From: Natronomonas salsuginis
GTDB taxonomy: Archaea > Halobacteriota > Halobacteria > Halobacteriales > Haloarculaceae
Direction: 5' to 3'
NCBI RefSeq assembly: GCF_005239135.1
Contig: NZ_QKNX01000009.1
Coordinates: 1 to 64,000 of the forward strand
DNA: 64,000 nucleotides
Shown: positions 1 through 64,000 of the stretch, piece by piece
Layout: the number at the start of each line of letters is the position of its first letter
Position numbering within the stretch: the stretch's first letter is position 1
Notes under the pieces: model-generated
What the model saw: the letters and a program-made list of their open reading frames with translations, nothing else
What the model was told of the DNA's origin: nothing
Database searches by the model: none
Made by a program: the position numbers and the translations under genes

Positions 1-163
1 CGGTGGCGCGGAAAACGCCGCCGTTCTTGCCGACGTCCTCGCCGAGAACGAGCACGTCCTCGTCGCGTTCCATCTCGCTTCGCAGCCCGTCGCGGACCGC
101 CTGTACCAGCGTCAAACTCTGCGTCTCAGTCTCAGTATCGGTATCGGATGCTTGCGTACTCAT
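1..163 (-). CDS. pdhB: 2-oxoacid (pyruvate) dehydrogenase E1 beta subunit, N-terminal part
   Basis: Only the first 54 codons are inside the window; the gene runs off the left edge. After an acidic, Thr/Glu-rich leader the protein reads [20 protein letters not shown] and then LVLGEDVG, the conserved opening of the E1 beta (transketolase-like) subunit of 2-oxoacid dehydrogenase complexes. Its ATG overlaps the stop of the upstream E1 alpha gene in an ATGA junction, so the two subunits are probably translationally coupled and form the alpha2beta2 decarboxylase. Whether the complex prefers pyruvate or branched-chain 2-oxoacids cannot be told from this fragment. Confidence 0.85.
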
Positions 164-1284
164 TCCAGTAGTTCCTCGTCACCGTAGCGCTCGCGTAGCT
201 GTTCGAGATGGGCCGCCTGCTCGTCGAGTATATCGGTCCGTTCCGCGAAGACGCTGTCGAACATGTCTGTCGAAGTCGGCACGTAGGACTCGGCCGTTTC
301 GATCGCCTCGGCGACGCCGTCTTTTATTTCCGCATCTATGGTCGCCTCGAGTGTATCATCCAAAAGACCCTGGTTACGTAGATACCGACCAAGCCTCGTG
401 ATGGGGTCTTTCCGTTTCCACGCGTCGACTTCTTCGTCATCGCGGTAGACCGAGGGGTCGTCCGCCGTGGTGTGTGCGCCGAAGCGGTACTGCACGGCCT
501 CGATGAGCGTCGGTCGTGTCGCCCCACCCGGCCCATCGTCGCTCGCCGGATCGGGGGACCTCGCCTTCGAGAGCGCCTCGCTCGTGACTTGGTACACCGC
601 CAGCGGATCCATCCCGTCGACCTGTACGCCCTCGAAGCCGTACGCGTGGGCCTTCTGGGCGAACGTCTCGGAGGCCGTTTGTCGCTCTCGAGGGACCGAA
701 ATCGCCCACTGGTTATTGTTGCAAAAAAAGACCGTGGGGAGATCGAAGACGCCGGCGAAGTTCAGCCCCTCGTGAAAGTCACCTTGGCTCGTCGCACCAT
801 CACCCAAGTGACAGAGGAACGCCCTATCCTCGTTTCGTAACTTTGAGGCCCAAGCCATTCCAGCAGCATGGGGAGGATGTGTCCCAACCGAGATGGAGTC
901 AGTGAAGATGTTCAGATCAGTTGGGATTTGATTCCCGACTTCGTTACCCATCCAGTATAGAAGGATGTCTTTGGGGTCGACACCTAGCGCCATCTTTGCG
1001 CCGTGTTCTCGGTAGCTTGGGATGAACCAATCGTCCGATCCGAGCGCATGTGCGCTCCCGATTTGTGCACCTTCTTGACCGGCCATCGGGGTGTACGTCC
1101 CCATGCGACCTTGGCGTTGTAAGCTGATTGTCCGTTCGTCAAAGTGGCGTGCAAACCGCATCTCTTTGTACATCGCGACCAACTCGTCCTCCGGAAGGTC
1201 CGGTACGGAAGCATCGGATCGGACAGTCCCATCCGGATCAAGGATTTGAACATAGTCTGACGACTGGTAGTGGACGGCTGCCAT
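160..1284 (-). CDS. pdhA: 2-oxoacid (pyruvate) dehydrogenase E1 alpha subunit
   Basis: The 374-residue protein has the length of archaeal and Gram-positive E1 alpha subunits. The thiamine-diphosphate motif begins with [13 protein letters not shown] near residue 163 and ends with NNNQWAIS about 30 residues later, the usual GDG...NN spacing. The family carries out thiamine-dependent decarboxylation of a 2-oxoacid and reductive acetylation of the E2 lipoyl group. The start is supported by a TATA-like element about 26 bases upstream. E1 beta follows with a 4-base overlap; E2 and E3 would lie left of the window. It could equally be a branched-chain 2-oxoacid dehydrogenase, since sequence reading alone does not separate the two. 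Confidence 0.9.
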
Positions 1285-1305
1285 ATCGGATTATATCCGT
1301 AGGTT

Positions 1306-1314
1306 GTTATAAAT
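1306..1314 (-). promoter_or_regulatory. TATA-like promoter element for the E1 alpha gene
   Basis: On the minus strand this reads TATTTATAA-like, centred about 26 bases before the ATG at 1284. That is the distance expected for a leaderless haloarchaeal transcript. Confidence 0.5.
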
Positions 1315-1702
1315 ATGCGTGTTCGTGTGTCACATTCATCGGTCACAAGGTAGCTATACGGGTTTAAGCAACGTTATTCACATATTCGAAACCGATCACT
1401 CCTGCGGGAATTACCATGTTCGGTTGTTCTCAAATATTTTAATAACAAAATTAGGTCCGTTATTGAATGTTCGCAATATGTAAATTTTGGATGGAACTCG
1501 TGTGAGTTGGTCGAGTAGACGATAGCGGCGTAAAAATGTGTACCAAAAGATCGTATTAGACCACAATTGAACGGTATATGAAGACAAACATCAAAATAAG
1601 CTGCTTCGGAGATCTATTCAGGCGTCATCATAGCCTGTCAGGTATATATAGTTCGAATAACACGAACAGTTATTTGACTCGGTGTACACGTATGTACTAA
1701 GA
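1315..1702. other. AT-rich divergent intergenic region
   Basis: About 390 bases between the divergent E1 alpha and IclR genes. It is clearly AT-rich and presumably holds both promoters. I see no convincing ORF or RNA gene. A weak inverted repeat, AATAAC/GTTATT with a 12-base spacer, lies at 1441-1464, but nothing ties it to a function. Confidence 0.5.
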
Positions 1703-2470
1703 ATGAACCCAATAAAAGATCAGAAACGGCCCGTTAAAACGGTCGAAATAACATTCGAAATACTCGAAGCGATACGGAATACTGGTGGGGCAACGCTACA
1801 GAGTCTGTCCGAGGATCTCAACCTCGCAAAAAGCACGATTCATCGCCACTTGGGGACACTTGAGCGAAACGGGTTCGTCATGAGACAAGGAGATGAGTAC
1901 ACGACAGGGATGCAATTTCTCGATTACGGAATCGAGGTCCGAAACTCGCATCCGGGGTTCGACCTTGCACGCGAAAAGACGGGACAGTTGGCTGAACGAA
2001 CCGGTGAACTCTGCGTGTTTTTGATCGAACAACACGGACAGGGGTACATTCTCTGCCGTGAGGAAGGACCGAATGCGGTACGGACGGGTACTCGTGTCGG
2101 CAAACCGGTTTATGTCCACGCAACAGCGGGTGGTAAAGCGGTTTTGTCCCAGTATAGCGACGAAGAAGTGGAGTCGATCATCGATCGATGGGGACTTCCG
2201 CCTCACACCGAAAACACGATCACGGAACGCCAAGTGCTGTTCGAAGAACTCGAACGCGTTCGGGATCAGAAGTTCGCTCTCAATCGAGAGGAACATATAA
2301 TGGGGCTGCAGACGGTCGCGGCACCGATTTGCAACGGTGGGCGAACGATCGGCGCGCTCTGCATTTCTGGACCTGCAAATCGGATGACGGGGGCGTATTT
2401 AAAAGAAGAGAACGCCGATTTGCTGTTAAGCGCCGTTAACGAGCTCGAATTAAACCTTGAATACAGCTGA
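1703..2470 (+). CDS. IclR family transcriptional regulator
   Basis: A 255-residue protein of standard IclR length. Residues about 10-65 form the winged HTH (LQSLSEDLNLAKSTIHRHL, then LERNGFV). The rest is the IclR effector-binding domain, with VYVHATAGGKAVLSQYSDEE in the middle and VAAPICNGGRTIGALCISGP near the end. An in-frame GTG lies 21 bases upstream; the ATG at 1703 was preferred because the family begins just before the HTH. IclR proteins often control breakdown of aromatic or small organic acids. This one sits immediately upstream of a same-strand catabolic and TRAP-transport cluster, so it is the likely local regulator (inference). Confidence 0.9.
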   Translation: MNPIKDQKRPVKTVEITFEILEAIRNTGGATLQSLSEDLNLAKSTIHRHLGTLERNGFVMRQGDEYTTGMQFLDYGIEVRNSHPGFDLAREKTGQLAERTGELCVFLIEQHGQGYILCREEGPNAVRTGTRVGKPVYVHATAGGKAVLSQYSDEEVESIIDRWGLPPHTENTITERQVLFEELERVRDQKFALNREEHIMGLQTVAAPICNGGRTIGALCISGPANRMTGAYLKEENADLLLSAVNELELNLEYS

Positions 2471-2564
2471 GTGATTCGGTTTATTTGAATACAGTTCGTC
2501 GAGGTAGAGATCAAGAGGTCCCACAAACGAAGATATAAATAACCCCTTCGATATTGTACGCAAC

Positions 2565-3248
2565 ATGGAACCGGAAGTCATTCGAAAGATAGAACGTCCA
2601 GATCCGGGGATCGTAGAGCGGTTTGGCACGCACAACGCTGCCGATGTACACGAAGCGATGGGGAAGCGAAACGCGATGGAACCCGAAATATCGCTTCAGA
2701 CATCGGGAGCCCCGGTTTGTGGACCGGCGACGACGGTTCGATTGCCAGCGGGTGACAATATGATGATCTACGTCGGGATCGAACTGGCGAAGCCGGGAGA
2801 CGTACTGGTCATCGAAGCTGAGACAACTCGAGCGGCGACCTGGGGAGAACTCGCGACCCGGTATGCGATGAAGAAGGGATTGGCCGGCGTCGTGAGTTCC
2901 GGAAACGTTCGAGACATCGATGCGATCACCGAACTCGGGTTCCCCGTATTTAGTCCGGCAGTATCGCAGATTGGAGCTGTCAAAGAAACGCTAGGGTCGG
3001 TTAACATCGACGTGAGTGTTGGCGACGTAATCGTGTCTCCGGGCGACGTTATCGTCGGGGACACCGACGGCGTGACGGTCGTCCCGAGGGATGTTGCCGG
3101 GGATGTGGCCGATGCGGCTGACGCGCATCTCAAGCGCGAGAATGGGCTTCGAGAACGGATCGAGAACGGAGAGTCGCTATACGAGATCGGCGGGTACGAC
3201 AACGTACTCGTCGAGCACGGATTAGAACCGATTACCGACACCGAATAG
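2565..3248 (+). CDS. RraA family protein, HMG/CHA aldolase-like
   Basis: A 227-residue member of the RraA/HMG aldolase fold. The diagnostic segment GNVRDIDAI (R116, D117) matches the G-x-x-R-D motif that binds the pyruvate enolate and metal in 4-hydroxy-4-methyl-2-oxoglutarate / 4-carboxy-4-hydroxy-2-oxoadipate aldolases. WGELATRYA and GDVIVGDTDGVTVVP are further family signatures. A TATAAAT at 2534-2540 lies 28 bases before the ATG, so this gene has its own leaderless promoter. If it is an aldolase it would release pyruvate from a 4-hydroxy-2-oxo acid. RraA relatives also include RNase E inhibitors and oxaloacetate decarboxylases, so the substrate is unproven. It heads the same-strand catabolic group that follows. 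Confidence 0.82.
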   Translation: MEPEVIRKIERPDPGIVERFGTHNAADVHEAMGKRNAMEPEISLQTSGAPVCGPATTVRLPAGDNMMIYVGIELAKPGDVLVIEAETTRAATWGELATRYAMKKGLAGVVSSGNVRDIDAITELGFPVFSPAVSQIGAVKETLGSVNIDVSVGDVIVSPGDVIVGDTDGVTVVPRDVAGDVADAADAHLKRENGLRERIENGESLYEIGGYDNVLVEHGLEPITDTE

Positions 3249-3343
3249 CTCTGATGTCTACGAGGGAGACCGAGTCAGCCGTGGAAGGTGGAAAATATAC
3301 CCTTGAGGAATACTTATATATTGAAATACTGTAGAATACTATC

Positions 3344-4450
3344 ATGGCGCAATCAGCTGAAGAGATACCCGCGAGATTAAAAAAGATCGATACGATCGTC
3401 GACTGCGACTTTCACGTGACGGAGCGTCAGGAAGACATTCTCCCGTATCTTCCGGAGCCGTGGTCAAACGTGTTCGGTCGGAGTAAAGGAGACGACTATG
3501 GATTCCTTAGCAGTCTCTATCCGTCCGCCGGGTTGATAAATCCAATCACAACTGGCAAGGTCCAATCGGAGTCGGTTCGTTCCAAAGAAGAAGCTCAAGT
3601 TGGGATAGATCTGATTCACTCGGACAAGGTCGTCATCACACCGACGTTGAATCTATACCTTGGTTGTGTACGAAACGAAGAGGTCGCAGCAGCGCTCGCC
3701 CACGCGTACAACGAGTGGTTGCTGGACACGATGATCGACACCGATCGCGGGATGTATGGTGCAGCGGTGGTTGCCCCACAGAAACCGCAAAAAGCGGCAG
3801 AAGAAATAGACGATCGTGCGAGTGAAGATGGGATTGCGGCAGTCTTTTTCCCAAGCGGCGGTATATCGCCACTGGCAGGTGCAGAAAAATACTATCCGAT
3901 CTACGAAGCAGCAGAAGCCAATGGATTGCCCGTGATGATGCACAACGCATCGGGTAACATGATGACGGCATTTCCCCGAGCGTTCGCAGATTTAACTCGA
4001 TTTATTTCCTCACACGTCGTCGCCCATCCGATGATGCACATGTGCAATATGGCAGATATGATTACCCGGGGCGTTCCGGTCCGATTCCCGGATCTGAATT
4101 TCGTGGTCCAAGAGGCTGGCCTCGGCTATATTCCGTATTTTATGCGGCGCTTCGATCACGAGTATCACTCGAAAAAGGAGGACGCCCCGATGTTGGAGGC
4201 CGAGCCGAGCGAGTATATCCGACGGAATTTCTCGTTCACTAGCCAGCCGATAGAGGGGACTGGAGAACCGGAGTACGTCGATTCGATGGTTCGACTAATG
4301 GGTGGCGAAGATAATCTCATGTTCTCGTCTGATTACCCGCACCTTGACTTCGATTACACGGACGAGATGATGAATCTCCTCCCATCGTTCGATGTCGACG
4401 AGTTGAATAACGTCTACGGACAGAATGCGCTAGAAACATTCGACTTTTAA
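3344..4450 (+). CDS. amidohydrolase family protein (ACMSD/LigJ-type metal hydrolase or decarboxylase)
   Basis: A 368-residue TIM-barrel amidohydrolase-2 protein. The N-terminal metal motif is CDFHVTE (D22-x-H24), a second histidine cluster is VMMHNASGN, and the C-terminal metal Asp lies in FSSDYPHLDFD. Relatives include aminocarboxymuconate-semialdehyde decarboxylase, gamma-resorcylate and 5-carboxyvanillate decarboxylases and 4-oxalomesaconate hydratase, all acting on aromatic or ring-cleavage acids. A TTATATA at 3314-3320 is 27 bases before the ATG. Three GAATACT-like repeats (3308, 3323, 3334) surround it and could be regulatory. The Rieske gene starts one base after the stop. Decarboxylase and hydratase roles cannot be separated by eye. 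Confidence 0.85.
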   Translation: MAQSAEEIPARLKKIDTIVDCDFHVTERQEDILPYLPEPWSNVFGRSKGDDYGFLSSLYPSAGLINPITTGKVQSESVRSKEEAQVGIDLIHSDKVVITPTLNLYLGCVRNEEVAAALAHAYNEWLLDTMIDTDRGMYGAAVVAPQKPQKAAEEIDDRASEDGIAAVFFPSGGISPLAGAEKYYPIYEAAEANGLPVMMHNASGNMMTAFPRAFADLTRFISSHVVAHPMMHMCNMADMITRGVPVRFPDLNFVVQEAGLGYIPYFMRRFDHEYHSKKEDAPMLEAEPSEYIRRNFSFTSQPIEGTGEPEYVDSMVRLMGGEDNLMFSSDYPHLDFDYTDEMMNLLPSFDVDELNNVYGQNALETFDF

Positions 4451-4451
4451 A

Positions 4452-4832
4452 ATGAGTTCAGAACCTGTAGAAACCGACGACGGAAAGACGCTGTATCCCG
4501 TAGAACCAGCCGCAAACCTCGGCGAAGGAGAGCGAATTACGGTGAATATTAAGGGTCGTGAGATAACCCTATTCAACTCGAACGACGAGTTCCACGCGGT
4601 ATTGAACTTCTGTCCCCATCAGGGTGGACCCCTATGCGAAGGACTCCTCGATGGAACGTTGACGATGGAGGATTGGGAGTGGACGTACAGTTGTGACGGA
4701 GAGATCGTCTCCTGCCCGTGGCATGGGTGGGAGTTCGACATTAAAACAGGAGAACACCTCTCGAAGAGTGATTACCGAGTTCCTACGTACGATGTCGTCG
4801 TCCGTGATGGCGAGGTGTACGTGGTAGAATGA
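4452..4832 (+). CDS. Rieske [2Fe-2S] ferredoxin-like protein
   Basis: A 126-residue single-domain Rieske protein. Cluster ligands are visible as CPH (C54, H56) and CPWHGWEFD (C88, H91). Ferredoxins of this type pass electrons to ring-hydroxylating or other oxygenases. The interval between H56 and C88 is 31 residues, about twice the 15-17 of most Rieske ferredoxins; the extra piece includes DWEWTYSCDG. It is cotranscribed with the amidohydrolase (one-base gap) and overlaps the reductase gene by ATGA. No oxygenase large subunit is in the window, so the electron acceptor is unknown. Confidence 0.88.
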   Translation: MSSEPVETDDGKTLYPVEPAANLGEGERITVNIKGREITLFNSNDEFHAVLNFCPHQGGPLCEGLLDGTLTMEDWEWTYSCDGEIVSCPWHGWEFDIKTGEHLSKSDYRVPTYDVVVRDGEVYVVE

Positions 4833-5743
4833 CGCAGGTTGCGATACTCGGGGCGGGAGCACTCGGTGGCGTCTTCGGTGGGTATCTATCCCGCGGTGGA
4901 GTTGACGTGACGTTGGTCGATATCTGGGAGGAACACGTTTCACAGATCAATGAGGAGGGCCTGCTCGTCGAGCGTCAGGATCGCGACGACGTAGTTATCG
5001 ACGTCCCAGCAACGACGGACTCCGGAGAGATCGGCGTCGTTGATGTGCTATTCGTGTTCGTTAAGTCTTATCACACACGTACGGCATTGGAATCAAGCGA
5101 GGAGCTTTTCGACGAGAATACCACCGTCGTGACGTTGCAGAACGGCCTGTTGAATATGGACTACATCTCGCAGTATGTCCCAAAGTCCAATATCGTCGGT
5201 GGAGCAACGACGATCGGCTCCAGCACAGAAGGGCCGAGACACGTGCTACACACCGGGTGGGGTGACACGAAAATAGCGGGGGATGACGAGAATCGAGTCA
5301 CACAGGTCGCACAATTACTCGAGAAGGCAGGCGTCGAAGTGCACACAGCGGACGATCCCGAAGCGGTAATTTGGGCAAAACAGTTCGTCAGTGTCGGGAT
5401 AAAGCCGGTCGCAGCACTAACCGGCTTACTCGACGGCCCGCTTAGTGATCATGGCGAATCAGCGGCCGTGATGGATCGATTAGTCGAAGAAGCGATGCAG
5501 GTTGCAAAAGCGCGTGGGATCCCGATAGAGGGTGATCCAGTCGCCGAGACCCACCACAATTGTCAAATAAACTACGACACGATGTCCTCGATGTTGGAAG
5601 ACGTTCAAAACGGACGCCAAACCGAGATCGATCAGATCAACGGTGCAATCGTTAAATATGCCACCGAGGAGGACATCGATGTTCCGTACAACCGGATGGC
5701 AACGAACCTTATAAAAGCGAAGGAACACAGCTACACCGAATGA
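4829..5743 (+). CDS. PanE/ApbA family 2-dehydropantoate reductase-like protein
   Basis: A 304-residue ketopantoate reductase fold. The NADPH motif GAGALGG is at residues 8-14, LQNGLLN carries the conserved Asn (N105), and the C-terminal domain ends in TEIDQING with the conserved Glu (E266). The catalytic Lys is present (K184 in WAKQF). However, the two Asn positions that follow it in E. coli PanE (N180, N184) are here S188 and K192, so the substrate pocket differs. It is translationally coupled to the Rieske gene. Because the context is catabolic and the pocket is altered, I infer reduction of another 2-oxo acid is at least as likely as pantoate synthesis, although a panB lies 9 kb downstream. 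Confidence 0.8.
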   Translation: MTQVAILGAGALGGVFGGYLSRGGVDVTLVDIWEEHVSQINEEGLLVERQDRDDVVIDVPATTDSGEIGVVDVLFVFVKSYHTRTALESSEELFDENTTVVTLQNGLLNMDYISQYVPKSNIVGGATTIGSSTEGPRHVLHTGWGDTKIAGDDENRVTQVAQLLEKAGVEVHTADDPEAVIWAKQFVSVGIKPVAALTGLLDGPLSDHGESAAVMDRLVEEAMQVAKARGIPIEGDPVAETHHNCQINYDTMSSMLEDVQNGRQTEIDQINGAIVKYATEEDIDVPYNRMATNLIKAKEHSYTE

Positions 5744-5919
5744 GACGGATCCGCACAATATAGTAACCAGTGGTCTGCTTTCCGTTCCGCGGGACTTATG
5801 ACAGAAATGCAACCTAACTAAGATAGGCACAAATAAAGATATTTAAATTGATATGATACGGAAATATCAAGCAGTTTAGGTCCGGTACAATGTATAATAA
5901 TAAAATAAGGACAACCCGG

Positions 5920-5934
5920 TAGGTTTATAACCTA
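5920..5934 (+). promoter_or_regulatory. palindromic operator candidate over the TATA element of the TRAP genes
   Basis: TAGGTT-TAT-AACCTA is a perfect 6-3-6 palindrome whose centre is the TTTATAA box about 30 bases before the TAXI protein ATG. A regulator bound here would block TBP. The nearby IclR protein is the obvious candidate (inference). Confidence 0.45.
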
Positions 5935-5956
5935 TCGCATTATTTACTGTGTAGGT

Positions 5957-7090
5957 ATGTCAAACCACACGACCTCACGGAGGAAAGTACTAGCAGGCGC
6001 AGCCGCGGCTACAGGGATGCTGGGGCTAGCTGGCTGTGCGGGTGGAAACGGTGGAGATGGAAACGGTGGAGATGGAAACGGAGAGAGTGGTGGCAACGGT
6101 AATGGCAACGGAAGCAGCGACGATGGGAGTGGCAACGGAGGAGGAGCCACACAGGAATTCACCTTCGCGACATCCGTTGAGGGTTCGACGGCATTCCGTA
6201 TCGGCTCTACATTTGGCGAGTACCTTCGCCAAGAGAACCTAACGGATCTATTTGAGATCAATGCGGTTGTCTCGCCAGGGGCTACTGGAGGATACCGGAT
6301 GATGGACCAAGGGGAAGCCGCTTTTTCAACCCCATCGACATACGGACTAGAGGTCTCACCCGATCAAGGACCGTTTGCGGACAACCCGCTGAACGATTTC
6401 AACGCCGTCCGACAGATCCGAGGAAACTTCAGTGTTCAACCATTCTTGATCGTTCAAGCGGATTCGGGGATCGAAAGCTGGGACGATCTCGAAGGGCAGA
6501 CGGTTTCGTTTGGATCCGCAGGAGCTGGTACGCGTGTTCCCTCGGAGACAATCCTCGATCTCGAAATCGGCTTGGAGAACATTACCCCCGAATACGTTGG
6601 GTACTCTGATCAACCGGCAGCACTCAGAGGCGGCCGGGTAGACGCGATCTTCGGTTACGTGAATAACAGCGCGATTGCACCAGGGTGGATGCAAGAGTTG
6701 GATGCGACTGTCGATTGGCGACACATCCCGTATAGCGATGAGGTTCGCTCGGAGTTCGAACAACAACTACCGTACACTTCGACCCTCGAAGTTGATGGCA
6801 GTAATTTCTTCGAGTCGTTCACCGACACGATCACCCCGTACAACCTCACATACGTCGTAAGCTCAACGACGGGACTCGATGATGAAGTCGCATACGAATT
6901 TGCGAAGCTGTCCTACGAACACGGGGAAGCCTTGCTGGAGAGCGATAATTCGATGGGATTCTATCCGGACCCCGATCTGTTCTTGGAGACGATACATCCG
7001 GATGTACCGGTCCACAAAGGCGCGTATGACTATTATGTAGAGTCCGAACTCTGGGGGGATTACGACCTCACCGCGCCCCCAGAAGCGTAG
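5957..7090 (+). CDS. TAXI family TRAP transporter solute-binding lipoprotein
   Basis: A 377-residue secreted binding protein. The N-terminus has a twin-arginine signal (SRRKVLAG) and a lipobox (LAGC), followed by a Gly/Asn-rich linker of about 35 residues that tethers the domain to the membrane. The mature part matches TAXI (TRAP-associated extracytoplasmic immunogenic) proteins, for example VSFGSAGAGTRVPSETIL and GGRVDAIFGYVNNSAIAPGW. It would deliver an organic acid or amino acid to the fused permease encoded 35 bases downstream. Transcription probably starts from the TATA element within the palindrome at 5920-5934. The ligand cannot be read from sequence; the adjacent catabolic genes suggest a carboxylate. 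Confidence 0.9.
   Translation: MSNHTTSRRKVLAGAAAATGMLGLAGCAGGNGGDGNGGDGNGESGGNGNGNGSSDDGSGNGGGATQEFTFATSVEGSTAFRIGSTFGEYLRQENLTDLFEINAVVSPGATGGYRMMDQGEAAFSTPSTYGLEVSPDQGPFADNPLNDFNAVRQIRGNFSVQPFLIVQADSGIESWDDLEGQTVSFGSAGAGTRVPSETILDLEIGLENITPEYVGYSDQPAALRGGRVDAIFGYVNNSAIAPGWMQELDATVDWRHIPYSDEVRSEFEQQLPYTSTLEVDGSNFFESFTDTITPYNLTYVVSSTTGLDDEVAYEFAKLSYEHGEALLESDNSMGFYPDPDLFLETIHPDVPVHKGAYDYYVESELWGDYDLTAPPEA
6050..6079 (+). repeat. 15-base tandem repeat encoding the lipoprotein linker
   Basis: Two exact copies of GGTGGAGATGGAAAC, preceded by a shortened copy at 6041-6049. They encode the Gly-Gly-Asp-Gly-Asn linker of the TAXI lipoprotein. Such a repeat may vary in copy number between strains. 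Confidence 0.8.
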
Positions 7091-7125
7091 TTGAATTATA
7101 CTCGTAGCTGAATATTTGTTTTAAC

Positions 7126-9147
7126 ATGGCAGAGACAGACACGACGGATACAATTACACCCGAAGAATTGGAGGCGCGTATCGATGAACAGTTGGGTGTG
7201 GAATACGATTCGCCAATCACAACAGTCATTAGACGGGATCCCGCGGAATTTCTCGTCTACGCGCTCGGGGTTGCGTTCTTTATATACCACTTGTGGTACG
7301 CAGCTAGCTTTCCAGTCGCAGAAAATCAGCACGTAATTATCCATCTTGGCTTTGCGCTTTGTTTTTGGGCATCGATACAACTGTTGCGAGCGGATCGGGA
7401 CGCGCTCCGTGGAAAATTGCTCACCGCCGGCTACTCGATGTATTTCGTCGCGGTGATAGTACCAACTTACTACTTATTTAACAATTACCAGCAACTGCTA
7501 TTCGGTGCCGGTGCATACTCCAACGAACAGGTGATGATGGGAGCGCTGGCTATTGTCCTGCTGCTCATCGCATTGTGGTCTGTCTCCCGTCTGATCTTCG
7601 TCGTCGTCACACTCGGACTGCTCTACTCGTATTTCGGCGCTTTCTTACCGGGGGTCTTATCACATGGTGGGCTATCGCTGCAGCGGATCATCACGATGAG
7701 TACTATCGAATTCGAAGGGGTCTACGGACGCCTGACGATGGTTGCTGCGACGTGGGTTGTGATCTTTGTTATGTTGGCCAGTATGGTCGAGAAATACGGT
7801 GGCATGAGTCAGCTAATAAAAGGTGTGACCCAGATCACGACCCGTCACAAACGGGTGAAAGTTGGGCACGTCGCGGTCCTTGCCAGTATGGTCTTTGGAT
7901 CGATCAACGGTGCAACGACTGCCAACGCGGCGACTACTGGCTCGTTCACCATCCCGCTGATGAAGGAAAACGGATATCCACCGAGACTCGCGGGTGCACT
8001 CGAGGCTGTTGCTTCGTGTGGCGGACAGGTGCTTCCCCCAGTAATGGGGACAAGCGTATTCATCATGGCCGAGCTGATTGACCCTAGCTATACGGACATC
8101 ATCATTCGTGCGACAGCTCCTGCTGTTCTATTTTTCGCCGTTGTTATCATCTCGATAGAGTTGTACGTGTCACGTTCTGGTACAGATGAAGACAAAATGC
8201 CAAGCGTCGAAACAACCAGTTCTATGCCACGAAGGGTCTACAAAGTTCTGTCGAACTACGAATATATTGGGATGTTTATTGTCTTAATGTACTGGCTCGT
8301 GTACATCCAGGCAGATCCACTTCTGTCTGGATACTATAGCATTTTTACACTGATGGGACTGCGATTAGTACGGACGTTGCAAACATCCATTACAGGTGAC
8401 AAAGAAAGTCTCAGACAACTTCGACGATACGCTCGGGAAAGTATTGAAGGCTTCCGCCGAGCAGCCGAAGCGGCAATTAGCATCACGATTATGGTCGCAG
8501 CCCTTGGAATAATTGTTAGGGCGTTCATCGTCACCGGATTCGCACAAAACCTTTCTCGCGTACTGATCACCATCGCCGCAGGAAATGTTATTCTAATGGT
8601 GATCGTGGCCGCGATCGCGTCGATTCTATTCGGTATGGGTATGCCAACGGTTGCCGCGTACCTCCTAGTTGCACTGTTCGTCGCACCACCAGTGGCCGAC
8701 GTCGTTGCCGTCGATATCCTCGCGATCCATATGTTCGTCTTTTACTTTGCCATCGTTTCGAATATCACCCCACCGATCGCTGTCGCGGTCGTCATCACAC
8801 AAGGGATCGCTGGCTCAGGATTCATGCAGACATCGATAGATGCTCTCAAAATGGGTACACCCCTGTTTATACTCCCATTCTTGTTTATTTTTAACGAATC
8901 ACTATTGAACCCAACGCCGATGCTGGCAGTGACCGTTCTGTTGCTGGCCGTTGGTTTCCTTGCGATCTCGATCGCGTTTATTGGTTTTCGTGATCTATCG
9001 CTTCCCGCTCGAGGAGTGCTTCTCGGTACCGGGTTCGCAGCGCTATTTGCTCAACAATTAACCGTGCAAATAATACTTGTAGCGGTCATTATTATCGGAC
9101 TCTCGACATTTGATCCCCGGGTCGCAGCACGATTGCCAACCAGATAA
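7126..9147 (+). CDS. TRAP transporter permease, fused 4TM/12TM subunits
   Basis: A 673-residue polytopic membrane protein. The first hydrophobic block (about residues 35-130) corresponds to the small DctQ-type subunit, and the rest to the DctM-type subunit, as is usual for TAXI systems. Conserved loop sequences include SINGATTANAATTGSFTIPL and GMGMPTVAAYLLVALFVAPP. It catalyses ion-coupled uptake of the ligand presented by the TAXI protein. A separate TATA-like element (about 7095-7101, 28 bases before the ATG) suggests it can also be transcribed independently. The reading frame is intact. Confidence 0.92.
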   Translation: MAETDTTDTITPEELEARIDEQLGVEYDSPITTVIRRDPAEFLVYALGVAFFIYHLWYAASFPVAENQHVIIHLGFALCFWASIQLLRADRDALRGKLLTAGYSMYFVAVIVPTYYLFNNYQQLLFGAGAYSNEQVMMGALAIVLLLIALWSVSRLIFVVVTLGLLYSYFGAFLPGVLSHGGLSLQRIITMSTIEFEGVYGRLTMVAATWVVIFVMLASMVEKYGGMSQLIKGVTQITTRHKRVKVGHVAVLASMVFGSINGATTANAATTGSFTIPLMKENGYPPRLAGALEAVASCGGQVLPPVMGTSVFIMAELIDPSYTDIIIRATAPAVLFFAVVIISIELYVSRSGTDEDKMPSVETTSSMPRRVYKVLSNYEYIGMFIVLMYWLVYIQADPLLSGYYSIFTLMGLRLVRTLQTSITGDKESLRQLRRYARESIEGFRRAAEAAISITIMVAALGIIVRAFIVTGFAQNLSRVLITIAAGNVILMVIVAAIASILFGMGMPTVAAYLLVALFVAPPVADVVAVDILAIHMFVFYFAIVSNITPPIAVAVVITQGIAGSGFMQTSIDALKMGTPLFILPFLFIFNESLLNPTPMLAVTVLLLAVGFLAISIAFIGFRDLSLPARGVLLGTGFAALFAQQLTVQIILVAVIIIGLSTFDPRVAARLPTR

Positions 9148-9190
9148 ATGGCGCGAGAACCTTTTTGCTTTTACACACGAGTACCTACCA

Positions 9191-9586
9191 ATGAAAAACG
9201 AGAGGCGGATCGAAACACTCCGGGACCGCCTACCGGGTGAGGATACAGACGAATATGAGGATAGAAACCCTAACGAGCTCCCCGACTGGTGGAAGTACGC
9301 CGTCGAAGAACACGAGGCCTATGGCCTTCGTCCGTATCGTCCCCCGCGGTTCGAAGACGATGTACTAGTGCCTCCGCTTTTGGAAACGCTCGAGGATCGA
9401 TACGGAAGTAGTATCCAACTGTTTGGTATAAACAATATGTATGGAGACGACTGGGTTGTCTATATCGACGGTGAGCCAGCGTTTGAGATTCCGCGACGGC
9501 GGGATCCAGCGGGATACACCGTGTTCGAACGCTCAAGTACGAAATTCGAAGAGACCGTCCGATCAGCCCTATCGGAGTCGGCATGA
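9191..9586 (+). CDS. hypothetical acidic protein
   Basis: A 131-residue soluble protein that I do not recognise. It has a charged N-terminus (MKNERRIETLRDRLPGED), a Trp-rich stretch (LPDWWKYAVEEHEAYG) and a C-terminal half that looks like a small alpha/beta domain (WVVYIDGEPAFEIPRRRDP). There are no signal peptide, membrane segments or Cys motifs. The frame is open further upstream into the permease gene; the ATG at 9191 avoids that overlap. Its stop overlaps the next ATG in an ATGA, so it is probably cotranslated with the methyltransferase. No function is proposed. Confidence 0.6.
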   Translation: MKNERRIETLRDRLPGEDTDEYEDRNPNELPDWWKYAVEEHEAYGLRPYRPPRFEDDVLVPPLLETLEDRYGSSIQLFGINNMYGDDWVVYIDGEPAFEIPRRRDPAGYTVFERSSTKFEETVRSALSESA

Positions 9587-10338
9587 AGACTGATTCGGAT
9601 CAGTGGGATGCGGAATTGTACGACGCGAGCCATAGCTACGTCTACGAATACGGCAAAGACGTTCTCCAACTGCTCAAGCCGCGTGGCGGAGAGCAGATAT
9701 TGGACCTCGGCTGTGGAACCGGACACCTGACAGCCCAGATTGCAGAGGAGGGTGCGGAAGTCATCGGCCTCGATAGCTCTCGAGAGATGGTCACGACGGC
9801 CAAAGAGAACCACCCGGCACTTCCGGTGGTTCTCGGGGACGCTAGATCAGTCGAATTCTCAGTACCATTCGATGCGGTGTTCTCGAACGCGGCCCTCCAT
9901 TGGATGAAAAATCAACGAACCATCGCTCACAATGTCTTTTGTCACCTCACCGATGGAGGGCGATTCGTTGCGGAGTTTGGGGGAAATGGAAACGTAAACG
10001 CGATCCAGTCAGCGGTGCGATCAGTATGTCGTGCACGTGGGTACGAGGTCACCTCACCGTGGTATTTTCCAACGCCAGCAGAACATGCAAGCATCTTGGA
10101 ATCAGCAGGGTTCGAGATACGATACATGCGACTCATCGATCGGCCAACGCCGCTCGAGGATGGGTTAGATCCGTGGCTGAAAATGTTCGCGGACGGACTC
10201 CTTGAGGAAGTACCTAGAAAAGAACGGGGATCGATCAGAGCGGCGGTCATCAACCGACTCCGGGATGAGTTGTACGATCCCGAAAACGGTTGGGTTGTCG
10301 ACTACCGACGGCTTCGTTTCGTCGCACACCGATCATAG
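9583..10338 (+). CDS. class I SAM-dependent methyltransferase
   Basis: A 251-residue Rossmann-type methyltransferase. Motif I is LDLGCGTGHLTAQIAEEGAE, the acidic end of strand 2 is VIGLDSS, and motif II/III is FDAVFSNAALHWM. The FSNAALHWM segment followed by GGRFVAEFGG resembles the trans-aconitate 2-methyltransferase group, which methylates small polycarboxylates, but this resemblance is only suggestive. The gene is translationally coupled to the hypothetical protein before it. A role in modifying the TRAP substrate or a toxic intermediate is possible but not shown. Confidence 0.82.
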   Translation: MKTDSDQWDAELYDASHSYVYEYGKDVLQLLKPRGGEQILDLGCGTGHLTAQIAEEGAEVIGLDSSREMVTTAKENHPALPVVLGDARSVEFSVPFDAVFSNAALHWMKNQRTIAHNVFCHLTDGGRFVAEFGGNGNVNAIQSAVRSVCRARGYEVTSPWYFPTPAEHASILESAGFEIRYMRLIDRPTPLEDGLDPWLKMFADGLLEEVPRKERGSIRAAVINRLRDELYDPENGWVVDYRRLRFVAHRS

Positions 10339-10375
10339 TTCGGCCGATATGTAAATCGTTCCAGCTGGCACTATA

Positions 10376-10804
10376 TTAACCGGACGTGAGGATGACCACT
10401 GGAAGTTCAGTATTGAGCAGCACCGCTTGCGAAACGCTCCCGAAAAGGGCTTTCCCGACGGGACTTCGCTTTCGGCCGCCCATGACGATGAGGTCGACAG
10501 CGCCTTCGTGTGCGTATTCGAGGATCTCGTCAGCCGGGTCCCCGTGTCGACGAACGAGCGACGTATCAAGTCCGTCTGCTTCGAAGCGTCCTTCGATCGT
10601 ATCAAGCCCGGTCGGAACGTCCGTTTCGTCATAAATGTCGCCAGAAGACACGGTGAGGTCCCCTTCTACGCCATCGAACGCTTCGAAAACGTTCAGAATA
10701 GTTATTTCGAGTTCGTCCCGGTCCAGTGGCATTTCTGTGAGCATTTCAGCCCGTTTCGTCGCTGCGTCGTCGACAACGTCGATTGGGAATAAGACACGAT
10801 ACAT
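10376..10804 (-). CDS. UspA family universal stress protein
   Basis: A 142-residue single-domain Usp. It opens with MYRVLFPIDVVDDAA and closes with the nucleotide-binding signature, VDLIVMGGRKRSPVGKALFG followed by SVSQAVLLNTELPVVIL. The G-2x-G-9x-G(S/T)-type loop suggests ATP binding. The frame extends upstream, but the ATG at 10804 gives the canonical Usp start, and a TATTTAAA-like element lies about 29 bases before it. Its stop is about 40 bases from the stop of the methyltransferase gene, which runs convergently. Confidence 0.9.
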   Translation of the reverse strand: MYRVLFPIDVVDDAATKRAEMLTEMPLDRDELEITILNVFEAFDGVEGDLTVSSGDIYDETDVPTGLDTIEGRFEADGLDTSLVRRHGDPADEILEYAHEGAVDLIVMGGRKRSPVGKALFGSVSQAVLLNTELPVVILTSG

Positions 10805-10904
10805 GATAGAATAATACATTCTTGCCATGTATTTAAAATGGCGTACTTGCGCGCGAAATAGCAACACGAACTCGCAGTAGTATACCATCGTTTATATAAT
10901 ATAG

Positions 10905-12131
10905 ATGGGAAGGATACAGACTCCTGTGGGACATTCATCCACGATACGCAAGGAGGTTCGTACACTCCGTGATGATGGCAGGGGGAAAATCTTATTCGCC
11001 GTGTCGGCGGGGTCATTTCTCATAGTTGGCGTACAGATGATATACCCGGTTATGTTGCCGGAGCTACGGGTCGCCTATGGGCTCAATTTGGGTACGGCCG
11101 GCTTGTTGTTGACTCTCCTCTGGGCGGCGAACGCGATCGGTCAGATTCCGAGCGGTATCTTGGCAGACGAGATAGGTGAAAAGCGAACGTTACTGCTCAG
11201 CGTGGTATTGTCAGCAGTGACAATAGTGTTGATCGTCTCCTTCGAATCGTCGGCCGCCCTTTTTGCATCGACAGTCCTTCTCGGAGCGGGACTCGCCCTT
11301 TTCGGCGTCGCTCGATATACCATTATGTATGAGACCTACCCGGACCGGGCAGGGACGACGATCGGTATTGTGCTCGCAGCGGCCGATGCCGGACAGTCGC
11401 TGCTTCCCCCACTCGCTAGCGTATTGACGGTCGTTGTCGCGTGGCAACTCGGCTTTGGATTTACGATCCCAATATTCATTTTGATAGCGGTCACGATTTG
11501 GCTGTACATTCCACGGGAAGTCTCGAGCGAAAAACAGAGCTCGGAACACATGTCCCTGTCCCGATTCGCCGAGACGCTCTCCATGATGTACACCAAACGG
11601 GTGATCTTTGCGACGACGATATTCGTCATTTACGTTTGCGTATGGGTTTCGTTCACCAGCTTTTATCCAACGTATTTAATCGAAAGTAAAAATATCCCTC
11701 AAACGACGACTGCGATCCTGTTTGGCTCATTTTTTGCGGCCGGTGTCGTGATAAAACCGCTTTCGGGAGCGATATACGATCGGGTTGGCATTCGTCGGAC
11801 GCTGATGGTATTAGCGCCCATCTCGGCGCTCGCGTTGATCGCGTTTCCATTGGCTGAAGGGGTACTACCGATTGCGGTGATCACGTTACTTGTCGCCCCA
11901 CTTCTCGGCAGCGGAACGATCGCGCAGTCGTACCTCATCGAAATATTTACACACGACGTTCGGGGGACTGGACTGGGGATCATTAGAACATGCGGACTAC
12001 TAATCGGGTCGACTACACCGGCGATCTTCGGGTTCTTTGCTGAGATCGGCTATTTCGATGAGGGATTTCTAGCGCTTGCGCTTCTCATTGGAACGATGAT
12101 CACGTTAATTATGTTACTGCCGAGTAAGTGA
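10905..12131 (+). CDS. MFS transporter
   Basis: A 408-residue carrier with twelve predicted membrane segments. The loop 2-3 motif GILADEIGEKRTLLL is the MFS A-motif, and GIRRTLMVLAPISAL repeats it in the second half. There is a central charged loop around PREVSSEKQSSEH. It probably exports or imports a small organic solute by proton or sodium coupling; the substrate is unknown. The start is uncertain: a strong TTTATATAA at 10891-10899 lies too close to the ATG at 10905 and would better fit a GTG start at 10926. It ends ten bases before the convergent ilvN. Confidence 0.85.
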   Translation: MGRIQTPVGHSSTIRKEVRTLRDDGRGKILFAVSAGSFLIVGVQMIYPVMLPELRVAYGLNLGTAGLLLTLLWAANAIGQIPSGILADEIGEKRTLLLSVVLSAVTIVLIVSFESSAALFASTVLLGAGLALFGVARYTIMYETYPDRAGTTIGIVLAAADAGQSLLPPLASVLTVVVAWQLGFGFTIPIFILIAVTIWLYIPREVSSEKQSSEHMSLSRFAETLSMMYTKRVIFATTIFVIYVCVWVSFTSFYPTYLIESKNIPQTTTAILFGSFFAAGVVIKPLSGAIYDRVGIRRTLMVLAPISALALIAFPLAEGVLPIAVITLLVAPLLGSGTIAQSYLIEIFTHDVRGTGLGIIRTCGLLIGSTTPAIFGFFAEIGYFDEGFLALALLIGTMITLIMLLPSK

Positions 12132-12141
12132 CGACAGACCG

Positions 12142-12525
12142 CTAGGAATCGATATCAGCGGTGAGCCGCTTTGCGATGTCGATGTCGCGCTCTTCAACAG
12201 AGATTACTGGAAGGAGCTTCTCGACTTGGCGTCGAACCTGTTCGACGCCGGGATGTGGTGGTTCGAGTACGAAGGTAATTCTCGAGTGCGCACCATCGCC
12301 CATTGGTTCCCCAACGATTCGCTCGATGTTTATCTGTCGTCGAGCGAGGAGGCTAGTTACTTCGGCCGTAACACCCGGATCGTTGGTTACGACTGCGGAC
12401 AGGACGGCTCGTTGATCCGTGGGGACCGACCTACCAGAATCCGAAACTCGGACTCCGGCAGGCGTTCGACTGCCCGTCGGTTGAGGGCGGTCGTGTGGTC
12501 CGAGTCCATCGGGTGTGTCAGTCAT
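12142..12525 (-). CDS. ilvN: acetolactate synthase small (regulatory) subunit
   Basis: A 127-residue protein consisting of an N-terminal tail and one ACT domain (LSAVVTNDPGVTAEVTSLLA, then INIERIVGEPMGDGAHSRIT). It lacks most of the C-terminal domain found in the usual subunit of about 160 residues. The family binds branched-chain amino acids and regulates the catalytic subunit. The ATG overlaps the stop of ilvB by ATGA, so the two are coupled. An ilvC gene, often next in such operons, is absent; a convergent MFS gene follows instead. Confidence 0.88.
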   Translation of the reverse strand: MTDTPDGLGPHDRPQPTGSRTPAGVRVSDSGRSVPTDQRAVLSAVVTNDPGVTAEVTSLLARRQINIERIVGEPMGDGAHSRITFVLEPPHPGVEQVRRQVEKLLPVISVEERDIDIAKRLTADIDS

Positions 12526-14273
12526 AGTTCCTCTAGTTCCTGTTCGTTCATCGCGAACTTCGTGTTGTTCCCGCCGCTTGGGACGATCGGATAAACGTCC
12601 TCTTCAGGGTCGATGTGGACATCGACGACGCTTGGGCCATCGTACTCGTACGCTGCCTCGAGCGTCGACTTGACTTCATCGTGCGTCTCGACGCGGAACC
12701 CGCGTGCACCGAACCCTTCGGCTATGGAATCGAACCGAGGGATCCACGGGTACTCAGATGCCACTCGACGACCACCAAAGAACGCATCTTGCCACTGTCG
12801 AACCATCCCGACTGCAGCGTTGTTCAGGACGATGACGGTAATATCGAGTTCCTCGCGAACGGCCACCGATAGCTCTTGGAGCGTCATGAGGAACGAGCCG
12901 TCGCCATCGAAGCAGACCACGGACTGATCGTCATCCGCGGCATAGCGTGCGCCGATAGCCGCCGGAAGACCGTATCCCATCGTCCCCAACCCATGCGAAG
13001 AGACCCACGTCCGTGGGTGTCGATACGTCCAGTACTGGAAGGCCCACATCTGATGTTGGCCCACACCGGTCGTGACGATGGTATCGTCCGGCGTTAGCGC
13101 ATCCATCGCCTCGACGACGAACTGTGGTTTTACTGGCCCGTCCTCGTCGATTGTGTACGCTAACGGATATTCTTCTTTCCACGCTCGACACTGTTGTCGC
13201 CATTGCTCCGTGTCAGGCGCGCTGGGCATTGCCTCGTACAATTGGTTGAGTACCGTTGAAGCATCCCCAACCAGTGGATAATCAGCATGGATGATTTTCG
13301 AAATCTCTGCGGGGTCGATGTCGACGTGTGCAACCTCAGCATCCGGAGCAAACGTCTCGACGCCGCCGGTGAGTCGATCGTCAAACCGAGTTCCGACGGC
13401 GAGCATCACGTCAGCGTGTTGCAGCGCCAAGTTCCCATATCCAGCACCGTGCATGCCGGCGACCTTCATCGAGAGTTCGTGATCCTCGGGGAACGATCCG
13501 ATTCCAGGCATTGTCGTCACGACAGGGATGCGATACTCGATGGCGAACCGTCGAAGTTCGTCCCACGCGTTTCCTTTGATTACACCACCACCGGAGAGAA
13601 TAATCGGCTGCTCCGCATTGGCGAGTGCTTCGGCTGCGACACAGACATGTTCAGTGTCGGCGGGATCCGTCGTTTGGTGAGTCGAGGGAAGTTTCGGTTC
13701 GATCACCGTGGACTCGGTCTCACGGCTTGTGACGTCTTTCGGGAGATCGACGAGCGTCGGTCCCGGGCGCCCAGACTGTGCGAGCATGAATGCCTCACCG
13801 ACCGTCTCGCTGATGGACTCGGTATCGGCTGCAATGTAATTTGCCTTCGTTACGGGCAGCGTGACGCCGATCGTATCGGTCTCTTGGAAGGCATCTCGCC
13901 CAAGAAACTCCTTGGGAACCTGACCAGTCAATGCGAGAACAGGATCGGAGTCCATGTCCGCGTCAGCAAGCCCCGTGATCAAATTAGTCGCTCCCGGGCC
14001 GGAAGTCGCAAAGCAGACGCCAGGCACTCCAGCAACGATGCCATACGCATCCGCAGCGTGTGATGCCCCTTGTTCGTGGGCCATCGTAATATGTTGAATG
14101 TCGGAACTGTATAACGCGTCGTAGACCGGCATAATGGCGCCACCCTGAACGCCAAACACGTGTTTGACAGTAGCGGCTTCCAACGACGCAATGATCGAAT
14201 CAGCGCCAGTCGTGGCGGATCGATCAGACGGTTCAGTAGGCGTATCTCGCGAGTCGGTGAGTTGTTTTGTCAT
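12522..14273 (-). CDS. ilvB: acetolactate synthase large (catalytic) subunit
   Basis: A 583-residue thiamine-diphosphate enzyme. It has the glutamate-bearing segment (TMAHEQGASHAADAYG) near the N-terminus, a central FAD-binding region (VGTRFDDRLTGG) and the TPP/Mg motif FDGDGSFLMTLQELSVA ending in VLNNAAVGMV. It condenses two pyruvates to acetolactate, or pyruvate with 2-oxobutanoate, as the first step to Val, Leu, Ile and ketoisovalerate. The ATG at 14273 was chosen over one at 14300 because the upstream residues look non-conserved. It is coupled to ilvN and divergent from panB, whose substrate derives from the same pathway. Confidence 0.93.
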   Translation of the reverse strand: MTKQLTDSRDTPTEPSDRSATTGADSIIASLEAATVKHVFGVQGGAIMPVYDALYSSDIQHITMAHEQGASHAADAYGIVAGVPGVCFATSGPGATNLITGLADADMDSDPVLALTGQVPKEFLGRDAFQETDTIGVTLPVTKANYIAADTESISETVGEAFMLAQSGRPGPTLVDLPKDVTSRETESTVIEPKLPSTHQTTDPADTEHVCVAAEALANAEQPIILSGGGVIKGNAWDELRRFAIEYRIPVVTTMPGIGSFPEDHELSMKVAGMHGAGYGNLALQHADVMLAVGTRFDDRLTGGVETFAPDAEVAHVDIDPAEISKIIHADYPLVGDASTVLNQLYEAMPSAPDTEQWRQQCRAWKEEYPLAYTIDEDGPVKPQFVVEAMDALTPDDTIVTTGVGQHQMWAFQYWTYRHPRTWVSSHGLGTMGYGLPAAIGARYAADDDQSVVCFDGDGSFLMTLQELSVAVREELDITVIVLNNAAVGMVRQWQDAFFGGRRVASEYPWIPRFDSIAEGFGARGFRVETHDEVKSTLEAAYEYDGPSVVDVHIDPEEDVYPIVPSGGNNTKFAMNEQELEEL

Positions 14274-14615
14274 TATTCTAATATTTTTGTAGTACGGCAT
14301 TCGCCGTGCAACGAACGTTCACGAACGGGAGGTAGGCAGGCCGAATAGGTGTGGTAGTGGGGCTAGTAGGAAGCCCCAATAATGGAGTTGCGACGAAAAA
14401 TCGCAAAGTCGAAGGTAGCAAACTCTACCATTGGACAATCGTATCATGGGATCCTACATTAAAATTTCGGTCGGAGAATCAGTTCAGAGCCACAGTTTGG
14501 CGCATCACGCCGTGGCTAATAAGAACACAGTCGGGAGCACATGAACCGTCCGCCACCTGACCGTAAGCGTCTCCGCCTCGGGGTCTTTATAGTTACCCCA
14601 CCGAAAGAATGAGAT
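14274..14615. other. intergenic region between divergent ilvB and panB
   Basis: About 340 bases with no convincing ORF. It contains a panB TATA element (TTTATA at 14586-14591, 27 bases before its ATG) and a short hairpin, GGGGCT-7-AGCCCC, at 14359-14377. The hairpin has no poly-T tail and no clear role. Confidence 0.5.
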
Positions 14616-15446
14616 ATGGGGCGTTTGTCAATTCCCGATATTTTTGAAAAGTACGAAAACGGTGAACGTTTGGCAATGTTGACTGCGTACGATGCGCCGA
14701 TAGCACGGCAGGTCGATAACGGAGGCGTCGACATGATTCTAGTCGGAGATAGTGCAGGGGACAACCAATTGGGATACAAAGGTACACTCCCTGTGACGCT
14801 CGACGAGTCACTCTCAAACACTGCCGCCGTCAGTCGAGGGGTCGAAGACGCGATGGTGATCGGCGACATGCCGTTTCTATCATACGGTACATCGCTCGAG
14901 GAGTCCGTGAAGAACGCTGGGAGATTTATTAAGGAAGCGGACGCAGACGCGGTGAAGTTAGAAACCGCCCCATACGGACAGACGACGATCGATATCGTGT
15001 CCCGACTCACCGAACTCGGGATACCGGTTGTCGGGCATATCGGTCTGACACCGCAGCGTATGAATCAGATCGGCGGGGGATACGTCCAAGGACGGGGAGA
15101 CGAAAACTCGACGAGCGTCGACGCGCTTGTCGAGACGGCACAGCAACTCGAGGACGCGGGCGCATTTTTGATCATCCTCGAAGCGGTGACCGAAGAGACA
15201 GGAAAGCGTGTCACCGAAGCGGTCGACGTTCCGACGGTCGGAATCGGGGCGGGGAGACATGTAAATGGACAAGTGCTCGTAATAAACGACGTACTCGGAC
15301 TTAACGAGACCTCTTATAAATTATCGAAGCAGTATGTCGATCTCAATTCGATCATCGGTGGCGCTGTAACGGAGTACGTCAGCGAAGTCAAAGGCGGTAA
15401 CTTCCCCGGTCGTGAGAACACGTTCGATCCAATCTACGAAGACTAG
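14616..15446 (+). CDS. panB: 3-methyl-2-oxobutanoate hydroxymethyltransferase
   Basis: A 276-residue PanB of normal length. Key family segments are LTAYDAPIARQVDNGGVDMI, LVGDSAGDNQLGY with the Mg-binding Asp, AVKLETAPYG, and VGHIGLTPQ. It transfers a hydroxymethyl group from methylenetetrahydrofolate (or the archaeal C1 carrier) to ketoisovalerate, giving ketopantoate for CoA synthesis. A leaderless promoter is evident 27 bases upstream. Its divergence from ilvBN fits a supply line from acetolactate to ketopantoate. Some bacterial and archaeal PanB paralogues sit in catabolic clusters, so a second copy elsewhere in the genome would argue against a purely biosynthetic role. Confidence 0.92.
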   Translation: MGRLSIPDIFEKYENGERLAMLTAYDAPIARQVDNGGVDMILVGDSAGDNQLGYKGTLPVTLDESLSNTAAVSRGVEDAMVIGDMPFLSYGTSLEESVKNAGRFIKEADADAVKLETAPYGQTTIDIVSRLTELGIPVVGHIGLTPQRMNQIGGGYVQGRGDENSTSVDALVETAQQLEDAGAFLIILEAVTEETGKRVTEAVDVPTVGIGAGRHVNGQVLVINDVLGLNETSYKLSKQYVDLNSIIGGAVTEYVSEVKGGNFPGRENTFDPIYED

Positions 15447-15470
15447 TGATCGGGGAAGTCTCAACGCGTC

Positions 15471-16913
15471 TCAGTCGTCCGTCGAAACGCTCGCCTCGTC
15501 GACGTCGACCGGCGATCCCGTGAGGTTGCCCTCTCGCCACGTCCCGCGGCCGTACCACGCGTAGGCGAGGAGCGCGCCGACAACGTTCGAGATCGCAAAG
15601 GACAGCCAGATACCCGACGAGCCGAGTTCGCCGGCGGCGACCCACGCGATCGGAAAGCGGACGACACCGAGCATCAGCACGGAGATCGCGGCGGCGGTGA
15701 GCGTCTTGCCCGCGCCGCGGAAGCTCCCCGTGTACGCGCGCATGATGCCGATGAACCCGAAGGTCAGCGCGACGTAGCGCAGGAACTGGGTGCCGACCTC
15801 GACGACGCGGACGGCGTTCTCCTGGTCGGCACCGACGAACACCGACACGATCGGTTCCGGGACGAAGAACACAAGCACGCCGGCCGCGGAGAGCACGACG
15901 AACAGCGTCTTCGCGGCGAGCCCGGCGGCCGCGGCGGCTCTGTCGGGCTCGTTCGCGCCGATGTTCTGGCCGGTCATCGTCTCGACGCCGCGGGCAACGG
16001 CGATCGCCGGGAGGAAGATCACGGAGAACACGCGCGTGCCGATGCCGTAGGCGGCGACCACCGGATCGGGGAAGAGCGCGACGATGAACAACAGGAGGTT
16101 CATCGAGACCGCCCGGCCGGTCCCCTCGATCGAGGCGGGCAGGCCGATCCGGACGAGTCGCTTGAGATAGCTGGAGTCCGGCACCATGTCTCGGAGGTGA
16201 ATCTGGACGCCGCGCGCCCCGCGGAACATGATCGCCAGCCCGACGACGAGCGCGAGTCCACGCGAGAAGACGGTCGCGAGCGCCGCGCCCTCGATGCCGA
16301 GTTCGGGGAACGGCCCCCATCCGAATATGACAAACGGATCGAGGACGATGTTGAGTACGACGGAGCCGAACATCACGAGCATCGGCGTGATCGTGTCTCC
16401 ATGCCCGCGCATGAGCGCGACGAACACAAAAAAACCGAACATGAACGTGAGACCCAGCGAGATGACCTGCATATAACTCGATGCCATCGGCAGCACGTCC
16501 TCCGAGGCTCCCATTATCGCGAGAAAGTCTCCGACAAGCAGGTAGCCGGTCCCACCCAGGATCACCGAGGCGATCAGCGCGAACGTCACGGTCTGTGAGG
16601 CCGCGTACTCGGCTTCGCGCTCCTCGTTCGCGCCGGTGTACTGCGCGACGAGGACGCTGCCGGCGACAGAGATGCCCATCCCGAACGAGATGAGCAAAAA
16701 GACCATCGGGAACGCAAAACTGATCGCGGCCAGCGCGTCAGTGCTGTACTGGCCGAGCCAGAAGGTGTCTGCGAGGTTGTACGCCGTCTGAAGCAGGTTC
16801 GTCACGACGATCGGCAGCGAGAGGAAAAACAGCGGCTTGCCGATGCTCCCCGAGGTGAGATCGAACTCGTCGGGGCCTTTGAACAGAGCATCAAGCGAGT
16901 CTCGAACCCCCAT
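15471..16913 (-). CDS. MATE family efflux transporter
   Basis: A 480-residue multidrug and toxin extrusion protein with twelve predicted membrane segments in two homologous halves. Typical segments are PIVVTNLLQTAYNLADTFWL in the first helix, ATVFSRGLALVVGLAIMF, and RAYTGSFRGAGKTLTAAAIS near the C-terminus. It would extrude cationic compounds in exchange for sodium or protons. The DNA is strongly GC-rich, in contrast to the panB gene only 24 bases away. A TetR regulator is encoded divergently 220 bases upstream and probably controls it. Confidence 0.92.
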   Translation of the reverse strand: MGVRDSLDALFKGPDEFDLTSGSIGKPLFFLSLPIVVTNLLQTAYNLADTFWLGQYSTDALAAISFAFPMVFLLISFGMGISVAGSVLVAQYTGANEEREAEYAASQTVTFALIASVILGGTGYLLVGDFLAIMGASEDVLPMASSYMQVISLGLTFMFGFFVFVALMRGHGDTITPMLVMFGSVVLNIVLDPFVIFGWGPFPELGIEGAALATVFSRGLALVVGLAIMFRGARGVQIHLRDMVPDSSYLKRLVRIGLPASIEGTGRAVSMNLLLFIVALFPDPVVAAYGIGTRVFSVIFLPAIAVARGVETMTGQNIGANEPDRAAAAAGLAAKTLFVVLSAAGVLVFFVPEPIVSVFVGADQENAVRVVEVGTQFLRYVALTFGFIGIMRAYTGSFRGAGKTLTAAAISVLMLGVVRFPIAWVAAGELGSSGIWLSFAISNVVGALLAYAWYGRGTWREGNLTGSPVDVDEASVSTDD

Positions 16914-17134
16914 CAGGCCGTCACCTCGAACTGCCGAGCCATCGCTGCGTCGAGATTCGTCACAGTAGTACTGAACTTGCTGGTCGGTAAGTCAAAAGGC
17001 TTTGGAAAGATCGACCCTATATGCCATTGAACGGCGGTATTACACGTATCTACGGAAGTACCGTACGTCCAGTAGCGGCGCGACTAACTGAGTGGTCATA
17101 ATAATTATCACCCGGAGGCGACATTCGTCGCGTA

Positions 17135-17752
17135 ATGGCCGACGATTCGGATTCGTCGAGGTCGAACGCACACGGGGAGATCATGCGGGCAACGTATCGC
17201 GCGCTGCGCGATCACGGCTATGCAAACCTCACGATCAAGCGGATCGCCGAGGAGTACGGCAAATCGACGGCGGCGGTTCACTACCACTACGACACGAAGG
17301 ACGAGCTTCTGGCCGCGTTTCTCGACTACCTGCTCGGCCGGTTCAAGGACACGGTCCACGAGGTCGAGATCATCGATCCCGAACGGCGTCTCGATTCGCT
17401 GTTGGATCAGCTCCTGATCGAACCAAACGACCACCGGGATCTGTTGATCGCGATGTTGGAGATGCGCAGTCAGGCACCGTACAGGGAGGCGTTCGGCGAA
17501 CGGTTTCGAGGCAGCGACGCGTACGTTCGGTACATCCTGCGAACGGTGATCGAGCAGGGCGTCGCGGCGGGTGCGTTCGACGACGTTGACGTCGATCACG
17601 CCGCCAGAGCGCTCATGACGGTCGTCGTCGGCGCACAGACCCGAGATGCTGTCCTGAACGACGACGAATCGGACGCTTTCGAGACCGCGCGGCGGCTGGC
17701 CGACGAGTACGTCTCGGCCGTGCTCATCGACGACGATTCGGGGGCGAACTGA
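17135..17752 (+). CDS. TetR family transcriptional regulator
   Basis: A 205-residue regulator. The N-terminal HTH (about residues 12-57) reads ATYRALRDHGYANLTIKRIA, then STAAVHYHYDTKDELLAAFL, the classical TetR recognition-helix region. The C-terminal helices form the ligand-binding and dimerisation domain (LLDQLLIEPNDHRDLLIAML). Its position divergent from a MATE pump suggests drug-responsive repression of that pump; no operator was identified by eye in the 220-base gap. Confidence 0.9.
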   Translation: MADDSDSSRSNAHGEIMRATYRALRDHGYANLTIKRIAEEYGKSTAAVHYHYDTKDELLAAFLDYLLGRFKDTVHEVEIIDPERRLDSLLDQLLIEPNDHRDLLIAMLEMRSQAPYREAFGERFRGSDAYVRYILRTVIEQGVAAGAFDDVDVDHAARALMTVVVGAQTRDAVLNDDESDAFETARRLADEYVSAVLIDDDSGAN

Positions 17753-17782
17753 GGCGGAAGACGACCGACGGATCCCCGTGTT

Positions 17783-18241
17783 TCAGGGCTCGGCTCGGTC
17801 GCCGTCATTCGATTCTCGCGCCACGTGTACCCCGTTAAGTTCGGTTGTACACCAGTGACAGAACTCTAAGCCCGGGTCGAGCGACTGCCCGCAGTTTGGA
17901 CACGGGCGAGAATCATCCACGGCGGTGGACTGGCGGCCACGGTCAGCGGTCGCCCGCGACCCGGCGATCAGGTTCTGGACGCGGGCGAGGAGGTACGCGT
18001 CCACGGCGCTACAAGCTGTCACGAGCAGGGCAGGCGCGACCGAGAGCACGCTGACGGCGTTCCCGTTCGCGTACGCCTCGATCGCCGCGGGGTCGACGAA
18101 GAGCGCGGTGACCCCGAAGAGCGCGGCGAGCCAGCCCACCGCGCGCAACCACCGTCGGAGGTAGAGGTGACCGAGTCCGGTCGCGAGCGTCCCGAGCAGC
18201 GCTGCGAGCCACGGTCGTTTCCGCGAGATCGGTCGGGCCAT
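17783..18241 (-). CDS. membrane protein with C-terminal zinc ribbon
   Basis: A 152-residue protein. Two to three hydrophobic segments occupy residues about 10-100 (WLAALLGTLATGLGHLYLRR resembles the start of TM2-like proteins). The C-terminus has a zinc ribbon, CPNCG...CHWC (about residues 114-130). Such short membrane-plus-zinc-ribbon proteins are common in haloarchaea and have no assigned function. It is convergent with the TetR gene. Confidence 0.72.
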   Translation of the reverse strand: MARPISRKRPWLAALLGTLATGLGHLYLRRWLRAVGWLAALFGVTALFVDPAAIEAYANGNAVSVLSVAPALLVTACSAVDAYLLARVQNLIAGSRATADRGRQSTAVDDSRPCPNCGQSLDPGLEFCHWCTTELNGVHVARESNDGDRAEP

Positions 18242-18582
18242 ACAGTAATTAACTGGTTAGTAAGCAATAAACATTCTCGTGGGGGACGGCATATCCTCAC
18301 CGACGGCGGAGAGACGCTTCGACAGCGTGACCGACCTGCTGCGTCGCGCGGAGTACTGGCGAAAACGCGTCGGTACGGGAGGCAGTGGGCTAATCGCCAC
18401 CGATTTTCGGTCGGGGACACGGCGGCGCATATCACAAATATAAAGTGTTCAACTTACTACGTGATTGCCATCGTGAAACCGCGTTCGGCAGGGCCAGAGA
18501 ACGCCACACGTCGAGGAAAGCCCAACGAAGTGGCGCCCGACGCGGATCGTCGTCCCCGGCCGAAAACGGACGCACGTTTGAG
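18242..18582. other. intergenic region before gtrA
   Basis: About 340 bases. The right part contains an AATATAAA-like element near 18435-18445 that may drive a transcript into the GtrA gene. An in-frame extension of GtrA runs back to 18445 but has no conserved features. No RNA gene was recognised. Confidence 0.4.
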
Positions 18583-19008
18583 ATGATCCGATCGTTCATC
18601 CGCAACCTCGTCGGGGGGCCGTTCGCGCCGCAGATGCGCCGGTTCGTCATCGTCGGGATCGTCGCTGCGGGCATCCAGATGGTCCTGCTGTGGGCGTTCG
18701 TCGATGTCGCGGGAGTGAACTATCTGCTCGGCGCGGTGATCGCGATCGAGATTACCATCGTGCTCACGTACGTCGCCAACAACGCGTGGACGTTCCGTGC
18801 GCGGCGAAACGACTGGGTCGTCGAGTACCTGATCGGACTGGTCAAGACGAACCTGGTCCGCGGGACAGCGATCCCGATCCAACTGGCTGTTCTGTACGCG
18901 TTCGTCGAGTGGGGCGGGCTGTCGTATCTGCTCGCCAACGCGATCGCCATCGGGGTGAGCGGACTCTATCGGTACGTTCTCGACGCGCGATGGACGTGGA
19001 GGAGATAA
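18583..19008 (+). CDS. GtrA family membrane protein
   Basis: A 141-residue protein with four membrane segments, the GtrA/DPMS architecture. Conserved elements are MRRFVIVGIVAAGIQMVLL at the first helix, YVANNAWTFRARR in the first loop and the C-terminal YVLDARWTWRR. The family is linked to translocation of lipid-linked sugars or serves as a membrane partner of dolichol-phosphate glycosyltransferases. The start at 18583 puts the first helix about 15 residues from the N-terminus. A VTT-type membrane protein gene follows after seven bases. Confidence 0.85.
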   Translation: MIRSFIRNLVGGPFAPQMRRFVIVGIVAAGIQMVLLWAFVDVAGVNYLLGAVIAIEITIVLTYVANNAWTFRARRNDWVVEYLIGLVKTNLVRGTAIPIQLAVLYAFVEWGGLSYLLANAIAIGVSGLYRYVLDARWTWRR

Positions 19009-19015
19009 CACACGC

Positions 19016-19551
19016 ATGCTCGAACCGATAGGCGCGCTGTTCACCGGCGGCATGGAAGCGCTCGTCGAGTCCGCGACCGGGCGGTACGGGATGAGCATCA
19101 TCTTCGTCTACTCGTTTCTGTTCGCGTTCGTGCTTCCGGGACCGAGCGAGATCGTCCTGCTTGTGCCGCTCGACCTCGGGCTGTCGTCGATGGCCGAACT
19201 ATCGATTATCATGCTCGTGAGCGCGACCGGAAAGGCCGTCGGCAGCGTCTTCGCGTTCCACATCGGCCAGGAGGCGAAGCAGGCCGGGCCGATCGTGCGG
19301 TGGTTGCGAGCGTCGCGGTGGAACGTCCTCGAGTGGTCCGAGAAGCGGTTGATCCGTTGTCCCGCGGGTACGGCTACGGCGGGATGGCGATCGCGCTCTC
19401 GGTTCCGTTCTTCGCGGAGACGATCTCGATCTACGCCTATGCTATCCTCGAGACGGATTACAAGAAGTTCGCCATCGCGACGTTTATTGGCAGTCTCGGG
19501 CGACTCGTCGTGACCGTCGGGCTGGTCGGTGGCGCGCTCACGGTAATCTAA
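19016..19551 (+). pseudogene. VTT/DedA-like membrane protein, frameshifted
   Basis: The first part (19016 to about 19355) encodes LFAFVLPGPSEIVLLVPLDL, a typical VTT/SNARE-associated motif, and runs to EWSEKRLIR. The conserved remainder (SRGYGYGGMAIALSVPFFAE to the end) continues in another frame to the stop at 19549-19551. Adding one base near 19353 restores a single product of about 178 residues. The original frame ends in Arg/Ser-rich nonsense at 19513. Either the gene is inactivated or a base was lost in sequencing. It follows gtrA closely and overlaps the convergent LLM gene by four bases. Confidence 0.75.
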
Positions 19552-20579
19552 TCGCGGGGATCGAGCTCGACTCCCTCGGCCAACAGCTCGTGCGAGCGGA
19601 GGGCGTCGTCGTGGTCGGCGACGACGTGTTGGATCATCATCTCGTCGGCGCCGACGCGATCGGCGAGCTGTTCGAGCAGTCCCGCGAGCGTCTCCGGGCT
19701 CCCCGAGATCGCCCGCGGCCACTCGTCGTCCGGGAGCGTTGCCGGCGTCGGCTCCGGCACGCCGCCCAGTTCGTCGATGACCTTCTCGACCGAGGGGCGG
19801 GTGCCGGTCACGCCGCGTCGCATCCGCTTGTAGGTCGCCTCCGCGATCGCCCGAAGCCGCGCGGCCCCCTCGTCGGTCGGCGCGCAGATCGCGTTCGCGG
19901 CGACCATGCCGTGCGGCTCCTCGACGCCGCCGGCCAGCGACGACGGCTCGAAGTGCTCGCGGTAGGCTTCGAAGGCGTACTCAGCGAACTGCGGTCTGAT
20001 GAAGGCCGCAAAACAGTAGCGTAGGCCGAGCTTGCCCGCGAGCTCCGCGCTCGATGGGCTCGATCCGAGCACCCACGGGATGGGCGTTTCGGCCCCCGAA
20101 CGCGGGATACCGAGATCGCTGTAGGCGTGCTCGTCGGGGTAGGCGTCGTACAAGTGGTTGACGACGGCTTCGACCTTCTCGGCGTGATCCGCGTCAGGGT
20201 TCTCCACATACCGGTCGGTCCCGAGCGCGCGGTCGGACGCGGGCGAGCCGTTCGCCCGCCCCAACCCGGCGTCGATCCGGCCGGGGGCGAGCCCGTCGAG
20301 CGCGCCGAACACCTCGGCGATCTTGAATGGGCTGTAGTGGTTGAGCAGTATCGCCCCAGAGCCGAGCCGGATCGAGTCGGTCTCGGCGGCGAGGCGTCCG
20401 AGCAACACTTCCGGCGTGGTTCCGGCGAGCGTCTCGGTCAGCCCGTGATGTTCGGCCACCCAGAATCGGCTGTATCCGAGCCGTTCGGCCTGTCTGGCCG
20501 TTTCGACCGTGTTCGCATAGGCGTCGCTCGCGGTGCCGCCATCGGGGATCGGAGAGAGATCGACTACCGAGAGATCCAT
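19548..20579 (-). CDS. LLM class (luciferase-like) flavin oxidoreductase, MsnO8 type
   Basis: A 343-residue TIM-barrel luciferase-like monooxygenase. The N-terminus MDLSVVDLSPIPDGGTASDA and RFWVAEHHGL match the MsnO8/LLM group with the EHHG motif. RLGSGAILLNHYSPFKIAEV and VLGSSPSSAELAGKLGLRYC are further conserved pieces. These enzymes use FMN or F420 to oxidise small organic substrates; the substrate here is unknown. It is convergent with the VTT gene, and an MBL hydrolase lies upstream on the same strand. Confidence 0.88.
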   Translation of the reverse strand: MDLSVVDLSPIPDGGTASDAYANTVETARQAERLGYSRFWVAEHHGLTETLAGTTPEVLLGRLAAETDSIRLGSGAILLNHYSPFKIAEVFGALDGLAPGRIDAGLGRANGSPASDRALGTDRYVENPDADHAEKVEAVVNHLYDAYPDEHAYSDLGIPRSGAETPIPWVLGSSPSSAELAGKLGLRYCFAAFIRPQFAEYAFEAYREHFEPSSLAGGVEEPHGMVAANAICAPTDEGAARLRAIAEATYKRMRRGVTGTRPSVEKVIDELGGVPEPTPATLPDDEWPRAISGSPETLAGLLEQLADRVGADEMMIQHVVADHDDALRSHELLAEGVELDPRD

Positions 20580-20633
20580 GCGGGGAGTCGGAGGCTCCGA
20601 CGGAAAACGGTTCGGCTGTCGGCCAGTCGCGGC

Positions 20634-21527
20634 TTAGAGACGATCGTGGTACTTCAGGTAGCCGTCGGTGATGAGCCGCGCGTAGAAGGACTCGACGGCG
20701 GCCGAGTACGGCGGTGACACGTCGAGCAGTTCGTCGGCGACCATCCGTAGGGTCGCATCCCGCGAGCCGGTCTCGTCGTGGGTCGTGAGGATGCGGTCGT
20801 CGAACCGGTGCAGCTCCCGCCGGGCAAGTTCGAAGACGTCGTCAGGATCGTCCGGCCAGACGCCGAAGTGCGGGAGCAGGACGTGGGCCGGGTCGAGCGC
20901 TTCGAGCCGGTCGATGGCGCAGTCGATCGCGGCGACGTCGAAGTTCGGCAGCGTCGCGGGCGGGAACCACTGGTCGGCGCGTTCGAGGTAGCCGCCGAGA
21001 CACTCCGCGGCGAACAGCAACTCGCGCGCTTCGTTCCAGACCGCGAAGTGGTCCGGCGAGTGCCCCGGCAGGTGGACGAGTTCGAGCGTGTGCTCGCCGA
21101 TGTCGAGCGTCGTGCCCGCGTCCGGGACCGTCCGAACGTTCGACTCCGGAACCGGCCCCTGTGCGCCGACCTCCGCGAAGTGCTCACCCATCGCGGCGCG
21201 GCTGCTCTCGATGAGCGCCTCCGGATCGATCAGATGCGGGGCTGTCAGCTCGTGGATGTACACGTCGAGATCGGGGTTCAGTTCGACCAGCGCGCTCGCC
21301 GCGCCGGAGTGGTCGACGTGGACGTGTGACAACACGAGGTTCTCGAGCGATTCAGGGTCGACACCGCACTCGGTCATCCCCTCGACGATCGCGTCGGTGC
21401 CCGACGGCGTGCCGGCGTCGACGAGGGTCGGTTCATCGTCGTCGAAGAGATACACGGATATGAACCCCGAATCGAACACCTCGATGTCGATCCCATACAC
21501 GTCCGCTATCATCTGAAACGTAGCCAT
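20634..21527 (-). CDS. MBL fold metallo-hydrolase
   Basis: A 297-residue metallo-beta-lactamase fold protein. The zinc motif HVHVDHSGAA is near residue 75, the later ligand His lies in VHLPGHSPDHFAV, and a further ligand is found in LPHFGVW. The glyoxalase II-like arrangement suggests thioester or ester hydrolysis. An open frame extends to 21620, but MATFQMIADVYGIDIEVF gives the natural start. It is on the same strand as the LLM oxidoreductase with a 54-base gap, so they may be cotranscribed. Confidence 0.88.
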   Translation of the reverse strand: MATFQMIADVYGIDIEVFDSGFISVYLFDDDEPTLVDAGTPSGTDAIVEGMTECGVDPESLENLVLSHVHVDHSGAASALVELNPDLDVYIHELTAPHLIDPEALIESSRAAMGEHFAEVGAQGPVPESNVRTVPDAGTTLDIGEHTLELVHLPGHSPDHFAVWNEARELLFAAECLGGYLERADQWFPPATLPNFDVAAIDCAIDRLEALDPAHVLLPHFGVWPDDPDDVFELARRELHRFDDRILTTHDETGSRDATLRMVADELLDVSPPYSAAVESFYARLITDGYLKYHDRL

Positions 21528-21772
21528 TGCGCGAGAGATGCGCACACGCGGTGAAAAGCAGTTCGATGAGTCCGAAAACGAGATCGACTCCCGGGCACGT
21601 CGAACGTCATCGTCACGCACGCATTCCGACAGGTCTCACCGAGACCTGCGATGCCGCGCGCGAATCGAGAAGTGTCGCGCTGGAAACGAATCCGCCGAAC
21701 GTGTTCGTCTCGGCCGGCGGATCGATGGATTCGCGGTTCGATACACGCCTCCATGGGTGCCGCGACAGCACC

Positions 21773-22939
21773 CTACTTCTCGATGATCGACTCCTCGACG
21801 GCCTCGCCGAAGTGTCGCGCCACGTCCTCGTAGCGGACGAGCACCTCGTCGTCGACCGCGAGGTCGGTGACCGCCTTGCGGCCGGACTCCGTGGCGACCT
21901 TGATCGTCTCGGCGTTCTGCAACAGCGTCTCGATCCGATCGCCGTTTTCGAGTTCAGCCTCGATCCGGAACATCGGCCGCTTCTCGATCTTCGCGCGGCC
22001 GACGATCGCTTCACGTGTGTTGCCTGCCGTGTCGACGATTTGGACCTCGTCGCCGGATTTCAACTCGGCGAGATACTTCGTCCCGCCGTCGGGTGTGCGA
22101 ACGTAGGCGTGGACCGCGCCGGCGTTGACGCGGAAGGGTCGCGACGCGACGTACGGCGAGTCGGCGGTCTCGGCGTGGACGAAAAAGAGCCCACGGCTCA
22201 TCGAGCCCACGAGCATCCCCTCGTCGTGTTCGAGCATCGACGCCGTGTCGACGCAGACCCGGTCCGCCGAGCCGGTTTCCTCGAGGTCGGTCACGGTCGC
22301 GTACTCCAGATCGAGCGTCTCGCGTTCGGTCGCGTTCCGGACCTCGACAGTCGCTCTGATCTCGTCGGGATCGTCCGTGTCGAGCAACACCGCGTCGGCG
22401 CCGAGTTCGAGCGTTTCGAAGGCCGTCCGGGCCTCCTCGGCGTTTCGGACGCCGGTCACGAGATCCGTCTCGTCGCCGATCCGGGCGATGAGATTTTCGA
22501 GAGGGATGATCTTCCAGTCCTCGCCGACGACGATGGTGAAGTCGGCGTCCTCGGCGGCCGCCTCGGCGAACGATTCGTAGTCGGCGTTGAGGATGCGGAC
22601 GTACGCCCCACCGAGGGTGTCGGAACGGCGAAGCGTCGTCAGGTCAGCCGAGCCGGAGAGATCGGAGGGGAGATCGACGGTGCCGTCGCCCTCGCCGTCC
22701 TTGCCGACGATGACGGCGTCCGGTTCGGGCGCGTCCTCGGTTTCGGCGTCCATCACGTGCACGTCGTCGCCGGCGAAGGCGGCCACGTCGACGCGGCCGA
22801 GTTCCCTGACGCGGCCGACGTCGCGTTGATCGACGAGCACCCAGTCGATGCCGGCTTCGAGTCCGGCGGTGATGCGACGCTTTCGCGCCTCCCAATCGCC
22901 GACCTCGTCGTCGGCTTTCAGCCACACGGAGCGTGTCAT
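21773..22939 (-). CDS. aroB': 3-dehydroquinate synthase II
   Basis: A 388-residue archaeal-type DHQ synthase (AroB' family, unrelated to bacterial AroB). Distinctive segments are MTRSVWLKADDEVGDWEARK, VGSMSRGLFFVHAE, and RPFRVNAGAVHAYV. It converts 2-amino-3,7-dideoxy-D-threo-hept-6-ulosonate to 3-dehydroquinate with NAD. The next step, AroD, is encoded at 46301-46996 on the same strand. The 245-base gap after its stop shows no gene. Confidence 0.95.
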   Translation of the reverse strand: MTRSVWLKADDEVGDWEARKRRITAGLEAGIDWVLVDQRDVGRVRELGRVDVAAFAGDDVHVMDAETEDAPEPDAVIVGKDGEGDGTVDLPSDLSGSADLTTLRRSDTLGGAYVRILNADYESFAEAAAEDADFTIVVGEDWKIIPLENLIARIGDETDLVTGVRNAEEARTAFETLELGADAVLLDTDDPDEIRATVEVRNATERETLDLEYATVTDLEETGSADRVCVDTASMLEHDEGMLVGSMSRGLFFVHAETADSPYVASRPFRVNAGAVHAYVRTPDGGTKYLAELKSGDEVQIVDTAGNTREAIVGRAKIEKRPMFRIEAELENGDRIETLLQNAETIKVATESGRKAVTDLAVDDEVLVRYEDVARHFGEAVEESIIEK

Positions 22940-23084
22940 ATCTCGTCGGTGGCGGGGGCGGCTATTGAACGTGGCGGGACGGCGGAGCGCTCAGAATCAC
23001 GATGGTGAACGGTCGACCACCGCGTGCGGTCGTGTCGATATACGATACCGTTAATAGTTCGTCTCGTAATACATACACAAATCC

Positions 23085-23795
23085 ATGATCGATCTCGATC
23101 TCGATATGCGGCAATACGACTGCCCGTTCATCGACACCACCGACGAGGTCGACGTGAGCTTTTCGGCGATGCAGTGGCATTTGGACACGAACCGCCGACA
23201 GCTCGAGACTCGATTGCTCGTCGAGGCGGACTCGCGAGCCGCACTCGACAACGGGCTCGACCAACTGTGCGACCACCGAAACATGGCCGACTGCGAAACG
23301 CTACAAAAGCAGGGCGGGGTCGCGACGATCCGGACGCTCATTGAACAGACCGACGCGATGGGCGTCGTCAAGGATCACGACGGCTACATCACGGGCCCGT
23401 TCAAGATCGAGGACGGCACGGAGATGTGGCACGTCGGCTTCGACGACGAGACGACCGCCGACCGGGCGCTCTCAGAACTCGACGACGGCAACGACGTGGT
23501 CGTCGAAGGGCGCACCGATCTGTCGATCACGGAGCTGTTCGACGTCATCGAGAACGCCGGGCCGGCCCACCGGTTCTTGGACAGTTGTCGGAAGCTGACC
23601 GACACCGAGCGAACCACGCTCGTGACGGCCGCTGAGGCGGGCTACTTCGAGACCCCCCGTGCGGTGTCGCTCGACGACCTCGCCGCGGAGTTCGACGTCT
23701 CGAAGACCGCCGTCTCGATGAACCTCCGGCGCGCCGAGCGAAAACTGGTCGATTCGACGGTCGATTCGATGTCATCGATTCAGGGCATCGAGTAG
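23085..23795 (+). CDS. Bat-like HTH-10 family DNA-binding regulator
   Basis: A 236-residue haloarchaeal regulator. The C-terminal HTH-10 (bacterio-opsin activator) domain spans about residues 170-225: LTDTERTTLVTAAEAGYFET, then SLDDLAAEFDVSKTAVSMNL. The N-terminal part is a small-molecule sensing domain of the type usually fused to Bat HTH domains (MDADSRAAL-like pattern at EADSRAALDNGLDQL). It is probably cytoplasmic. Its neighbours, a histidine kinase and DHQ synthase, give no clear target. Confidence 0.85.
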   Translation: MIDLDLDMRQYDCPFIDTTDEVDVSFSAMQWHLDTNRRQLETRLLVEADSRAALDNGLDQLCDHRNMADCETLQKQGGVATIRTLIEQTDAMGVVKDHDGYITGPFKIEDGTEMWHVGFDDETTADRALSELDDGNDVVVEGRTDLSITELFDVIENAGPAHRFLDSCRKLTDTERTTLVTAAEAGYFETPRAVSLDDLAAEFDVSKTAVSMNLRRAERKLVDSTVDSMSSIQGIE

Positions 23796-23809
23796 CCGAG
23801 GTGGATTTC

Positions 23810-24487
23810 TCAGCGAGCGTTCCGAAATTCGATCCGGACGCCGCCGTCGCGTCCCTCGGTCGCCGAGACGCGCCACCGGTGCGCCGCGGCGATCTGTTCG
23901 ACGATCGCGAGCCCAAGCCCCGTCGCGCCGTCGGTCGTCGAAACACCCGGCTCGAAGAGGTCGTCGTATCCCCCCACATCGGGTCCGTCGCCGTCGTCCT
24001 CGACGTAGAAGCCGTCGTCGAGGTCGCCGACCGTCACGGCCACTGACGCACCGCCGTGCTCGACCGCGTTCCGGTAGACGTTCCGAAACGCCGCGACGAG
24101 GCGTCCGCGGTCTGCCCTGACAGTCGCCGCCGTCTCGATTTCGAGCGACGCATCCACGGTGTCGACGCTCGCCCACGTCTCCGACGCCACGTCGGCGATA
24201 TCGATGGGTTCGGTTTCCTCGACGGGGGTGCCCTGCGCTTCGAGCGTCCCGAGATCGGCGAGATACGCCTCCAGGCGATCGAGCGAGACCGCCACCTGCT
24301 CGAGCAGCTCGTCTTCGTCCTCGGCATCGCCCGAGCGGACGAAATCGAGGTAGCCCTGCGCGACGTTGAGCGGGGTCCGGAGATCGTGCGAGACGACGCT
24401 TCGGTACGTTTCGAGCCGGTCGTGGCGGCGTTCGAGCCGCCAGTCGGCTTCGGTTTCGTCGTCGCCATCGGCGTGCGCGCGTCCCAT
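23810..24487 (-). CDS. sensor histidine kinase (no visible input domain)
   Basis: A 225-residue minimal kinase. The phospho-acceptor box is VVSHDLRTPLNVAQGYL (H34), the N box is FRNVYRNAVEHGG (around N140), and the nucleotide-lid motifs are VEDDGDGPD and TGLGLAIVEQ. It lacks PAS, GAF or membrane segments if started at 24487; a longer frame reaches 24640 but its residues look random. It is divergent from a CheF-REC fusion 150 bases away, which makes that protein a good candidate phosphorylation partner (inference). It is convergent with the Bat-like gene. Confidence 0.85.
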   Translation of the reverse strand: MGRAHADGDDETEADWRLERRHDRLETYRSVVSHDLRTPLNVAQGYLDFVRSGDAEDEDELLEQVAVSLDRLEAYLADLGTLEAQGTPVEETEPIDIADVASETWASVDTVDASLEIETAATVRADRGRLVAAFRNVYRNAVEHGGASVAVTVGDLDDGFYVEDDGDGPDVGGYDDLFEPGVSTTDGATGLGLAIVEQIAAAHRWRVSATEGRDGGVRIEFRNAR

Positions 24488-24639
24488 CACCCCGCGGTAC
24501 CCGTCCGCGTCGTGAATAGGTTCGGGACGTTTCACCCACCGAGTCGCGGTAAGCCGCTGGAACAGTGTAAGAGGCGACGTCGAATCGCGCGTACATGCAC
24601 TAATACTTATCTTACTCCCGTTCATCCGTCCGGACACCA

Positions 24640-25695
24640 ATGCCGACTCGAGTCGTCTGCGATTTCACCGCTGACGTGACGCTCGACGGGGTGGGTTCGG
24701 ACGACCCGCGCACTATGCGGGTTCTCGTGGGGGACGACCGGATCGTACTCGGAGCCGACGACGTGAAGCGAACGATCGATCTCGACGACGTGTTCGACGT
24801 CGTCCGGGACGTCTCGCGCGGGGCAACGCCGAACGCCGACGAAACAGTCTCCATCGCCATCCGGACGGGCGAGGCGACCGAAGTCGCCTCGATCAGCGCC
24901 CGCGCCGACGAACTCGTTCGCTTTCAGGGTGCGCTGTACCGACAGGCGCTCGGAGGCACGCTGTGCGTCATCGAACACGAATCCGGCGACGACGCCGTGG
25001 ATCTGCCGACTCACCGCTTTCGTCTGGGCGTGACCGCCTCGCGAATCCGGTTCGTCGACAAGAACGACCCGGAGACCGAACTCACGATCGCTCGCGATCG
25101 AATCCTCGAATTTCGAGCGCTCTCTGGAACCGACGACGACCGACGACCGGCTGTTCTGCTCGTTTCCGATGGCGATGACGGGCTGGCGAAGACGGTCGTC
25201 CGGCTGCCTTCCTCGCGCCATCTCAATCTGTTCGGCCGGTATCTGAAGTCCGAACTCCGGCTGTCCGGGTCCCCCACCGACTCGCACGAGCGGTCCGAGT
25301 CGATCGACCTGCTGCTCGTCGACGACGATCCGCAGGACCTCCACGCCGCGGAGATGTTCCTGAAACGGCGTCCAGAGCCGTTCTCGATCGAGATGGCTGC
25401 CGGGGGTGAGGCCGGGCTCGAACACCTCGAAACCGACGACGCGATCGACTGTGTCGTGAGCGACTTTCGGATGCCCGGTATGGACGGCATCGAGTTCCTG
25501 CGGGCGGTCCGGGACCGACACCCGAAGCTGCCGTTCATCCTCTACACCGGGAAGGGGAGCGAGGAGGTTGCCAAGCGCGCGATCCTCGACGACGTGACCG
25601 ACTACGTCGAAAAGGACGTCGGCACCGACCAGTACGACGTGCTGGCCGAGCGGATCGACAAGGCGATCCGACAGCCGACCGGTCGTCGCCGGTGA
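24640..25695 (+). CDS. CheF-like domain fused to a response regulator receiver domain
   Basis: A 351-residue protein with two parts. Residues 1-208 resemble the archaeal chemotaxis protein CheF (VVCDFTADV, RVLVGDDRIVLGADDVKRTI, DDVFDVVRDV, and SRHLNLFGRYLKSEL). Residues 221-345 form a REC domain with acidic pocket D228-D230, phospho-acceptor D275 in SDFRMPGMDG, T303 and K325. Known CheF proteins end in a winged helix and link phosphorylated CheY to the archaellum motor; here a receiver domain takes that place. The divergent histidine kinase may phosphorylate it. No other chemotaxis or archaellum gene is in the window. Confidence 0.75.
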   Translation: MPTRVVCDFTADVTLDGVGSDDPRTMRVLVGDDRIVLGADDVKRTIDLDDVFDVVRDVSRGATPNADETVSIAIRTGEATEVASISARADELVRFQGALYRQALGGTLCVIEHESGDDAVDLPTHRFRLGVTASRIRFVDKNDPETELTIARDRILEFRALSGTDDDRRPAVLLVSDGDDGLAKTVVRLPSSRHLNLFGRYLKSELRLSGSPTDSHERSESIDLLLVDDDPQDLHAAEMFLKRRPEPFSIEMAAGGEAGLEHLETDDAIDCVVSDFRMPGMDGIEFLRAVRDRHPKLPFILYTGKGSEEVAKRAILDDVTDYVEKDVGTDQYDVLAERIDKAIRQPTGRRR

Positions 25696-25746
25696 TCGGG
25701 CCGCCGACACCGACTTTTATGTCCTCCCCCCGTGTGTCCCCGTGGT

Positions 25747-27384
25747 ATGACCTGGCACGTCACGATGCCAACCGAGAGCTACGAGCGCGCCCGCGAGGCG
25801 TTCGAGTGGGACCTCCCCGACGATTACAACGCCGCACACGATCTCGTCGGGAAACACGACGATCCGGATCGCCCCGCGCTGTATCAGGCGTTCCCGGACG
25901 GCCGTCGTGAGACGTTCACCTTCGCCGACCTCGACCGGCGCTCGAACCGACTCGCCAACGCGCTCGCCGAGTTGGGCGTCGGTCGCGGCGACCGCGTCGG
26001 GGTCGTGTTGCCGCAGGTCCAGGCGAATCCGATCACCCACCTCGCCTGCTGGAAACTCGGTGCGATCTCGATGCCACTGTCGGTGCTCTTCGGTCCGGAT
26101 GGCCTCGGGTACCGACTCGACGACAGCGGCGCGACGGTCGCGGTCGTCGACGGCAACAACTACGAAACCGTCGACGCCGCCCGCGAGGACTGTCCGGCCC
26201 TCGAACACGTCCTCGAGGTCGACTGGCACGGCCGCGGCTACCACGACTCGGCGACGCCGTTTGAACCGCTCGTCCAAGACGCCAACCCGATCTTCGATCC
26301 CGTCGACACCGATCCCGACACGCCCGGCGTGATCATGTACACCAGCGGTTCGACGGGGCAACCGAAAGGCGTCCTCCACAGCCAGTCGGTGTGGGTCGGT
26401 CACTGCCCGGCGTTCGAAATGTACTTCGGTCTCGATCTCTCGGAGACGGTCTGTTGGACGCCGGCCGACTGGGCATGGATCGGCGCGCTGGGGGATCTGC
26501 TGTTCCCGGCGTGGCACTACGGCCGGCCGGTGGTCGGCTATCCGATGGAGGGGTTCGATCCTGAGACGGCCTTCGAGCTGCTGGCGGAGTTCGACGTCAC
26601 CTCGTCGTTCCTCCCGCCGACCGCGATTCGGATGATGATGAACACCGACGCCGACGCCTACGACCTCTCGCTCGAGGCGATCTGCTCGGGCGGCGAGCCG
26701 CTAACCTCGGAGATCCTGGAGTGGGCCGACGACGAACTCGACGGCGTCGCGGTCAACGAACTGTACGGGCAGACCGAGGCGAACCTCCTCGTCTGCAACT
26801 GCGATGAGTGGTTCCCGGCTGTTCCGGGGAGCATGGGTAAACCGGTTCCCGGTCACGACATCGGCGTGGTCGATCCCGACACCGGCGAGGAGGTCGCCGT
26901 CGGCGAGGTGGGCGAGATCGCGGTCGAGCGCGGCGACGATCCCGTGATCTTCGAGGAGTACTGGAATCAACCCGAAAAGACGGCCGAAGCGACCGTGGGG
27001 TCGTGGCATCTGACGGGGGATCTGGGCGAGCGCGACGCCGACGGCCGTCTCTGGTTCAAATCGCGCGACGACGACCTCATCATCACGAGCGGCTACCGCG
27101 TCGGCCCCGGCGAGGTCGAGGACGCGATCCTCGAACATCCGAAGATCGAGCAGGTCGGCGTCGTCGGGATTTCCGACGAGATGCGCGGGGAGATCATCAA
27201 GGCGTTCTGTCAGCCGGTGTCGGGCGTCGAGGGGAACGAGCTGTTGGCCGAATCGGTCCGCTCGCTCGTCAGGGAGTCGCTCGCGAAACACGAGTATCCC
27301 CGCGAGATCGAGTTCGTCGACGAACTGCCGACGACGACGACGGGGAAGATACGGCGGACGGACCTGCGCGAGCGGGAGGAGTAG
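25747..27384 (+). CDS. AMP-forming acyl-CoA synthetase (acetyl/medium-chain type)
   Basis: A 545-residue ANL-family ligase. Motifs seen are the phosphate loop MYTSGSTGQPKGV, the A5-type motif ELYGQTEANLLV, HLTGDLGERDADG, the hinge DDLIITSGYRVGPGEVEDAI, and the C-terminal catalytic lysine in TTTTGKIRR. It activates a carboxylate with ATP and CoA. TPADWAWIGALGDLLFPAWH resembles acetyl-CoA synthetase and medium-chain ligases, so a short or medium acid is likely. The ATG at 25747 begins MTWHVTMPTESYERARE, a usual start for the group. A HAD hydrolase gene follows. Confidence 0.92.
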   Translation: MTWHVTMPTESYERAREAFEWDLPDDYNAAHDLVGKHDDPDRPALYQAFPDGRRETFTFADLDRRSNRLANALAELGVGRGDRVGVVLPQVQANPITHLACWKLGAISMPLSVLFGPDGLGYRLDDSGATVAVVDGNNYETVDAAREDCPALEHVLEVDWHGRGYHDSATPFEPLVQDANPIFDPVDTDPDTPGVIMYTSGSTGQPKGVLHSQSVWVGHCPAFEMYFGLDLSETVCWTPADWAWIGALGDLLFPAWHYGRPVVGYPMEGFDPETAFELLAEFDVTSSFLPPTAIRMMMNTDADAYDLSLEAICSGGEPLTSEILEWADDELDGVAVNELYGQTEANLLVCNCDEWFPAVPGSMGKPVPGHDIGVVDPDTGEEVAVGEVGEIAVERGDDPVIFEEYWNQPEKTAEATVGSWHLTGDLGERDADGRLWFKSRDDDLIITSGYRVGPGEVEDAILEHPKIEQVGVVGISDEMRGEIIKAFCQPVSGVEGNELLAESVRSLVRESLAKHEYPREIEFVDELPTTTTGKIRRTDLREREE

Positions 27385-27448
27385 CTTCGGATACGTCCCG
27401 AACTCTCCCCCACAACGCATTTGCGTGCGCACCGCCTACGGTCGGCCG

Positions 27449-28081
27449 ATGACGACAGCGGCCTACGACCGGTGGGCCTTCGATCTCGACGGGACGATCG
27501 TCGACGTCGAACCGGACTACGTGCACGACCTCCTCGGCCGGGTCGGCGATCGACTCGGCTACGGCTTCACCGAGCGGCAGGCCGAGATTCTCTGGCACGG
27601 CTTCGACGGGAAGCGGAGCGGCCACCTCGACGTGTGGGGCGTCGATCCGGAGCGATTCTGGACGGTGTTTCACGACGAGGAAGACCCTGAGGCGCGCGCG
27701 GAAGCGACGTTTCTGCACGAGGACGCGGCCGCCGTCGGCGACCTCGACGCGCCGACGGTACTCGTCACGCACTGTCAGCGGTATCTGACCGAGCCGGTGT
27801 TGGAGGCGTTGGACATCGGCGACTGGTTCGACGCCGTCGTCTGCTGTACGGCCGAGACCGGTTGGAAGCCGGATCCGCGACCGGTTCGGTCGGCGCTGTC
27901 GGCTGCAGGCGCACGTTCGGGATCCGGCGTCCTCGTCGGCGACAGCCCGCAGGACGTCGGCGCGGCGTGGAACGCCGGGCTCGACGCCGCCCACGTCGAA
28001 CGCCACGGTCACGAGCGCCGCGGCTGCTGCGTCGTCGGTGATCACCGGGTGGACCGGCTCGACGAACTGCTCCGGGCGTAG
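27449..28081 (+). CDS. HAD family hydrolase
   Basis: A 210-residue haloacid dehalogenase-type phosphatase. Motif I is FDLDGTIVD (catalytic Asp near residue 10), motif II VTHCQ, motif III the Lys in ETGWKPDPRP, and motif IV VLVGDSPQDVGAAWNAG. A helical cap lies between motifs I and II, as in phosphoglycolate phosphatase-like proteins. The substrate is unknown. It is the last gene before the iron-box region; the palindrome at 28125-28142 lies 43 bases after its stop. Confidence 0.9.
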   Translation: MTTAAYDRWAFDLDGTIVDVEPDYVHDLLGRVGDRLGYGFTERQAEILWHGFDGKRSGHLDVWGVDPERFWTVFHDEEDPEARAEATFLHEDAAAVGDLDAPTVLVTHCQRYLTEPVLEALDIGDWFDAVVCCTAETGWKPDPRPVRSALSAAGARSGSGVLVGDSPQDVGAAWNAGLDAAHVERHGHERRGCCVVGDHRVDRLDELLRA

Positions 28082-28124
28082 CGTCCGTCGATCGGAACGG
28101 ACACGAATCGACGACCGACACACT

Positions 28125-28142
28125 TTTTAGGCCGCCCTAAAA
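28125..28142. promoter_or_regulatory. iron-box (DtxR/IdeR-type) palindrome A
   Basis: TTTTAGG-CCGC-CCTAAAA is a perfect 7-4-7 palindrome. It lies 181-198 bases before the RGP-like gene and may be a second, distal operator for it. Confidence 0.65.
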
Positions 28143-28292
28143 TAACACCACACGGCGTCGAACGGGTGGATCCGTACTGCACGGAAGTGGGCATCACCTT
28201 CCCCCCGTCGTCGCGCCGTTCGGTAATCACTGCTGTCCCACCTGTTGGTGTCGATCCCGCGGTAACGGCTTCGACACCCCATATCGCTACAC

Positions 28293-28310
28293 TTTTAGGG
28301 TAGCCTAAAA
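28293..28310. promoter_or_regulatory. iron-box palindrome B at the RGP-like gene promoter
   Basis: TTTTAGG-GTAG-CCTAAAA has the same 7-4-7 form. It ends 12 bases before the ATG at 28323 and covers the -27 region, so binding would block TBP. Confidence 0.75.
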
Positions 28311-28322
28311 TATAGGTGAGCA

Positions 28323-29522
28323 ATGGGAACCACGAACCGATCCGATCAAGACATCTGCGTCGTCGTGCCGACGATCCGCGAGTACGAGTGCATCCGCGCG
28401 TACGTCGAAAACGCCCGCGAACACGGCTTCGACACGTCGCGGCTGTTCGTCTTGCTCGTCACCGAGGACTTCTGCGACACCGACGACATGCGCGCGATGC
28501 TCGACGACCTCGACGTCTCGGGCGCGGTGTTCGACGGGACGCGCCGCGAGGAGTGGTACGAGGACAACGGCGTCGCCGAGTACGCCCACGTCGTCCCGGC
28601 CGCGAGCCACGCCGAGACGAGTTTCGGACTCCTGTACATGTGGGCCAACGAGCGCTTCGAGTACGGCTTCTTCATCGACGACGACACGCTCCCCCACGAG
28701 GGCGACTTCTTCGGCCGCCACATGCGAAACCTCGCCTTCGGCGGAGAGATCGAACGCGTCAGTTCGGACGAGCAGTGGGTGAACGTCCTCTATCAGCGCG
28801 CCGACGAACACGGCCTCTATCCGCGCGGGTACCCCTACTCGGCGATGGACGAGACCGTCGAAACCGACACGGTCGAGATCGACGGCGGGAACGTGGTCGC
28901 CTCTCAGGGGCTGTGGACCAACGTCCCCGACCTCGACGCGGTCCGCATCCTGATGGACGGCGACCTTCGGGGGCAGGCCCAAACGCGGACGGCGACCGGC
29001 GACTTCGAGAGTGATTTCATCGCCGACCGCGGCAACTACCTCACCGTCTGTTCGATGAACCTCGCGTTCCGCCGCGAGGTGATTCCGGCGTTCTACCAGC
29101 TGCCGATGGACGACAACGCCTGGGACGTCGGTCGATTCGACGACATCTGGAGCGGCGTCTTCCTCAAGCGCGCCTGCGACCTGCTCGGCGGGCGGATCTA
29201 CAATGGCCGGCCGCTGTGTGAGCACAACAAGGCCCCCCGGTCGACGTTCGACGACCTCCACAACGAGGTCGCGGGACTGGAGCTCAACGAGCACCTCTGG
29301 GAGCTCGTCGACGATGTGGAGCCGGACCTGCCGGACGCGAGCCGAACCCCGGACCGGTACGCCGCCGTGTTCGAGGCGATGGCCCACCGGCTGGCAGACG
29401 GCGAGTTCGACGAGTACCGAAACGGCGGGTTCTTCAACCACGTCGGCGCGTACATGCTCGATTGGCTCGAGTGCCTCGAGGCGCTCGCGTCCGTCGAAAC
29501 GCCGGCCGTTGCGGACGACTAA
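28323..29522 (+). CDS. RGP/GT75-like protein (reversibly glycosylated polypeptide family)
   Basis: A 399-residue protein resembling plant RGP/UDP-arabinopyranose mutases. Shared features are an early CVVVPTIREYE strand, the DxD-type motif FFIDDDTLP (D119-D121), GYPYSAMDETVE, GLWTNVPDLDAVR, and VCSMNLAFRREVIPAF followed by GRFDDIWSGVFLKRACDLLG. The Arg that is reversibly glycosylated in plant enzymes (in YPFSLRE) is not evident: the equivalent stretch is YPYSAMD. Family members bind UDP-sugars and isomerise or transfer them. Two iron boxes precede it, and an iron-type binding protein and a GT39-like gene follow on the same strand. It is cytosolic, with no signal or membrane segments. Confidence 0.72.
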   Translation: MGTTNRSDQDICVVVPTIREYECIRAYVENAREHGFDTSRLFVLLVTEDFCDTDDMRAMLDDLDVSGAVFDGTRREEWYEDNGVAEYAHVVPAASHAETSFGLLYMWANERFEYGFFIDDDTLPHEGDFFGRHMRNLAFGGEIERVSSDEQWVNVLYQRADEHGLYPRGYPYSAMDETVETDTVEIDGGNVVASQGLWTNVPDLDAVRILMDGDLRGQAQTRTATGDFESDFIADRGNYLTVCSMNLAFRREVIPAFYQLPMDDNAWDVGRFDDIWSGVFLKRACDLLGGRIYNGRPLCEHNKAPRSTFDDLHNEVAGLELNEHLWELVDDVEPDLPDASRTPDRYAAVFEAMAHRLADGEFDEYRNGGFFNHVGAYMLDWLECLEALASVETPAVADD

Positions 29523-29531
29523 AGCGATGAG

Positions 29532-29538
29532 TATAAAT
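29532..29538 (+). promoter_or_regulatory. TATA element of the iron-binding lipoprotein gene
   Basis: TATAAAT is centred 26 bases before the ATG at 29561. The iron box lies between it and the start codon, as expected for a repressible leaderless promoter. An alternative ATG at 29537 overlaps this element and was therefore rejected. Confidence 0.7.
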
Positions 29539-29541
29539 GCA

Positions 29542-29557
29542 TTTAGGTGGACCTAAA
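29542..29557. promoter_or_regulatory. iron-box palindrome C
   Basis: TTTAGG-TGGA-CCTAAA, a perfect 6-4-6 palindrome between the TATA element and the ATG of the ABC binding protein gene. Confidence 0.78.
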
Positions 29558-29560
29558 AAC

Positions 29561-30706
29561 ATGCGCGATACACGCGACAGTTCGAGAGACCAGGGGCGTC
29601 GACGCTTCCTCGCAACCGCGGGCGCGATCGGCGCGGCCGGCATCGCCGGCTGTTCCGGTCTCCTCGGCGACGACTCGAGCGACGACGAACCGTCCGAGCC
29701 CTCGGACTCGCCGGTCGGTCAGATCGGCTCCGGGCGGGAAGGCCGGGATGCCCCCGATGGCGTATCGATGAGCGAGATGCCGGCGCTGGAGGGAGAACTG
29801 ACGGTGTACTCCGGTCGCGGCGAGTTCCTCGTCGGCGATCTCGTGAACTACATCGACGACCTCTACGACGACCTCGATCTGACGATGCGGTACGGCGGAT
29901 CGACCGATCTCGTCAACCAGATCATCAACGAGGGCGACGGCTCCCCCGCGGACGTGTTCTACTCCGTCAACTCGGGTGCGCTCGGCGCGATCGCCGACGA
30001 AGGCCGGGCCGCAGCGCTCGACGAGGACATCCTCGACATGGTGCGTTCGGAGTTCCACACCGATGAGTGGATCGGTACCTCGGGGCGGGCGCGAGCGGTC
30101 CCGTACAACACCGACGAGTACAGCGCAGAGGACATCCCCGACGACATCATGGTCTATCCCGACGAGTTCGACGGGGATCTCGGCTGGGCTCCATCCTACG
30201 GCTCCTGTCAGGCGTTCGTCACCGCGATGCGACTCATCGAGGGCGAGGAGGCGACCCGAGAGTGGCTCCAAGGGGTCCTCGACGCTGGAATCACGGAGTA
30301 CCCGAACGAGTTCGCCGCCTGTGAGGGGATCGCCGACGGCGAGATCGACGCCGCGTTCACGAACCACTACTACATTCAGCGCGTTATCGACGGGAACCCG
30401 AACGCGTCGATCGCCACCGCGTTCACCTCCGGCGACGCCGGCGCCGTGTTCAACGTCGCGGGCGCGGCCGTCGTCGACACGGCGACGGACGCGACGCTCG
30501 CGAACAACTTCGTGCGCCACCTCCTCTCGGCGGAGGCGCAGGACTACTTCGCGCGCTCGACCTTCGAGTACCCGCTCGTCCCCGACGTCGATCCGATCGG
30601 CGACCTCCCGTCGATCGACGAACTCGACGTACCGGACATCGACCTGACGCAGCTTTCGGACCTCGAAACGACTGTCGACCTCATGCGCGATGTCGGCGTG
30701 CTATAG
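29561..30706 (+). CDS. iron(III)-type ABC transporter substrate-binding lipoprotein
   Basis: A 381-residue secreted lipoprotein. It has a twin-arginine signal (GRRRFLATAGAIGAAG), a lipobox ending AGC, and a Ser/Asp-rich linker. The mature domain belongs to the FbpA/AfuA group: LTVYSGRGEFLVGDLV at its start, ADVFYSVNSGALGAI, and AAFTNHYYIQRV with the adjacent tyrosines that bind Fe(III) in FbpA. The iron box in its promoter supports iron as ligand. The matching permease may be the one at 38437-40041; no ATPase is nearby. The GT39-like gene starts 13 bases after its stop, so the two are probably cotranscribed. Confidence 0.88.
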   Translation: MRDTRDSSRDQGRRRFLATAGAIGAAGIAGCSGLLGDDSSDDEPSEPSDSPVGQIGSGREGRDAPDGVSMSEMPALEGELTVYSGRGEFLVGDLVNYIDDLYDDLDLTMRYGGSTDLVNQIINEGDGSPADVFYSVNSGALGAIADEGRAAALDEDILDMVRSEFHTDEWIGTSGRARAVPYNTDEYSAEDIPDDIMVYPDEFDGDLGWAPSYGSCQAFVTAMRLIEGEEATREWLQGVLDAGITEYPNEFAACEGIADGEIDAAFTNHYYIQRVIDGNPNASIATAFTSGDAGAVFNVAGAAVVDTATDATLANNFVRHLLSAEAQDYFARSTFEYPLVPDVDPIGDLPSIDELDVPDIDLTQLSDLETTVDLMRDVGVL

Positions 30707-30718
30707 GTTCGACGCGAC

Positions 30719-32863
30719 GTGTCGCCCCCACCATCGCCCCGCCCCCGGATTCGACGGCTCGCCAACGGGCTCGACGCGACGACGGCCGCGGCCGCCGCCG
30801 TCGCCACTACGGCTGGCCTCGCCGTCCTCGTCGTCTCGATAACCGTCTTCGCATACCATTCGAGCAACCACGACGAGGGCGTCTATCTCCTGCAGGCGGC
30901 GATGCTGTTACAGGGTCAACTCGAACTGCACGCCGGCGACCTCGCGGGCGCGTTCCACCCGTGGTTCTTCGTCGAGGACGCGGGCCGGCTCTACCCGAAG
31001 TACGCGCCCGTCCCGGCGGCGATGTTCGCCGCCTCGATGGCGCTGTTCGGCGAGCCGCGGGTGACGCTCGCGGTCGTCGCCGCCGTCAATGCGGCGCTCG
31101 TGTACGCGCTCGGCTCGATGGCCTTCGATCGACGCGTCGGCGTCGTCGCCGCGATCCTCTTCTCCGCGTCGCCGCTCGCGCTCGTGACGACCTCGGCGTT
31201 TCTCCCATATGCACCGACGACGGCGCTCAATCTGGTGTTTGCGGTCGCGTATCTCCGAAGCGTCCGCGACGAGTCCGCCGTCGTCGCCGCCGTCGCTGGC
31301 GGCGCGATCGGGCTCGCGTTCTTCGCTCGGCCCCTCACCGCCGTGTTGTTTGCCATCCCGTTCGTCCTGCACGCGCTCTTCTCGCTCGCCCGCTCGCTCG
31401 TCGACGAGGGTGTCGTCCTCTCCGGCGTCGTCCGCCGCCGCGGCCTCACGGCGCTCGTCGGCCTCGCGTTCGTGGGCGTGGCGCTCGCATACAACGCTCG
31501 GATGACCGGCTCGCCGCTCGTGTTCCCCTACGAGGCCTTCGCGCCCCGCGACGGACCCGGGTTCGGTACGCGCCGAATTCTCGGTCACTCGGTCGACTAC
31601 ACGCCCCAACTGGCGCTCGAAGCCAACGGCTACGCGCTCTACTACCTCGTGACGCGGTGGTTCGTGGCGGGGCCGATTGGGACGGCGCTGGCCGCCGTCG
31701 GCCTCGCGCTCGCGGCTCGCAGCTGGCTCGAACCGCGGTGGACGCGCTCGGCGTCCGACAGCATCGAGCGGACGGCCGGCCTTCTGCTCGCCGGCCCCCT
31801 CGTCACCGTTCCGCTCGGGAACCTGTTCTTTTGGGGCAACTACAACCTGCTGGCGACGATGTCCGATCCGACCGACGGGCTCGTCTCGCAGTTCGGCCCA
31901 TTCTATCACTTCGATCTCCTCCTCCCGCTGTCGGTCTTCGCGGCCGTCGCCGCGGTCGCGGCTTGGGACCGGCTCCCGGCGCTGCGGGGTCGGCTCGACT
32001 CGACGCTGTCGCCGCGAGCCGGGCGGGCGATCGTCGCCGTGGTGCTCGTCGCGAGCCTCGTCGGATTTGGTGTCACGGCCGCGGCGGCCGTCTCGACGCC
32101 GCTCGACCGGAACGCAGCCTACGCCGACAAGTACGAGATCGCCTACGAGCCGATCGAGACGGCGGATCTCGAGGACGCGCTCGTCTTCCTCCCGACGCCC
32201 TACGGCGAGTGGCAGAACCACCCGTTCCAGTACCTCCGCAACGACGGCGGCCTCGATGGTTCGGTCGTCTACGCGCTCGATCGCGAGCCCGACGAGGACT
32301 TCGCCGTCCTCGACGCCTACCCGAACCGGACCACCTACCGGTACGCCTATCGCGGTGAGTGGACGCCAAATGCCAACCGCCACGTCACCCCGAAACTCGA
32401 AGCGATCGAAGTGCGGCGCGGGACGGCGCTGTCCGGCGACACCGTCGTCGGCGTCCCGCCGCGCGTCGAGTACGCGATGGTTCGACTCGAAAGCAGGGCG
32501 GGCGGCCGCGCCGAATACGCGGTCGCCGATCCAGGCGAGTCGATCGCCGTCCCGTGGTCGGTTGACCGCGACGCGGCCCGCCTCGGCGCGCTCGACGCCG
32601 ATTCGGATCCGTCGATCCGCGTCGGCGAAGACGACGTCGTCGTCCTGACGATCACGCTCACCCAGCCCGACGGCGGCACGCTCACGTATCGTCAGGAGAC
32701 GACCGTTCGAACCGACACCGACGGTGTCGAGGCGGTCTGGCCGCCCGAGCGCTCCGTCTGCCCGCTCGTCACCGACTGCGGGAACGAGGGAACGTATCTG
32801 CCCGACGAGCCGGACTCGCATCGCGATGGCGTCTCTTTCGAGACGAGCCTGACGCGGGCGTGA
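30719..32863 (+). CDS. GT39-like polyprenyl-phosphate-sugar glycosyltransferase
   Basis: A 714-residue membrane protein. The first 460 residues contain about ten to twelve hydrophobic segments, and the first extracytoplasmic loop carries SSNHDEGVYLLQ, the acidic catalytic motif of the PMT/ArnT-like GT-C fold. RPLTAVLFAIPFVLHALFSL and FFWGNYNLLATMSDP are other recognisable membrane pieces. The remaining 250 residues are a soluble extracytoplasmic domain. The start is a GTG. It would transfer a sugar from a dolichol-phosphate carrier to a surface acceptor. It is probably cotranscribed with the iron-binding lipoprotein and therefore iron-regulated. Confidence 0.78.
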   Translation: MSPPPSPRPRIRRLANGLDATTAAAAAVATTAGLAVLVVSITVFAYHSSNHDEGVYLLQAAMLLQGQLELHAGDLAGAFHPWFFVEDAGRLYPKYAPVPAAMFAASMALFGEPRVTLAVVAAVNAALVYALGSMAFDRRVGVVAAILFSASPLALVTTSAFLPYAPTTALNLVFAVAYLRSVRDESAVVAAVAGGAIGLAFFARPLTAVLFAIPFVLHALFSLARSLVDEGVVLSGVVRRRGLTALVGLAFVGVALAYNARMTGSPLVFPYEAFAPRDGPGFGTRRILGHSVDYTPQLALEANGYALYYLVTRWFVAGPIGTALAAVGLALAARSWLEPRWTRSASDSIERTAGLLLAGPLVTVPLGNLFFWGNYNLLATMSDPTDGLVSQFGPFYHFDLLLPLSVFAAVAAVAAWDRLPALRGRLDSTLSPRAGRAIVAVVLVASLVGFGVTAAAAVSTPLDRNAAYADKYEIAYEPIETADLEDALVFLPTPYGEWQNHPFQYLRNDGGLDGSVVYALDREPDEDFAVLDAYPNRTTYRYAYRGEWTPNANRHVTPKLEAIEVRRGTALSGDTVVGVPPRVEYAMVRLESRAGGRAEYAVADPGESIAVPWSVDRDAARLGALDADSDPSIRVGEDDVVVLTITLTQPDGGTLTYRQETTVRTDTDGVEAVWPPERSVCPLVTDCGNEGTYLPDEPDSHRDGVSFETSLTRA

Positions 32864-32968
32864 CAGTCGGGGTCGTGCCGGGTGGCCCACGTTCCAGCGC
32901 GTGCGCAAGCAGTCCTCGTGTGAGGAGTACCGAAACGCTGATCACCGCGTGACGAAACGGCCCGGGTA

Positions 32969-34178
32969 GTGAGCAGACACGCGCTCGACGATCGCGATTC
33001 GCTCCGGAGCTGGCTGGTCGTCGGCGCTTCGTTTCTCACGCTGGTCGTCACCTGGGGCACTCTGTTCTCCTTCGGGGGTGTTGCTCGATCCGCTGGCCGA
33101 GGAGTTCGACGCCTCGAGAGTGGCGATCTCGACGGTCTTCTCCGCGGAGACGTTCGCCGTCTACATCGTCGCCGGATCCATGGGCATCCTACTCACTCGG
33201 CTCCGGATCCGACGGGTCATCGTGCCCGTCGCCGTCTGGGTGGCGCTGCTCAGCGGGGGGCTCCACGTCGTCTCGTCGTACCTCGGACTCCTGATGGTGT
33301 TCGCCGGGATCGGTCTCGCGATGGGGCTCGTGTACATCATCGTCGTCTCGGTGACGCCGCGGTGGTTCGACGAACACCGGGGGATCGCGACGGGAATCTT
33401 CTTCGCCGGCAACGGCCTCGGGATGCAGGTCATGCCGCCGGTGTGGGCCCGGTTGATCGACGGTTACGGCGTTCGGAACGCGTTCACGATCGTGTTGCTC
33501 GGCGCTGCCGCGATCTACGTCGCGGCGGCCGTCGTGATTCGGCGTCCGCGGATCGACGACGACGGGAGTGAGCGCGGACTCGATGATCTGCTCGATTGGC
33601 TGAAACGGCTGCTCCGGGAGCCGGCGTTTCCCCCACTCTTCTTGGCGATGGCGCTGCTGTACGCGTGGTATTTCCTGATCTCTACGCACGCGATCAACAT
33701 GTTCGCCGCTTGGGGGATCGAGCGCGGCTTCGCGACGGTCCTGTTCGGGGTCATCGGCGGGTCGAGCATTCTCGCTCGGGTCGCGAGCGGGTACGCCGGC
33801 CAACGGCTCGGCTTTCGCCGCATGATCGCCGTCTCGCTCCTCTTGATCGCGGTCGGCTGTTTCGTGTTCATCGCACAGACGACGCTCGCGATCTACGCCG
33901 GGATCCTGTTGCTGGGAATCGGACTCGGCACGACGTCCGCGCTGTACGTCCCCGTCCTGCTCGACATCTTCGACCCGGCGAACGACACCGCGATCGTCGG
34001 CATCTTCAACGTCGCCTTCGGCGCGGCGGCGCTGGTCGTCCCGCCGGTCTCGACGTTGGTCGTCGAGGCGACCGGCGACTATCGCCTCGTCCTCGGACTG
34101 ACGGGGGTAGTCACCGCGCTCAACGTCGCAGTGTTCTACCGGAGTACCGCGCCGTCGCGGTGGTCCGACACGTTGTAG
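32969..34178 (+). pseudogene. MFS transporter, frameshifted in a G tract
   Basis: The N-terminus (SLRSWLVVGASFLTLVVTWG, then TLFSFG) is in one frame and the rest (VLLDPLAEEFDASRVAISTV onward to 34178) in another. The switch falls in the five-G run at 33074-33078; removing one G gives FSFGVLLDPLAEEF, the usual second part of helix 1 in monocarboxylate-type MFS carriers. The restored protein would have about 402 residues and twelve membrane segments (for example GIGLAMGLVYIIVVSVTPRW). The start is GTG. A shorter product could begin at 33078 but would lack helix 1. Sequencing error in the homopolymer is a fair alternative. Confidence 0.75.
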
Positions 34179-34196
34179 CTCCGTTTCACCGCTCCG

Positions 34197-35279
34197 TCAG
34201 TCCCCGCCGTTCGGACTCGCCGACTTCGTCTCCGCCGGGCAGACGATGACTTGCTCTTCGGCCACGTCGTGGACCTGGGCTTCGGTCGCCCGCTGGGCGA
34301 AAAAGGAGACGAGAACGACCGCGTCTTGGTAGTCCGCCGTCTCGTGGTACGGCCCCTGCCGGTTGAAGTCGAACAGGTAGATCGCTTGGTTGTCGTCCAG
34401 CGAGACGACGCCGTCGTCGATGAACGGTTCCGCGTACGCGGCGACGTCCTGTTGGCCGGAGCCGGCATCGTAGTTCGGTACTGGATCGCCGTCCCGGAGC
34501 ACGACCAGGTACTCGTCGTTCTCGGCGTCACTCGTGGTTCGCCAATCGCCTAACCGCGATTCCTTGCCGCTGGCTCGGACCGAGATCGAGGTGCCAGTCG
34601 ACTGCCGGGAGACGCCGTACGACCCGACGGTCGTGTCGGAGTCGCCGACCAGCTCCCAGGCTTTCACCTCGGTCCTGTTCACGCGCACGGAGACGTTCAC
34701 CGGCGCGTCGTAGGTCGGGCTCGACCAGCCAGTGCCGAGGAACTTCACGTTGGCCGTGAAATCGGCGGTGGTCTCGACGCTGTCACCGCGAATGACGAAC
34801 TGGCCACGCTCGATGGGGACGCGCCGTTCGGAGAGCACGTAGGCCGAGTCGGCCCCGTCGTAGACGAGCGTCACCTCGGCAGTGTCGCCGTCGCCGCGAC
34901 AGATCGTGTCCTCGTCGAGTTCGAGGTCGAGCCGCTCACCCGAAGACCACTCGCCGTCCGCGAGTGTCGGGGCGCTCCCTGTGTCGAGATCGACGGTCTG
35001 GGTCGCTTCCCCGTCCCCGACGCGGACGCGGAGCGCGTCGGCCGCCACCGACTGGCCCGCCAGGTGGACGAACTCTAAGCTGTGTTCCGTGTCGTTGCCT
35101 TGCAACGCCACCTCGACGGTCTCGTCGGTAGCGAAGGTGTGGCCAGGGTCGCGAAGCTGGGACTCGAAGCCGAGCAACATACCGGCGGAGACCCCTGCCA
35201 ACAGGACGACGATGACGAACATGAGGGTGACGCCGATCACCGGCGAGATGGCTCGGTCACCCTTCGCTCGTCGCTCCAT
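34197..35279 (-). CDS. archaeal type IV pilin-like protein
   Basis: A 360-residue protein with a class III signal: a short basic leader, MERRAKGDRA, then ISPVIGVTLMFVIVVLLAGV as the hydrophobic N-terminal helix. This is the DUF1628/pilin-N signature of haloarchaeal adhesion pilins, cleaved by PibD before the hydrophobic stretch. The long remainder is beta-rich and acidic, larger than major pilins (usually about 150 residues), so it may be a minor or tip pilin or another pilin-anchored surface protein. It is convergent with the MFS gene. Confidence 0.85.
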   Translation of the reverse strand: MERRAKGDRAISPVIGVTLMFVIVVLLAGVSAGMLLGFESQLRDPGHTFATDETVEVALQGNDTEHSLEFVHLAGQSVAADALRVRVGDGEATQTVDLDTGSAPTLADGEWSSGERLDLELDEDTICRGDGDTAEVTLVYDGADSAYVLSERRVPIERGQFVIRGDSVETTADFTANVKFLGTGWSSPTYDAPVNVSVRVNRTEVKAWELVGDSDTTVGSYGVSRQSTGTSISVRASGKESRLGDWRTTSDAENDEYLVVLRDGDPVPNYDAGSGQQDVAAYAEPFIDDGVVSLDDNQAIYLFDFNRQGPYHETADYQDAVVLVSFFAQRATEAQVHDVAEEQVIVCPAETKSASPNGGD

Positions 35280-35360
35280 GGTGGTGGGTTCTCTTCATCC
35301 GATATGAATGTCCCCCAGCGTCTTCAAAACGAGAAAACGCTCGTTCGATGACCGAGCCGA

Positions 35361-36119
35361 CTACCGAAACCGCTCTTCGAGACAGACCGTCACGATCGAC
35401 TTCGCGATGGCGAGGCCGCCCTCGATCGGGTCGAGTTTCGTCTCACCGGCGCGCTCGCGATAGGCGATCGGCTGCTCGCGGATCTCGTAGCCTCGCATGA
35501 GCGGTCGGATGAGCAGTTCCGCCGACAGCCCGGTGTTCTCGGTCCACTCGATCGACTCGACGACCTCGCGCCGGTAGGCGCGCATCCCCGTCGTGGTGTC
35601 GTGGACGCGCTCGCTCATCAGGACGCTCGCGATGGCGGCGAAGGCCTGGTTGCCGAAGCGGTTGAACGCGGGCATCGCCTCCGCGCCGTGATAGAGGCGG
35701 TCGCCGCTGACGACGTCGGCCCCGTCGTTGATCGCCGCGAGGAACTCCGGCAGCTGTTCCATCGGGTAGGTGTCGTCGCAGTCGGTCGTGACGACGATCG
35801 GCCGATCCGGCGCGAGGATCGCCTCGCGGACGGCGACGCCGTACCCCTGCGGTTCCTGCTCGATCACGCGAGCGCCCTTCTCGCGGGCGATTTCGGGCGT
35901 TCGGTCCGACGATCCGTCGACACAGACGATCTCCGCCTTCCCGTCCGTGACGGCCTCCACGTCGTCGATGACGGTCGCGATCGCCGCCTCCTCGTTGTAC
36001 GTGCCCATCACGACGCTTACGTCTTCGAAGGTGTACTCGTCTTCCGTGTCGCTCGTCTCCCCGTCCGTGGCGTCCACGTCGCTGCCGTCCGCCTGCCGCT
36101 GAATCGAACTCATTGTCAC
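35361..36119 (-). CDS. GT2 glycosyltransferase, dolichyl-phosphate mannose synthase-like
   Basis: A 252-residue GT-A enzyme without membrane segments. It shows SVVMGTYNEEAAIATVIDDV, the nucleotide-binding acidic motif in VTTDCDDTYPMEQL, and the acceptor region DTTTGMRAYRREVVESIEW. DPM1-like proteins transfer a sugar from a nucleotide to dolichyl phosphate, making the donor used by GT39-type enzymes such as the one at 30719-32863. Iron box D lies 26-43 bases before its ATG, over the expected TATA position, so it is probably iron-regulated. Confidence 0.88.
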   Translation of the reverse strand: MTMSSIQRQADGSDVDATDGETSDTEDEYTFEDVSVVMGTYNEEAAIATVIDDVEAVTDGKAEIVCVDGSSDRTPEIAREKGARVIEQEPQGYGVAVREAILAPDRPIVVTTDCDDTYPMEQLPEFLAAINDGADVVSGDRLYHGAEAMPAFNRFGNQAFAAIASVLMSERVHDTTTGMRAYRREVVESIEWTENTGLSAELLIRPLMRGYEIREQPIAYRERAGETKLDPIEGGLAIAKSIVTVCLEERFR

Positions 36120-36144
36120 TCATCTCTCCCGCAGGCGCTTAAGT

Positions 36145-36162
36145 TTTTAGGTATACCTAAAA
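36145..36162. promoter_or_regulatory. iron-box palindrome D
   Basis: TTTTAGG-TATA-CCTAAAA, a perfect 7-4-7 palindrome overlapping the promoter position of the GT2 gene. It lies just after the end of the GMC gene. Confidence 0.77.
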
Positions 36163-36168
36163 CAAGCG

Positions 36169-37764
36169 TCAAAGCGTTTCACGAAGGTTCTCCGCGGCTC
36201 TCAGCGCGAGTGCGGCGATGGTGAGCGTCGGGTTCATCGCGCCGCCGGTCGGGAACGCGCCGCTGGTGACGAGCCAGCAGTTCGTCAGGTCGTGAGTCCG
36301 AAGCCACGGATCGACGACGCTTTCGGCCGGATCGGTCCCCATCCGCGTCGTGCCCATGTGGTGGTACGCCGGCCCGGTGTTGTCGGGGCCGACCTGCCAG
36401 GTGATCTCCGCGCCTAACTCCTCGAGGATCGTTCGCTGGATTTCGTTGGCCCGCTCGATCGTCCGCAGCGCCCGGTCGTCCACCGACCAGTGAACGTCCG
36501 GCACCGGCCGGCCGTGATCGTCGGTCCGCTCGCGGTCGAGGCCGACGTAGTTGTCCTCCCGCGGGCGCTGCTCGACGAGCGCCCCCATCCCGATGTGGTT
36601 CCCGTACGACTCGCGAAGCCGATCGAGCAGGGCGTCGCCCCACTCGTCGCCCGAGAGCGCCATCTCGACCGGCGAGGGGCCGTCGTAGTTGAAGAACTCC
36701 AGTTTGAACGGCCCGACCTCACCGTCGGCGTCGTCGTAGAACTGGTGGCACCCGCTCGTGAGAAAGCCGACGTGGTTCTGGCGGGTCGGCTCGTCGAGGA
36801 CGCCGCCCATGCCGGCGAATAGGTGATCCATGAAGAACGCGCCGACGAGGCCGCTGGAGTTCGCGAGCCCATCGGGGTACTGTTCGGACTCCGAACACAG
36901 GAGCAATCGCGGCGTCTCGACGCCGCCGCAGGCGACGACGAAGGCCTCGGCCTCCTGTCGGTGCTCCTCGCCGTCGGGGGTCGCGTAGACCGCCGCTGTC
37001 ACCCTATCAGCGTCGTGTTCGAGCCGTTGGACCGGGGCCCGATCGATCACCGTCGCACCCCTCTCCTCGGCGCGCTCGACGTGGACGGTCGCATCGTACT
37101 TCGCGCCCGACGGACAGACGGGCTGGCAGGTCCCGTAGCCGACGCACGCCGAGCGCCCGTCGTAGGACTCGGCGTTGCGGGCGTTCGGCACCGAGTGCAT
37201 ATCGATCTCCAGGGTTTCGCAGGCCTCGGCGAACAGGCCGTCGCTGTAGGAGGGCGCGAACGCCGTCATCGGAAACGGCTCCTCACGGGGCGGCGCGTAG
37301 GGGTTGTCGTCCGAGCCGGCGACGCCCAGCTCGCGCTCGGCGTCGGCGTAGTACGGCCGGAGGTCCGCGTAGTCGATCGGCCAGTCAGCGCCCGCGCCGC
37401 GGACGCTTTCGGAGTTGAAGTCGTCCTCGTGCAGCCGCATCACCATCCCCTGCCAGTGCAGCGTCGAGCCGCCGATCCCCTTGACGCGCGCCTGGTTCAG
37501 CGGGTAGAACCACTCGCCTGAGGCCGAGTGCGCGTCGCGTTCGGGATCGCCGTCCCACACGTCGGAGCGGTCGTAGGCCGGGCGGATCGCTTTCTCTTGG
37601 CGCTCGATGCGGTCGTCGAAGTCGAATCGCGGTCCGGCGTCCAACACGACCACCTCGTGCTCGTCGGCGAGTCGGTCGGCGACGAGCCCGCCCGCCGGTC
37701 CCGCGCCGATCACGCAGACGTCCGCTCGCTCCAGCGGCGTTCGATCGCTCCGTGGGGAACTCAT
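36169..37764 (-). CDS. GMC family FAD dehydrogenase with a predicted [3Fe-4S] cysteine motif
   Basis: A 531-residue GMC oxidoreductase. The FAD motif VCVIGAGPAGGLVADRLADE is at residues 16-35; the C-terminal signature is GTTRMGTDPAESVVDPWLR and NPTLTIAALALR. Residues C207, C213 and C217 (ACVGYGTCQPVC) have the 6 and 4 spacing of the [3Fe-4S] ligands in bacterial FAD-dependent glucose dehydrogenase alpha subunits. It probably oxidises a sugar or sugar alcohol and passes electrons through the cluster. It has no export signal itself; the overlapping upstream gene encodes a small subunit with a twin-arginine signal, so export as a complex is likely. The substrate is unknown. Confidence 0.87.
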   Translation of the reverse strand: MSSPRSDRTPLERADVCVIGAGPAGGLVADRLADEHEVVVLDAGPRFDFDDRIERQEKAIRPAYDRSDVWDGDPERDAHSASGEWFYPLNQARVKGIGGSTLHWQGMVMRLHEDDFNSESVRGAGADWPIDYADLRPYYADAERELGVAGSDDNPYAPPREEPFPMTAFAPSYSDGLFAEACETLEIDMHSVPNARNAESYDGRSACVGYGTCQPVCPSGAKYDATVHVERAEERGATVIDRAPVQRLEHDADRVTAAVYATPDGEEHRQEAEAFVVACGGVETPRLLLCSESEQYPDGLANSSGLVGAFFMDHLFAGMGGVLDEPTRQNHVGFLTSGCHQFYDDADGEVGPFKLEFFNYDGPSPVEMALSGDEWGDALLDRLRESYGNHIGMGALVEQRPREDNYVGLDRERTDDHGRPVPDVHWSVDDRALRTIERANEIQRTILEELGAEITWQVGPDNTGPAYHHMGTTRMGTDPAESVVDPWLRTHDLTNCWLVTSGAFPTGGAMNPTLTIAALALRAAENLRETL

Positions 37765-38318
37765 TGCGGCCCCCGTCGGTAGCTTTCGGTCCCGCCAGGA
37801 TACCCCTGGGGGTTCTCGATTCCGACCAACTCGCCGCCCGTCGGCGAGGCGTACAGCGCGAGCAGCAGTTCGTTGACGACGTAGTATCTGATCCGCTCGG
37901 CAGTCGTGCCCTCGGGATCCTCATCGGCGGTGTTCGCGCCGGCTTCTCGGAGAAGTCGATCGCGGTCCGCGACCGGCAGTTCGGCGAAGCGATCGCCGTA
38001 CCACGCCGTCGCGAGTTCGTCTAGTTCGCCGACCGCCTCACCAAGGGCGACCGCGTGGTCAGGGCGGTCGAGCCGCCCGTCGAGGAACGCCTCCACGAAC
38101 GCGTCGACTCCCGAGACCGCCTCGGGGTAGACGACGGCGGCGGCGGCCGAAAGCGTCTCCACGATCCGCGCGTCGTCGACCGTCACGCCGGCCGCCGGAT
38201 CCGGCCGTTCGTCGCGCTCCTCGCGTTCACGTCCGAGCCGATTGACGCCGAACGCGACCGCGCCGGTCGTCCCGATCGCAGCCAGGGCGGCGGCGGCGTC
38301 CCGCCTCGTCAGCTCCAT
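37761..38318 (-). CDS. gluconate 2-dehydrogenase subunit 3 family protein (Tat-exported small subunit)
   Basis: A 185-residue protein. The N-terminus MELTRRDAAAALAAIGTTGA is a Tat-type signal and the rest matches the gluconate 2-dehydrogenase small-subunit family (VYPEAVSGVDAFVEAFLDGR). In bacterial homologues this subunit stabilises the FAD subunit and carries it through the Tat pore. Its stop overlaps the GMC start by ATGA. The promoter has a TATATAAG-like element on the minus strand (38343-38349), with iron box E between it and the ATG. The cytochrome c partner of bacterial enzymes is not present. Confidence 0.8.
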   Translation of the reverse strand: MELTRRDAAAALAAIGTTGAVAFGVNRLGREREERDERPDPAAGVTVDDARIVETLSAAAAVVYPEAVSGVDAFVEAFLDGRLDRPDHAVALGEAVGELDELATAWYGDRFAELPVADRDRLLREAGANTADEDPEGTTAERIRYYVVNELLLALYASPTGGELVGIENPQGYPGGTESYRRGPQ

Positions 38319-38324
38319 ACCCTA

Positions 38325-38340
38325 TTTAGGCTGGCCTAAA
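38325..38340. promoter_or_regulatory. iron-box palindrome E in a divergent promoter
   Basis: TTTAGG-CTGG-CCTAAA, a perfect 6-4-6 palindrome 7-22 bases upstream of the small-subunit ATG. It could also control the divergent iron permease, whose ATG is about 97 bases away. Confidence 0.77.
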
Positions 38341-38436
38341 CTCTTATATCCGTCGGAGTGTTTCGATCGAACTATACCGCTCGGCGCGTTCGAACCGAAC
38401 CGAAGCCACGGTCGTCGCCCGACTCCTCCATCCACC

Positions 38437-40041
38437 ATGGACCAACCGACCGAAACCGACGCCGATTCGTCGACCCGCTCGTTACCGCTGGGGCTGACGT
38501 TGCTCTCCGGGCTAATCGCCGTCGCGTTGGTGTTCCCGCTCGCCTGGCTCTTCATCGAAGTCGCGGCCGTCGAACCGACGCGCGCGCGCGGCCTCGTGTT
38601 CAGCGCCGGCACCGCTGACGTGCTCGTCAACAGCCTCCTCCTGATGGGCGGCGTGACCGCGGGGTCGGTGCTGCTCGGCGTCCCGCTCGCGTACCTGACC
38701 GTCAGAACCGACCTTCCATTCCGCCGGTTCTGGTCGATCGTCGCCGCCCTTCCGCTCGTTATTCCCAGCTACGTCGGCGCGTTCGCGTTCGTCTCGGCGT
38801 TCGGCCCCCGCGGGGAGTTCCAGTCGATTTTGGCCCCGCTCGGTATCGAACGGATCCCCGAAATATACGGGCTCCCGGGCGCTGTACTCGTCATCACGCT
38901 GTACACGTACCCGTACGTCTACCTCACTGCTCGAGCCGCGTTGGTCTCGTTCGACACCCAGTTGATCGACGCCGCGCGGACGCTCAACTACGGGCGGTGG
39001 GACGCGTTTCGCAGGGTGACGCTGCCGCAGATCCGCCCCGCGATCGCCGCCGGTGCGCTGTTGAGCGCGCTGTATGCGATCTCGGACTTCGGCACCCCGG
39101 CGATCATGCGCCTCTCGGTGTTCACCCGCGAGATCTACGTCGAGTACACCTCGTTCGGCGCCGAGTACGCCGCGCTGCTTTCGATCCAACTCCTGTTGCT
39201 CGTGCTTCTCGTGCTCGTGTTGGAGTGGGCGATCCGTCCCGATCAGACCGTCAAGGGTGGCGACGCCGACCACGACGGCACCCGCGTTCAGCTGGGGCGG
39301 TGGCGTTGGCCCGCGACGTTGTTGCCCGCGGGCGTCTCCCTCGTCGCGCTCGTCGTCCCAATCTGGATCCTGCTGCTGTGGCTGGTTCGAACGGACACCG
39401 AACGACAGCCCTCGTTGTCTTTCGAGTGGGTACAGGTGCTCAACTCCGTCGGCGTCGCGGCCGCCGCGGCCGCCGTGGCGACGCTGGTCGCGCTGCCGGT
39501 CGCGTACTTCGCGGCGACGAACGACTCCCGTGTCTCGATCCTGTTCGAGCGGGCGACGTACGTCGGTTTCGCGGTGCCGGGCGTCGTCTTGGGGCTCGCC
39601 TTGGTCTTCTTCGGGGCCGGCTATCTCCCGAGCCTCTATCAGACGCTGCCGCTTTTGATCTTCGCGTACACCATCCGGTTCGTTCCGCAGGCGGTCGGCA
39701 CGACCCGCACGTCCATTCTGCAACTCGACTCGAAGCTCGTCGAGGCCGGTCGGACCCTCGGGGAGTCCCCGCTCGGGACGTTCAGACGGATCACGCTGCC
39801 CAACATCCGCTCGGGGCTCGTCGCCGGCGCCGCGCTCGTGTTTTTGACGACGATGAAGGAGCTCCCCGTTACGCTCATTCTGCGTCCGTCGGGCTTCGAG
39901 ACGATCGTCACCCAGATCTGGCGCGCGCAGGCGGCCGTCCTCTACCAGTACGCGGCGATCCCGGCGCTGCTGTTGCTCCTCATCTCGGGGCTGTCGATGG
40001 TCGTCATCCTGGCACAGGAAGGCGACGAGCGGGGACTGTGA
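38437..40041 (+). CDS. iron-type ABC transporter permease (two fused permease domains)
   Basis: A 534-residue protein with about twelve membrane segments in two tandem permease units, the FbpB/ThiP pattern. Both ATPase-coupling loops are visible: AARTLNYGRWDAFRRVTLPQ and AGRTLGESPLGTFRRITLPN. ATG at 38437 was chosen; an open frame runs back to 38242 but would cross iron box E and the divergent promoter. It most likely works with the iron-binding lipoprotein at 29561-30706. No ATPase gene follows; the arsenic operon begins instead. Confidence 0.9.
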   Translation: MDQPTETDADSSTRSLPLGLTLLSGLIAVALVFPLAWLFIEVAAVEPTRARGLVFSAGTADVLVNSLLLMGGVTAGSVLLGVPLAYLTVRTDLPFRRFWSIVAALPLVIPSYVGAFAFVSAFGPRGEFQSILAPLGIERIPEIYGLPGAVLVITLYTYPYVYLTARAALVSFDTQLIDAARTLNYGRWDAFRRVTLPQIRPAIAAGALLSALYAISDFGTPAIMRLSVFTREIYVEYTSFGAEYAALLSIQLLLLVLLVLVLEWAIRPDQTVKGGDADHDGTRVQLGRWRWPATLLPAGVSLVALVVPIWILLLWLVRTDTERQPSLSFEWVQVLNSVGVAAAAAAVATLVALPVAYFAATNDSRVSILFERATYVGFAVPGVVLGLALVFFGAGYLPSLYQTLPLLIFAYTIRFVPQAVGTTRTSILQLDSKLVEAGRTLGESPLGTFRRITLPNIRSGLVAGAALVFLTTMKELPVTLILRPSGFETIVTQIWRAQAAVLYQYAAIPALLLLLISGLSMVVILAQEGDERGL

Positions 40042-40163
40042 ATCACTCCAACACCGAACGGGGTAGCCCTCGATAGAGCCCCTCGCTGAAGTATCGTCTA
40101 GTGCTCGCTCCCGGGAGCTCCGGCTGCTGAACGCGTCCAACGACGGACCATCGGAGCTATTAT

Positions 40164-40187
40164 ATGAATAGTTGTTCAATTACTCAT
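40164..40187. promoter_or_regulatory. ArsR-type operator overlapping the ars promoter
   Basis: A 24-base imperfect palindrome; the left half ATGAATAGTTGT matches the reverse complement of the right half (TCAATTACTCAT) at 9 of 12 positions. It runs from the TATATGA element, 27 bases before the arsR ATG, to just before that ATG, so ArsR binding would repress its own operon. Confidence 0.55.
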
Positions 40188-40189
40188 CT

Positions 40190-40588
40190 ATGGCCCAGAA
40201 AGCAGAGCGGATCGAACGACTCATCGCCGACGAACTCGGTGCGTGTTGTGAGGCCGACGTGGCGGACCGGCTCGACTCGCTTCGGGCGTACCGATCGGAG
40301 ATACCGGCGCGCTCCGACGCCGATCTCACCGCCCTCAAGGCGTTGGGTAACGACACCCGACACACCATCGTACGCCTCCTGAACGCCGCGGATCGGGAGC
40401 TGTGCGTCTGCGAGATCAATCCGGTCGTGGACGTCAGCGACAGCGCCATCAGCCACGCGCTCTCGGATCTGTACGACGCCGGACTCGTCGCGCGGCGCAA
40501 GGAGGGGACCTGGCGATACTACGAGCCGACCGATCGCGCCGAGGCGCTTCTCGCGGCGCTCGACGAGACGCGTGAGGGCGATCGATGA
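40190..40588 (+). CDS. arsR: ArsR family arsenic-responsive repressor
   Basis: A 132-residue winged-helix protein. The core reads LKALGNDTRHTIVRLLNAAD, followed by the metal-binding ELCVCEI and the recognition helix VSDSAISHALSDLYDAGLVA. The CVC motif is the classical As(III) site; C33 and C34 (GACCEAD) near the N-terminus could supply a further ligand. It overlaps arsC by ATGA. An ATG 18 bases upstream is in frame but falls within the operator, so 40190 is preferred. Confidence 0.92.
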   Translation: MAQKAERIERLIADELGACCEADVADRLDSLRAYRSEIPARSDADLTALKALGNDTRHTIVRLLNAADRELCVCEINPVVDVSDSAISHALSDLYDAGLVARRKEGTWRYYEPTDRAEALLAALDETREGDR

Positions 40589-41055
40589 GCGACACACCAG
40601 TCTCTGTGGCGTTCATGTGCGTCCAGAACGCTGGGCGGTCACAGATGTCGACTGCATTCGCCGAACACGAACGGGAGCGTCGAGATCTCGCCGACATCGT
40701 CGAGATTCTCACTGGCGGAACCCACCCTGCCGATCACGTTCACGACGTCGTCGTCGAGGTGATGCGCGAGGAGGGATTCGACCTCTCTGAACGGACACCG
40801 CGGAAGATTTCGACGGAGGAACTCGAATCGTGTGACTACGTCGCCACGATGGGCTGTTCGACGCTCGAACTCGACGCTGACGACTCCGATGTAGACATTC
40901 GTGACTGGGCACTGGACGATCCCGATGGGGAAGGCCTCGACCGAGTCCGAGAAATCCGCGACGAGATCGAGCGGCGGGTGACCGCGCTGTTCGACGAGGT
41001 CGAGCGAGAGATGGCCAGCGGTACCACCCGAACGTCGGACATCGACAATGCGTGA
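40585..41055 (+). CDS. arsC: arsenate reductase, low-molecular-weight phosphatase type
   Basis: A 156-residue LMW protein tyrosine phosphatase fold. The P-loop CVQNAGRSQMS fits CX5R(S/T) with the nucleophile at Cys 11, and the DPDGEGLDRVREIRDEIERR region holds the usual general-acid Asp-Pro analogue. GCSTLELDADD provides a further Cys. It reduces arsenate to arsenite for export by the Acr3 pump encoded next. The assignment rests strongly on context, because the fold also includes true phosphatases. Confidence 0.9.
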   Translation: MSDTPVSVAFMCVQNAGRSQMSTAFAEHERERRDLADIVEILTGGTHPADHVHDVVVEVMREEGFDLSERTPRKISTEELESCDYVATMGCSTLELDADDSDVDIRDWALDDPDGEGLDRVREIRDEIERRVTALFDEVEREMASGTTRTSDIDNA

Positions 41056-42214
41056 TGCCGACGCCCACGAACACGGCCCGAACTGTGGCTGTGAGAGCTG
41101 TGGCGATCCTCGATCGATGGACTTTCTCGACAAGTACCTCACCGTCTGGATATTCGGCGCGATGGCGATCGGCGTCGGCCTCGGATTCGCCGCTCCGTCG
41201 GTGACGCGGCCGATTCAGGACTTCCACCTCGTCGAAATCGGTCTCGTCGCGATGATGTACCCGCCGCTGGCGAAGGCCGACTACTCGCGACTTCGCGCGG
41301 TGTTCAGCAACTGGCGCGTTCTCGGATTGAGTCTCGTCCAGAACTGGCTGATCGGTCCGACGCTCATGTTCGGGCTGGCCGTGATCTTCTTCAGCGGACT
41401 CGTGCCCGGCCTGCCGGCTCGCCCCGAGTACTTCCTCGGGCTCGTCTTCATCGGGATGGCGCGCTGCATCGCGATGGTGCTCGTCTGGAACGAACTCGCC
41501 GAGGGCTCGACGGAGTACGTCACCGGCCTCGTCGCGTTCAACAGCCTGTTCCAGATCATCACCTACGGCGTCTACGTCTGGTTCTTCGGACTCTTCCTCC
41601 CGCCGCTTTTCGGCATGGAGTCGCTCGTCGCCGGCATCGAGACGTTCGACGTGACGCCGACGCAGGTGTTCCGAGCGATCGTCATATTCCTCGGTATTCC
41701 CTTCGTCGGCGGGTTCCTCACGCGATACGTTGGGACGCGAACCAAGGGGGAAACGTGGTATGACGAGGCGTTCGTCCCGAAGATCGACCCGCTGACGCTC
41801 GTCGCGCTCCTTTTTACCGTCATCGTGATGTTCGCAACTCAGGGCGAGAACATCGTGGCCTCACCCGGTGACGTGCTCTTGATCGCGGTCCCGCTGACGA
41901 TCTACTTCGTGGTGATGTTCCTCGTGAGCTTCGGGATGGGCAGGGGCATCGGCGCGGACTACTCGACGACGACGGCGATCGGCTTCACCGCCGCATCGAA
42001 CAACTTCGAACTCGCAATCGCGGTCGCCGTCGCGGTGTTCGGCGTCGGGTCGGGCGTCGCCTTCGCCACCGTCGTCGGACCGCTCATCGAGGTGCCGGTG
42101 CTTCTCGCGCTGGTCAACGTCGCCCTGTACTTTCAGGGCCGGTTCGACTGGAGCGGTGCCACGATCGGGCGGCTCGATACGTCCCGCCCGGACGCGCCCG
42201 CAGAGGACGACTGA
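41048..42214 (+). CDS. acr3: ACR3 family arsenite efflux permease
   Basis: A 388-residue protein with ten membrane segments. FHLVEIGLVAMMYPPLAKAD, the conserved Cys/Arg region GMARCIAMVLVWNELAEGST and GFTAASNNFELAIAVAVAVF are ACR3 signatures. The N-terminal 25 residues add a cytosolic Cys/His-rich piece (DAHEHGPNCGCESCGD) that could capture As(III). The start overlaps arsC by eight bases. Gene order arsR-arsC-acr3 is a complete arsenate detoxification unit. Confidence 0.93.
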   Translation: MRDADAHEHGPNCGCESCGDPRSMDFLDKYLTVWIFGAMAIGVGLGFAAPSVTRPIQDFHLVEIGLVAMMYPPLAKADYSRLRAVFSNWRVLGLSLVQNWLIGPTLMFGLAVIFFSGLVPGLPARPEYFLGLVFIGMARCIAMVLVWNELAEGSTEYVTGLVAFNSLFQIITYGVYVWFFGLFLPPLFGMESLVAGIETFDVTPTQVFRAIVIFLGIPFVGGFLTRYVGTRTKGETWYDEAFVPKIDPLTLVALLFTVIVMFATQGENIVASPGDVLLIAVPLTIYFVVMFLVSFGMGRGIGADYSTTTAIGFTAASNNFELAIAVAVAVFGVGSGVAFATVVGPLIEVPVLLALVNVALYFQGRFDWSGATIGRLDTSRPDAPAEDD

Positions 42215-42312
42215 CGACGGGGCCCACCGCGACCGTTCGGCCTCATCGGGTGGTGACGGTTCCGACGAGATCAAGCCGAAAGGATTTGGTTCGGGGGCGA
42301 GTGCCGCTAGGT

Positions 42313-43065
42313 ATGCAAGCTGTCGTACTCGCCGCGGGGGAGGGGACGCGTCTCCGACCGCTGACCGAGGACAAACCGAAGGCGCTCGTCGAGGTGGACG
42401 GCCGCCCCATCCTGAGTCACTGCTTCGATCGGCTGCTCGAACTCGACGCCGACGAACTGCTCGTCGTCGTCGGCTACAAGAAAGAGAAGATCATCGACTT
42501 CTACGGCGACGACTACGAGGGCATCCCGATCACGTACACCCACCAGCGCGAGCCGAAGGGACTCGCCCACGCGCTGTTGTGCGTCGAAGAGCACGTCGAG
42601 GACGACTTCATGCTCATGCTCGGGGACAACGTCTTCGAGGCCAACCTCGCCGACGTGGTCAACCGCCAGCGCGAGGAGCGCGCCGACGCCGCCTTCCTCG
42701 TCGAGTCCGTCCCCTGGGAGGAGGCCTCCCGCTACGGTGTCTGCGACACCAACGACTACGGCGAGATCACGGAAGTGATCGAAAAACCCGACGAACCGCC
42801 GACGAACCTCGTGATGACGGGCTTTTACACGTTCACGCCCGCGATCTTTCACGCCTGTAACCTCGTCCAGCCCTCCGATCGCGGCGAGCTCGAACTCTCG
42901 GACGCGATCGATCTGTTGATCCACTCCGGACGGACGATCGACGCCATCCGGATGGACGGGTGGCGAATCGACGTCGGGTATCCCGAGGACCGCGACGAAG
43001 CCGAACGGCGGCTCCAGGAGGGCTACGAGGCAGATCCCGAGGTCGCCGACGCGCCGTTGGAGTAA
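42313..43065 (+). CDS. sugar nucleotidyltransferase (AglF/RmlA-like)
   Basis: A 250-residue NDP-sugar pyrophosphorylase. It starts MQAVVLAAGEGTRLRPLTED with the G-x-G-T-R-x-R-P loop and the Lys in KPKALVEVDGRPI, and has the metal site LMLGDNVFEANL. It makes UDP- or dTDP-hexose from hexose-1-phosphate. It resembles haloarchaeal AglF, a glucose-1-phosphate uridylyltransferase of the N-glycosylation pathway. An upstream in-frame extension to 42250 is not conserved-looking. Confidence 0.88.
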   Translation: MQAVVLAAGEGTRLRPLTEDKPKALVEVDGRPILSHCFDRLLELDADELLVVVGYKKEKIIDFYGDDYEGIPITYTHQREPKGLAHALLCVEEHVEDDFMLMLGDNVFEANLADVVNRQREERADAAFLVESVPWEEASRYGVCDTNDYGEITEVIEKPDEPPTNLVMTGFYTFTPAIFHACNLVQPSDRGELELSDAIDLLIHSGRTIDAIRMDGWRIDVGYPEDRDEAERRLQEGYEADPEVADAPLE

Positions 43066-43092
43066 GTTACGTTTCCGTTTTCGGTCGCCGCT

Positions 43093-44112
43093 CTAGAGGG
43101 TTCGGATCGCCTCGACCGCCTCCTCCAGCGAGGGCGCGCTGAACAGTTCGCGTCCGATGTATGCGTTCGTCCCAGCCGTGTACATCTCGCGTGCGGCGTC
43201 GACGACGTGTCTCGGAAGGGGTTGCGGATCGACCGCGCACAGCTCGCGCCAGTCGGCGATGTCTTCGGCCTTCGCTCGCGCCTTGGCCTCTCCGACCGCC
43301 TCGACCCACTCCGGCTGAGTGCGCTTGTGATGCTGCCTGAGGACCTCCTTCGAGAGCTGTTGACCGTCGTGGGAAAACCGGTTCTCGTCGAACGTGCCGA
43401 CGACGTCGGCCACGCGGATCTCGCCGTCGAAATAGAGACACTCGATCTTGCCGTCCTCGTGTTTGAGCCCGGCGTCGGCGGCCGTCCGGGTGACGATCCG
43501 ATTGACCTCGCGGGCGACCGATTCGAGGTCGTCGATGTCGGCTTTCCCCGCGATGAAGTCGGCGTTCTCCCGCGAGAGATACCGATCCGACTCCTCGTAC
43601 TTCGTCGAGAACTCGACGACCGGTTCGGGGAGGTCGACCGGTTCGTCCGGCCAGGTCTCCTCGTCGAGGCCGAACTCGCTCGGTTCGCCCCGCGAACGGA
43701 GCGACGAGCCGACCGGGACGGTGTTTCTGAAGACGATTTCGAGGGGGATCAGGTAGTTGTCCCCCGCCGCCTCGTGGTAGGCGTTGTAGTTGTATTCGCG
43801 GCCCTCGTGCGGGAGCTCCGGCACCCGAGTAAGATCGATCGCCATCTCCCGCGGCGGGGCGACGACCGAATCGAAGTCGACGACCTCGCCGCTGCTGACG
43901 ACGCCGCGGTAGTGGGTCGGGACGCCCTCGACCTCCAGTCGCTCGAAGTTCGCCGCGCCCATCGCGCACAGCGACGCTCCCTTGTTCGGAATCGCGTCGG
44001 GCATCTTGCCCCAGTCGAACACGGAGTAGTCGTCGGTGAAGACGAACGCGCCGACCCCGAGCGAATCGGCCGTCGCGGGCTCCTCGACGCGGAACTCCTT
44101 GACACTCGTCAT
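43093..44112 (-). CDS. purC: phosphoribosylaminoimidazole-succinocarboxamide synthase
   Basis: A 339-residue SAICAR synthetase, the longer haloarchaeal form. Signatures include VFTDDYSVFDWGKMPDAIPN near the start, GKIECLYFDGEIRVADVVGT, and DENRFSHDGQQLSKEVLRQ. It joins CAIR and aspartate with ATP in purine synthesis. The ATG at 44112 was chosen because the open frame further upstream is basic and non-conserved. It lies tail-to-tail with the nucleotidyltransferase gene. Confidence 0.93.
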   Translation of the reverse strand: MTSVKEFRVEEPATADSLGVGAFVFTDDYSVFDWGKMPDAIPNKGASLCAMGAANFERLEVEGVPTHYRGVVSSGEVVDFDSVVAPPREMAIDLTRVPELPHEGREYNYNAYHEAAGDNYLIPLEIVFRNTVPVGSSLRSRGEPSEFGLDEETWPDEPVDLPEPVVEFSTKYEESDRYLSRENADFIAGKADIDDLESVAREVNRIVTRTAADAGLKHEDGKIECLYFDGEIRVADVVGTFDENRFSHDGQQLSKEVLRQHHKRTQPEWVEAVGEAKARAKAEDIADWRELCAVDPQPLPRHVVDAAREMYTAGTNAYIGRELFSAPSLEEAVEAIRTL

Positions 44113-44200
44113 TACCGGGTGGGAGTCCCTGCGGCCGCAAAGGCGTTTCCATCGGGCGGTGTGTCGCCACGCTCGTCGTCGCGGTCGAACTCCCGCCAAC

Positions 44201-45022
44201 TTACAGGAGGGCGAGCCCGCCGACCACGGCGAGGCCACCCAGACCGACGCAGACGAGCCAGAAGGCGACGCGCTCGACGATTCGCATCAGCGCGTCGATG
44301 GTGAGGTAGCCGACGACGGCGCTGGTGGCGAGGGCGACGACCGCGACGAGCGGGGAGATCCCGGGGAGTCCGTCGCCGCTCACGACGACGAGCGTCGCCG
44401 CGCCCAGGCTCGCCGGGATCGAGAGCAGAAACGACAGCCGAAGCGACGAGGACCCCTCGTAGCCGCGGAGCAACAGGGCGCTGACCGTCGTCCCGGATCG
44501 CGAGATTCCCGGAAGGATCGTCAGCCCCTGGAGCCCGCCGACGAGCAGCGTATCGAAGAGCGTCGGCGTCTCTTTCAGTTGGAGGTCGACGGCTTCGCTC
44601 GCGCGCTGGAGGAGTCCAGTGCCGACCAAGAGTGCGCCGATCACCGCGATGAACAGCCCGCCGGCGAGCCCCGACACCGCCTCCCGGAGCGTGAGGTACA
44701 GCGGAATGCCGACGAGGCCGGTCGCGGCGCTTGCGAGGACGATGAACGTCGTCTCGGCGTTGCGCTCGCTGTAGGCCCTTCGCGGCCGCCAGTCGGGGAC
44801 CGATCGGAGGGCGGTCGCGATGTCCTCGCGGTAGTAGATCGACGACGAGCAGATCGTCCCGAGCTGGACGAACAGCGCGAGGTCGACCGCAACCGCGGGA
44901 TCGATGTCGGTGACCAGCGTGGCGACGATCGAGACGTTCCCCTGGCTGGAGATCGGTAGCCACTCGACGATGCCCTGAACGAGGCCGACGAGCACCGCAA
45001 AGAGGAGTTCGGCGCGGTTCAC
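44201..45022 (-). CDS. uppP: undecaprenyl/polyprenyl-diphosphatase (UppP/BacA family)
   Basis: A 273-residue membrane phosphatase with about eight segments. The first catalytic region is QGIVEWLPISSQGNVSI and the second FSRSG-type motif appears as ILPGISRSGTTVSALLLRGY. In bacteria it recycles undecaprenyl diphosphate; in archaea the substrate is presumably a dolichyl diphosphate released by glycan transfer. The nearby nucleotidyltransferase and AglD-like genes fit surface-glycan metabolism. Confidence 0.92.
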   Translation of the reverse strand: MNRAELLFAVLVGLVQGIVEWLPISSQGNVSIVATLVTDIDPAVAVDLALFVQLGTICSSSIYYREDIATALRSVPDWRPRRAYSERNAETTFIVLASAATGLVGIPLYLTLREAVSGLAGGLFIAVIGALLVGTGLLQRASEAVDLQLKETPTLFDTLLVGGLQGLTILPGISRSGTTVSALLLRGYEGSSSLRLSFLLSIPASLGAATLVVVSGDGLPGISPLVAVVALATSAVVGYLTIDALMRIVERVAFWLVCVGLGGLAVVGGLALL

Positions 45023-45657
45023 GTAGCCGTAGCTGTCACCGGGCGATAGAAAACAGCAGCGGTTCGCCGGTTCTCACTCGCCGACCGGAAGCGTCTCGAT
45101 GACGCGTTCGGAGCGTCGTACCCAGACACCGCCGTCGAGACCGATCGCGTCGTTCCACTTGCCGACGACGGTCGCGACCGCCAAGTCGCCGGCGAGAGCT
45201 GTCGGATCCCGGTGAGCAACGTGAACACGAAGTGGGCAACTTGACCTCCTCGACGCCCTGAACGACGTGGGATCCGGCCACCGGAGTTCCACCGAGTGTG
45301 GCGTTCGAGGTACCAACCCGCACGCAAGCGGAACCGGCAGCACACCCGAGGAACTCTCGTTTCCTCCCCTGTATAGGGCTGTGGCCCGCTCAAAGAGGTC
45401 GTTCGAAAATCAGAGATGTTCGTGACCACGAGAAAACGATTACCGTGGGTAATCAAATGCCCACCGTCCGTGGTTCGTGGCTGAGTTGTCCACTCGACCC
45501 CCGCCTGTTCGGGACGGCAGGGGTATGCGCTCGTATCTCTATCAGCCCGATGGATATTCCTGGGGATCGAACTCTTATCGAGGAGGGTATTGAAACGGTG
45601 GACGCAGGTCTTTACCGAGAGCAGAGACGATATCGCACGAGCATTCCCGTGGATGAA
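45023..45657. other. intergenic region, possibly holding a decayed gene
   Basis: About 630 bases with no intact gene that I can support. On the minus strand, 45077-45205 reads like coding sequence (DLAVATVVGKWNDAIGLDGG, then VWVRRSERVIETLPVGE), but no start with conserved residues precedes it and neighbouring frames also carry plausible pieces (HVVQGVEEVKL). I read it as a possible degraded ORF of unknown family. Confidence 0.3.
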
Positions 45658-45864
45658 TCAAGCCTCAACACGGCTCCCGGCGGCGATAAAAAAGCCGACA
45701 ATGGCGGTGATAAAAGCCATCGTTCCGATCGCGAAAGCGCCTATCTGAAACGTTTCACCTCCGAGCCTGTCAGCGGTCAGTGTCAAAAAAACTGCTGTTA
45801 CGAATCCGATCAACACCAATGTGCGACCGAACCGGCCAACGTCGATACCAGGGGCGTTAGACAC
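45658..45864 (-). CDS. small membrane protein, second of a pair
   Basis: A 68-residue protein with two hydrophobic helices (TLVLIGFVTAVFLTLTADRL and AIGTMAFITAIVGFFIAAGS). The family is not recognised. Its start lies within the last eight bases of the gene upstream, which implies translational coupling. It has the size and topology of a subunit of a small membrane complex, but no partner is evident. Confidence 0.55.
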   Translation of the reverse strand: MSNAPGIDVGRFGRTLVLIGFVTAVFLTLTADRLGGETFQIGAFAIGTMAFITAIVGFFIAAGSRVEA

Positions 45865-46120
45865 GATCGAGAACCTCTAACAGCACTCCGTTATATTCGT
45901 CGTCGGTCGCGGCGTTGCCGAGCGAGTGGATCGACTGAGAGATCCACATTCCCGCGGTGAAATTTATGAAGGCAACCATGGATATCAATCCGATCTGCCC
46001 ATTGACGAATAGGCCCGAAATAACGGCACCGACGAAACCGATTCCCATAAGAGCGTGTGTGACGATCGAGCGCGAGCCGAAGGTGGCGAATCGGACCGAG
46101 AGATCTGAACCAACTTGCAT
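45857..46120 (-). CDS. small membrane protein, first of a pair
   Basis: An 87-residue protein with two hydrophobic helices (ALMGIGFVGAVISGLFVNG and GLISMVAFINFTAGMWISQS) and an acidic C-terminal tail ending NGVLLEVLDRV. The ATG at 46120 was chosen over a longer frame to 46261, whose residues are basic and look random. It overlaps the next small gene by eight bases. No family is recognised. Confidence 0.55.
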   Translation of the reverse strand: MQVGSDLSVRFATFGSRSIVTHALMGIGFVGAVISGLFVNGQIGLISMVAFINFTAGMWISQSIHSLGNAATDDEYNGVLLEVLDRV

Positions 46121-46300
46121 GCAAACGTGTTGGTCTCCAAGGCACATAATACCCGTGCTTGCTGAGGGCCTGTCTGGGGGTCTCTCGCTCCCCAACATCG
46201 AGCGGGTCCATCTCGCGACCGGTCGGTTTGCGATCCCTATTCGGCGAGAGCGCCGAGACACATCACCGCTCGGCTTCGGTGAAGCCGGCTGGAAGCGTTT

Positions 46301-46996
46301 TCACTCCGAGAGCCGGTCGACGAGCGTCCTGAGCGTTTCGAGGTCGTACTGCCCCGGCGCAGTCGCGGCGTCTGGGTCGACCGGCGCGTAGCCGATCTTC
46401 GACCCGTAGACGGGGGCGACCGCGCGCGTGTGACTTCCCACTGCGCCCATCGCCATCGTCGCCACCCGGACGCCCGCTTCGGTCAGTTCGTGCGTGACCG
46501 ACAGCACCGACAGGGCGTCCCCACGATCGCGGGCTGTCACGGCGATCTTGCCGACGTCGCCGTGCTCGCTCGCCCGCCGGAGGCGGTCTCGGAGCTCAGA
46601 CGCCGGTGGCGTCGCCTCGAAGTCGTGCGTCGAGACGACGACGGCGACGTCGACATCCGAGGCGGCTTCGACCAGCGATCGGGCCGCGTCGGCGTCCCCT
46701 CGACCGTTGTCATCGAGCGCTTCGAGTTCAACGTCGATCGCGCCGACTGCATCGTGGGCGAGGGCGTCACCGAGCGCGTCGAGGCGGCCCTCGTCGGCGG
46801 CCCCACCGCCCTCCCACTCGGCGCGGTTCGTCACGAGAAGCGGGAGGTCGCCGTCGTAGGCGGCCAGTTGCTCGTCCGACTTCGCGGCGAGGTCCATGCG
46901 GAACTCCACGCAATCTGCGACGTCGCGAGCGGCGGGTTCCTCGCCGAGATCGGCCGTCGAGGCGGCGAGGGTGAACGAATCGAACGGGATCGACAT
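46301..46996 (-). CDS. aroD: 3-dehydroquinate dehydratase, type I
   Basis: A 231-residue type I dehydroquinase. Strand 1 carries MSIPFDSFTLAASTADLGEE, CVEFRMDLAA includes the conserved E/R pair, VVVSTHDFEATPP contains the catalytic His, and GKIAVTARDRGDAL is the region of the Schiff-base lysine. It dehydrates 3-dehydroquinate to dehydroshikimate, the step after the DHQ synthase II encoded at 21773-22939. The frame stays open upstream to 47575, but those residues are arginine-rich noise. Confidence 0.93.
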   Translation of the reverse strand: MSIPFDSFTLAASTADLGEEPAARDVADCVEFRMDLAAKSDEQLAAYDGDLPLLVTNRAEWEGGGAADEGRLDALGDALAHDAVGAIDVELEALDDNGRGDADAARSLVEAASDVDVAVVVSTHDFEATPPASELRDRLRRASEHGDVGKIAVTARDRGDALSVLSVTHELTEAGVRVATMAMGAVGSHTRAVAPVYGSKIGYAPVDPDAATAPGQYDLETLRTLVDRLSE

Positions 46997-47049
46997 ACCC
47001 GATCCGGGACGGCGAGAGACAAAAGTGTCCCCGGTTCCGTCGCCGCCGG

Positions 47050-47454
47050 TCAACGACGGTCGAGGAATCGCGCCTGGGCCGTCGTGCCCTTCGAGCCGTA
47101 GTCGATGACCTGCACCCGGATCGTCTCCCCGACGGCGAGAGCGTCTGATCCATCGGGATCGGGGATCTCGCGGACGAACGTCTGGAGGCCGTCGATCGTC
47201 CCGCGGACCTCGGGGGGCACCCGGTCGTACTGGGTTTCGGCGACGACGAGGTCGTACCGCTCGCCCTTCCGTGCAGCCTCCTCGGGGGCGCGCCGTTGTG
47301 CCTCCCGGTGGGCGCGGTCGCGCTCGCGTTGGGCGTCGGTGTTCGGGCGGCCGTCCCCCCAGTGACCGCGGACGGATCGAACGACGAAAAAGAAGACGAC
47401 GATGACGGCGAGAACGCCGAGGGCGGCCGCGCCGAGAACCGGCGGTTCGAGCAT
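47050..47454 (-). CDS. TRAM domain protein with N-terminal membrane anchor
   Basis: A 134-residue protein. One membrane helix at the N-terminus (AALGVLAVIVVFFFVVRSV) is followed by a charged, helix-forming linker and a C-terminal beta-barrel that fits a TRAM domain (AVGETIRVQVIDYGSKGTTA). TRAM domains bind RNA; a membrane-attached form is less usual, so binding to RNA near the membrane is only a guess. It lies close upstream of aroD on the same strand. Confidence 0.72.
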   Translation of the reverse strand: MLEPPVLGAAALGVLAVIVVFFFVVRSVRGHWGDGRPNTDAQRERDRAHREAQRRAPEEAARKGERYDLVVAETQYDRVPPEVRGTIDGLQTFVREIPDPDGSDALAVGETIRVQVIDYGSKGTTAQARFLDRR

Positions 47455-47580
47455 TGGCGGCGATTTGCGGCCGTCCGATATATCCGTTGTGACCGCGATT
47501 AGAGGGGAGCACGACGGCGCGATTCGACGGCCCGGATGCCACCAGAAGGTTGATGCCCGGCGGTTCCCGACACACGACCG

Positions 47581-49389
47581 ATGACCGACCGGGAGGTGAG
47601 CGTCGTGTTGCCCGCCTACGACGAAGCGGCGACCATCGAGGAGACGGTCGCGACGACCGTCGCGGCGCTCAAGGCGTTTCTCCCGGACGGCGCGTTCGAA
47701 GTGTTGATCGCCGAAGACGGCTGCACGGATCGAACGCCCGAAATCGCCGCCGAACTGGCCGAGGTCGACAACCGGATTCGACACTTTCACAGCGACGATC
47801 GACTCGGTCGCGGCGGGGCCTTAGAGCGCGCCTTCGAGGCGAGCGACGGCGATGTGCTCGTCTACTTCGACACCGATCTCGCCACGGATCTCTCGTATCT
47901 CGGAGCGCTCGTCGAGTCGATCCGCTCGGAGGGCTACGACGTCGCCACCGGGTCGCGGCGGGTCCCGGGGCGGAAACAGCGCCGCGATCCGGAGCGAGGG
48001 GTCGCCTCGACGGGTTACAACTCGCTCGTCCGGCTGGTCCTCCGGTCGTCGCTGTACGACCACCAGTGCGGGTTCAAGGCGTTCGACCGCGACGCGCTCT
48101 TCGAACTGCTCGAAACCGTTGAGGACGACCACTGGTTCTGGGACACCGAGGTGCTCGTTCGCGCCCAACGAGCGGGCTACGCGGTCAAGGAATTCCCCGT
48201 CGAGTGGGAACCGAAGGGCGACACGAAGGTCGATCTGATCCGCGACGTCGTCGGGATGGGGAGTCAGATCGCCCGGCTGTGGTGGCAGCTGTCGGTTCGG
48301 CCGCGGATCGACCGGCGGACGACGATGGCGGCCGGCACGGTGTTGACCGTCGTCGCGCTCGCGCTGATGACGCTGTATCTCGATCCGACCGAAGTCCTCG
48401 CGGCGATCGGCGAGGCGAATCCGCGGCTCGTCGCGATCGCCGCGGGCGTCTACATCCTCTCGTGGCCGCTACGGGGGCTCCGGTACCGGGACATCCTCGC
48501 GGAGCTCGGCTACCGCGGCGACGTGGGCTTTCTCACCGGCGCGATATTTATCAGCCAGACCGGCAACCTCGTGGTGCCGGCCCGCGGCGGCGACGCTATT
48601 CGGGCGTACATCGTGAAGGCACGGCGGGAGATTCCGTACCCCTCGGGCTTCGCCTCGCTCGCCATCGAACGGGTGTTCGACCTGTTGACGATCGCGGTGC
48701 TGGCCGGCGGGACCCTCGTGGCGCTGGCCGCGGCCGGGGTCGACGTGACGGCGCTCCGGACGGCCGAAGCGAGCGGCGAGATCGGCGAGAGCGGCCGGAC
48801 CGCGGTCGTCGTCGCGGCCGGCGTCGGCGGGGCGGCGGTGGCCGCCGTCGCGCTCATCGCGCTCACCGCCCGCTCGAATCGGAACCTCGTTCGGGCCGGG
48901 CTGGCTCGGCTGAGCGACGACTCCTACGTCGAGTACGTTGCGAGCGTCGTCGAGCGGTTCGTCGGCGACGTGCAGACGATCGCGGAGGACCGCCGGGCGT
49001 TCGCCGTCGTCGGCGCGTCGAGCCTCGTCATCTGGGGGATCGACATCCTGACCGCGATCGTCGTCTTCGCCGCCTTCGGCGTCGACCTCCCGACCTGGCT
49101 CCTCGTGGCAGTCGGCTTCTTCGCCGTCGCCGTCGGCAACCTCGCGAAGGTGTTGCCGCTCTCGCCGGGCGGGATCGGCCTCTACGAGGGGGCGTTCACC
49201 CTCATCGTGGTCGCGCTCACGCCGATCGCGTGGCCGACGGCGCTCGCGGCGGCCGTCGTCGATCACGCCCTCAAAAACATCGCCACCGTCGTCGGCGGGG
49301 TCGGCTCGATGCTCCGGTTCAACGTCTCCTTGACGACGGCCGTCGAGGAGTCGACGGAGATCGAGCGCGAGTCCGCGCTCAGAGAGTGA
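47581..49389 (+). CDS. aglD: AglD-like GT2 glycosyltransferase with flippase-like membrane domain
   Basis: A 602-residue two-domain protein. Residues 1-240 are a GT-A glycosyltransferase of the dolichyl-phosphate type (VVLPAYDEAATIEETVATTV, LVYFDTDLATDLSYL, HQCGFKAFDRDALFELLE). Residues about 255-580 are the lysylphosphatidylglycerol synthase-type membrane domain (FISQTGNLVVPARGGDAIRA, LSPGGIGLYEGAFTLIV). Haloferax AglD, which acts at the last sugar of the S-layer N-glycan, has this architecture and length. The specific sugar is not predictable here. The start is 126 bases after the divergent TRAM gene's ATG. Confidence 0.82.
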   Translation: MTDREVSVVLPAYDEAATIEETVATTVAALKAFLPDGAFEVLIAEDGCTDRTPEIAAELAEVDNRIRHFHSDDRLGRGGALERAFEASDGDVLVYFDTDLATDLSYLGALVESIRSEGYDVATGSRRVPGRKQRRDPERGVASTGYNSLVRLVLRSSLYDHQCGFKAFDRDALFELLETVEDDHWFWDTEVLVRAQRAGYAVKEFPVEWEPKGDTKVDLIRDVVGMGSQIARLWWQLSVRPRIDRRTTMAAGTVLTVVALALMTLYLDPTEVLAAIGEANPRLVAIAAGVYILSWPLRGLRYRDILAELGYRGDVGFLTGAIFISQTGNLVVPARGGDAIRAYIVKARREIPYPSGFASLAIERVFDLLTIAVLAGGTLVALAAAGVDVTALRTAEASGEIGESGRTAVVVAAGVGGAAVAAVALIALTARSNRNLVRAGLARLSDDSYVEYVASVVERFVGDVQTIAEDRRAFAVVGASSLVIWGIDILTAIVVFAAFGVDLPTWLLVAVGFFAVAVGNLAKVLPLSPGGIGLYEGAFTLIVVALTPIAWPTALAAAVVDHALKNIATVVGGVGSMLRFNVSLTTAVEESTEIERESALRE

Positions 49390-49443
49390 TCCGATCGGCA
49401 CCTCGTGCGCGTCGCTTTTGTTCGGCGCGTGCCAACTAGCCCC

Positions 49444-50409
49444 ATGAGCACTCCGCCCGAACCCCATCCGAACGTGCGCGAGACCGCCCACCGGATCGCC
49501 GAGATGGACGTTCGAGGCGCAGCCGCCATCGCCGACGCGGCCGCCGCGGCGCTGGGCGTACAGGCGGCCGAGAGCGACGCCGACTCGTCGGAGGCGTTCC
49601 AAGCAGCGCTGCACGCCGCGGCGCGGGAACTCCACGATACCCGTCCGACCGCCGTCAGCCTGCCGAACGCGCTCCGCTACGTGCTGTCGGGGCTCGACGG
49701 CGGGGACGGAGACGTCGAGGCGCTTCGCCGGACGGTCGAACGCCGCGTCGCGCGGTTTCAAGCGGGTCTCGACGCCGCGCAGGACCGCCTCGGCGGGATC
49801 GGCGCTGGTCGGTTCACCGACGGCGACGTGGTGATGACGCACTGTCACTCCACGGACGCGATCGCCTGTATCGAACACGCCGTCGACTCGGGCGTCGAAC
49901 TGGAGGCCGTCGTCAAGGAGACGCGGCCTCGAAACCAGGGTCACATCACCGCCAGGCAACTGCGTGAACTCGGCGTGCCGGTGACGCTTATCGTCGACAA
50001 CGCGGCCCACCGGTTTATGAACGACGTGGACCACCTGCTCGTCGGCGCGGACAGCATCGCGGCCGACGGCAGCGTGATCAACAAGATCGGGACCGCGGGG
50101 CTGGCCGTCTCGGCGCGTGATCGCGGCGTCCCGATCATCGTCGCCGCCCAGTCGATCAAACTCGATCCGCGGACCCTGACCGGCGCGGCCGTCACCATCG
50201 AAGAGCGCGATCCCGAGGAGGTGATCGACGCCGGGACGCGCGCGGAAATCGGCGAGATCGGGGTGGCGAACCCCGCCTTCGACGTCACGCCGCCGCGGCA
50301 CGTCGACGCGATCGTCACCGAACACGGGCAGTTCCCGCCCGAGAGCGTCGTCGTGTTGATGCGCGAGCTGTTCGGCAACGGCATCTCCGAGCCGTGGGAA
50401 AGTGTATGA
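49444..50409 (+). CDS. ribose-1,5-bisphosphate isomerase (eIF2B-related)
   Basis: A 321-residue protein of the archaeal R15P isomerase/aIF2B family. MTHCHSTDAIACIEHAVDSG contains the catalytic Cys region, NAAHRFMNDVDHLLVGADSI the catalytic Asp region. It converts ribose 1,5-bisphosphate to ribulose 1,5-bisphosphate in the archaeal nucleoside/AMP degradation pathway that ends at type III RubisCO or a haloarchaeal variant. The closely related eIF2B alpha-like and methylthioribose-1-phosphate isomerases are the alternatives. The ATG at 49444 gives the normal length. Confidence 0.85.
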   Translation: MSTPPEPHPNVRETAHRIAEMDVRGAAAIADAAAAALGVQAAESDADSSEAFQAALHAAARELHDTRPTAVSLPNALRYVLSGLDGGDGDVEALRRTVERRVARFQAGLDAAQDRLGGIGAGRFTDGDVVMTHCHSTDAIACIEHAVDSGVELEAVVKETRPRNQGHITARQLRELGVPVTLIVDNAAHRFMNDVDHLLVGADSIAADGSVINKIGTAGLAVSARDRGVPIIVAAQSIKLDPRTLTGAAVTIEERDPEEVIDAGTRAEIGEIGVANPAFDVTPPRHVDAIVTEHGQFPPESVVVLMRELFGNGISEPWESV

Positions 50410-50711
50410 ATAATAGAAATGTATATAAACGGCATTATTCGGGGAGTGGGGACAGCTGTCTGCGTCCATTCCGGTATCGCTCAGTCGAGACGACGAGGTG
50501 AGTTCAGAAATCGACATCCGAACCCGCCACCACGGAAGGTCTACTCGATCGGTACGGTGTAAGTAGAGATGGAGAGTCGAAAAAACTTGTCGCGCGCAGT
50601 AGATTCGGGCTGGGATCGCGCTCAGTTCCGGACGATGGAAGTTGGGAGTCAAATAAATAGTTAACAGATTGAAATATGCTTTGAAATATAAACTAATAGA
50701 TATTTTAGAGA
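50410..50711. other. intergenic region, AT-rich at its right end
   Basis: About 300 bases between two convergent genes. The stretch 50645-50705 is AT-rich and could act in termination of both transcripts. No ORF or RNA gene was recognised. Confidence 0.4.
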
Positions 50712-51113
50712 TCACTCATCCAGTACGGCTTCGACGTCGAGTTCGACCAGCAGTTCGCCGTCGGCGATGGGGCTGAGCTGGTCGACGCCGACGAGGGTGT
50801 GACACGGGTAGGGCTTGTCGAACACCTCGCTCCACGGCTCCCGGTAGCCCCCGACGTTGTCTTCTAGGTCGACCATGTACGTCACGACTTTGCCGACGTC
50901 GTCGTACCCCTTTCCGGCCGCCTCGAGCGCGACGCCGAGATTCTCGAACGCCTTCCGTGCCTGTGATTCGACGTCGTCACCGGCCACCCGTAGCTCCGAA
51001 TCGACGCCGATCTGCCCGGAAAGGTGTAGCACCCCGTTCCGTTCTCTCGCTTGGCTGAAGCCGAATTCGGTCGCATCGAACAGTTCGCCTGGGTTTATGA
51101 TCTCGTCCGTCAT
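50712..51113 (-). CDS. RidA/YjgF/Rid family protein
   Basis: A 133-residue Rid protein. VLHLSGQIGVDSELRVAGDD, QARKAFENLGVALEAAGKGY and YPCHTLVGVDQLSPIADGEL (the Rid C-terminal C/RxxxxV region) are recognisable. RidA hydrolyses reactive enamine/imine intermediates formed by PLP enzymes. In the substrate pocket the usual Arg of the R-x-T/C-V segment appears replaced by His-Thr (PCHTLV), so this is more likely one of the Rid1-7 subgroups than archetypal RidA. It lies 73 bases after the DUF35 gene. Confidence 0.85.
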   Translation of the reverse strand: MTDEIINPGELFDATEFGFSQARERNGVLHLSGQIGVDSELRVAGDDVESQARKAFENLGVALEAAGKGYDDVGKVVTYMVDLEDNVGGYREPWSEVFDKPYPCHTLVGVDQLSPIADGELLVELDVEAVLDE

Positions 51114-51186
51114 AGCCGTGGGGACCATTCCATTCGGGATAGTTAACCCTTTGCGCGAACGGGCTCGAAAACGTTCGAACGCGTGC

Positions 51187-51573
51187 CTAGTCGACCGGTT
51201 CGAAGACGACGAGTCGCTCATCGGTCGTCTCCGAGCGACCGACCGCGATCCCGACCGACTGGCCGATGTCGACCTCATCGGCGTCGATCCCTCGGAGCTG
51301 TCCGGTGACCCGCACCGGTCCAAAGTCGACGACCGCGACGACGTACGGCGCGTCGCCCGTGAAGTCCGGCGAGGCGACGTGCGTCTGAGTGTGGGTGACG
51401 ATCGTCCCAGTCTCGGGCAGCGGTCGCTCGGTCAGCTCGTCGCTGCCGGTCGCGGGGTCGATCCGGCGGGGGGGCAGCCAGCCGTCGCCCTCGGGGCCCT
51501 CGAGATAGTAGGGCTCCCCCGCCTCGACGGCGTCGAGGAAGTCGTCGAAGCCCGCGTTTCGGGCGTCGCTCAT
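51187..51573 (-). CDS. DUF35/OB-fold acyl-CoA-associated protein
   Basis: A 128-residue protein of the DUF35 OB-fold group that accompanies thiolases. The C-terminal half (VVAVVDFGPVRVTGQLRGID) is the OB fold. The N-terminal part (FLDAVEAGEPYYLEGPEGDG) is the usual helical hook, but the four Cys of the zinc ribbon found in most members are missing: WLPPRRIDPATG stands in their place. It overlaps the thiolase gene by ATGA and probably forms a complex that channels acyl-CoA. Confidence 0.82.
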   Translation of the reverse strand: MSDARNAGFDDFLDAVEAGEPYYLEGPEGDGWLPPRRIDPATGSDELTERPLPETGTIVTHTQTHVASPDFTGDAPYVVAVVDFGPVRVTGQLRGIDADEVDIGQSVGIAVGRSETTDERLVVFEPVD

Positions 51574-52736
51574 TCTCGGACCTCCAACACGTGGACGACA
51601 CAGCTCGCGACCGTCCCACCCGCGTTGTGGGTCAGGCCGACGGTCGCGTCCTCGACGGCGTCGCTGTTGACGTGGTCGCCGCGCAGGAGCTTCGTTAGCT
51701 CCGAGATCTGCGCGCCGCCGGTCGCGCCGACGGGGTGGCCCTTCGCCTTCAGGCCGCCCGAGAGGTTCACCGGCAGCTCCCCGTCGATCGTCGTCTCGCC
51801 GTGTCGGGCCGCAGAGATCGCTTCGCCCGGCTCGTAGAAGCCGAGCGACTCCAGCGCGATCACCTCGGCGATCGTAAAGCAGTCGTGGACCTCGGCGACG
51901 TCGACGTCCTCGGGGCCGATCCCGGCGTCCTCGTACGCCTTTCGGCCCGCCTCGACCGCGGCCGGAGTCTCGGAAATCGAGTCGCGGTCCTGCAGCGCGA
52001 GGCTGTCGCTCCCCTGCCCCACGCCCGTGATCGCCACGGACGGATCGAGGCCCGCGCGCTCGGCGAACGCCTCGCTCACCAGCACGGCCGCGCTCGCGCC
52101 GTCGCTCATTGGTGAGCAGTCGTACAGCCCGAACGGCGAACTGATGTCGGGGGCGGTGAGCACGTCCTCGACGTCGATCGCCCGCTGGAACTGCGCGAGG
52201 TCGTTCTCGACGGCGTTCGCGTGGTTCTTCACCGCGATGTGCGCGAGGTCCTCGCGCGTGCCGCCGAACTGCTCGAAGTAGCTGTTCGCCATGAGCGAGT
52301 ACGCGCCCGGGAACGTCACCCCGGCGCTGATCTCCCACAGCGCGTCTGCGGCCGCCGAGAGCGCCCGTGTTCCCTCGGCCGTCGAGATGTTCGTCATGCG
52401 CTCTGCGCCGCCCACGAGGACGACGTCGGCCTGCCCGCTCCGGACGTGGTTGACGCCGTATCGGACCGCGGCGCCGCTGGACGCGCAGGCGCTTTCGACG
52501 CGCGTCGCCGGCGCGGAAACGCCCGCGGCCTCGGCCATCAGCGGCCCCTGATGGCCCTGCGTCTCGGCGAACTCGCCCATGTAGTTGCCGTAGAACAGCT
52601 CCTCGACGGCGTCGGGCGCGACGCTCGCGTCCGCGAACGCCTTGGCGGCCGCCTGCGCGAACAGGTCGCGCGCGGTGCGCTCGGACGACGAGCCGAAAGG
52701 CGTCATGCCGACGCCGGCGACGTACACGTCGCTCAT
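51570..52736 (-). CDS. thiolase family protein (SCP2-type acyl-CoA acetyltransferase)
   Basis: A 388-residue thiolase-fold enzyme. It begins MSDVYVAGVGMTPFGSSSER; the nucleophile Cys is in VESACASSGAAVRYG, the His of the NEAF-like region is in VDVAEVHDCFTIAEVIALE, and the C-terminal GHP-type motif is LKAKGHPVGATGGAQ. HDCF in place of NEAF marks the SCP2-type branch. These proteins act with a DUF35 partner in acetoacetyl-CoA or mevalonate-type condensations. A longer open frame extends to 52817; the chosen ATG gives the canonical start. Confidence 0.9.
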   Translation of the reverse strand: MSDVYVAGVGMTPFGSSSERTARDLFAQAAAKAFADASVAPDAVEELFYGNYMGEFAETQGHQGPLMAEAAGVSAPATRVESACASSGAAVRYGVNHVRSGQADVVLVGGAERMTNISTAEGTRALSAAADALWEISAGVTFPGAYSLMANSYFEQFGGTREDLAHIAVKNHANAVENDLAQFQRAIDVEDVLTAPDISSPFGLYDCSPMSDGASAAVLVSEAFAERAGLDPSVAITGVGQGSDSLALQDRDSISETPAAVEAGRKAYEDAGIGPEDVDVAEVHDCFTIAEVIALESLGFYEPGEAISAARHGETTIDGELPVNLSGGLKAKGHPVGATGGAQISELTKLLRGDHVNSDAVEDATVGLTHNAGGTVASCVVHVLEVRE

Positions 52737-53308
52737 TCGGGCCGACCCCTGTTCGATCCGCGATCGCAGTTCTTGAGTGGTTGCCAGGGCGTCGCGACGC
52801 GTGTCCCGCGTCGGCACGACACGGCCACCGGGGCGACCGATTCGGGAGGTTCAGGTCGATCTTCGGGTAATATACTCGGCACACCGAACGCTAGCAGTTG
52901 CGTGGATATAAATTCCGGTTCGACGATCGACATAACGGGATTCGTGGCCGGTCGAAACGCGTCTCGGTCAGCCGTCGACACGGACGGGATGCATTACTGG
53001 AGACAATATAGGTAAATTGTATGTTCATTCTCCGGTAATGTAGAATATAGTGTATTTAAGATGAGTTACATTATAAATATAAAATCGCGTCAAAAAGAGA
53101 ATTTCTATATAAATTCGAAATATAACTGTTTTAGTAGACTGTTTTCGGCACTAAAAGACAAACTTTATTTTTGTATATAAATAAAATATAATATAAATCC
53201 TACGTAAAGTATCGTGGAACGGTCGGCCGAGAGCGCTATCCTGAGCCGAACGCCACGTGCGTGAAAAGTAACGGTGCCGTCGGTTCGAAACGGCGGGGAT
53301 GAGCCGGT
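52737..53308. other. intergenic region with a very AT-rich block
   Basis: About 570 bases between the thiolase and the ferritin-like gene. A TATATTA-like element on the minus strand near 52868-52875 could be a thiolase promoter with a long leader. The block 53010-53220 is extremely AT-rich, with runs such as TATATAAATAAAATATAATA. No conserved ORF, origin repeat or RNA was recognised. Confidence 0.45.
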
Positions 53309-53755
53309 TCAGTACTCTTTTTCGAACCCGCGGAACTCCGTTCGATGGGCCTCCTCGTCGGCGAGTATCGTGACGGCGAGGTCCTCGGTGACCGGATCGT
53401 CCGTCTCCTCGGCTGCATCGATGAGATCGCGGTAGGTCTGGATGGCGTCCTCCTCGGCGTCGAGAACGCCGTTGATCACGGCGAGGACATCCGTCGATTC
53501 CGCCGGCGGCTGCAGCGACTCCTGTCTGGCGGTGAACTCCATCGACGACGGCGGGCGCGCGCCCAACTGTTTGAGGCGCTGGCCGAGCTGTTCGGCGTGG
53601 CCGAGTTCCTCTTGGATGTCCTGTTGGAGGCTCTCTTTGATCTCCTCGGCGCGGACGCCGTCGAGGACGATCGCGTTCGTCTGGTAGTTCATCACTGTCT
53701 CAATCTCGTCGCTGTACCCCTTTCGTAACAACTCGATAACTCGGTCGGACGACAT
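53309..53755 (-). CDS. ferritin-like domain protein
   Basis: A 148-residue four-helix protein. The di-iron ligand pattern is present: E in SDEIETVMNYQ, E...H in IQEELGHAEQL, E in LDAEEDAIQTY, and E...H in ILADEEAHRTEF. This is the bacterioferritin/Dps-related group common in haloarchaea, which stores or oxidises iron or detoxifies peroxide. A TATA element lies on the minus strand at 53780-53787, about 28 bases before the ATG. No iron box was found at this promoter, unlike the 28-38 kb genes. Confidence 0.88.
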   Translation of the reverse strand: MSSDRVIELLRKGYSDEIETVMNYQTNAIVLDGVRAEEIKESLQQDIQEELGHAEQLGQRLKQLGARPPSSMEFTARQESLQPPAESTDVLAVINGVLDAEEDAIQTYRDLIDAAEETDDPVTEDLAVTILADEEAHRTEFRGFEKEY

Positions 53756-54016
53756 GACGTTCGCGCCTTCGGCATACAGCTATAAAGATCTGATCGACCC
53801 GGCGAGGAAGGGGCCACTCACTAGATTGATGTGGCTATCGGAGCAAGAGTTATCAACGGGCCAGCAAGACCAGACCAGCGGCGAGTCAATCAATCCGGGG
53901 ATAGCGGTCTACACCGAGGACGGGCGGCCCCCATTACGCCTCGGCCGTCAGGGGTCGTTCTGGGCGTCGGTTCTCGCGGCGCGGGAACGTGCGGTGACGA
54001 CGCGGACGGCGAGCGC

Positions 54017-54658
54017 TCACGACAGGTGTTCGGCGAACCACGCGGCGGCGAGATCGGCCACCTCCTCGAGTTCTCCGGGGCCCTCGAAGAGGTGCTCGGC
54101 CCCTTCGATCACCGCGAGGTCCTTCGTGCAGGTGAGATCGTCCAACCCCTCCCGGTTGAGCGCCAACACGTCCGCGTCCGCGCCGCCAACGATGAACAGC
54201 GTCGCCGCCGTCACCGCCGGTAACTGCTCGGTGGCGAGGTCCACCCGCCCGCCGCGCGAGACGACCGCGTCGACGTCCTCGCCGAGACGGGCGGCCGCTC
54301 GGAGCGCCGCCGCCGCACCGGTGCTCGATCCGAAGTACCCGACGTGCAGTCCGCCGGTGTCCGTCCGTTCGCGAAGCCACTCGGTCACCCCGAGCAGCCG
54401 CGTCGTCAGGAGGTCGATATCGAAGCGAGTCTCGTACGTCCGGTCCTCCTGTTCGGTGAGCAGGTCGAACAGGAACGTGCCTAGACCGTGCCGTCTGAGC
54501 GCCTCGGCGACGAACGCGTTGCGCGGGCTGTGCCGGCTACTGCCGCTCCCGTGTGCGAACACGACGAGGCCGGTCGCGTCCGCCGGGAGCGCGAGGTCGC
54601 CTTCGAGTTCGACGCCGTCGATCGGAACCGTGAACGAGTCCGCAGGCTGGTCGACCAT
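54017..54658 (-). CDS. alpha/beta hydrolase (dienelactone hydrolase-like)
   Basis: A 213-residue alpha/beta hydrolase. LVVFAHGSGSSRHSPRNAFV contains the oxyanion HGxG, the nucleophile elbow is GYFGSSTGAA with Ser near residue 113, the acid lies in FIVGGADADVLALN and the His in IEGAEHLFEGPGEL. It resembles haloarchaeal dienelactone hydrolase-type proteins often annotated as hydrolases. The substrate is unknown. The ATG at 54658 was selected over one eight codons upstream. Confidence 0.85.
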   Translation of the reverse strand: MVDQPADSFTVPIDGVELEGDLALPADATGLVVFAHGSGSSRHSPRNAFVAEALRRHGLGTFLFDLLTEQEDRTYETRFDIDLLTTRLLGVTEWLRERTDTGGLHVGYFGSSTGAAAALRAAARLGEDVDAVVSRGGRVDLATEQLPAVTAATLFIVGGADADVLALNREGLDDLTCTKDLAVIEGAEHLFEGPGELEEVADLAAAWFAEHLS

Positions 54659-54739
54659 GTCCGACGCTACGGCACAGATCACTGTTAACGTTCCCCACAG
54701 AGCAGGGTAAGCAACTCACTCGTCGGCCGTCACCGAGTC

Positions 54740-54928
54740 TCAGTCCGCGAGAAGCCCTCCGAGCCGGTCGTGGAGGGTGCGGGCCTGCGCTTCGGAGAGA
54801 TCGACGATCGCGACCCGTCGGCACTCGCCCGGCTTCGATTCCGGCTGTACGCGATGGTAGCCGCTGATCTCCACGACGTGTTCCCCGTTCGATTCTCGGA
54901 TGCACACCTCGATATCGTCGTATTGCAT
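54740..54928 (-). CDS. small acidic protein, hypothetical
   Basis: A 62-residue protein (MQYDDIEVCIRESNGEHVVE to its C-terminal RLGGLLAD) with a pattern of alternating strands followed by one helix (SEAQARTLHDRLGGLL). The composition is typical of haloarchaeal proteins. The family is not recognised. It stands alone between the hydrolase and the SLC13 gene. Confidence 0.5.
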   Translation of the reverse strand: MQYDDIEVCIRESNGEHVVEISGYHRVQPESKPGECRRVAIVDLSEAQARTLHDRLGGLLAD

Positions 54929-55105
54929 TGTCTGTCGTGCGGCCGGTACGACCGGCCGATACGTCTCCTAAGAGACGCGCGGCCGTACTGTTCGTTGTGG
55001 TGCGTCGCAGAGACTGCAAACACGCACTCGCGGTCCGTTCGGTGGTGACGTCGAGGGCGGTTGGTCACCCATACTTTTCACCCGATCGCCCGACTACGAG
55101 AACGG

Positions 55106-56620
55106 ATGGGCGAAAGCGAAACCGAGAATGGGTACACGCGATCCCAGCGCGTGGGGCTACTGCTGGGACCGCTGCTGTTCGTCGGGACGCAGCTGTTCGT
55201 CTCGCCGCCGGGGCTTTCGGAGCCGGCGAACGCCGTGCTCGCGAGCACGCTCTGGATCGCGGCGTGGTGGATGACCGAGGCCGTGCCGATCCCCGTGACG
55301 AGCCTGCTCCCGATCGTCCTCTTTCCGACGCTCGGGGTGACGAGCGTCGTCGACGCGGCCGCACCCTACGCGGACCCCGTCGTCTTCCTGTTTCTCGGCG
55401 GCTTCCTCGTCGCGCTGGCGATCGAGCGCTGGAATCTTCACCGCCGCATCGCGCTCAACGTGCTACATCGGGTCGGCGACGACACGCGGCGATTGATTCT
55501 CGGGTTCATGCTCGTCACGGCGTTCCTCTCGATGTGGATCTCGAACACGGCGACGGCCATGATGATGGTCCCGATCGGGATGGCCGTCGTCGGCCAACTC
55601 GAGGCGTTTCGGGCGGCGGGAGACGACACGCCCACGTACACCGATCCGTCGCTGGAGGCGCTCGACGCGCGCGACGTCCCCACGTCGAACTTCGGCGTCG
55701 CCCTGATGCTCGGCATCGCCTACGCGGCCTCGATCGGCGGGGTCGCGACGATTATCGGGACGCCCCCGAACGCGATCCTCGCGGGCATCGCGCGGACCTC
55801 GCTCGGGATCGAGATCGGCTTTTTCGAGTGGATGCTGTTCGGTCTCCCGATCGCCGTCATCTTTCTCCCCCTCACGTGGGGCGTCCTCATCGCGCTCCTG
55901 CGCCCCGAACTGCGCACGGTCTCGGAGAGCGGGGCGGTGATCGAACGGCAGCTCGCGGCGTTGGGAGCCATGCGCACCGGCGAGCGGCGGACCCTCGTCG
56001 TCTTCGCGATCGTCGTGGCAGGGTGGATCCTCCGCCCGTTCGTCATCGAGCCGATCGCGCCAGGGATCACGGACACCGTGATCGCCCTCGTCGGCGGCGT
56101 GCTCGTCTTCCTGGTTCCGGTCGATCTGAGACGGGGGGAGTTCCTCCTCGAGTGGGAGTACACGACGCGCGTTCCGTGGGGCGTCCTGCTCCTGTTCGGC
56201 GCGGGGTTCTCGCTGGCCGGGGCGTTTCAGGCGAGCGGGCTGGACCGGTGGATCGCCGGGAACCTGTCCGGGCTCCGCGGCGTGGCGCTCGTCGCGATCT
56301 TGCTCGCGGTGGCGACGCTCGTCGTGTTTCTCACCGAGGTGACCTCGAACAGCGCGACCGCCTCGCTGTTCATTCCCGTGATGGTGAGCTTCTCCGCCTC
56401 GCTCGCGGTCTCGCCGGTGATCCTCATGGTGACCGTGGCCGTCGCCGCCTCCTTCGCGTTCATGCTGCCGGTGGCGACGCCGCCGAACGCGATCGTCTTC
56501 GGGAGCGGCTATCTCACCATTCCGCAGATGGCGCGAGTCGGCTTCTGGTTGAATCTCGCGGGCATCCTGTTTCTGACGGCGATGGTGTACGTCTGGCTAC
56601 CGATCGCGTGGGGGCTCTGA
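55106..56620 (+). CDS. SLC13/DASS family anion:Na+ symporter
   Basis: A 504-residue carrier with eleven or more membrane segments. Two SNT-type motifs are visible: MWISNTATAMMMVPIGMAVV in the first half and FLTEVTSNSATASLFIPVMV in the second, both sodium/substrate-binding loops of the DASS family. LTSLLPIVLFPTLGV-like and LPVATPPNAIVFGSGYLTIP are further signatures. It would import dicarboxylates, citrate or sulfate. The start at 55106 gives MGESETENGYTRSQRVGLLL. Confidence 0.9.
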   Translation: MGESETENGYTRSQRVGLLLGPLLFVGTQLFVSPPGLSEPANAVLASTLWIAAWWMTEAVPIPVTSLLPIVLFPTLGVTSVVDAAAPYADPVVFLFLGGFLVALAIERWNLHRRIALNVLHRVGDDTRRLILGFMLVTAFLSMWISNTATAMMMVPIGMAVVGQLEAFRAAGDDTPTYTDPSLEALDARDVPTSNFGVALMLGIAYAASIGGVATIIGTPPNAILAGIARTSLGIEIGFFEWMLFGLPIAVIFLPLTWGVLIALLRPELRTVSESGAVIERQLAALGAMRTGERRTLVVFAIVVAGWILRPFVIEPIAPGITDTVIALVGGVLVFLVPVDLRRGEFLLEWEYTTRVPWGVLLLFGAGFSLAGAFQASGLDRWIAGNLSGLRGVALVAILLAVATLVVFLTEVTSNSATASLFIPVMVSFSASLAVSPVILMVTVAVAASFAFMLPVATPPNAIVFGSGYLTIPQMARVGFWLNLAGILFLTAMVYVWLPIAWGL

Positions 56621-56629
56621 GACGGCGGC

Positions 56630-57598
56630 TCAGTCCGAACCGTACACCTCGAGGAGTTCTTGATACCGGTTTCGGATGGTGACCTCGCTCACGTCGGCGG
56701 CCCCGCCGACCGCCGTTTGGGTCAGCTCGCGGTCGGTGAGTCGGGCCGCAGCGTAGATCGCGGCGGCGGCGAGACCGATCGGGCTCTTCCCGTTGAACGT
56801 TCCCGTGCCGTCGGCGGCGGCGAGTATGTCACGGGCCAGTTGTTCGGTCTCGGCGTCGACGTCCAGTTTCGACGTGAGGCGACCCACGTAGTGTTGGGGG
56901 TTCGCGGGCTGGACGGCCAGGCCGAGCTCGCGGACGACGTACCGGTACGCCCGTTTGAACTCGATCTCGTCGACCCGACTCACGGCAGCGACTTCGTCGA
57001 TGCTCCGCGGCGTGTTCATCTGTCGAGCACCGGCGTACACCGCGGCCGTGGCGACGCCCTCTATGGTGCGGCCGGGGAGGAGGTCCGCCTCGAGCGCCCG
57101 GCGGTAGATCACGCTCGCCGTCTCTCGAGCCTCGTCGGAGAGGCCGAGCGCGCTGCCCATGCGCCGGATCTCGCCGAGCGCCTGCTTGAGATTGCGGTCC
57201 TTATGATCGCGGGTGCGGAACCGCTCGTCCCACGTGCGCAGGCGATACATCCGCTTTCGCTGGCGAGTCGTCAGCGTCCTTCCGTAGCTGTCGCGGTTCT
57301 CCCACCCGATGTGGCTCGAGAGGCCCTTGTCGTGGAGGAGGTTGGTCGTCGGCGCGCCGACGCGACTCCGGTTGGCTCCCGTTCCGTCGTCGAACGAACG
57401 CCACTCCGGCCCCCTGTCGATGCGGGCTTCCTCGACGACGAGGCCGCACTCGGTACACGTCGTTTCGGCGTGCTCGTCGTCGATCGCGAGTTGTCCTCCA
57501 CACTCGGGGCAGCTCTGCCGTTCTTCGTGGGGGGCCTCTCGCGTGTCGACGCGAGGGGCGACGCGGACGCTCTCGGACTGGATGTCTACTGAACTCAT
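56630..57598 (-). CDS. tfb: transcription initiation factor TFB
   Basis: A 322-residue archaeal TFIIB homologue. The N-terminal zinc ribbon is CPECGGQL...CTECGLVV, followed by the B-reader/linker with GPEWRSFDDG, then two cyclin-like repeats (for example GLSDEARETASVIYRRALEA and NGKSPIGLAAAAIYAAARLT). It recruits RNA polymerase to TBP-bound promoters. Haloarchaea carry many TFB paralogues, so this may be a general or a specialised one. The upstream 57600-57700 region has TATA-like stretches. Confidence 0.95.
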   Translation of the reverse strand: MSSVDIQSESVRVAPRVDTREAPHEERQSCPECGGQLAIDDEHAETTCTECGLVVEEARIDRGPEWRSFDDGTGANRSRVGAPTTNLLHDKGLSSHIGWENRDSYGRTLTTRQRKRMYRLRTWDERFRTRDHKDRNLKQALGEIRRMGSALGLSDEARETASVIYRRALEADLLPGRTIEGVATAAVYAGARQMNTPRSIDEVAAVSRVDEIEFKRAYRYVVRELGLAVQPANPQHYVGRLTSKLDVDAETEQLARDILAAADGTGTFNGKSPIGLAAAAIYAAARLTDRELTQTAVGGAADVSEVTIRNRYQELLEVYGSD

Positions 57599-57767
57599 GA
57601 TGTGGAATCGGTGGGCGAACCACAGGCGGTGACTGCCCCGGCGCGCCCATCACTAACTACAAGTAATTGCTATTAATATATAAATATTTCGTATGTGAAT
57701 CTTTGGCCGAGACGATGCTCGAACGCTCGATCTGATGGCCTACCTCGCGCGGTCGCTCAGAGCGACA

Positions 57768-58325
57768 CTACGCATCGCTGTGTCCCGCAGCGACCGCGCC
57801 GAACTGTGTCAACCCGCCCGTCACGAAGACGAACCAGAACACGAGTGATGATCGTTCGGCCACCAACAGCAATCGGAGATCGGCCGCCGGTCCGGCAACG
57901 ATCGCTTTCGAGAGTATGAACGCGCCGAGACCGGCCGTCGAGACGATGATGATAACGCCGTACAACAGTAGCGACGCACCCGCACCGAGGAGCCCACCGA
58001 GCAGTTGTACCGCATCGCTCGGGGTGCCCGTCGCGATGACGAGGAACCAGCCGATCAGGAACCCGGCGGCCAATATGGCCAAGAACTGGACGAACAAAAA
58101 GACGAGTCCTCCCACGAATCCCGTCGCCAGGAGACCGAACGTATCGGGGGAAGCGGCTCCGCCGGCTGACGTGCTCAGATAGTACGCACCGGCGGAAAAG
58201 ACGGCACCGATCGCGAATATCGCGAACGTGTACAGTGGGTACCCACCGTAGGCGAGGAGCAGTCCGACCACGATCAGCAGGGAGAACAGTAGGAGTCCCA
58301 TCTCGCTAGTGGTAATAGTTGACAT
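57768..58325 (-). CDS. DUF4203-like membrane protein
   Basis: A 185-residue polytopic protein with five or six hydrophobic segments, such as LLLFSLLIVVGLLLAYGGYP, GFVGGLVFLFVQFLAILAAG and LLLYGVIIIVSTAGLGAFIL. There are no soluble domains or motifs. The glycine-rich pattern resembles DUF4203/TMEM198-type proteins, but this resemblance is weak. It is upstream of, and divergent from, the Hsp20 gene. Confidence 0.65.
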   Translation of the reverse strand: MSTITTSEMGLLLFSLLIVVGLLLAYGGYPLYTFAIFAIGAVFSAGAYYLSTSAGGAASPDTFGLLATGFVGGLVFLFVQFLAILAAGFLIGWFLVIATGTPSDAVQLLGGLLGAGASLLLYGVIIIVSTAGLGAFILSKAIVAGPAADLRLLLVAERSSLVFWFVFVTGGLTQFGAVAAGHSDA

Positions 58326-58434
58326 ATATCATAAGCGTGTTGTACAGGGGGCTGACACGTAATCCCCAACCCGATGAGAATCACCAGAGAGTATTTTATC
58401 ATCACCGCCGTAGTTCCTTCTGGAGGGCCACACA

Positions 58435-58893
58435 ATGAGCACGCGCAGTAATCCCCTCGAGGAGTTGGAGCGCTTTTTCGAACGCATGAGCCACCAGTTC
58501 GACGACACAAGGATGTGGGATCCGAGCGGATCGATCGAACGGTGGTCCTCGGAGTTCGGGACGATGGCGGTCGACCTCGTCGATCGGGACGACGAGTTCG
58601 TTGCGACCGTCGACATGCCCGGATTCGATCGCGAGGAGATCGATGTGCGGGTCACGGATCACACGCTCCGCATCACGGCCGAACACGAGGAGCGCCTCGA
58701 CGAGGAGAAAGAGGAGGGCCGATACATCCGCCACGAGCGGCGGCGCGAATCGGCCGACCGATCCATTCGACTGCCGGACGACGTCGACCCCGATGAGGTG
58801 ACGGCGAGGATGAAAAACGGCGTGTTGACGATCACGCTCCCGAAGCTCGAAGCCGAGGAGGCACGCGGGATCGAGATCGAAGACGCGAGCTGA
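58435..58893 (+). CDS. hsp20: Hsp20/alpha-crystallin family small heat-shock protein
   Basis: A 152-residue chaperone. The alpha-crystallin domain spans about residues 40-140: MAVDLVDRDDEFVATVDMPG, then EIDVRVTDHTLRITAEHEE, ending with MKNGVLTITLPKLEAEEARG, the conserved NGVL motif. The N-terminal arm (NPLEELERFFERMSHQFDD) is the usual helix. A GGAGGG stretch about 15 bases before the ATG could serve as a ribosome-binding site. A phosphoribosyltransferase gene follows after ten bases. Confidence 0.93.
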   Translation: MSTRSNPLEELERFFERMSHQFDDTRMWDPSGSIERWSSEFGTMAVDLVDRDDEFVATVDMPGFDREEIDVRVTDHTLRITAEHEERLDEEKEEGRYIRHERRRESADRSIRLPDDVDPDEVTARMKNGVLTITLPKLEAEEARGIEIEDAS

Positions 58894-58903
58894 GGCGGAC
58901 GGG

Positions 58904-59533
58904 ATGTTCGCGGATCGAACCGATGCTGGCCGACAGCTCGCGGACGTGGTTGCGGAGCGGGACCTCGACGCCGACATCGTCCTCGCGATCCCGCGCGGCG
59001 GGCTGCCGGTCGGCCGCGCCGTCGCCGACGGGCTCGGCGTCGCACTCGACGTCGTCGCCGCTCGGAAGCTCGGGGCACCGTCGAACCCGGAACTGGCCAT
59101 CGGTGCGGTCGCCAGCGATGGGACCGTCTGGCGGAACGACTCGCTCATCGAGGAGTTGGGCGTGAGCGGGACGTACGTCGAGGCGACGATCGAGCGCGAA
59201 CGGGAGGTTGCCCGCGAGAAGGCCGACCGGTACCGCGGGGGCAGGTCGCCCCCCGACGTGGCGGGACGGACGGTGCTGCTCGTCGACGACGGGATCGCGA
59301 CGGGGGCAACGGCGATCGCCTGTATCCGCTCCCTCAAAAACGCAGGCGTGGCGCGCGTGGTCGTCGCGGTGCCGGTCGCCTCGCCGGAGACCGTCGACCG
59401 GCTTCACGAGGAGGCCGACGACGTGCTCTGCGTCGAAACGCCGGTCCACTTCGGAGCCGTCGGCGCGTTCTATCACAACTTCGAGCAGGTCACCGACGAG
59501 GAAGCGATGGCGTATCTGGAACCCGACGAGTAG
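58904..59533 (+). CDS. phosphoribosyltransferase family protein
   Basis: A 209-residue type I PRTase. The PRPP-binding loop is VLLVDDGIATGATAIACI, and the early strand reads ADIVLAIPRGGLPVGRAVAD. Predicted phosphoribosyltransferases of this branch (as in Rv0571c-like and haloarchaeal proteins) often accompany stress genes; the substrate base is not known. It is probably cotranscribed with hsp20, ten bases upstream. Confidence 0.88.
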   Translation: MFADRTDAGRQLADVVAERDLDADIVLAIPRGGLPVGRAVADGLGVALDVVAARKLGAPSNPELAIGAVASDGTVWRNDSLIEELGVSGTYVEATIEREREVAREKADRYRGGRSPPDVAGRTVLLVDDGIATGATAIACIRSLKNAGVARVVVAVPVASPETVDRLHEEADDVLCVETPVHFGAVGAFYHNFEQVTDEEAMAYLEPDE

Positions 59534-59796
59534 GTGTCGCGACGAGATGTCGTGTATAGGGTGAAACTACCGGGCGAAACGAACGCGCGTTCCGCGGTCG
59601 GTCGGACCGTCGCGTACGGCGAGGATGCACGAATGCAGCGGGCTCGCGTCTTAATGACGACTTACCGCACTCGCGCGCTGGAAGTGTCCCTAACAGAGGT
59701 AAATATGTTATCTAACCGTGAGACGAACACCCGATAGGGCGTCGCGTCTCGAGCGGCGGGAAACATATATGCCCCTGAGCAGACAGACTCGAACGT

Positions 59797-61281
59797 ATGA
59801 CAGGGACACACAATCGGGGCGAGACGGCGGTGGACGTCGCCCGAAACTACGTCGGAGGCTGGGTGGAACCGAACGGAGAAACTCGAGGTGTCATCGATCC
59901 GGCGACCGGCGAGGAGATCGCACGAGTGCACTACTCGACTACGGCGGACGTCGACGAGACGGTATGGACGGCTTACGACGCCTTCGAGACGTGGCGGGCG
60001 ACGCCGCCGGCCGAACGAACCTAGCACCTCTTCGCGTTGAAGCGCGAACTCGAGGAGCGACAGGCGGAGATCGCCCATGCGCTCTCGCGCGAACACGGCA
60101 AGACCGTCGCCGAGGCGAGCGGTGAGATCCGCCGCGGCATCGAGAACGTTGAGGTCGCCGCGGGCATGCCGAACATGCTCAGAGCGGGCAGCGGCGTGGT
60201 CGAAGGCGTCGCGACGGGGATGGACGAGTCGGCCGTCAGACAGCCGCTCGGCGTGTTCGCCGCGGTCGTCCCGTTCAACTTCCCGGCGATGATCCCGCTT
60301 TGGTTCCTGCCGTACGCCGTCGCGACCGGCAACACGTTCGTTCTCAAACCGAGCGAGAAGGTCCCGCTGAGTTCACAGCTCATCTTCGAGGCCGTCGATG
60401 CCGCCGGCTTCCCCGAGGGCGTCGTCAACCTCGTCAACGGCGGCGTCGGCACGGTCGACGCGCTGCTCGCCCACGACGATATCGCGGGCGTTTCGTTCGT
60501 CGGCTCGACGCCGGTCGCCCGACACATCTACGAGACCGCGGCCGCGGCGGGCAAACGCGTCCAAGCGCAGGGCGGCGCGAAGAACTACGCCGTCGTCACC
60601 GACTCCGCGGTCCTGGCGGAAGCCGTGCCGAACATCGTCGGCTCGGTGTACGGCAACGCGGGGCAGCGCTGCCTCGCCAACGATGTGGTCGTCGGCGTCG
60701 GCGACGCCTACGACGAGCTCCGAGCCCGACTGCTCGACGCCATCGACGACCTCGTAGTTGGTCCGGGAGTCGACGAGGAGACAGACGTCGGACCGCTCGT
60801 CACGGCCGACGCTCAGGAGCGTGTCCTCGGAATGATCGACGGGGCGATCGGCGAAGGAGCCGACCTCGTCGTCGATGGTCGCGATTTCGAGCACCCCGAG
60901 TACCCCGAGGGGAACTTCCTCGGTCCGACGCTGTTGGAGGGCGTCACGATCGACATGGAGATCGCCCGGACGGAGATCTTTGGGCCCGTGCTGTGTCTGG
61001 CGTCGGTCGACGACCTCGACGAGGCCATCGAGATGGTCAACGGCACCGAGTACGGCAACGCCTCCTCGCTGTACACCGAGCGCGGAAGCGAGGCCCGGAC
61101 GTACCGCTACGAGGTCGATGCCGGGAACATCGGGATCAACGTCGGCGTCTGCGCGCCGATGGGCTTTTTCCATTTCGGCGGCCGAAAGGGCTCGTTTTTC
61201 GGCGACCTCCACGCCCAAGGCGAGGACGCGGTGAACTTCTACACGGACAAGACGATCGAGATCGAACGCTGGTACAGCTGA
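59797..61281 (+). pseudogene. mmsA: methylmalonate-semialdehyde dehydrogenase interrupted by an amber codon
   Basis: The 495-codon frame encodes a full-length CoA-acylating aldehyde dehydrogenase except that codon 76 (60022-60024) is TAG. The sequence reads PPAERT, stop, HLFALKRELEE; Gln (CAG) is the likely original residue. Downstream, FNFPAMIPLWFLPYAVATGN, the catalytic Cys in GNAGQRCLAN, EIFGPVLCLASVDDLDEAIE and FFHFGGRKGSFFGDLHAQG identify MmsA. It would convert methylmalonate semialdehyde to propionyl-CoA in valine and inositol breakdown. The rest of the gene is intact, so the mutation is recent, a sequencing error, or suppressed. A TTG at 60037 could permit reinitiation. Confidence 0.82.
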
Positions 61282-61722
61282 ATCGCGCTGGAACCGTCCC
61301 AGCGACCGCTGTTTGGTGAGCGATTTATTCAATAGCCACATATTGAAAGACATAGATATTAAAGATAATAAATGCGTTAAATTCATATCAGTTAACAATC
61401 AAGTATAGTAAACAGTTCCAGTATGCGCTAAAATTTGCAGTGATTAAGCAGTATTGTGCGTTGTTTTTGCTCAAACTCGGTACTACACTATTTATAACAG
61501 CAGTTTTGTAGAAGTCCGCTAGCACGATAATAGACAGCTACCCAATAGCTTAAACTTTAAATATCTTACATATAAAATATATTCAACTGCTCAAAAAAGA
61601 CGATGGACGCCTGGTGAGAGTTGGCGCGACGGATCGAAATTTCGGCCGCCGCGTTCGACGAACGGGAGACGGATAGCTTCCCCTCCGACCGATTTATATC
61701 TGCGCTGGGTGCGTATGCGCGC
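61282..61722. other. AT-rich intergenic region
   Basis: About 440 bases; 61320-61600 is very AT-rich. It includes the promoter of the next gene: TTTATATC at 61692-61699 lies 27 bases before the ATG. An open frame extends from the LLM gene back to 61621, but its residues are not conserved-looking. No RNA gene was recognised. Confidence 0.45.
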
Positions 61723-62706
61723 ATGGCAACCGATCTACTGTTACCGATGGTATCGGAGATGGACGACGCCAAACTCGCGGCCTGGGCGGAGGAGTTGGAG
61801 TACGACGGCCTCTGGCTGGGCGAGCTGTGGGGCGCGAGTTCGATCGTCCGGCTGACGGAGATCGCCACGGCGACGGAGGAGATCGACCTCGGGACGGCGA
61901 TCGCGAACGTCTTCTCGCGGACGCCCGCGCTGTTGGCGATGACCGCGTCCTCCCTCAACGACGTCTCGGGCGGCCAGTTCCGCCTCGGCGTCGGGACCTC
62001 GACGAAAAAGGCCATCGAGGACCTCCATGGCGCGGACTGGGACGACCCGAACCCTGTGCGGCGGGCCCACGAGACGATCGAGCTGACGAAGAAGTTCCTC
62101 GGCGACGAGGGGCGCGTCGAGTACGACGGCGAGATCTTCGACGTGCAGGACTTCCCGTCGCTCGGGGCCGACGTGCCGGTGTATCACGCCGCGCTCGGGA
62201 AGGCGAACCGCCGCGTCGTCGCCCGGCTGGCCGACGGCTGGATTCCGCACAACGTGCCGTTTCCAGCGCTGCAGGAGCAGTACGAGTACATCGAGGAACA
62301 CGCCGAGGAGGCGGGTCGCGACGCGACGATCGACGTTACGCCGTACGTGCCGAGCGCTGTCACCGACGACTCCGAGGATGCCAAAGACGTGGTTCGGGGC
62401 CACATCGCCTACTACGTCGGCAACGGGAAGGGCTACGAGAACGCGGTCGGCGAACTGTTCCCGGAGAACGCGACGGCCGTCGCCGAGGCGTGGCGCGAGG
62501 GCGACCGGGGGGCCGCCGCCGCCGCGGTCACCGACGAGATGGTCGAGGCGCTGGGCGTCGCCGGGACGCCCGACGAGGCACGCGAGCAGTTCCAAGCCAT
62601 CGCCGACATCGACTGCGTGACGCGACCGATGGTGACGATCCCGAGCAACGCCGACGAGGAGACGGTCGAGCGGACGATCGAAGAGCTCGCGCCGGCGAGC
62701 TACTAG
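61723..62706 (+). CDS. LLM class (F420-dependent type) oxidoreductase
   Basis: A 327-residue TIM-barrel protein of the luciferase-like/F420-dependent family. It starts MATDLLLPMVSEMDDAKLAA, continues with ELEYDGLWLGELWG, and contains GTAIANVFSRTPALLAMTAS and GGQFRLGVGTSTKKAIEDLH, typical of Mer- and F420-dependent N5,N10-like reductases. Haloarchaea do make F420, so either F420 or FMN may be the cofactor. The leaderless promoter is good. No metabolic partner is adjacent. Confidence 0.88.
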   Translation: MATDLLLPMVSEMDDAKLAAWAEELEYDGLWLGELWGASSIVRLTEIATATEEIDLGTAIANVFSRTPALLAMTASSLNDVSGGQFRLGVGTSTKKAIEDLHGADWDDPNPVRRAHETIELTKKFLGDEGRVEYDGEIFDVQDFPSLGADVPVYHAALGKANRRVVARLADGWIPHNVPFPALQEQYEYIEEHAEEAGRDATIDVTPYVPSAVTDDSEDAKDVVRGHIAYYVGNGKGYENAVGELFPENATAVAEAWREGDRGAAAAAVTDEMVEALGVAGTPDEAREQFQAIADIDCVTRPMVTIPSNADEETVERTIEELAPASY

Positions 62707-63064
62707 CGTGATTCGAGCGTAATCAGGAGTTCCACGAGTTTTACTGACTGATTTTTTGCGTCGTTACAGCATTGCTCCGACGATATTATGCCCACACACA
62801 TCCATAATTATTCTACACGCACGAGCCTGCGAACACACGTCGACCTCCGACCGGCGAGTCAGTGAGTGTCTCCCGGATGTTGTTCCAACGCGTAGCGGAC
62901 GGGGAGATCGTCGCAGCATATAGCAGCCGGGACACTCAGACTGATCCAGCAACCCGATGCGATTCCCGACTCTCCCCGGAAGATCGTCCGACTGCTGATC
63001 GGGCAGGTACGAAGCCAGCTCGCGGATCGAGAGCGTCCGTGCTCGGTTCGAACATCAAAATAAG
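62707..63064. other. intergenic region without a clear gene
   Basis: About 360 bases. A minus-strand stretch between 62862 and 63050 (ELASYLPDQQSDDLPG-like) looks faintly coding but lacks a start, a stop context and recognisable family residues. An oligo-T tract lies at 62752-62757. Confidence 0.35.
62752..62757 (+). terminator. oligo-T terminator candidate after the LLM gene
   Basis: A run of six T follows the LLM stop codon by about 45 bases in an otherwise mixed sequence. Archaeal termination often uses such oligo-T tracts. No hairpin is needed or seen. Confidence 0.35.
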
Positions 63065-63217
63065 ATGATACCACCGCTCCTCCGACGATGCCCCGAGTGC
63101 GGACGCGTCGCCCTGGGCCGCAGTTTCGTCGTCGTCGACGACGATGGTCAGTCTCTCGTCGAGTGTCCACGGTGTGGACACCGGTTCGAACCCATGGAAA
63201 ACCCGTGGCTGAATTGA
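63065..63217 (+). CDS. small CPxCG zinc-finger protein
   Basis: A 50-residue protein missed by length-filtered gene calling. It begins MIPPLLRRCPECGRVALGRS and ends FEPMENPWLN, with a second motif, CPRCGHRF, in the middle. The two CPxCG knuckles, about 26 residues apart, should bind one zinc ion. Haloarchaea encode dozens of such CPxCG micro-proteins; several affect biofilm, swarming or stress responses in Haloferax. I assign no particular role here. The surrounding region is gene-poor. Confidence 0.72.
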   Translation: MIPPLLRRCPECGRVALGRSFVVVDDDGQSLVECPRCGHRFEPMENPWLN

Positions 63218-63474
63218 GTGATTCGGCACGTAGTCTAGCGAAATCGGATGAGAAGTGAAGAGTGGACAGTTCGTCGAAACCGACGTCTTCGTCAGGTGAA
63301 GACTGCTCAGGGGCGTTATCGCGTACATGGAAAGAAGCGCAGTGAGGCATTAACGAACGAGCTGCTCGAGGAGTGAGTGATTCACGCGACGCCCAGATCT
63401 GCTCAAGGAGAGTTTGGACACCGCTACTCTTGAATGTTGGCGGCGGGAGCGAACGACTCCTGGACAAAACGACC

Positions 63475-63623
63475 TCGATACTTGTTGAGTCAACGAAGCG
63501 TTCACCGCACAATCAGTGTACGTCATGTACCGGCTCGGTATCCCGCGCGATCGGATGAACCCGCTCGGCGGGACGGTTGCCTACGGTCTCCCGATCGGCG
63601 CGTCGGGCAGCATGTTGATGGTT
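63475..63623 (+). pseudogene. C-terminal remnant of a thiolase gene
   Basis: Starting at 63489 one frame reads VNEAFTAQSVYV and, further on, MNPLGGTVAYGLPIGASGS (63555-63611). These are the conserved NEAF and GHPxGxSG regions of degradative thiolases, with the active-site His changed to Leu. Just upstream, TSILVE (63472-63489) continues the similarity in another frame, so a base is missing at the junction. The remainder of the gene is absent on both sides. It is a decayed fragment, different from the SCP2-type thiolase at 51570-52736. Confidence 0.75.
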
Positions 63624-63668
63624 CAACCGTATTCTCGCTCTGAAGCTATAATAGTAGCAACTCACGAA

Positions 63669-64000
63669 TCAGATCTGCTCTCTCTCTGAGATCAACGATT
63701 CGGCTTTTTGCAACCAGCCGCCATACCTGATGCCGAGGTACGCTATAATCACCCAGATCACGTATGTTAAAAATATTCCAACATATATGCCGGGCAACCC
63801 ATAGTCTAGAAGTATTCCCAGGAGATAAGACATACCGAGCATACATGTTATGACGCCGGTCAAACGGGCATAAAGTGGCGTTCGAGTATCACCTGCACCC
63901 CGCAATGCGCCCGCGAGTGTGAAAAACGTACCAAATAGTACGGTAGAGATGCTGAAAAGCCAGGTGAATGTTATTGCGTAGCCTGCAGTTGTCGGATCAC
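63669..64000 (-). CDS. MATE family transporter, C-terminal part
   Basis: The 3' end of a gene whose start lies beyond the right edge. The frame from the edge reads AGYAITFTWLFSISTVLFGT, then LAGALRGAGDTRTPLYARL, the conserved MATE segment before helix 10, and ends with helices around MSYLLGILLDYGLPGIYVGI. The DNA is distinctly AT-richer than the MATE gene at 15471-16913, so it is a different and possibly acquired copy. The terminal residues are RYGGWLQKAESLISEREQI. Confidence 0.85.
   Translation of the reverse strand, partial: DPTTAGYAITFTWLFSISTVLFGTFFTLAGALRGAGDTRTPLYARLTGVITCMLGMSYLLGILLDYGLPGIYVGIFLTYVIWVIIAYLGIRYGGWLQKAESLISEREQI

Follow-up and report, generated by a model that had tools for sequence, protein, structure and literature searches.

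What would a CheF protein do with a receiver domain of its own? The question is raised by one gene in a 64,000-nt stretch of the Natronomonas salsuginis genome (contig NZ_QKNX01000009.1, referred to as the window herein). The initial annotation read its product as CheF at residues 1-208 followed by a complete REC domain at 221-345, facing a histidine kinase without an input domain about 150 bases away on the opposite strand, and proposed that the two form a self-contained phospho-relay that feeds the archaellum or another target without CheY. Pfam places CheF-arch (PF04283) at residues 6-206 with 73.5 bits against a cut-off of 25 (E 2.7e-20), covering profile positions 2-216 of 218, and Response_reg (PF00072) at residues 225-331 with 72.6 bits against a cut-off of 30.2 (E 3.7e-20). 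Both predicted domains are therefore where they had been placed, and other fusions among those described below also exceed the PF04283 cut-off. The coordinates of the features are collected in Table 1.

Table 1. Features of the CheF-REC locus in the window, with related genes at other loci
Feature	Location	Strand	Basis or remark
CheF-REC fusion gene	24640..25695	+	351 aa; ORF, Pfam CheF-arch + Response_reg, 17 homologues
CheF head, residues 1-209	24640..25266	+	PF04283 at residues 6-206; AF2; best PDB match 7ovp
Low-confidence linker, residues 210-220, where canonical CheF has its C-terminal tail domain	25267..25299	+	pLDDT
Receiver domain, residues 221-345	25300..25674	+	Pfam, alignment, REC fold
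Divergent partner histidine kinase, HisKA + HATPase	23810..24490	-	226 aa; Pfam, alignment, tree
Intergenic region between kinase and CheF-REC	24491..24639		149 bp; divergent layout also in L034, L035, L037, L038, L039, L082
Bat-like HTH_10 regulator (HVO_2525_N domain)	23085..23795	+	convergent with kinase gene, ends 15 bp apart
Extra CheF paralogues of G141/G142	L077 7925-8785		+
	L079 7028-7888		+
	L075 7356-8234		+
	L078 6699-7571		-
CheF head with degenerate receiver	L076 6870-7877 (G141:C1 about 382869-383876)	-	no Pfam match for the receiver

The full-length AlphaFold model, built on a 15-row alignment, consists of two PH domains and a REC fold with a mean pLDDT of 81.7, falling below 50 in the linker at residues 210-219. 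Each PH domain comprises seven strands and a helix (strands within 5-88 and helix 89-104; strands within 107-188 and helix 192-203), and no part of the head is better conserved than the last, short helix at 192-203. Modelled alone, the head reached a pLDDT of 87.7 and a pTM of 0.85. Among solved structures, residues 1-212 match CheF 7ovp best (E 3.0e-7, TMq 0.65, rmsd 5.3), and hence the N-terminus is CheF-like by fold as well as by profile; the mismatch that would have refuted the initial annotation did not occur. All five receiver residues are intact in the window protein, namely D275, T303 and K325, which the initial annotation had located correctly, and the acidic pair D228/D229. These residues align with those of a normal hybrid-kinase receiver and are kept across the 14 aligned CheF-REC members. 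Both halves are under purifying selection, with dN/dS of 0.12-0.37 for CheF and 0.09-0.22 for REC. Since 17 homologues share the identical two-domain order and dN/dS lies at 0.09-0.37 in both halves, the layout is not a product of chance. These data establish the domain content of the protein, its intact receiver and the selection acting on it.

The two PH domains are shared, by profile and fold, with CheF of the PF04283 family (OE2402F and OE2404R of Halobacterium salinarum, PhCheF 7ovp, and MmCheF). In ordinary CheF, according to PMC9126983, dimerisation and CheY-P binding belong to the C-terminal tail, and the PH part is proposed to rest on ArlCDE, through a docking surface described there as unproven. 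The CheF1 and CheF2 proteins of the same genome run on for ∼75 to 80 residues where CheF-REC has its linker, and the tail domain is absent from CheF-REC, which has a linker and then the receiver instead. CheF-REC thus lacks the known CheY-P site and the dimer strand. That the tail region is replaced had been anticipated, and the alignment with CheF1 and CheF2 bears this out. Its description as a winged helix is less secure, as the accessible text of PMC9126983 gives helices α5-7, strand β16 and helix α8 and does not use that term, although the tails of CheF1 and CheF2 look compatible with one.

The head has also moved away from canonical CheF in sequence. On average it shares 27% of its residues with CheF2 and 16% with CheF1, the motif HPAxxGGxV, invariant in canonical haloarchaeal CheF, is mostly lost, and ∼10 of the 29 canonically conserved columns are kept by most CheF-REC proteins. 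What the motif contributes to may be the tail, docking or stability. Given the low identity and the loss of most of the motif, the docking surface may have changed.

In all, our searches recovered 17 CheF-REC proteins, from Natronomonas, from other Haloarculaceae and from Halorubrum. A search of 146 Haloarculaceae genomes gave nine full-length fusions. Because the full protein mostly retrieves generic receivers, a profile of the CheF head alone was then run against 392 genomes of the order, which contributed G306, G255, G157 (two copies) and G205. Named genomes were scanned as well, some of them judged to be the same as numbered ones so that the two sets overlap, and the fusion is present in Natronomonas sp. 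LN261, N. aquatica, a Natronomonas MAG, Halorubrum kocurii, H. yunnanense and Halorubrum sp. Atlit-26R, and split into two ORFs in the uncultured archaeon A07HR67 (L094). Across the 392 genomes, fusions score at least 208 bits with the head profile and every other CheF at most 145. Weak CheF matches in G117, G118 and G131 (20-23 bits) fell below the cut-off; the G131 protein, by eye an acidic DHH/OB-like repair-type protein, was judged a chance match. Separately, L076 encodes a protein whose CheF head precedes a heavily degraded receiver, with Ser in place of the phospho-Asp. The protein lies on a very long branch outside the CheF-REC clade and is perhaps a second or decayed fusion. Genomes G141 and G142 also carry extra CheF paralogues apart from their main che cluster, which we liken to the extra Haloarcula copies noted in 2009.

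In the CheF-head tree the 17 fusions form one group (SH-aLRT 100) on a long basal branch of 1.1 changes per column, adjoining CheF2-type proteins with weaker support (82-92); by tree and synteny, the OE2404R-type CheF2 branch is the nearest CheF. The same 17 form one group in the receiver tree (100/100), which sampled CheB and not CheY, and lie there among hybrid-kinase receivers. Derivation from CheB was rejected, CheB being far away in that tree. The window receiver is 51% identical to a receiver of its own genome (G000:C1:831336). Because the same 17 group together in both trees, a single fusion origin is established, and the sequences indicate an old joining of a CheF2-type (OE2404R-like) PH pair to a hybrid-kinase-type receiver. 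The receiver falls among those of haloarchaeal REC-PAS-GAF(-HisKA) response regulators; unlike in those proteins, it is C-terminal, behind the CheF head. In some genomes (set f6), a CheF2-type gene lies directly upstream of a REC gene on the same strand (L066, L069, L071 and L073; also L062, L067 and L070), the latter encoding REC-PAS-GAF in L071. We conjecture that this arrangement could be a precursor layout of the fusion.

The genes around CheF-REC in the window encode DHQS II, an HTH_10 regulator, the kinase and an AMP-ligase, and the che cluster is on another contig. The HTH_10 regulator is not kept beside other CheF-REC modules, and the G142 homologue lies ∼4 kb from the CheF-REC gene of that genome. 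Contig 1 of the same genome carries CheB, CheA, CheR, a HEAT-repeat protein and CheF1, with CheF2 and an ArlJ-like T2SSF protein on the opposite strand; cheY was not found in the che stretch read there. This order resembles that of Halobacterium salinarum, in which OE2401F (HEAT), OE2402F and OE2404R lie between the che and flagellin genes (PMC2666748), and from synteny CheF1 would be of the OE2402F type and CheF2 of the OE2404R type. FlaCE is bound by each of the two halobacterial CheF proteins, and FlaD by OE2404R as well (PMC2666748). Among the CheF-REC loci examined, none has the gene inside a che/arl cluster.

The sole neighbor common to the Natronomonas-type CheF-REC loci is the kinase. 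In the window it has HisKA at residues 32-80 and HATPase at 127-223 and no further Pfam domain, hence no input domain, and it lies 149 bp from CheF-REC on the opposite strand, as initially described. Its SHDLRTPL, DDGDG and GLGLA motifs are kept in the alignment, and the intactness of the kinase motifs is established. The gene starts at GTG 24490 or ATG 24487, with its stop side at 23810. A start at TTG 24640 is disfavored because the MG start lines up with the relatives' kinases, where MG precedes a receiver that the window kinase lacks. The divergent neighbor kinase of six relatives, of which five are Natronomonas-type genomes and the sixth is Halorubrum G306, has 365 to 372 residues and an N-terminal receiver that is catalytically dead (DD to GI, D to A, T to V and K to R) yet under purifying selection (dN/dS 0.23-0.32). 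Among the orthologous loci with a divergent kinase, only the window has a bare one. We considered whether the pseudo-receiver was duplicated from the receiver of CheF-REC, which is unsupported, as the two form separate clades in the receiver tree. The window kinase, basal in its clade, may be ancestrally bare or may have lost its pseudo-receiver; the degenerate receiver on the G255 neighbor, a kinase with its catalytic part unplaced in the tree, gives a hint of loss.

The window kinase, which is basal, and the six pseudo-receiver kinases form one clade (97/94), so that a kinase of a single clade accompanies CheF-REC in seven genomes; this co-inheritance is established. The kinase tree branches nearly as the CheF-REC tree does. 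In both trees the copy from Halorubrum G306 is nested within those of Natronomonas, which suggests that kinase and CheF-REC were transferred jointly. Their pairing as a dedicated two-component system is well supported by these comparisons. A dedicated neighbor kinase is common and not universal. The tail-to-tail neighbor in G142 and G082 is a 7TM-PAS-GAF kinase, the divergent kinase of G255 combines its degenerate receiver with PAS/GAF domains, and no kinase gene is found beside CheF-REC in G049 or in most Halorubrum members (both G157 copies, G205 and H. kocurii). Most Halorubrum members and A07HR67 (L084, L086, L091 and L094) hold CheF-REC in a stable, kinase-free spot between MutS-like and UvrA-like genes, names that we gave by reading the sequences. 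The proposal of a self-contained pair accordingly fails in several relatives, those without a kinase gene alongside. "Phospho-relay" was too strong, because a single kinase with a single receiver amounts to an ordinary two-component pair, and where the kinase has a receiver of its own it is dead: we found no active receiver on the window kinase, and the pseudo-receivers elsewhere are degenerate.

Co-occurrence links the fusion to chemotaxis and motility. CheA, canonical CheF and ArlD/E accompany it in each of the nine Haloarculaceae carriers, and canonical CheF does so in each of the four Haloferacaceae carriers surveyed. Within Natronomonas, CheF-REC is present in six of eight CheA-positive and none of 12 CheA-negative genomes (Fisher p 7e-4, kinship ignored), or in five of six against none of six among genomes at least 94% complete (p 0.008, kinship ignored). 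The co-occurrence with che/arl genes is established but confounded by phylogeny, and since Fisher tests ignore shared ancestry, we take it as support and not proof. ArlD/E-like genes also occur apart from che genes, and several CheA-negative Natronomonas have them.

The reading that we prefer, to which we give about an even chance, is that CheF-REC is a two-component response regulator with the paired-PH head of CheF as a motor-docking output. Our confidence goes no higher because HPAxxGGxV is mostly lost and only ∼10 of 29 conserved columns are kept. The neighbor kinase, or an unlinked kinase in relatives without one, would phosphorylate D275, and the receiver would be coupled to the PH head through helix 192-203 and the flexible linker. 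Once the receiver is phosphorylated, the head would be seated differently on the cytoplasmic side of ArlCDE, the archaellum switch, or be recruited there differently, and would thereby bias rotation or reversal. This input would act in parallel with CheA/CheY, because the receiver replaces the CheY-P-binding, dimerising tail of ordinary CheF. We infer the phosphotransfer, the ArlCDE binding and the effect on rotation; an archaellum output would follow from homology and the strict co-occurrence with che/arl genes and is weakened by the loss of the HPAxxGG motif. As proposed for CheF-REC, a receiver acts at the motor switch in CheY-P/FliM and CheY-P/CheF switching, where it diffuses rather than being covalently joined to a would-be motor adaptor.

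The main rivals to a motor-docking response regulator are that the head brakes the motor or that it has been re-targeted. As a phospho-controlled brake or competitor, the tail-less head would fill ArlCDE sites and block CheF/CheY-P, so that the effect of the kinase would be to dampen switching or taxis instead of bringing switching about. The missing CheY-P-binding, dimerising tail fits such a role, as does the constant presence of an intact canonical CheF alongside CheF-REC in the genomes checked. In Haloferax volcanii, PMC9126983 reports that CheF without its 83-aa tail still reaches the motor pole and yields partial, fewer reversals, an observation that also speaks for the docking head of our preferred reading, as does the binding of FlaCE by the halobacterial CheF proteins. 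We nevertheless regard a brake as rather unlikely, for it requires the same docking surface, which is partly diverged in CheF-REC. This very divergence, visible in the long basal branch and the lost canonical residues, favors a PH head re-targeted to another ArlD/E-like or pilus motor protein, or to a signaling protein, within an ordinary two-component system outside archaellum switching. The lack of linkage to che/arl genes and the existence of ArlD/E-like genes separate from che genes point the same way. We judge re-targeting improbable, as no surveyed CheF-REC genome lacks canonical CheF and CheF-REC is absent from every CheA-negative Natronomonas, including those with ArlD/E-like genes. 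Strict co-occurrence with CheA could instead mean that the receiver is a phosphate sink or adaptation element, taking phosphate from CheA or CheY-P traffic, with the neighbor kinase incidental. The HisKA kinase is co-inherited with the receiver, and the receiver is of the hybrid-kinase type, far from that of CheB in a tree without CheY, which makes a sink very unlikely.

Both halves of CheF-REC belong to known families. CheF does not appear among the receiver partners in Tables 2 and 3 of a 2018 census of archaeal two-component proteins (PMC5847659), and our search of the open full-text literature found no report of a CheF-REC-type fusion. Since a putative motor-docking part is fused to a receiver next to its own kinase, the locus suggests a private signaling line that reaches the motor alongside ordinary chemotaxis. 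More tentatively, and with somewhat less than even confidence, these single-origin, receiver-bearing motor adaptors and their dedicated kinases may constitute a CheY-independent archaellum input through which non-chemotactic signals set rotation bias directly, the kinase being gated by a dead receiver in most Natronomonas members. For the way in which CheF acts on the archaellum switch, the fusion separates the proposed docking role from the CheY-P role, because it retains the two PH domains, is without the CheY-P tail and bears its own receiver. If CheF-REC docks, the residues that it shares with canonical CheF would help to delimit the docking surface; if the motor is switched by it, archaea would possess a second wire into the motor that bypasses CheA/CheY.
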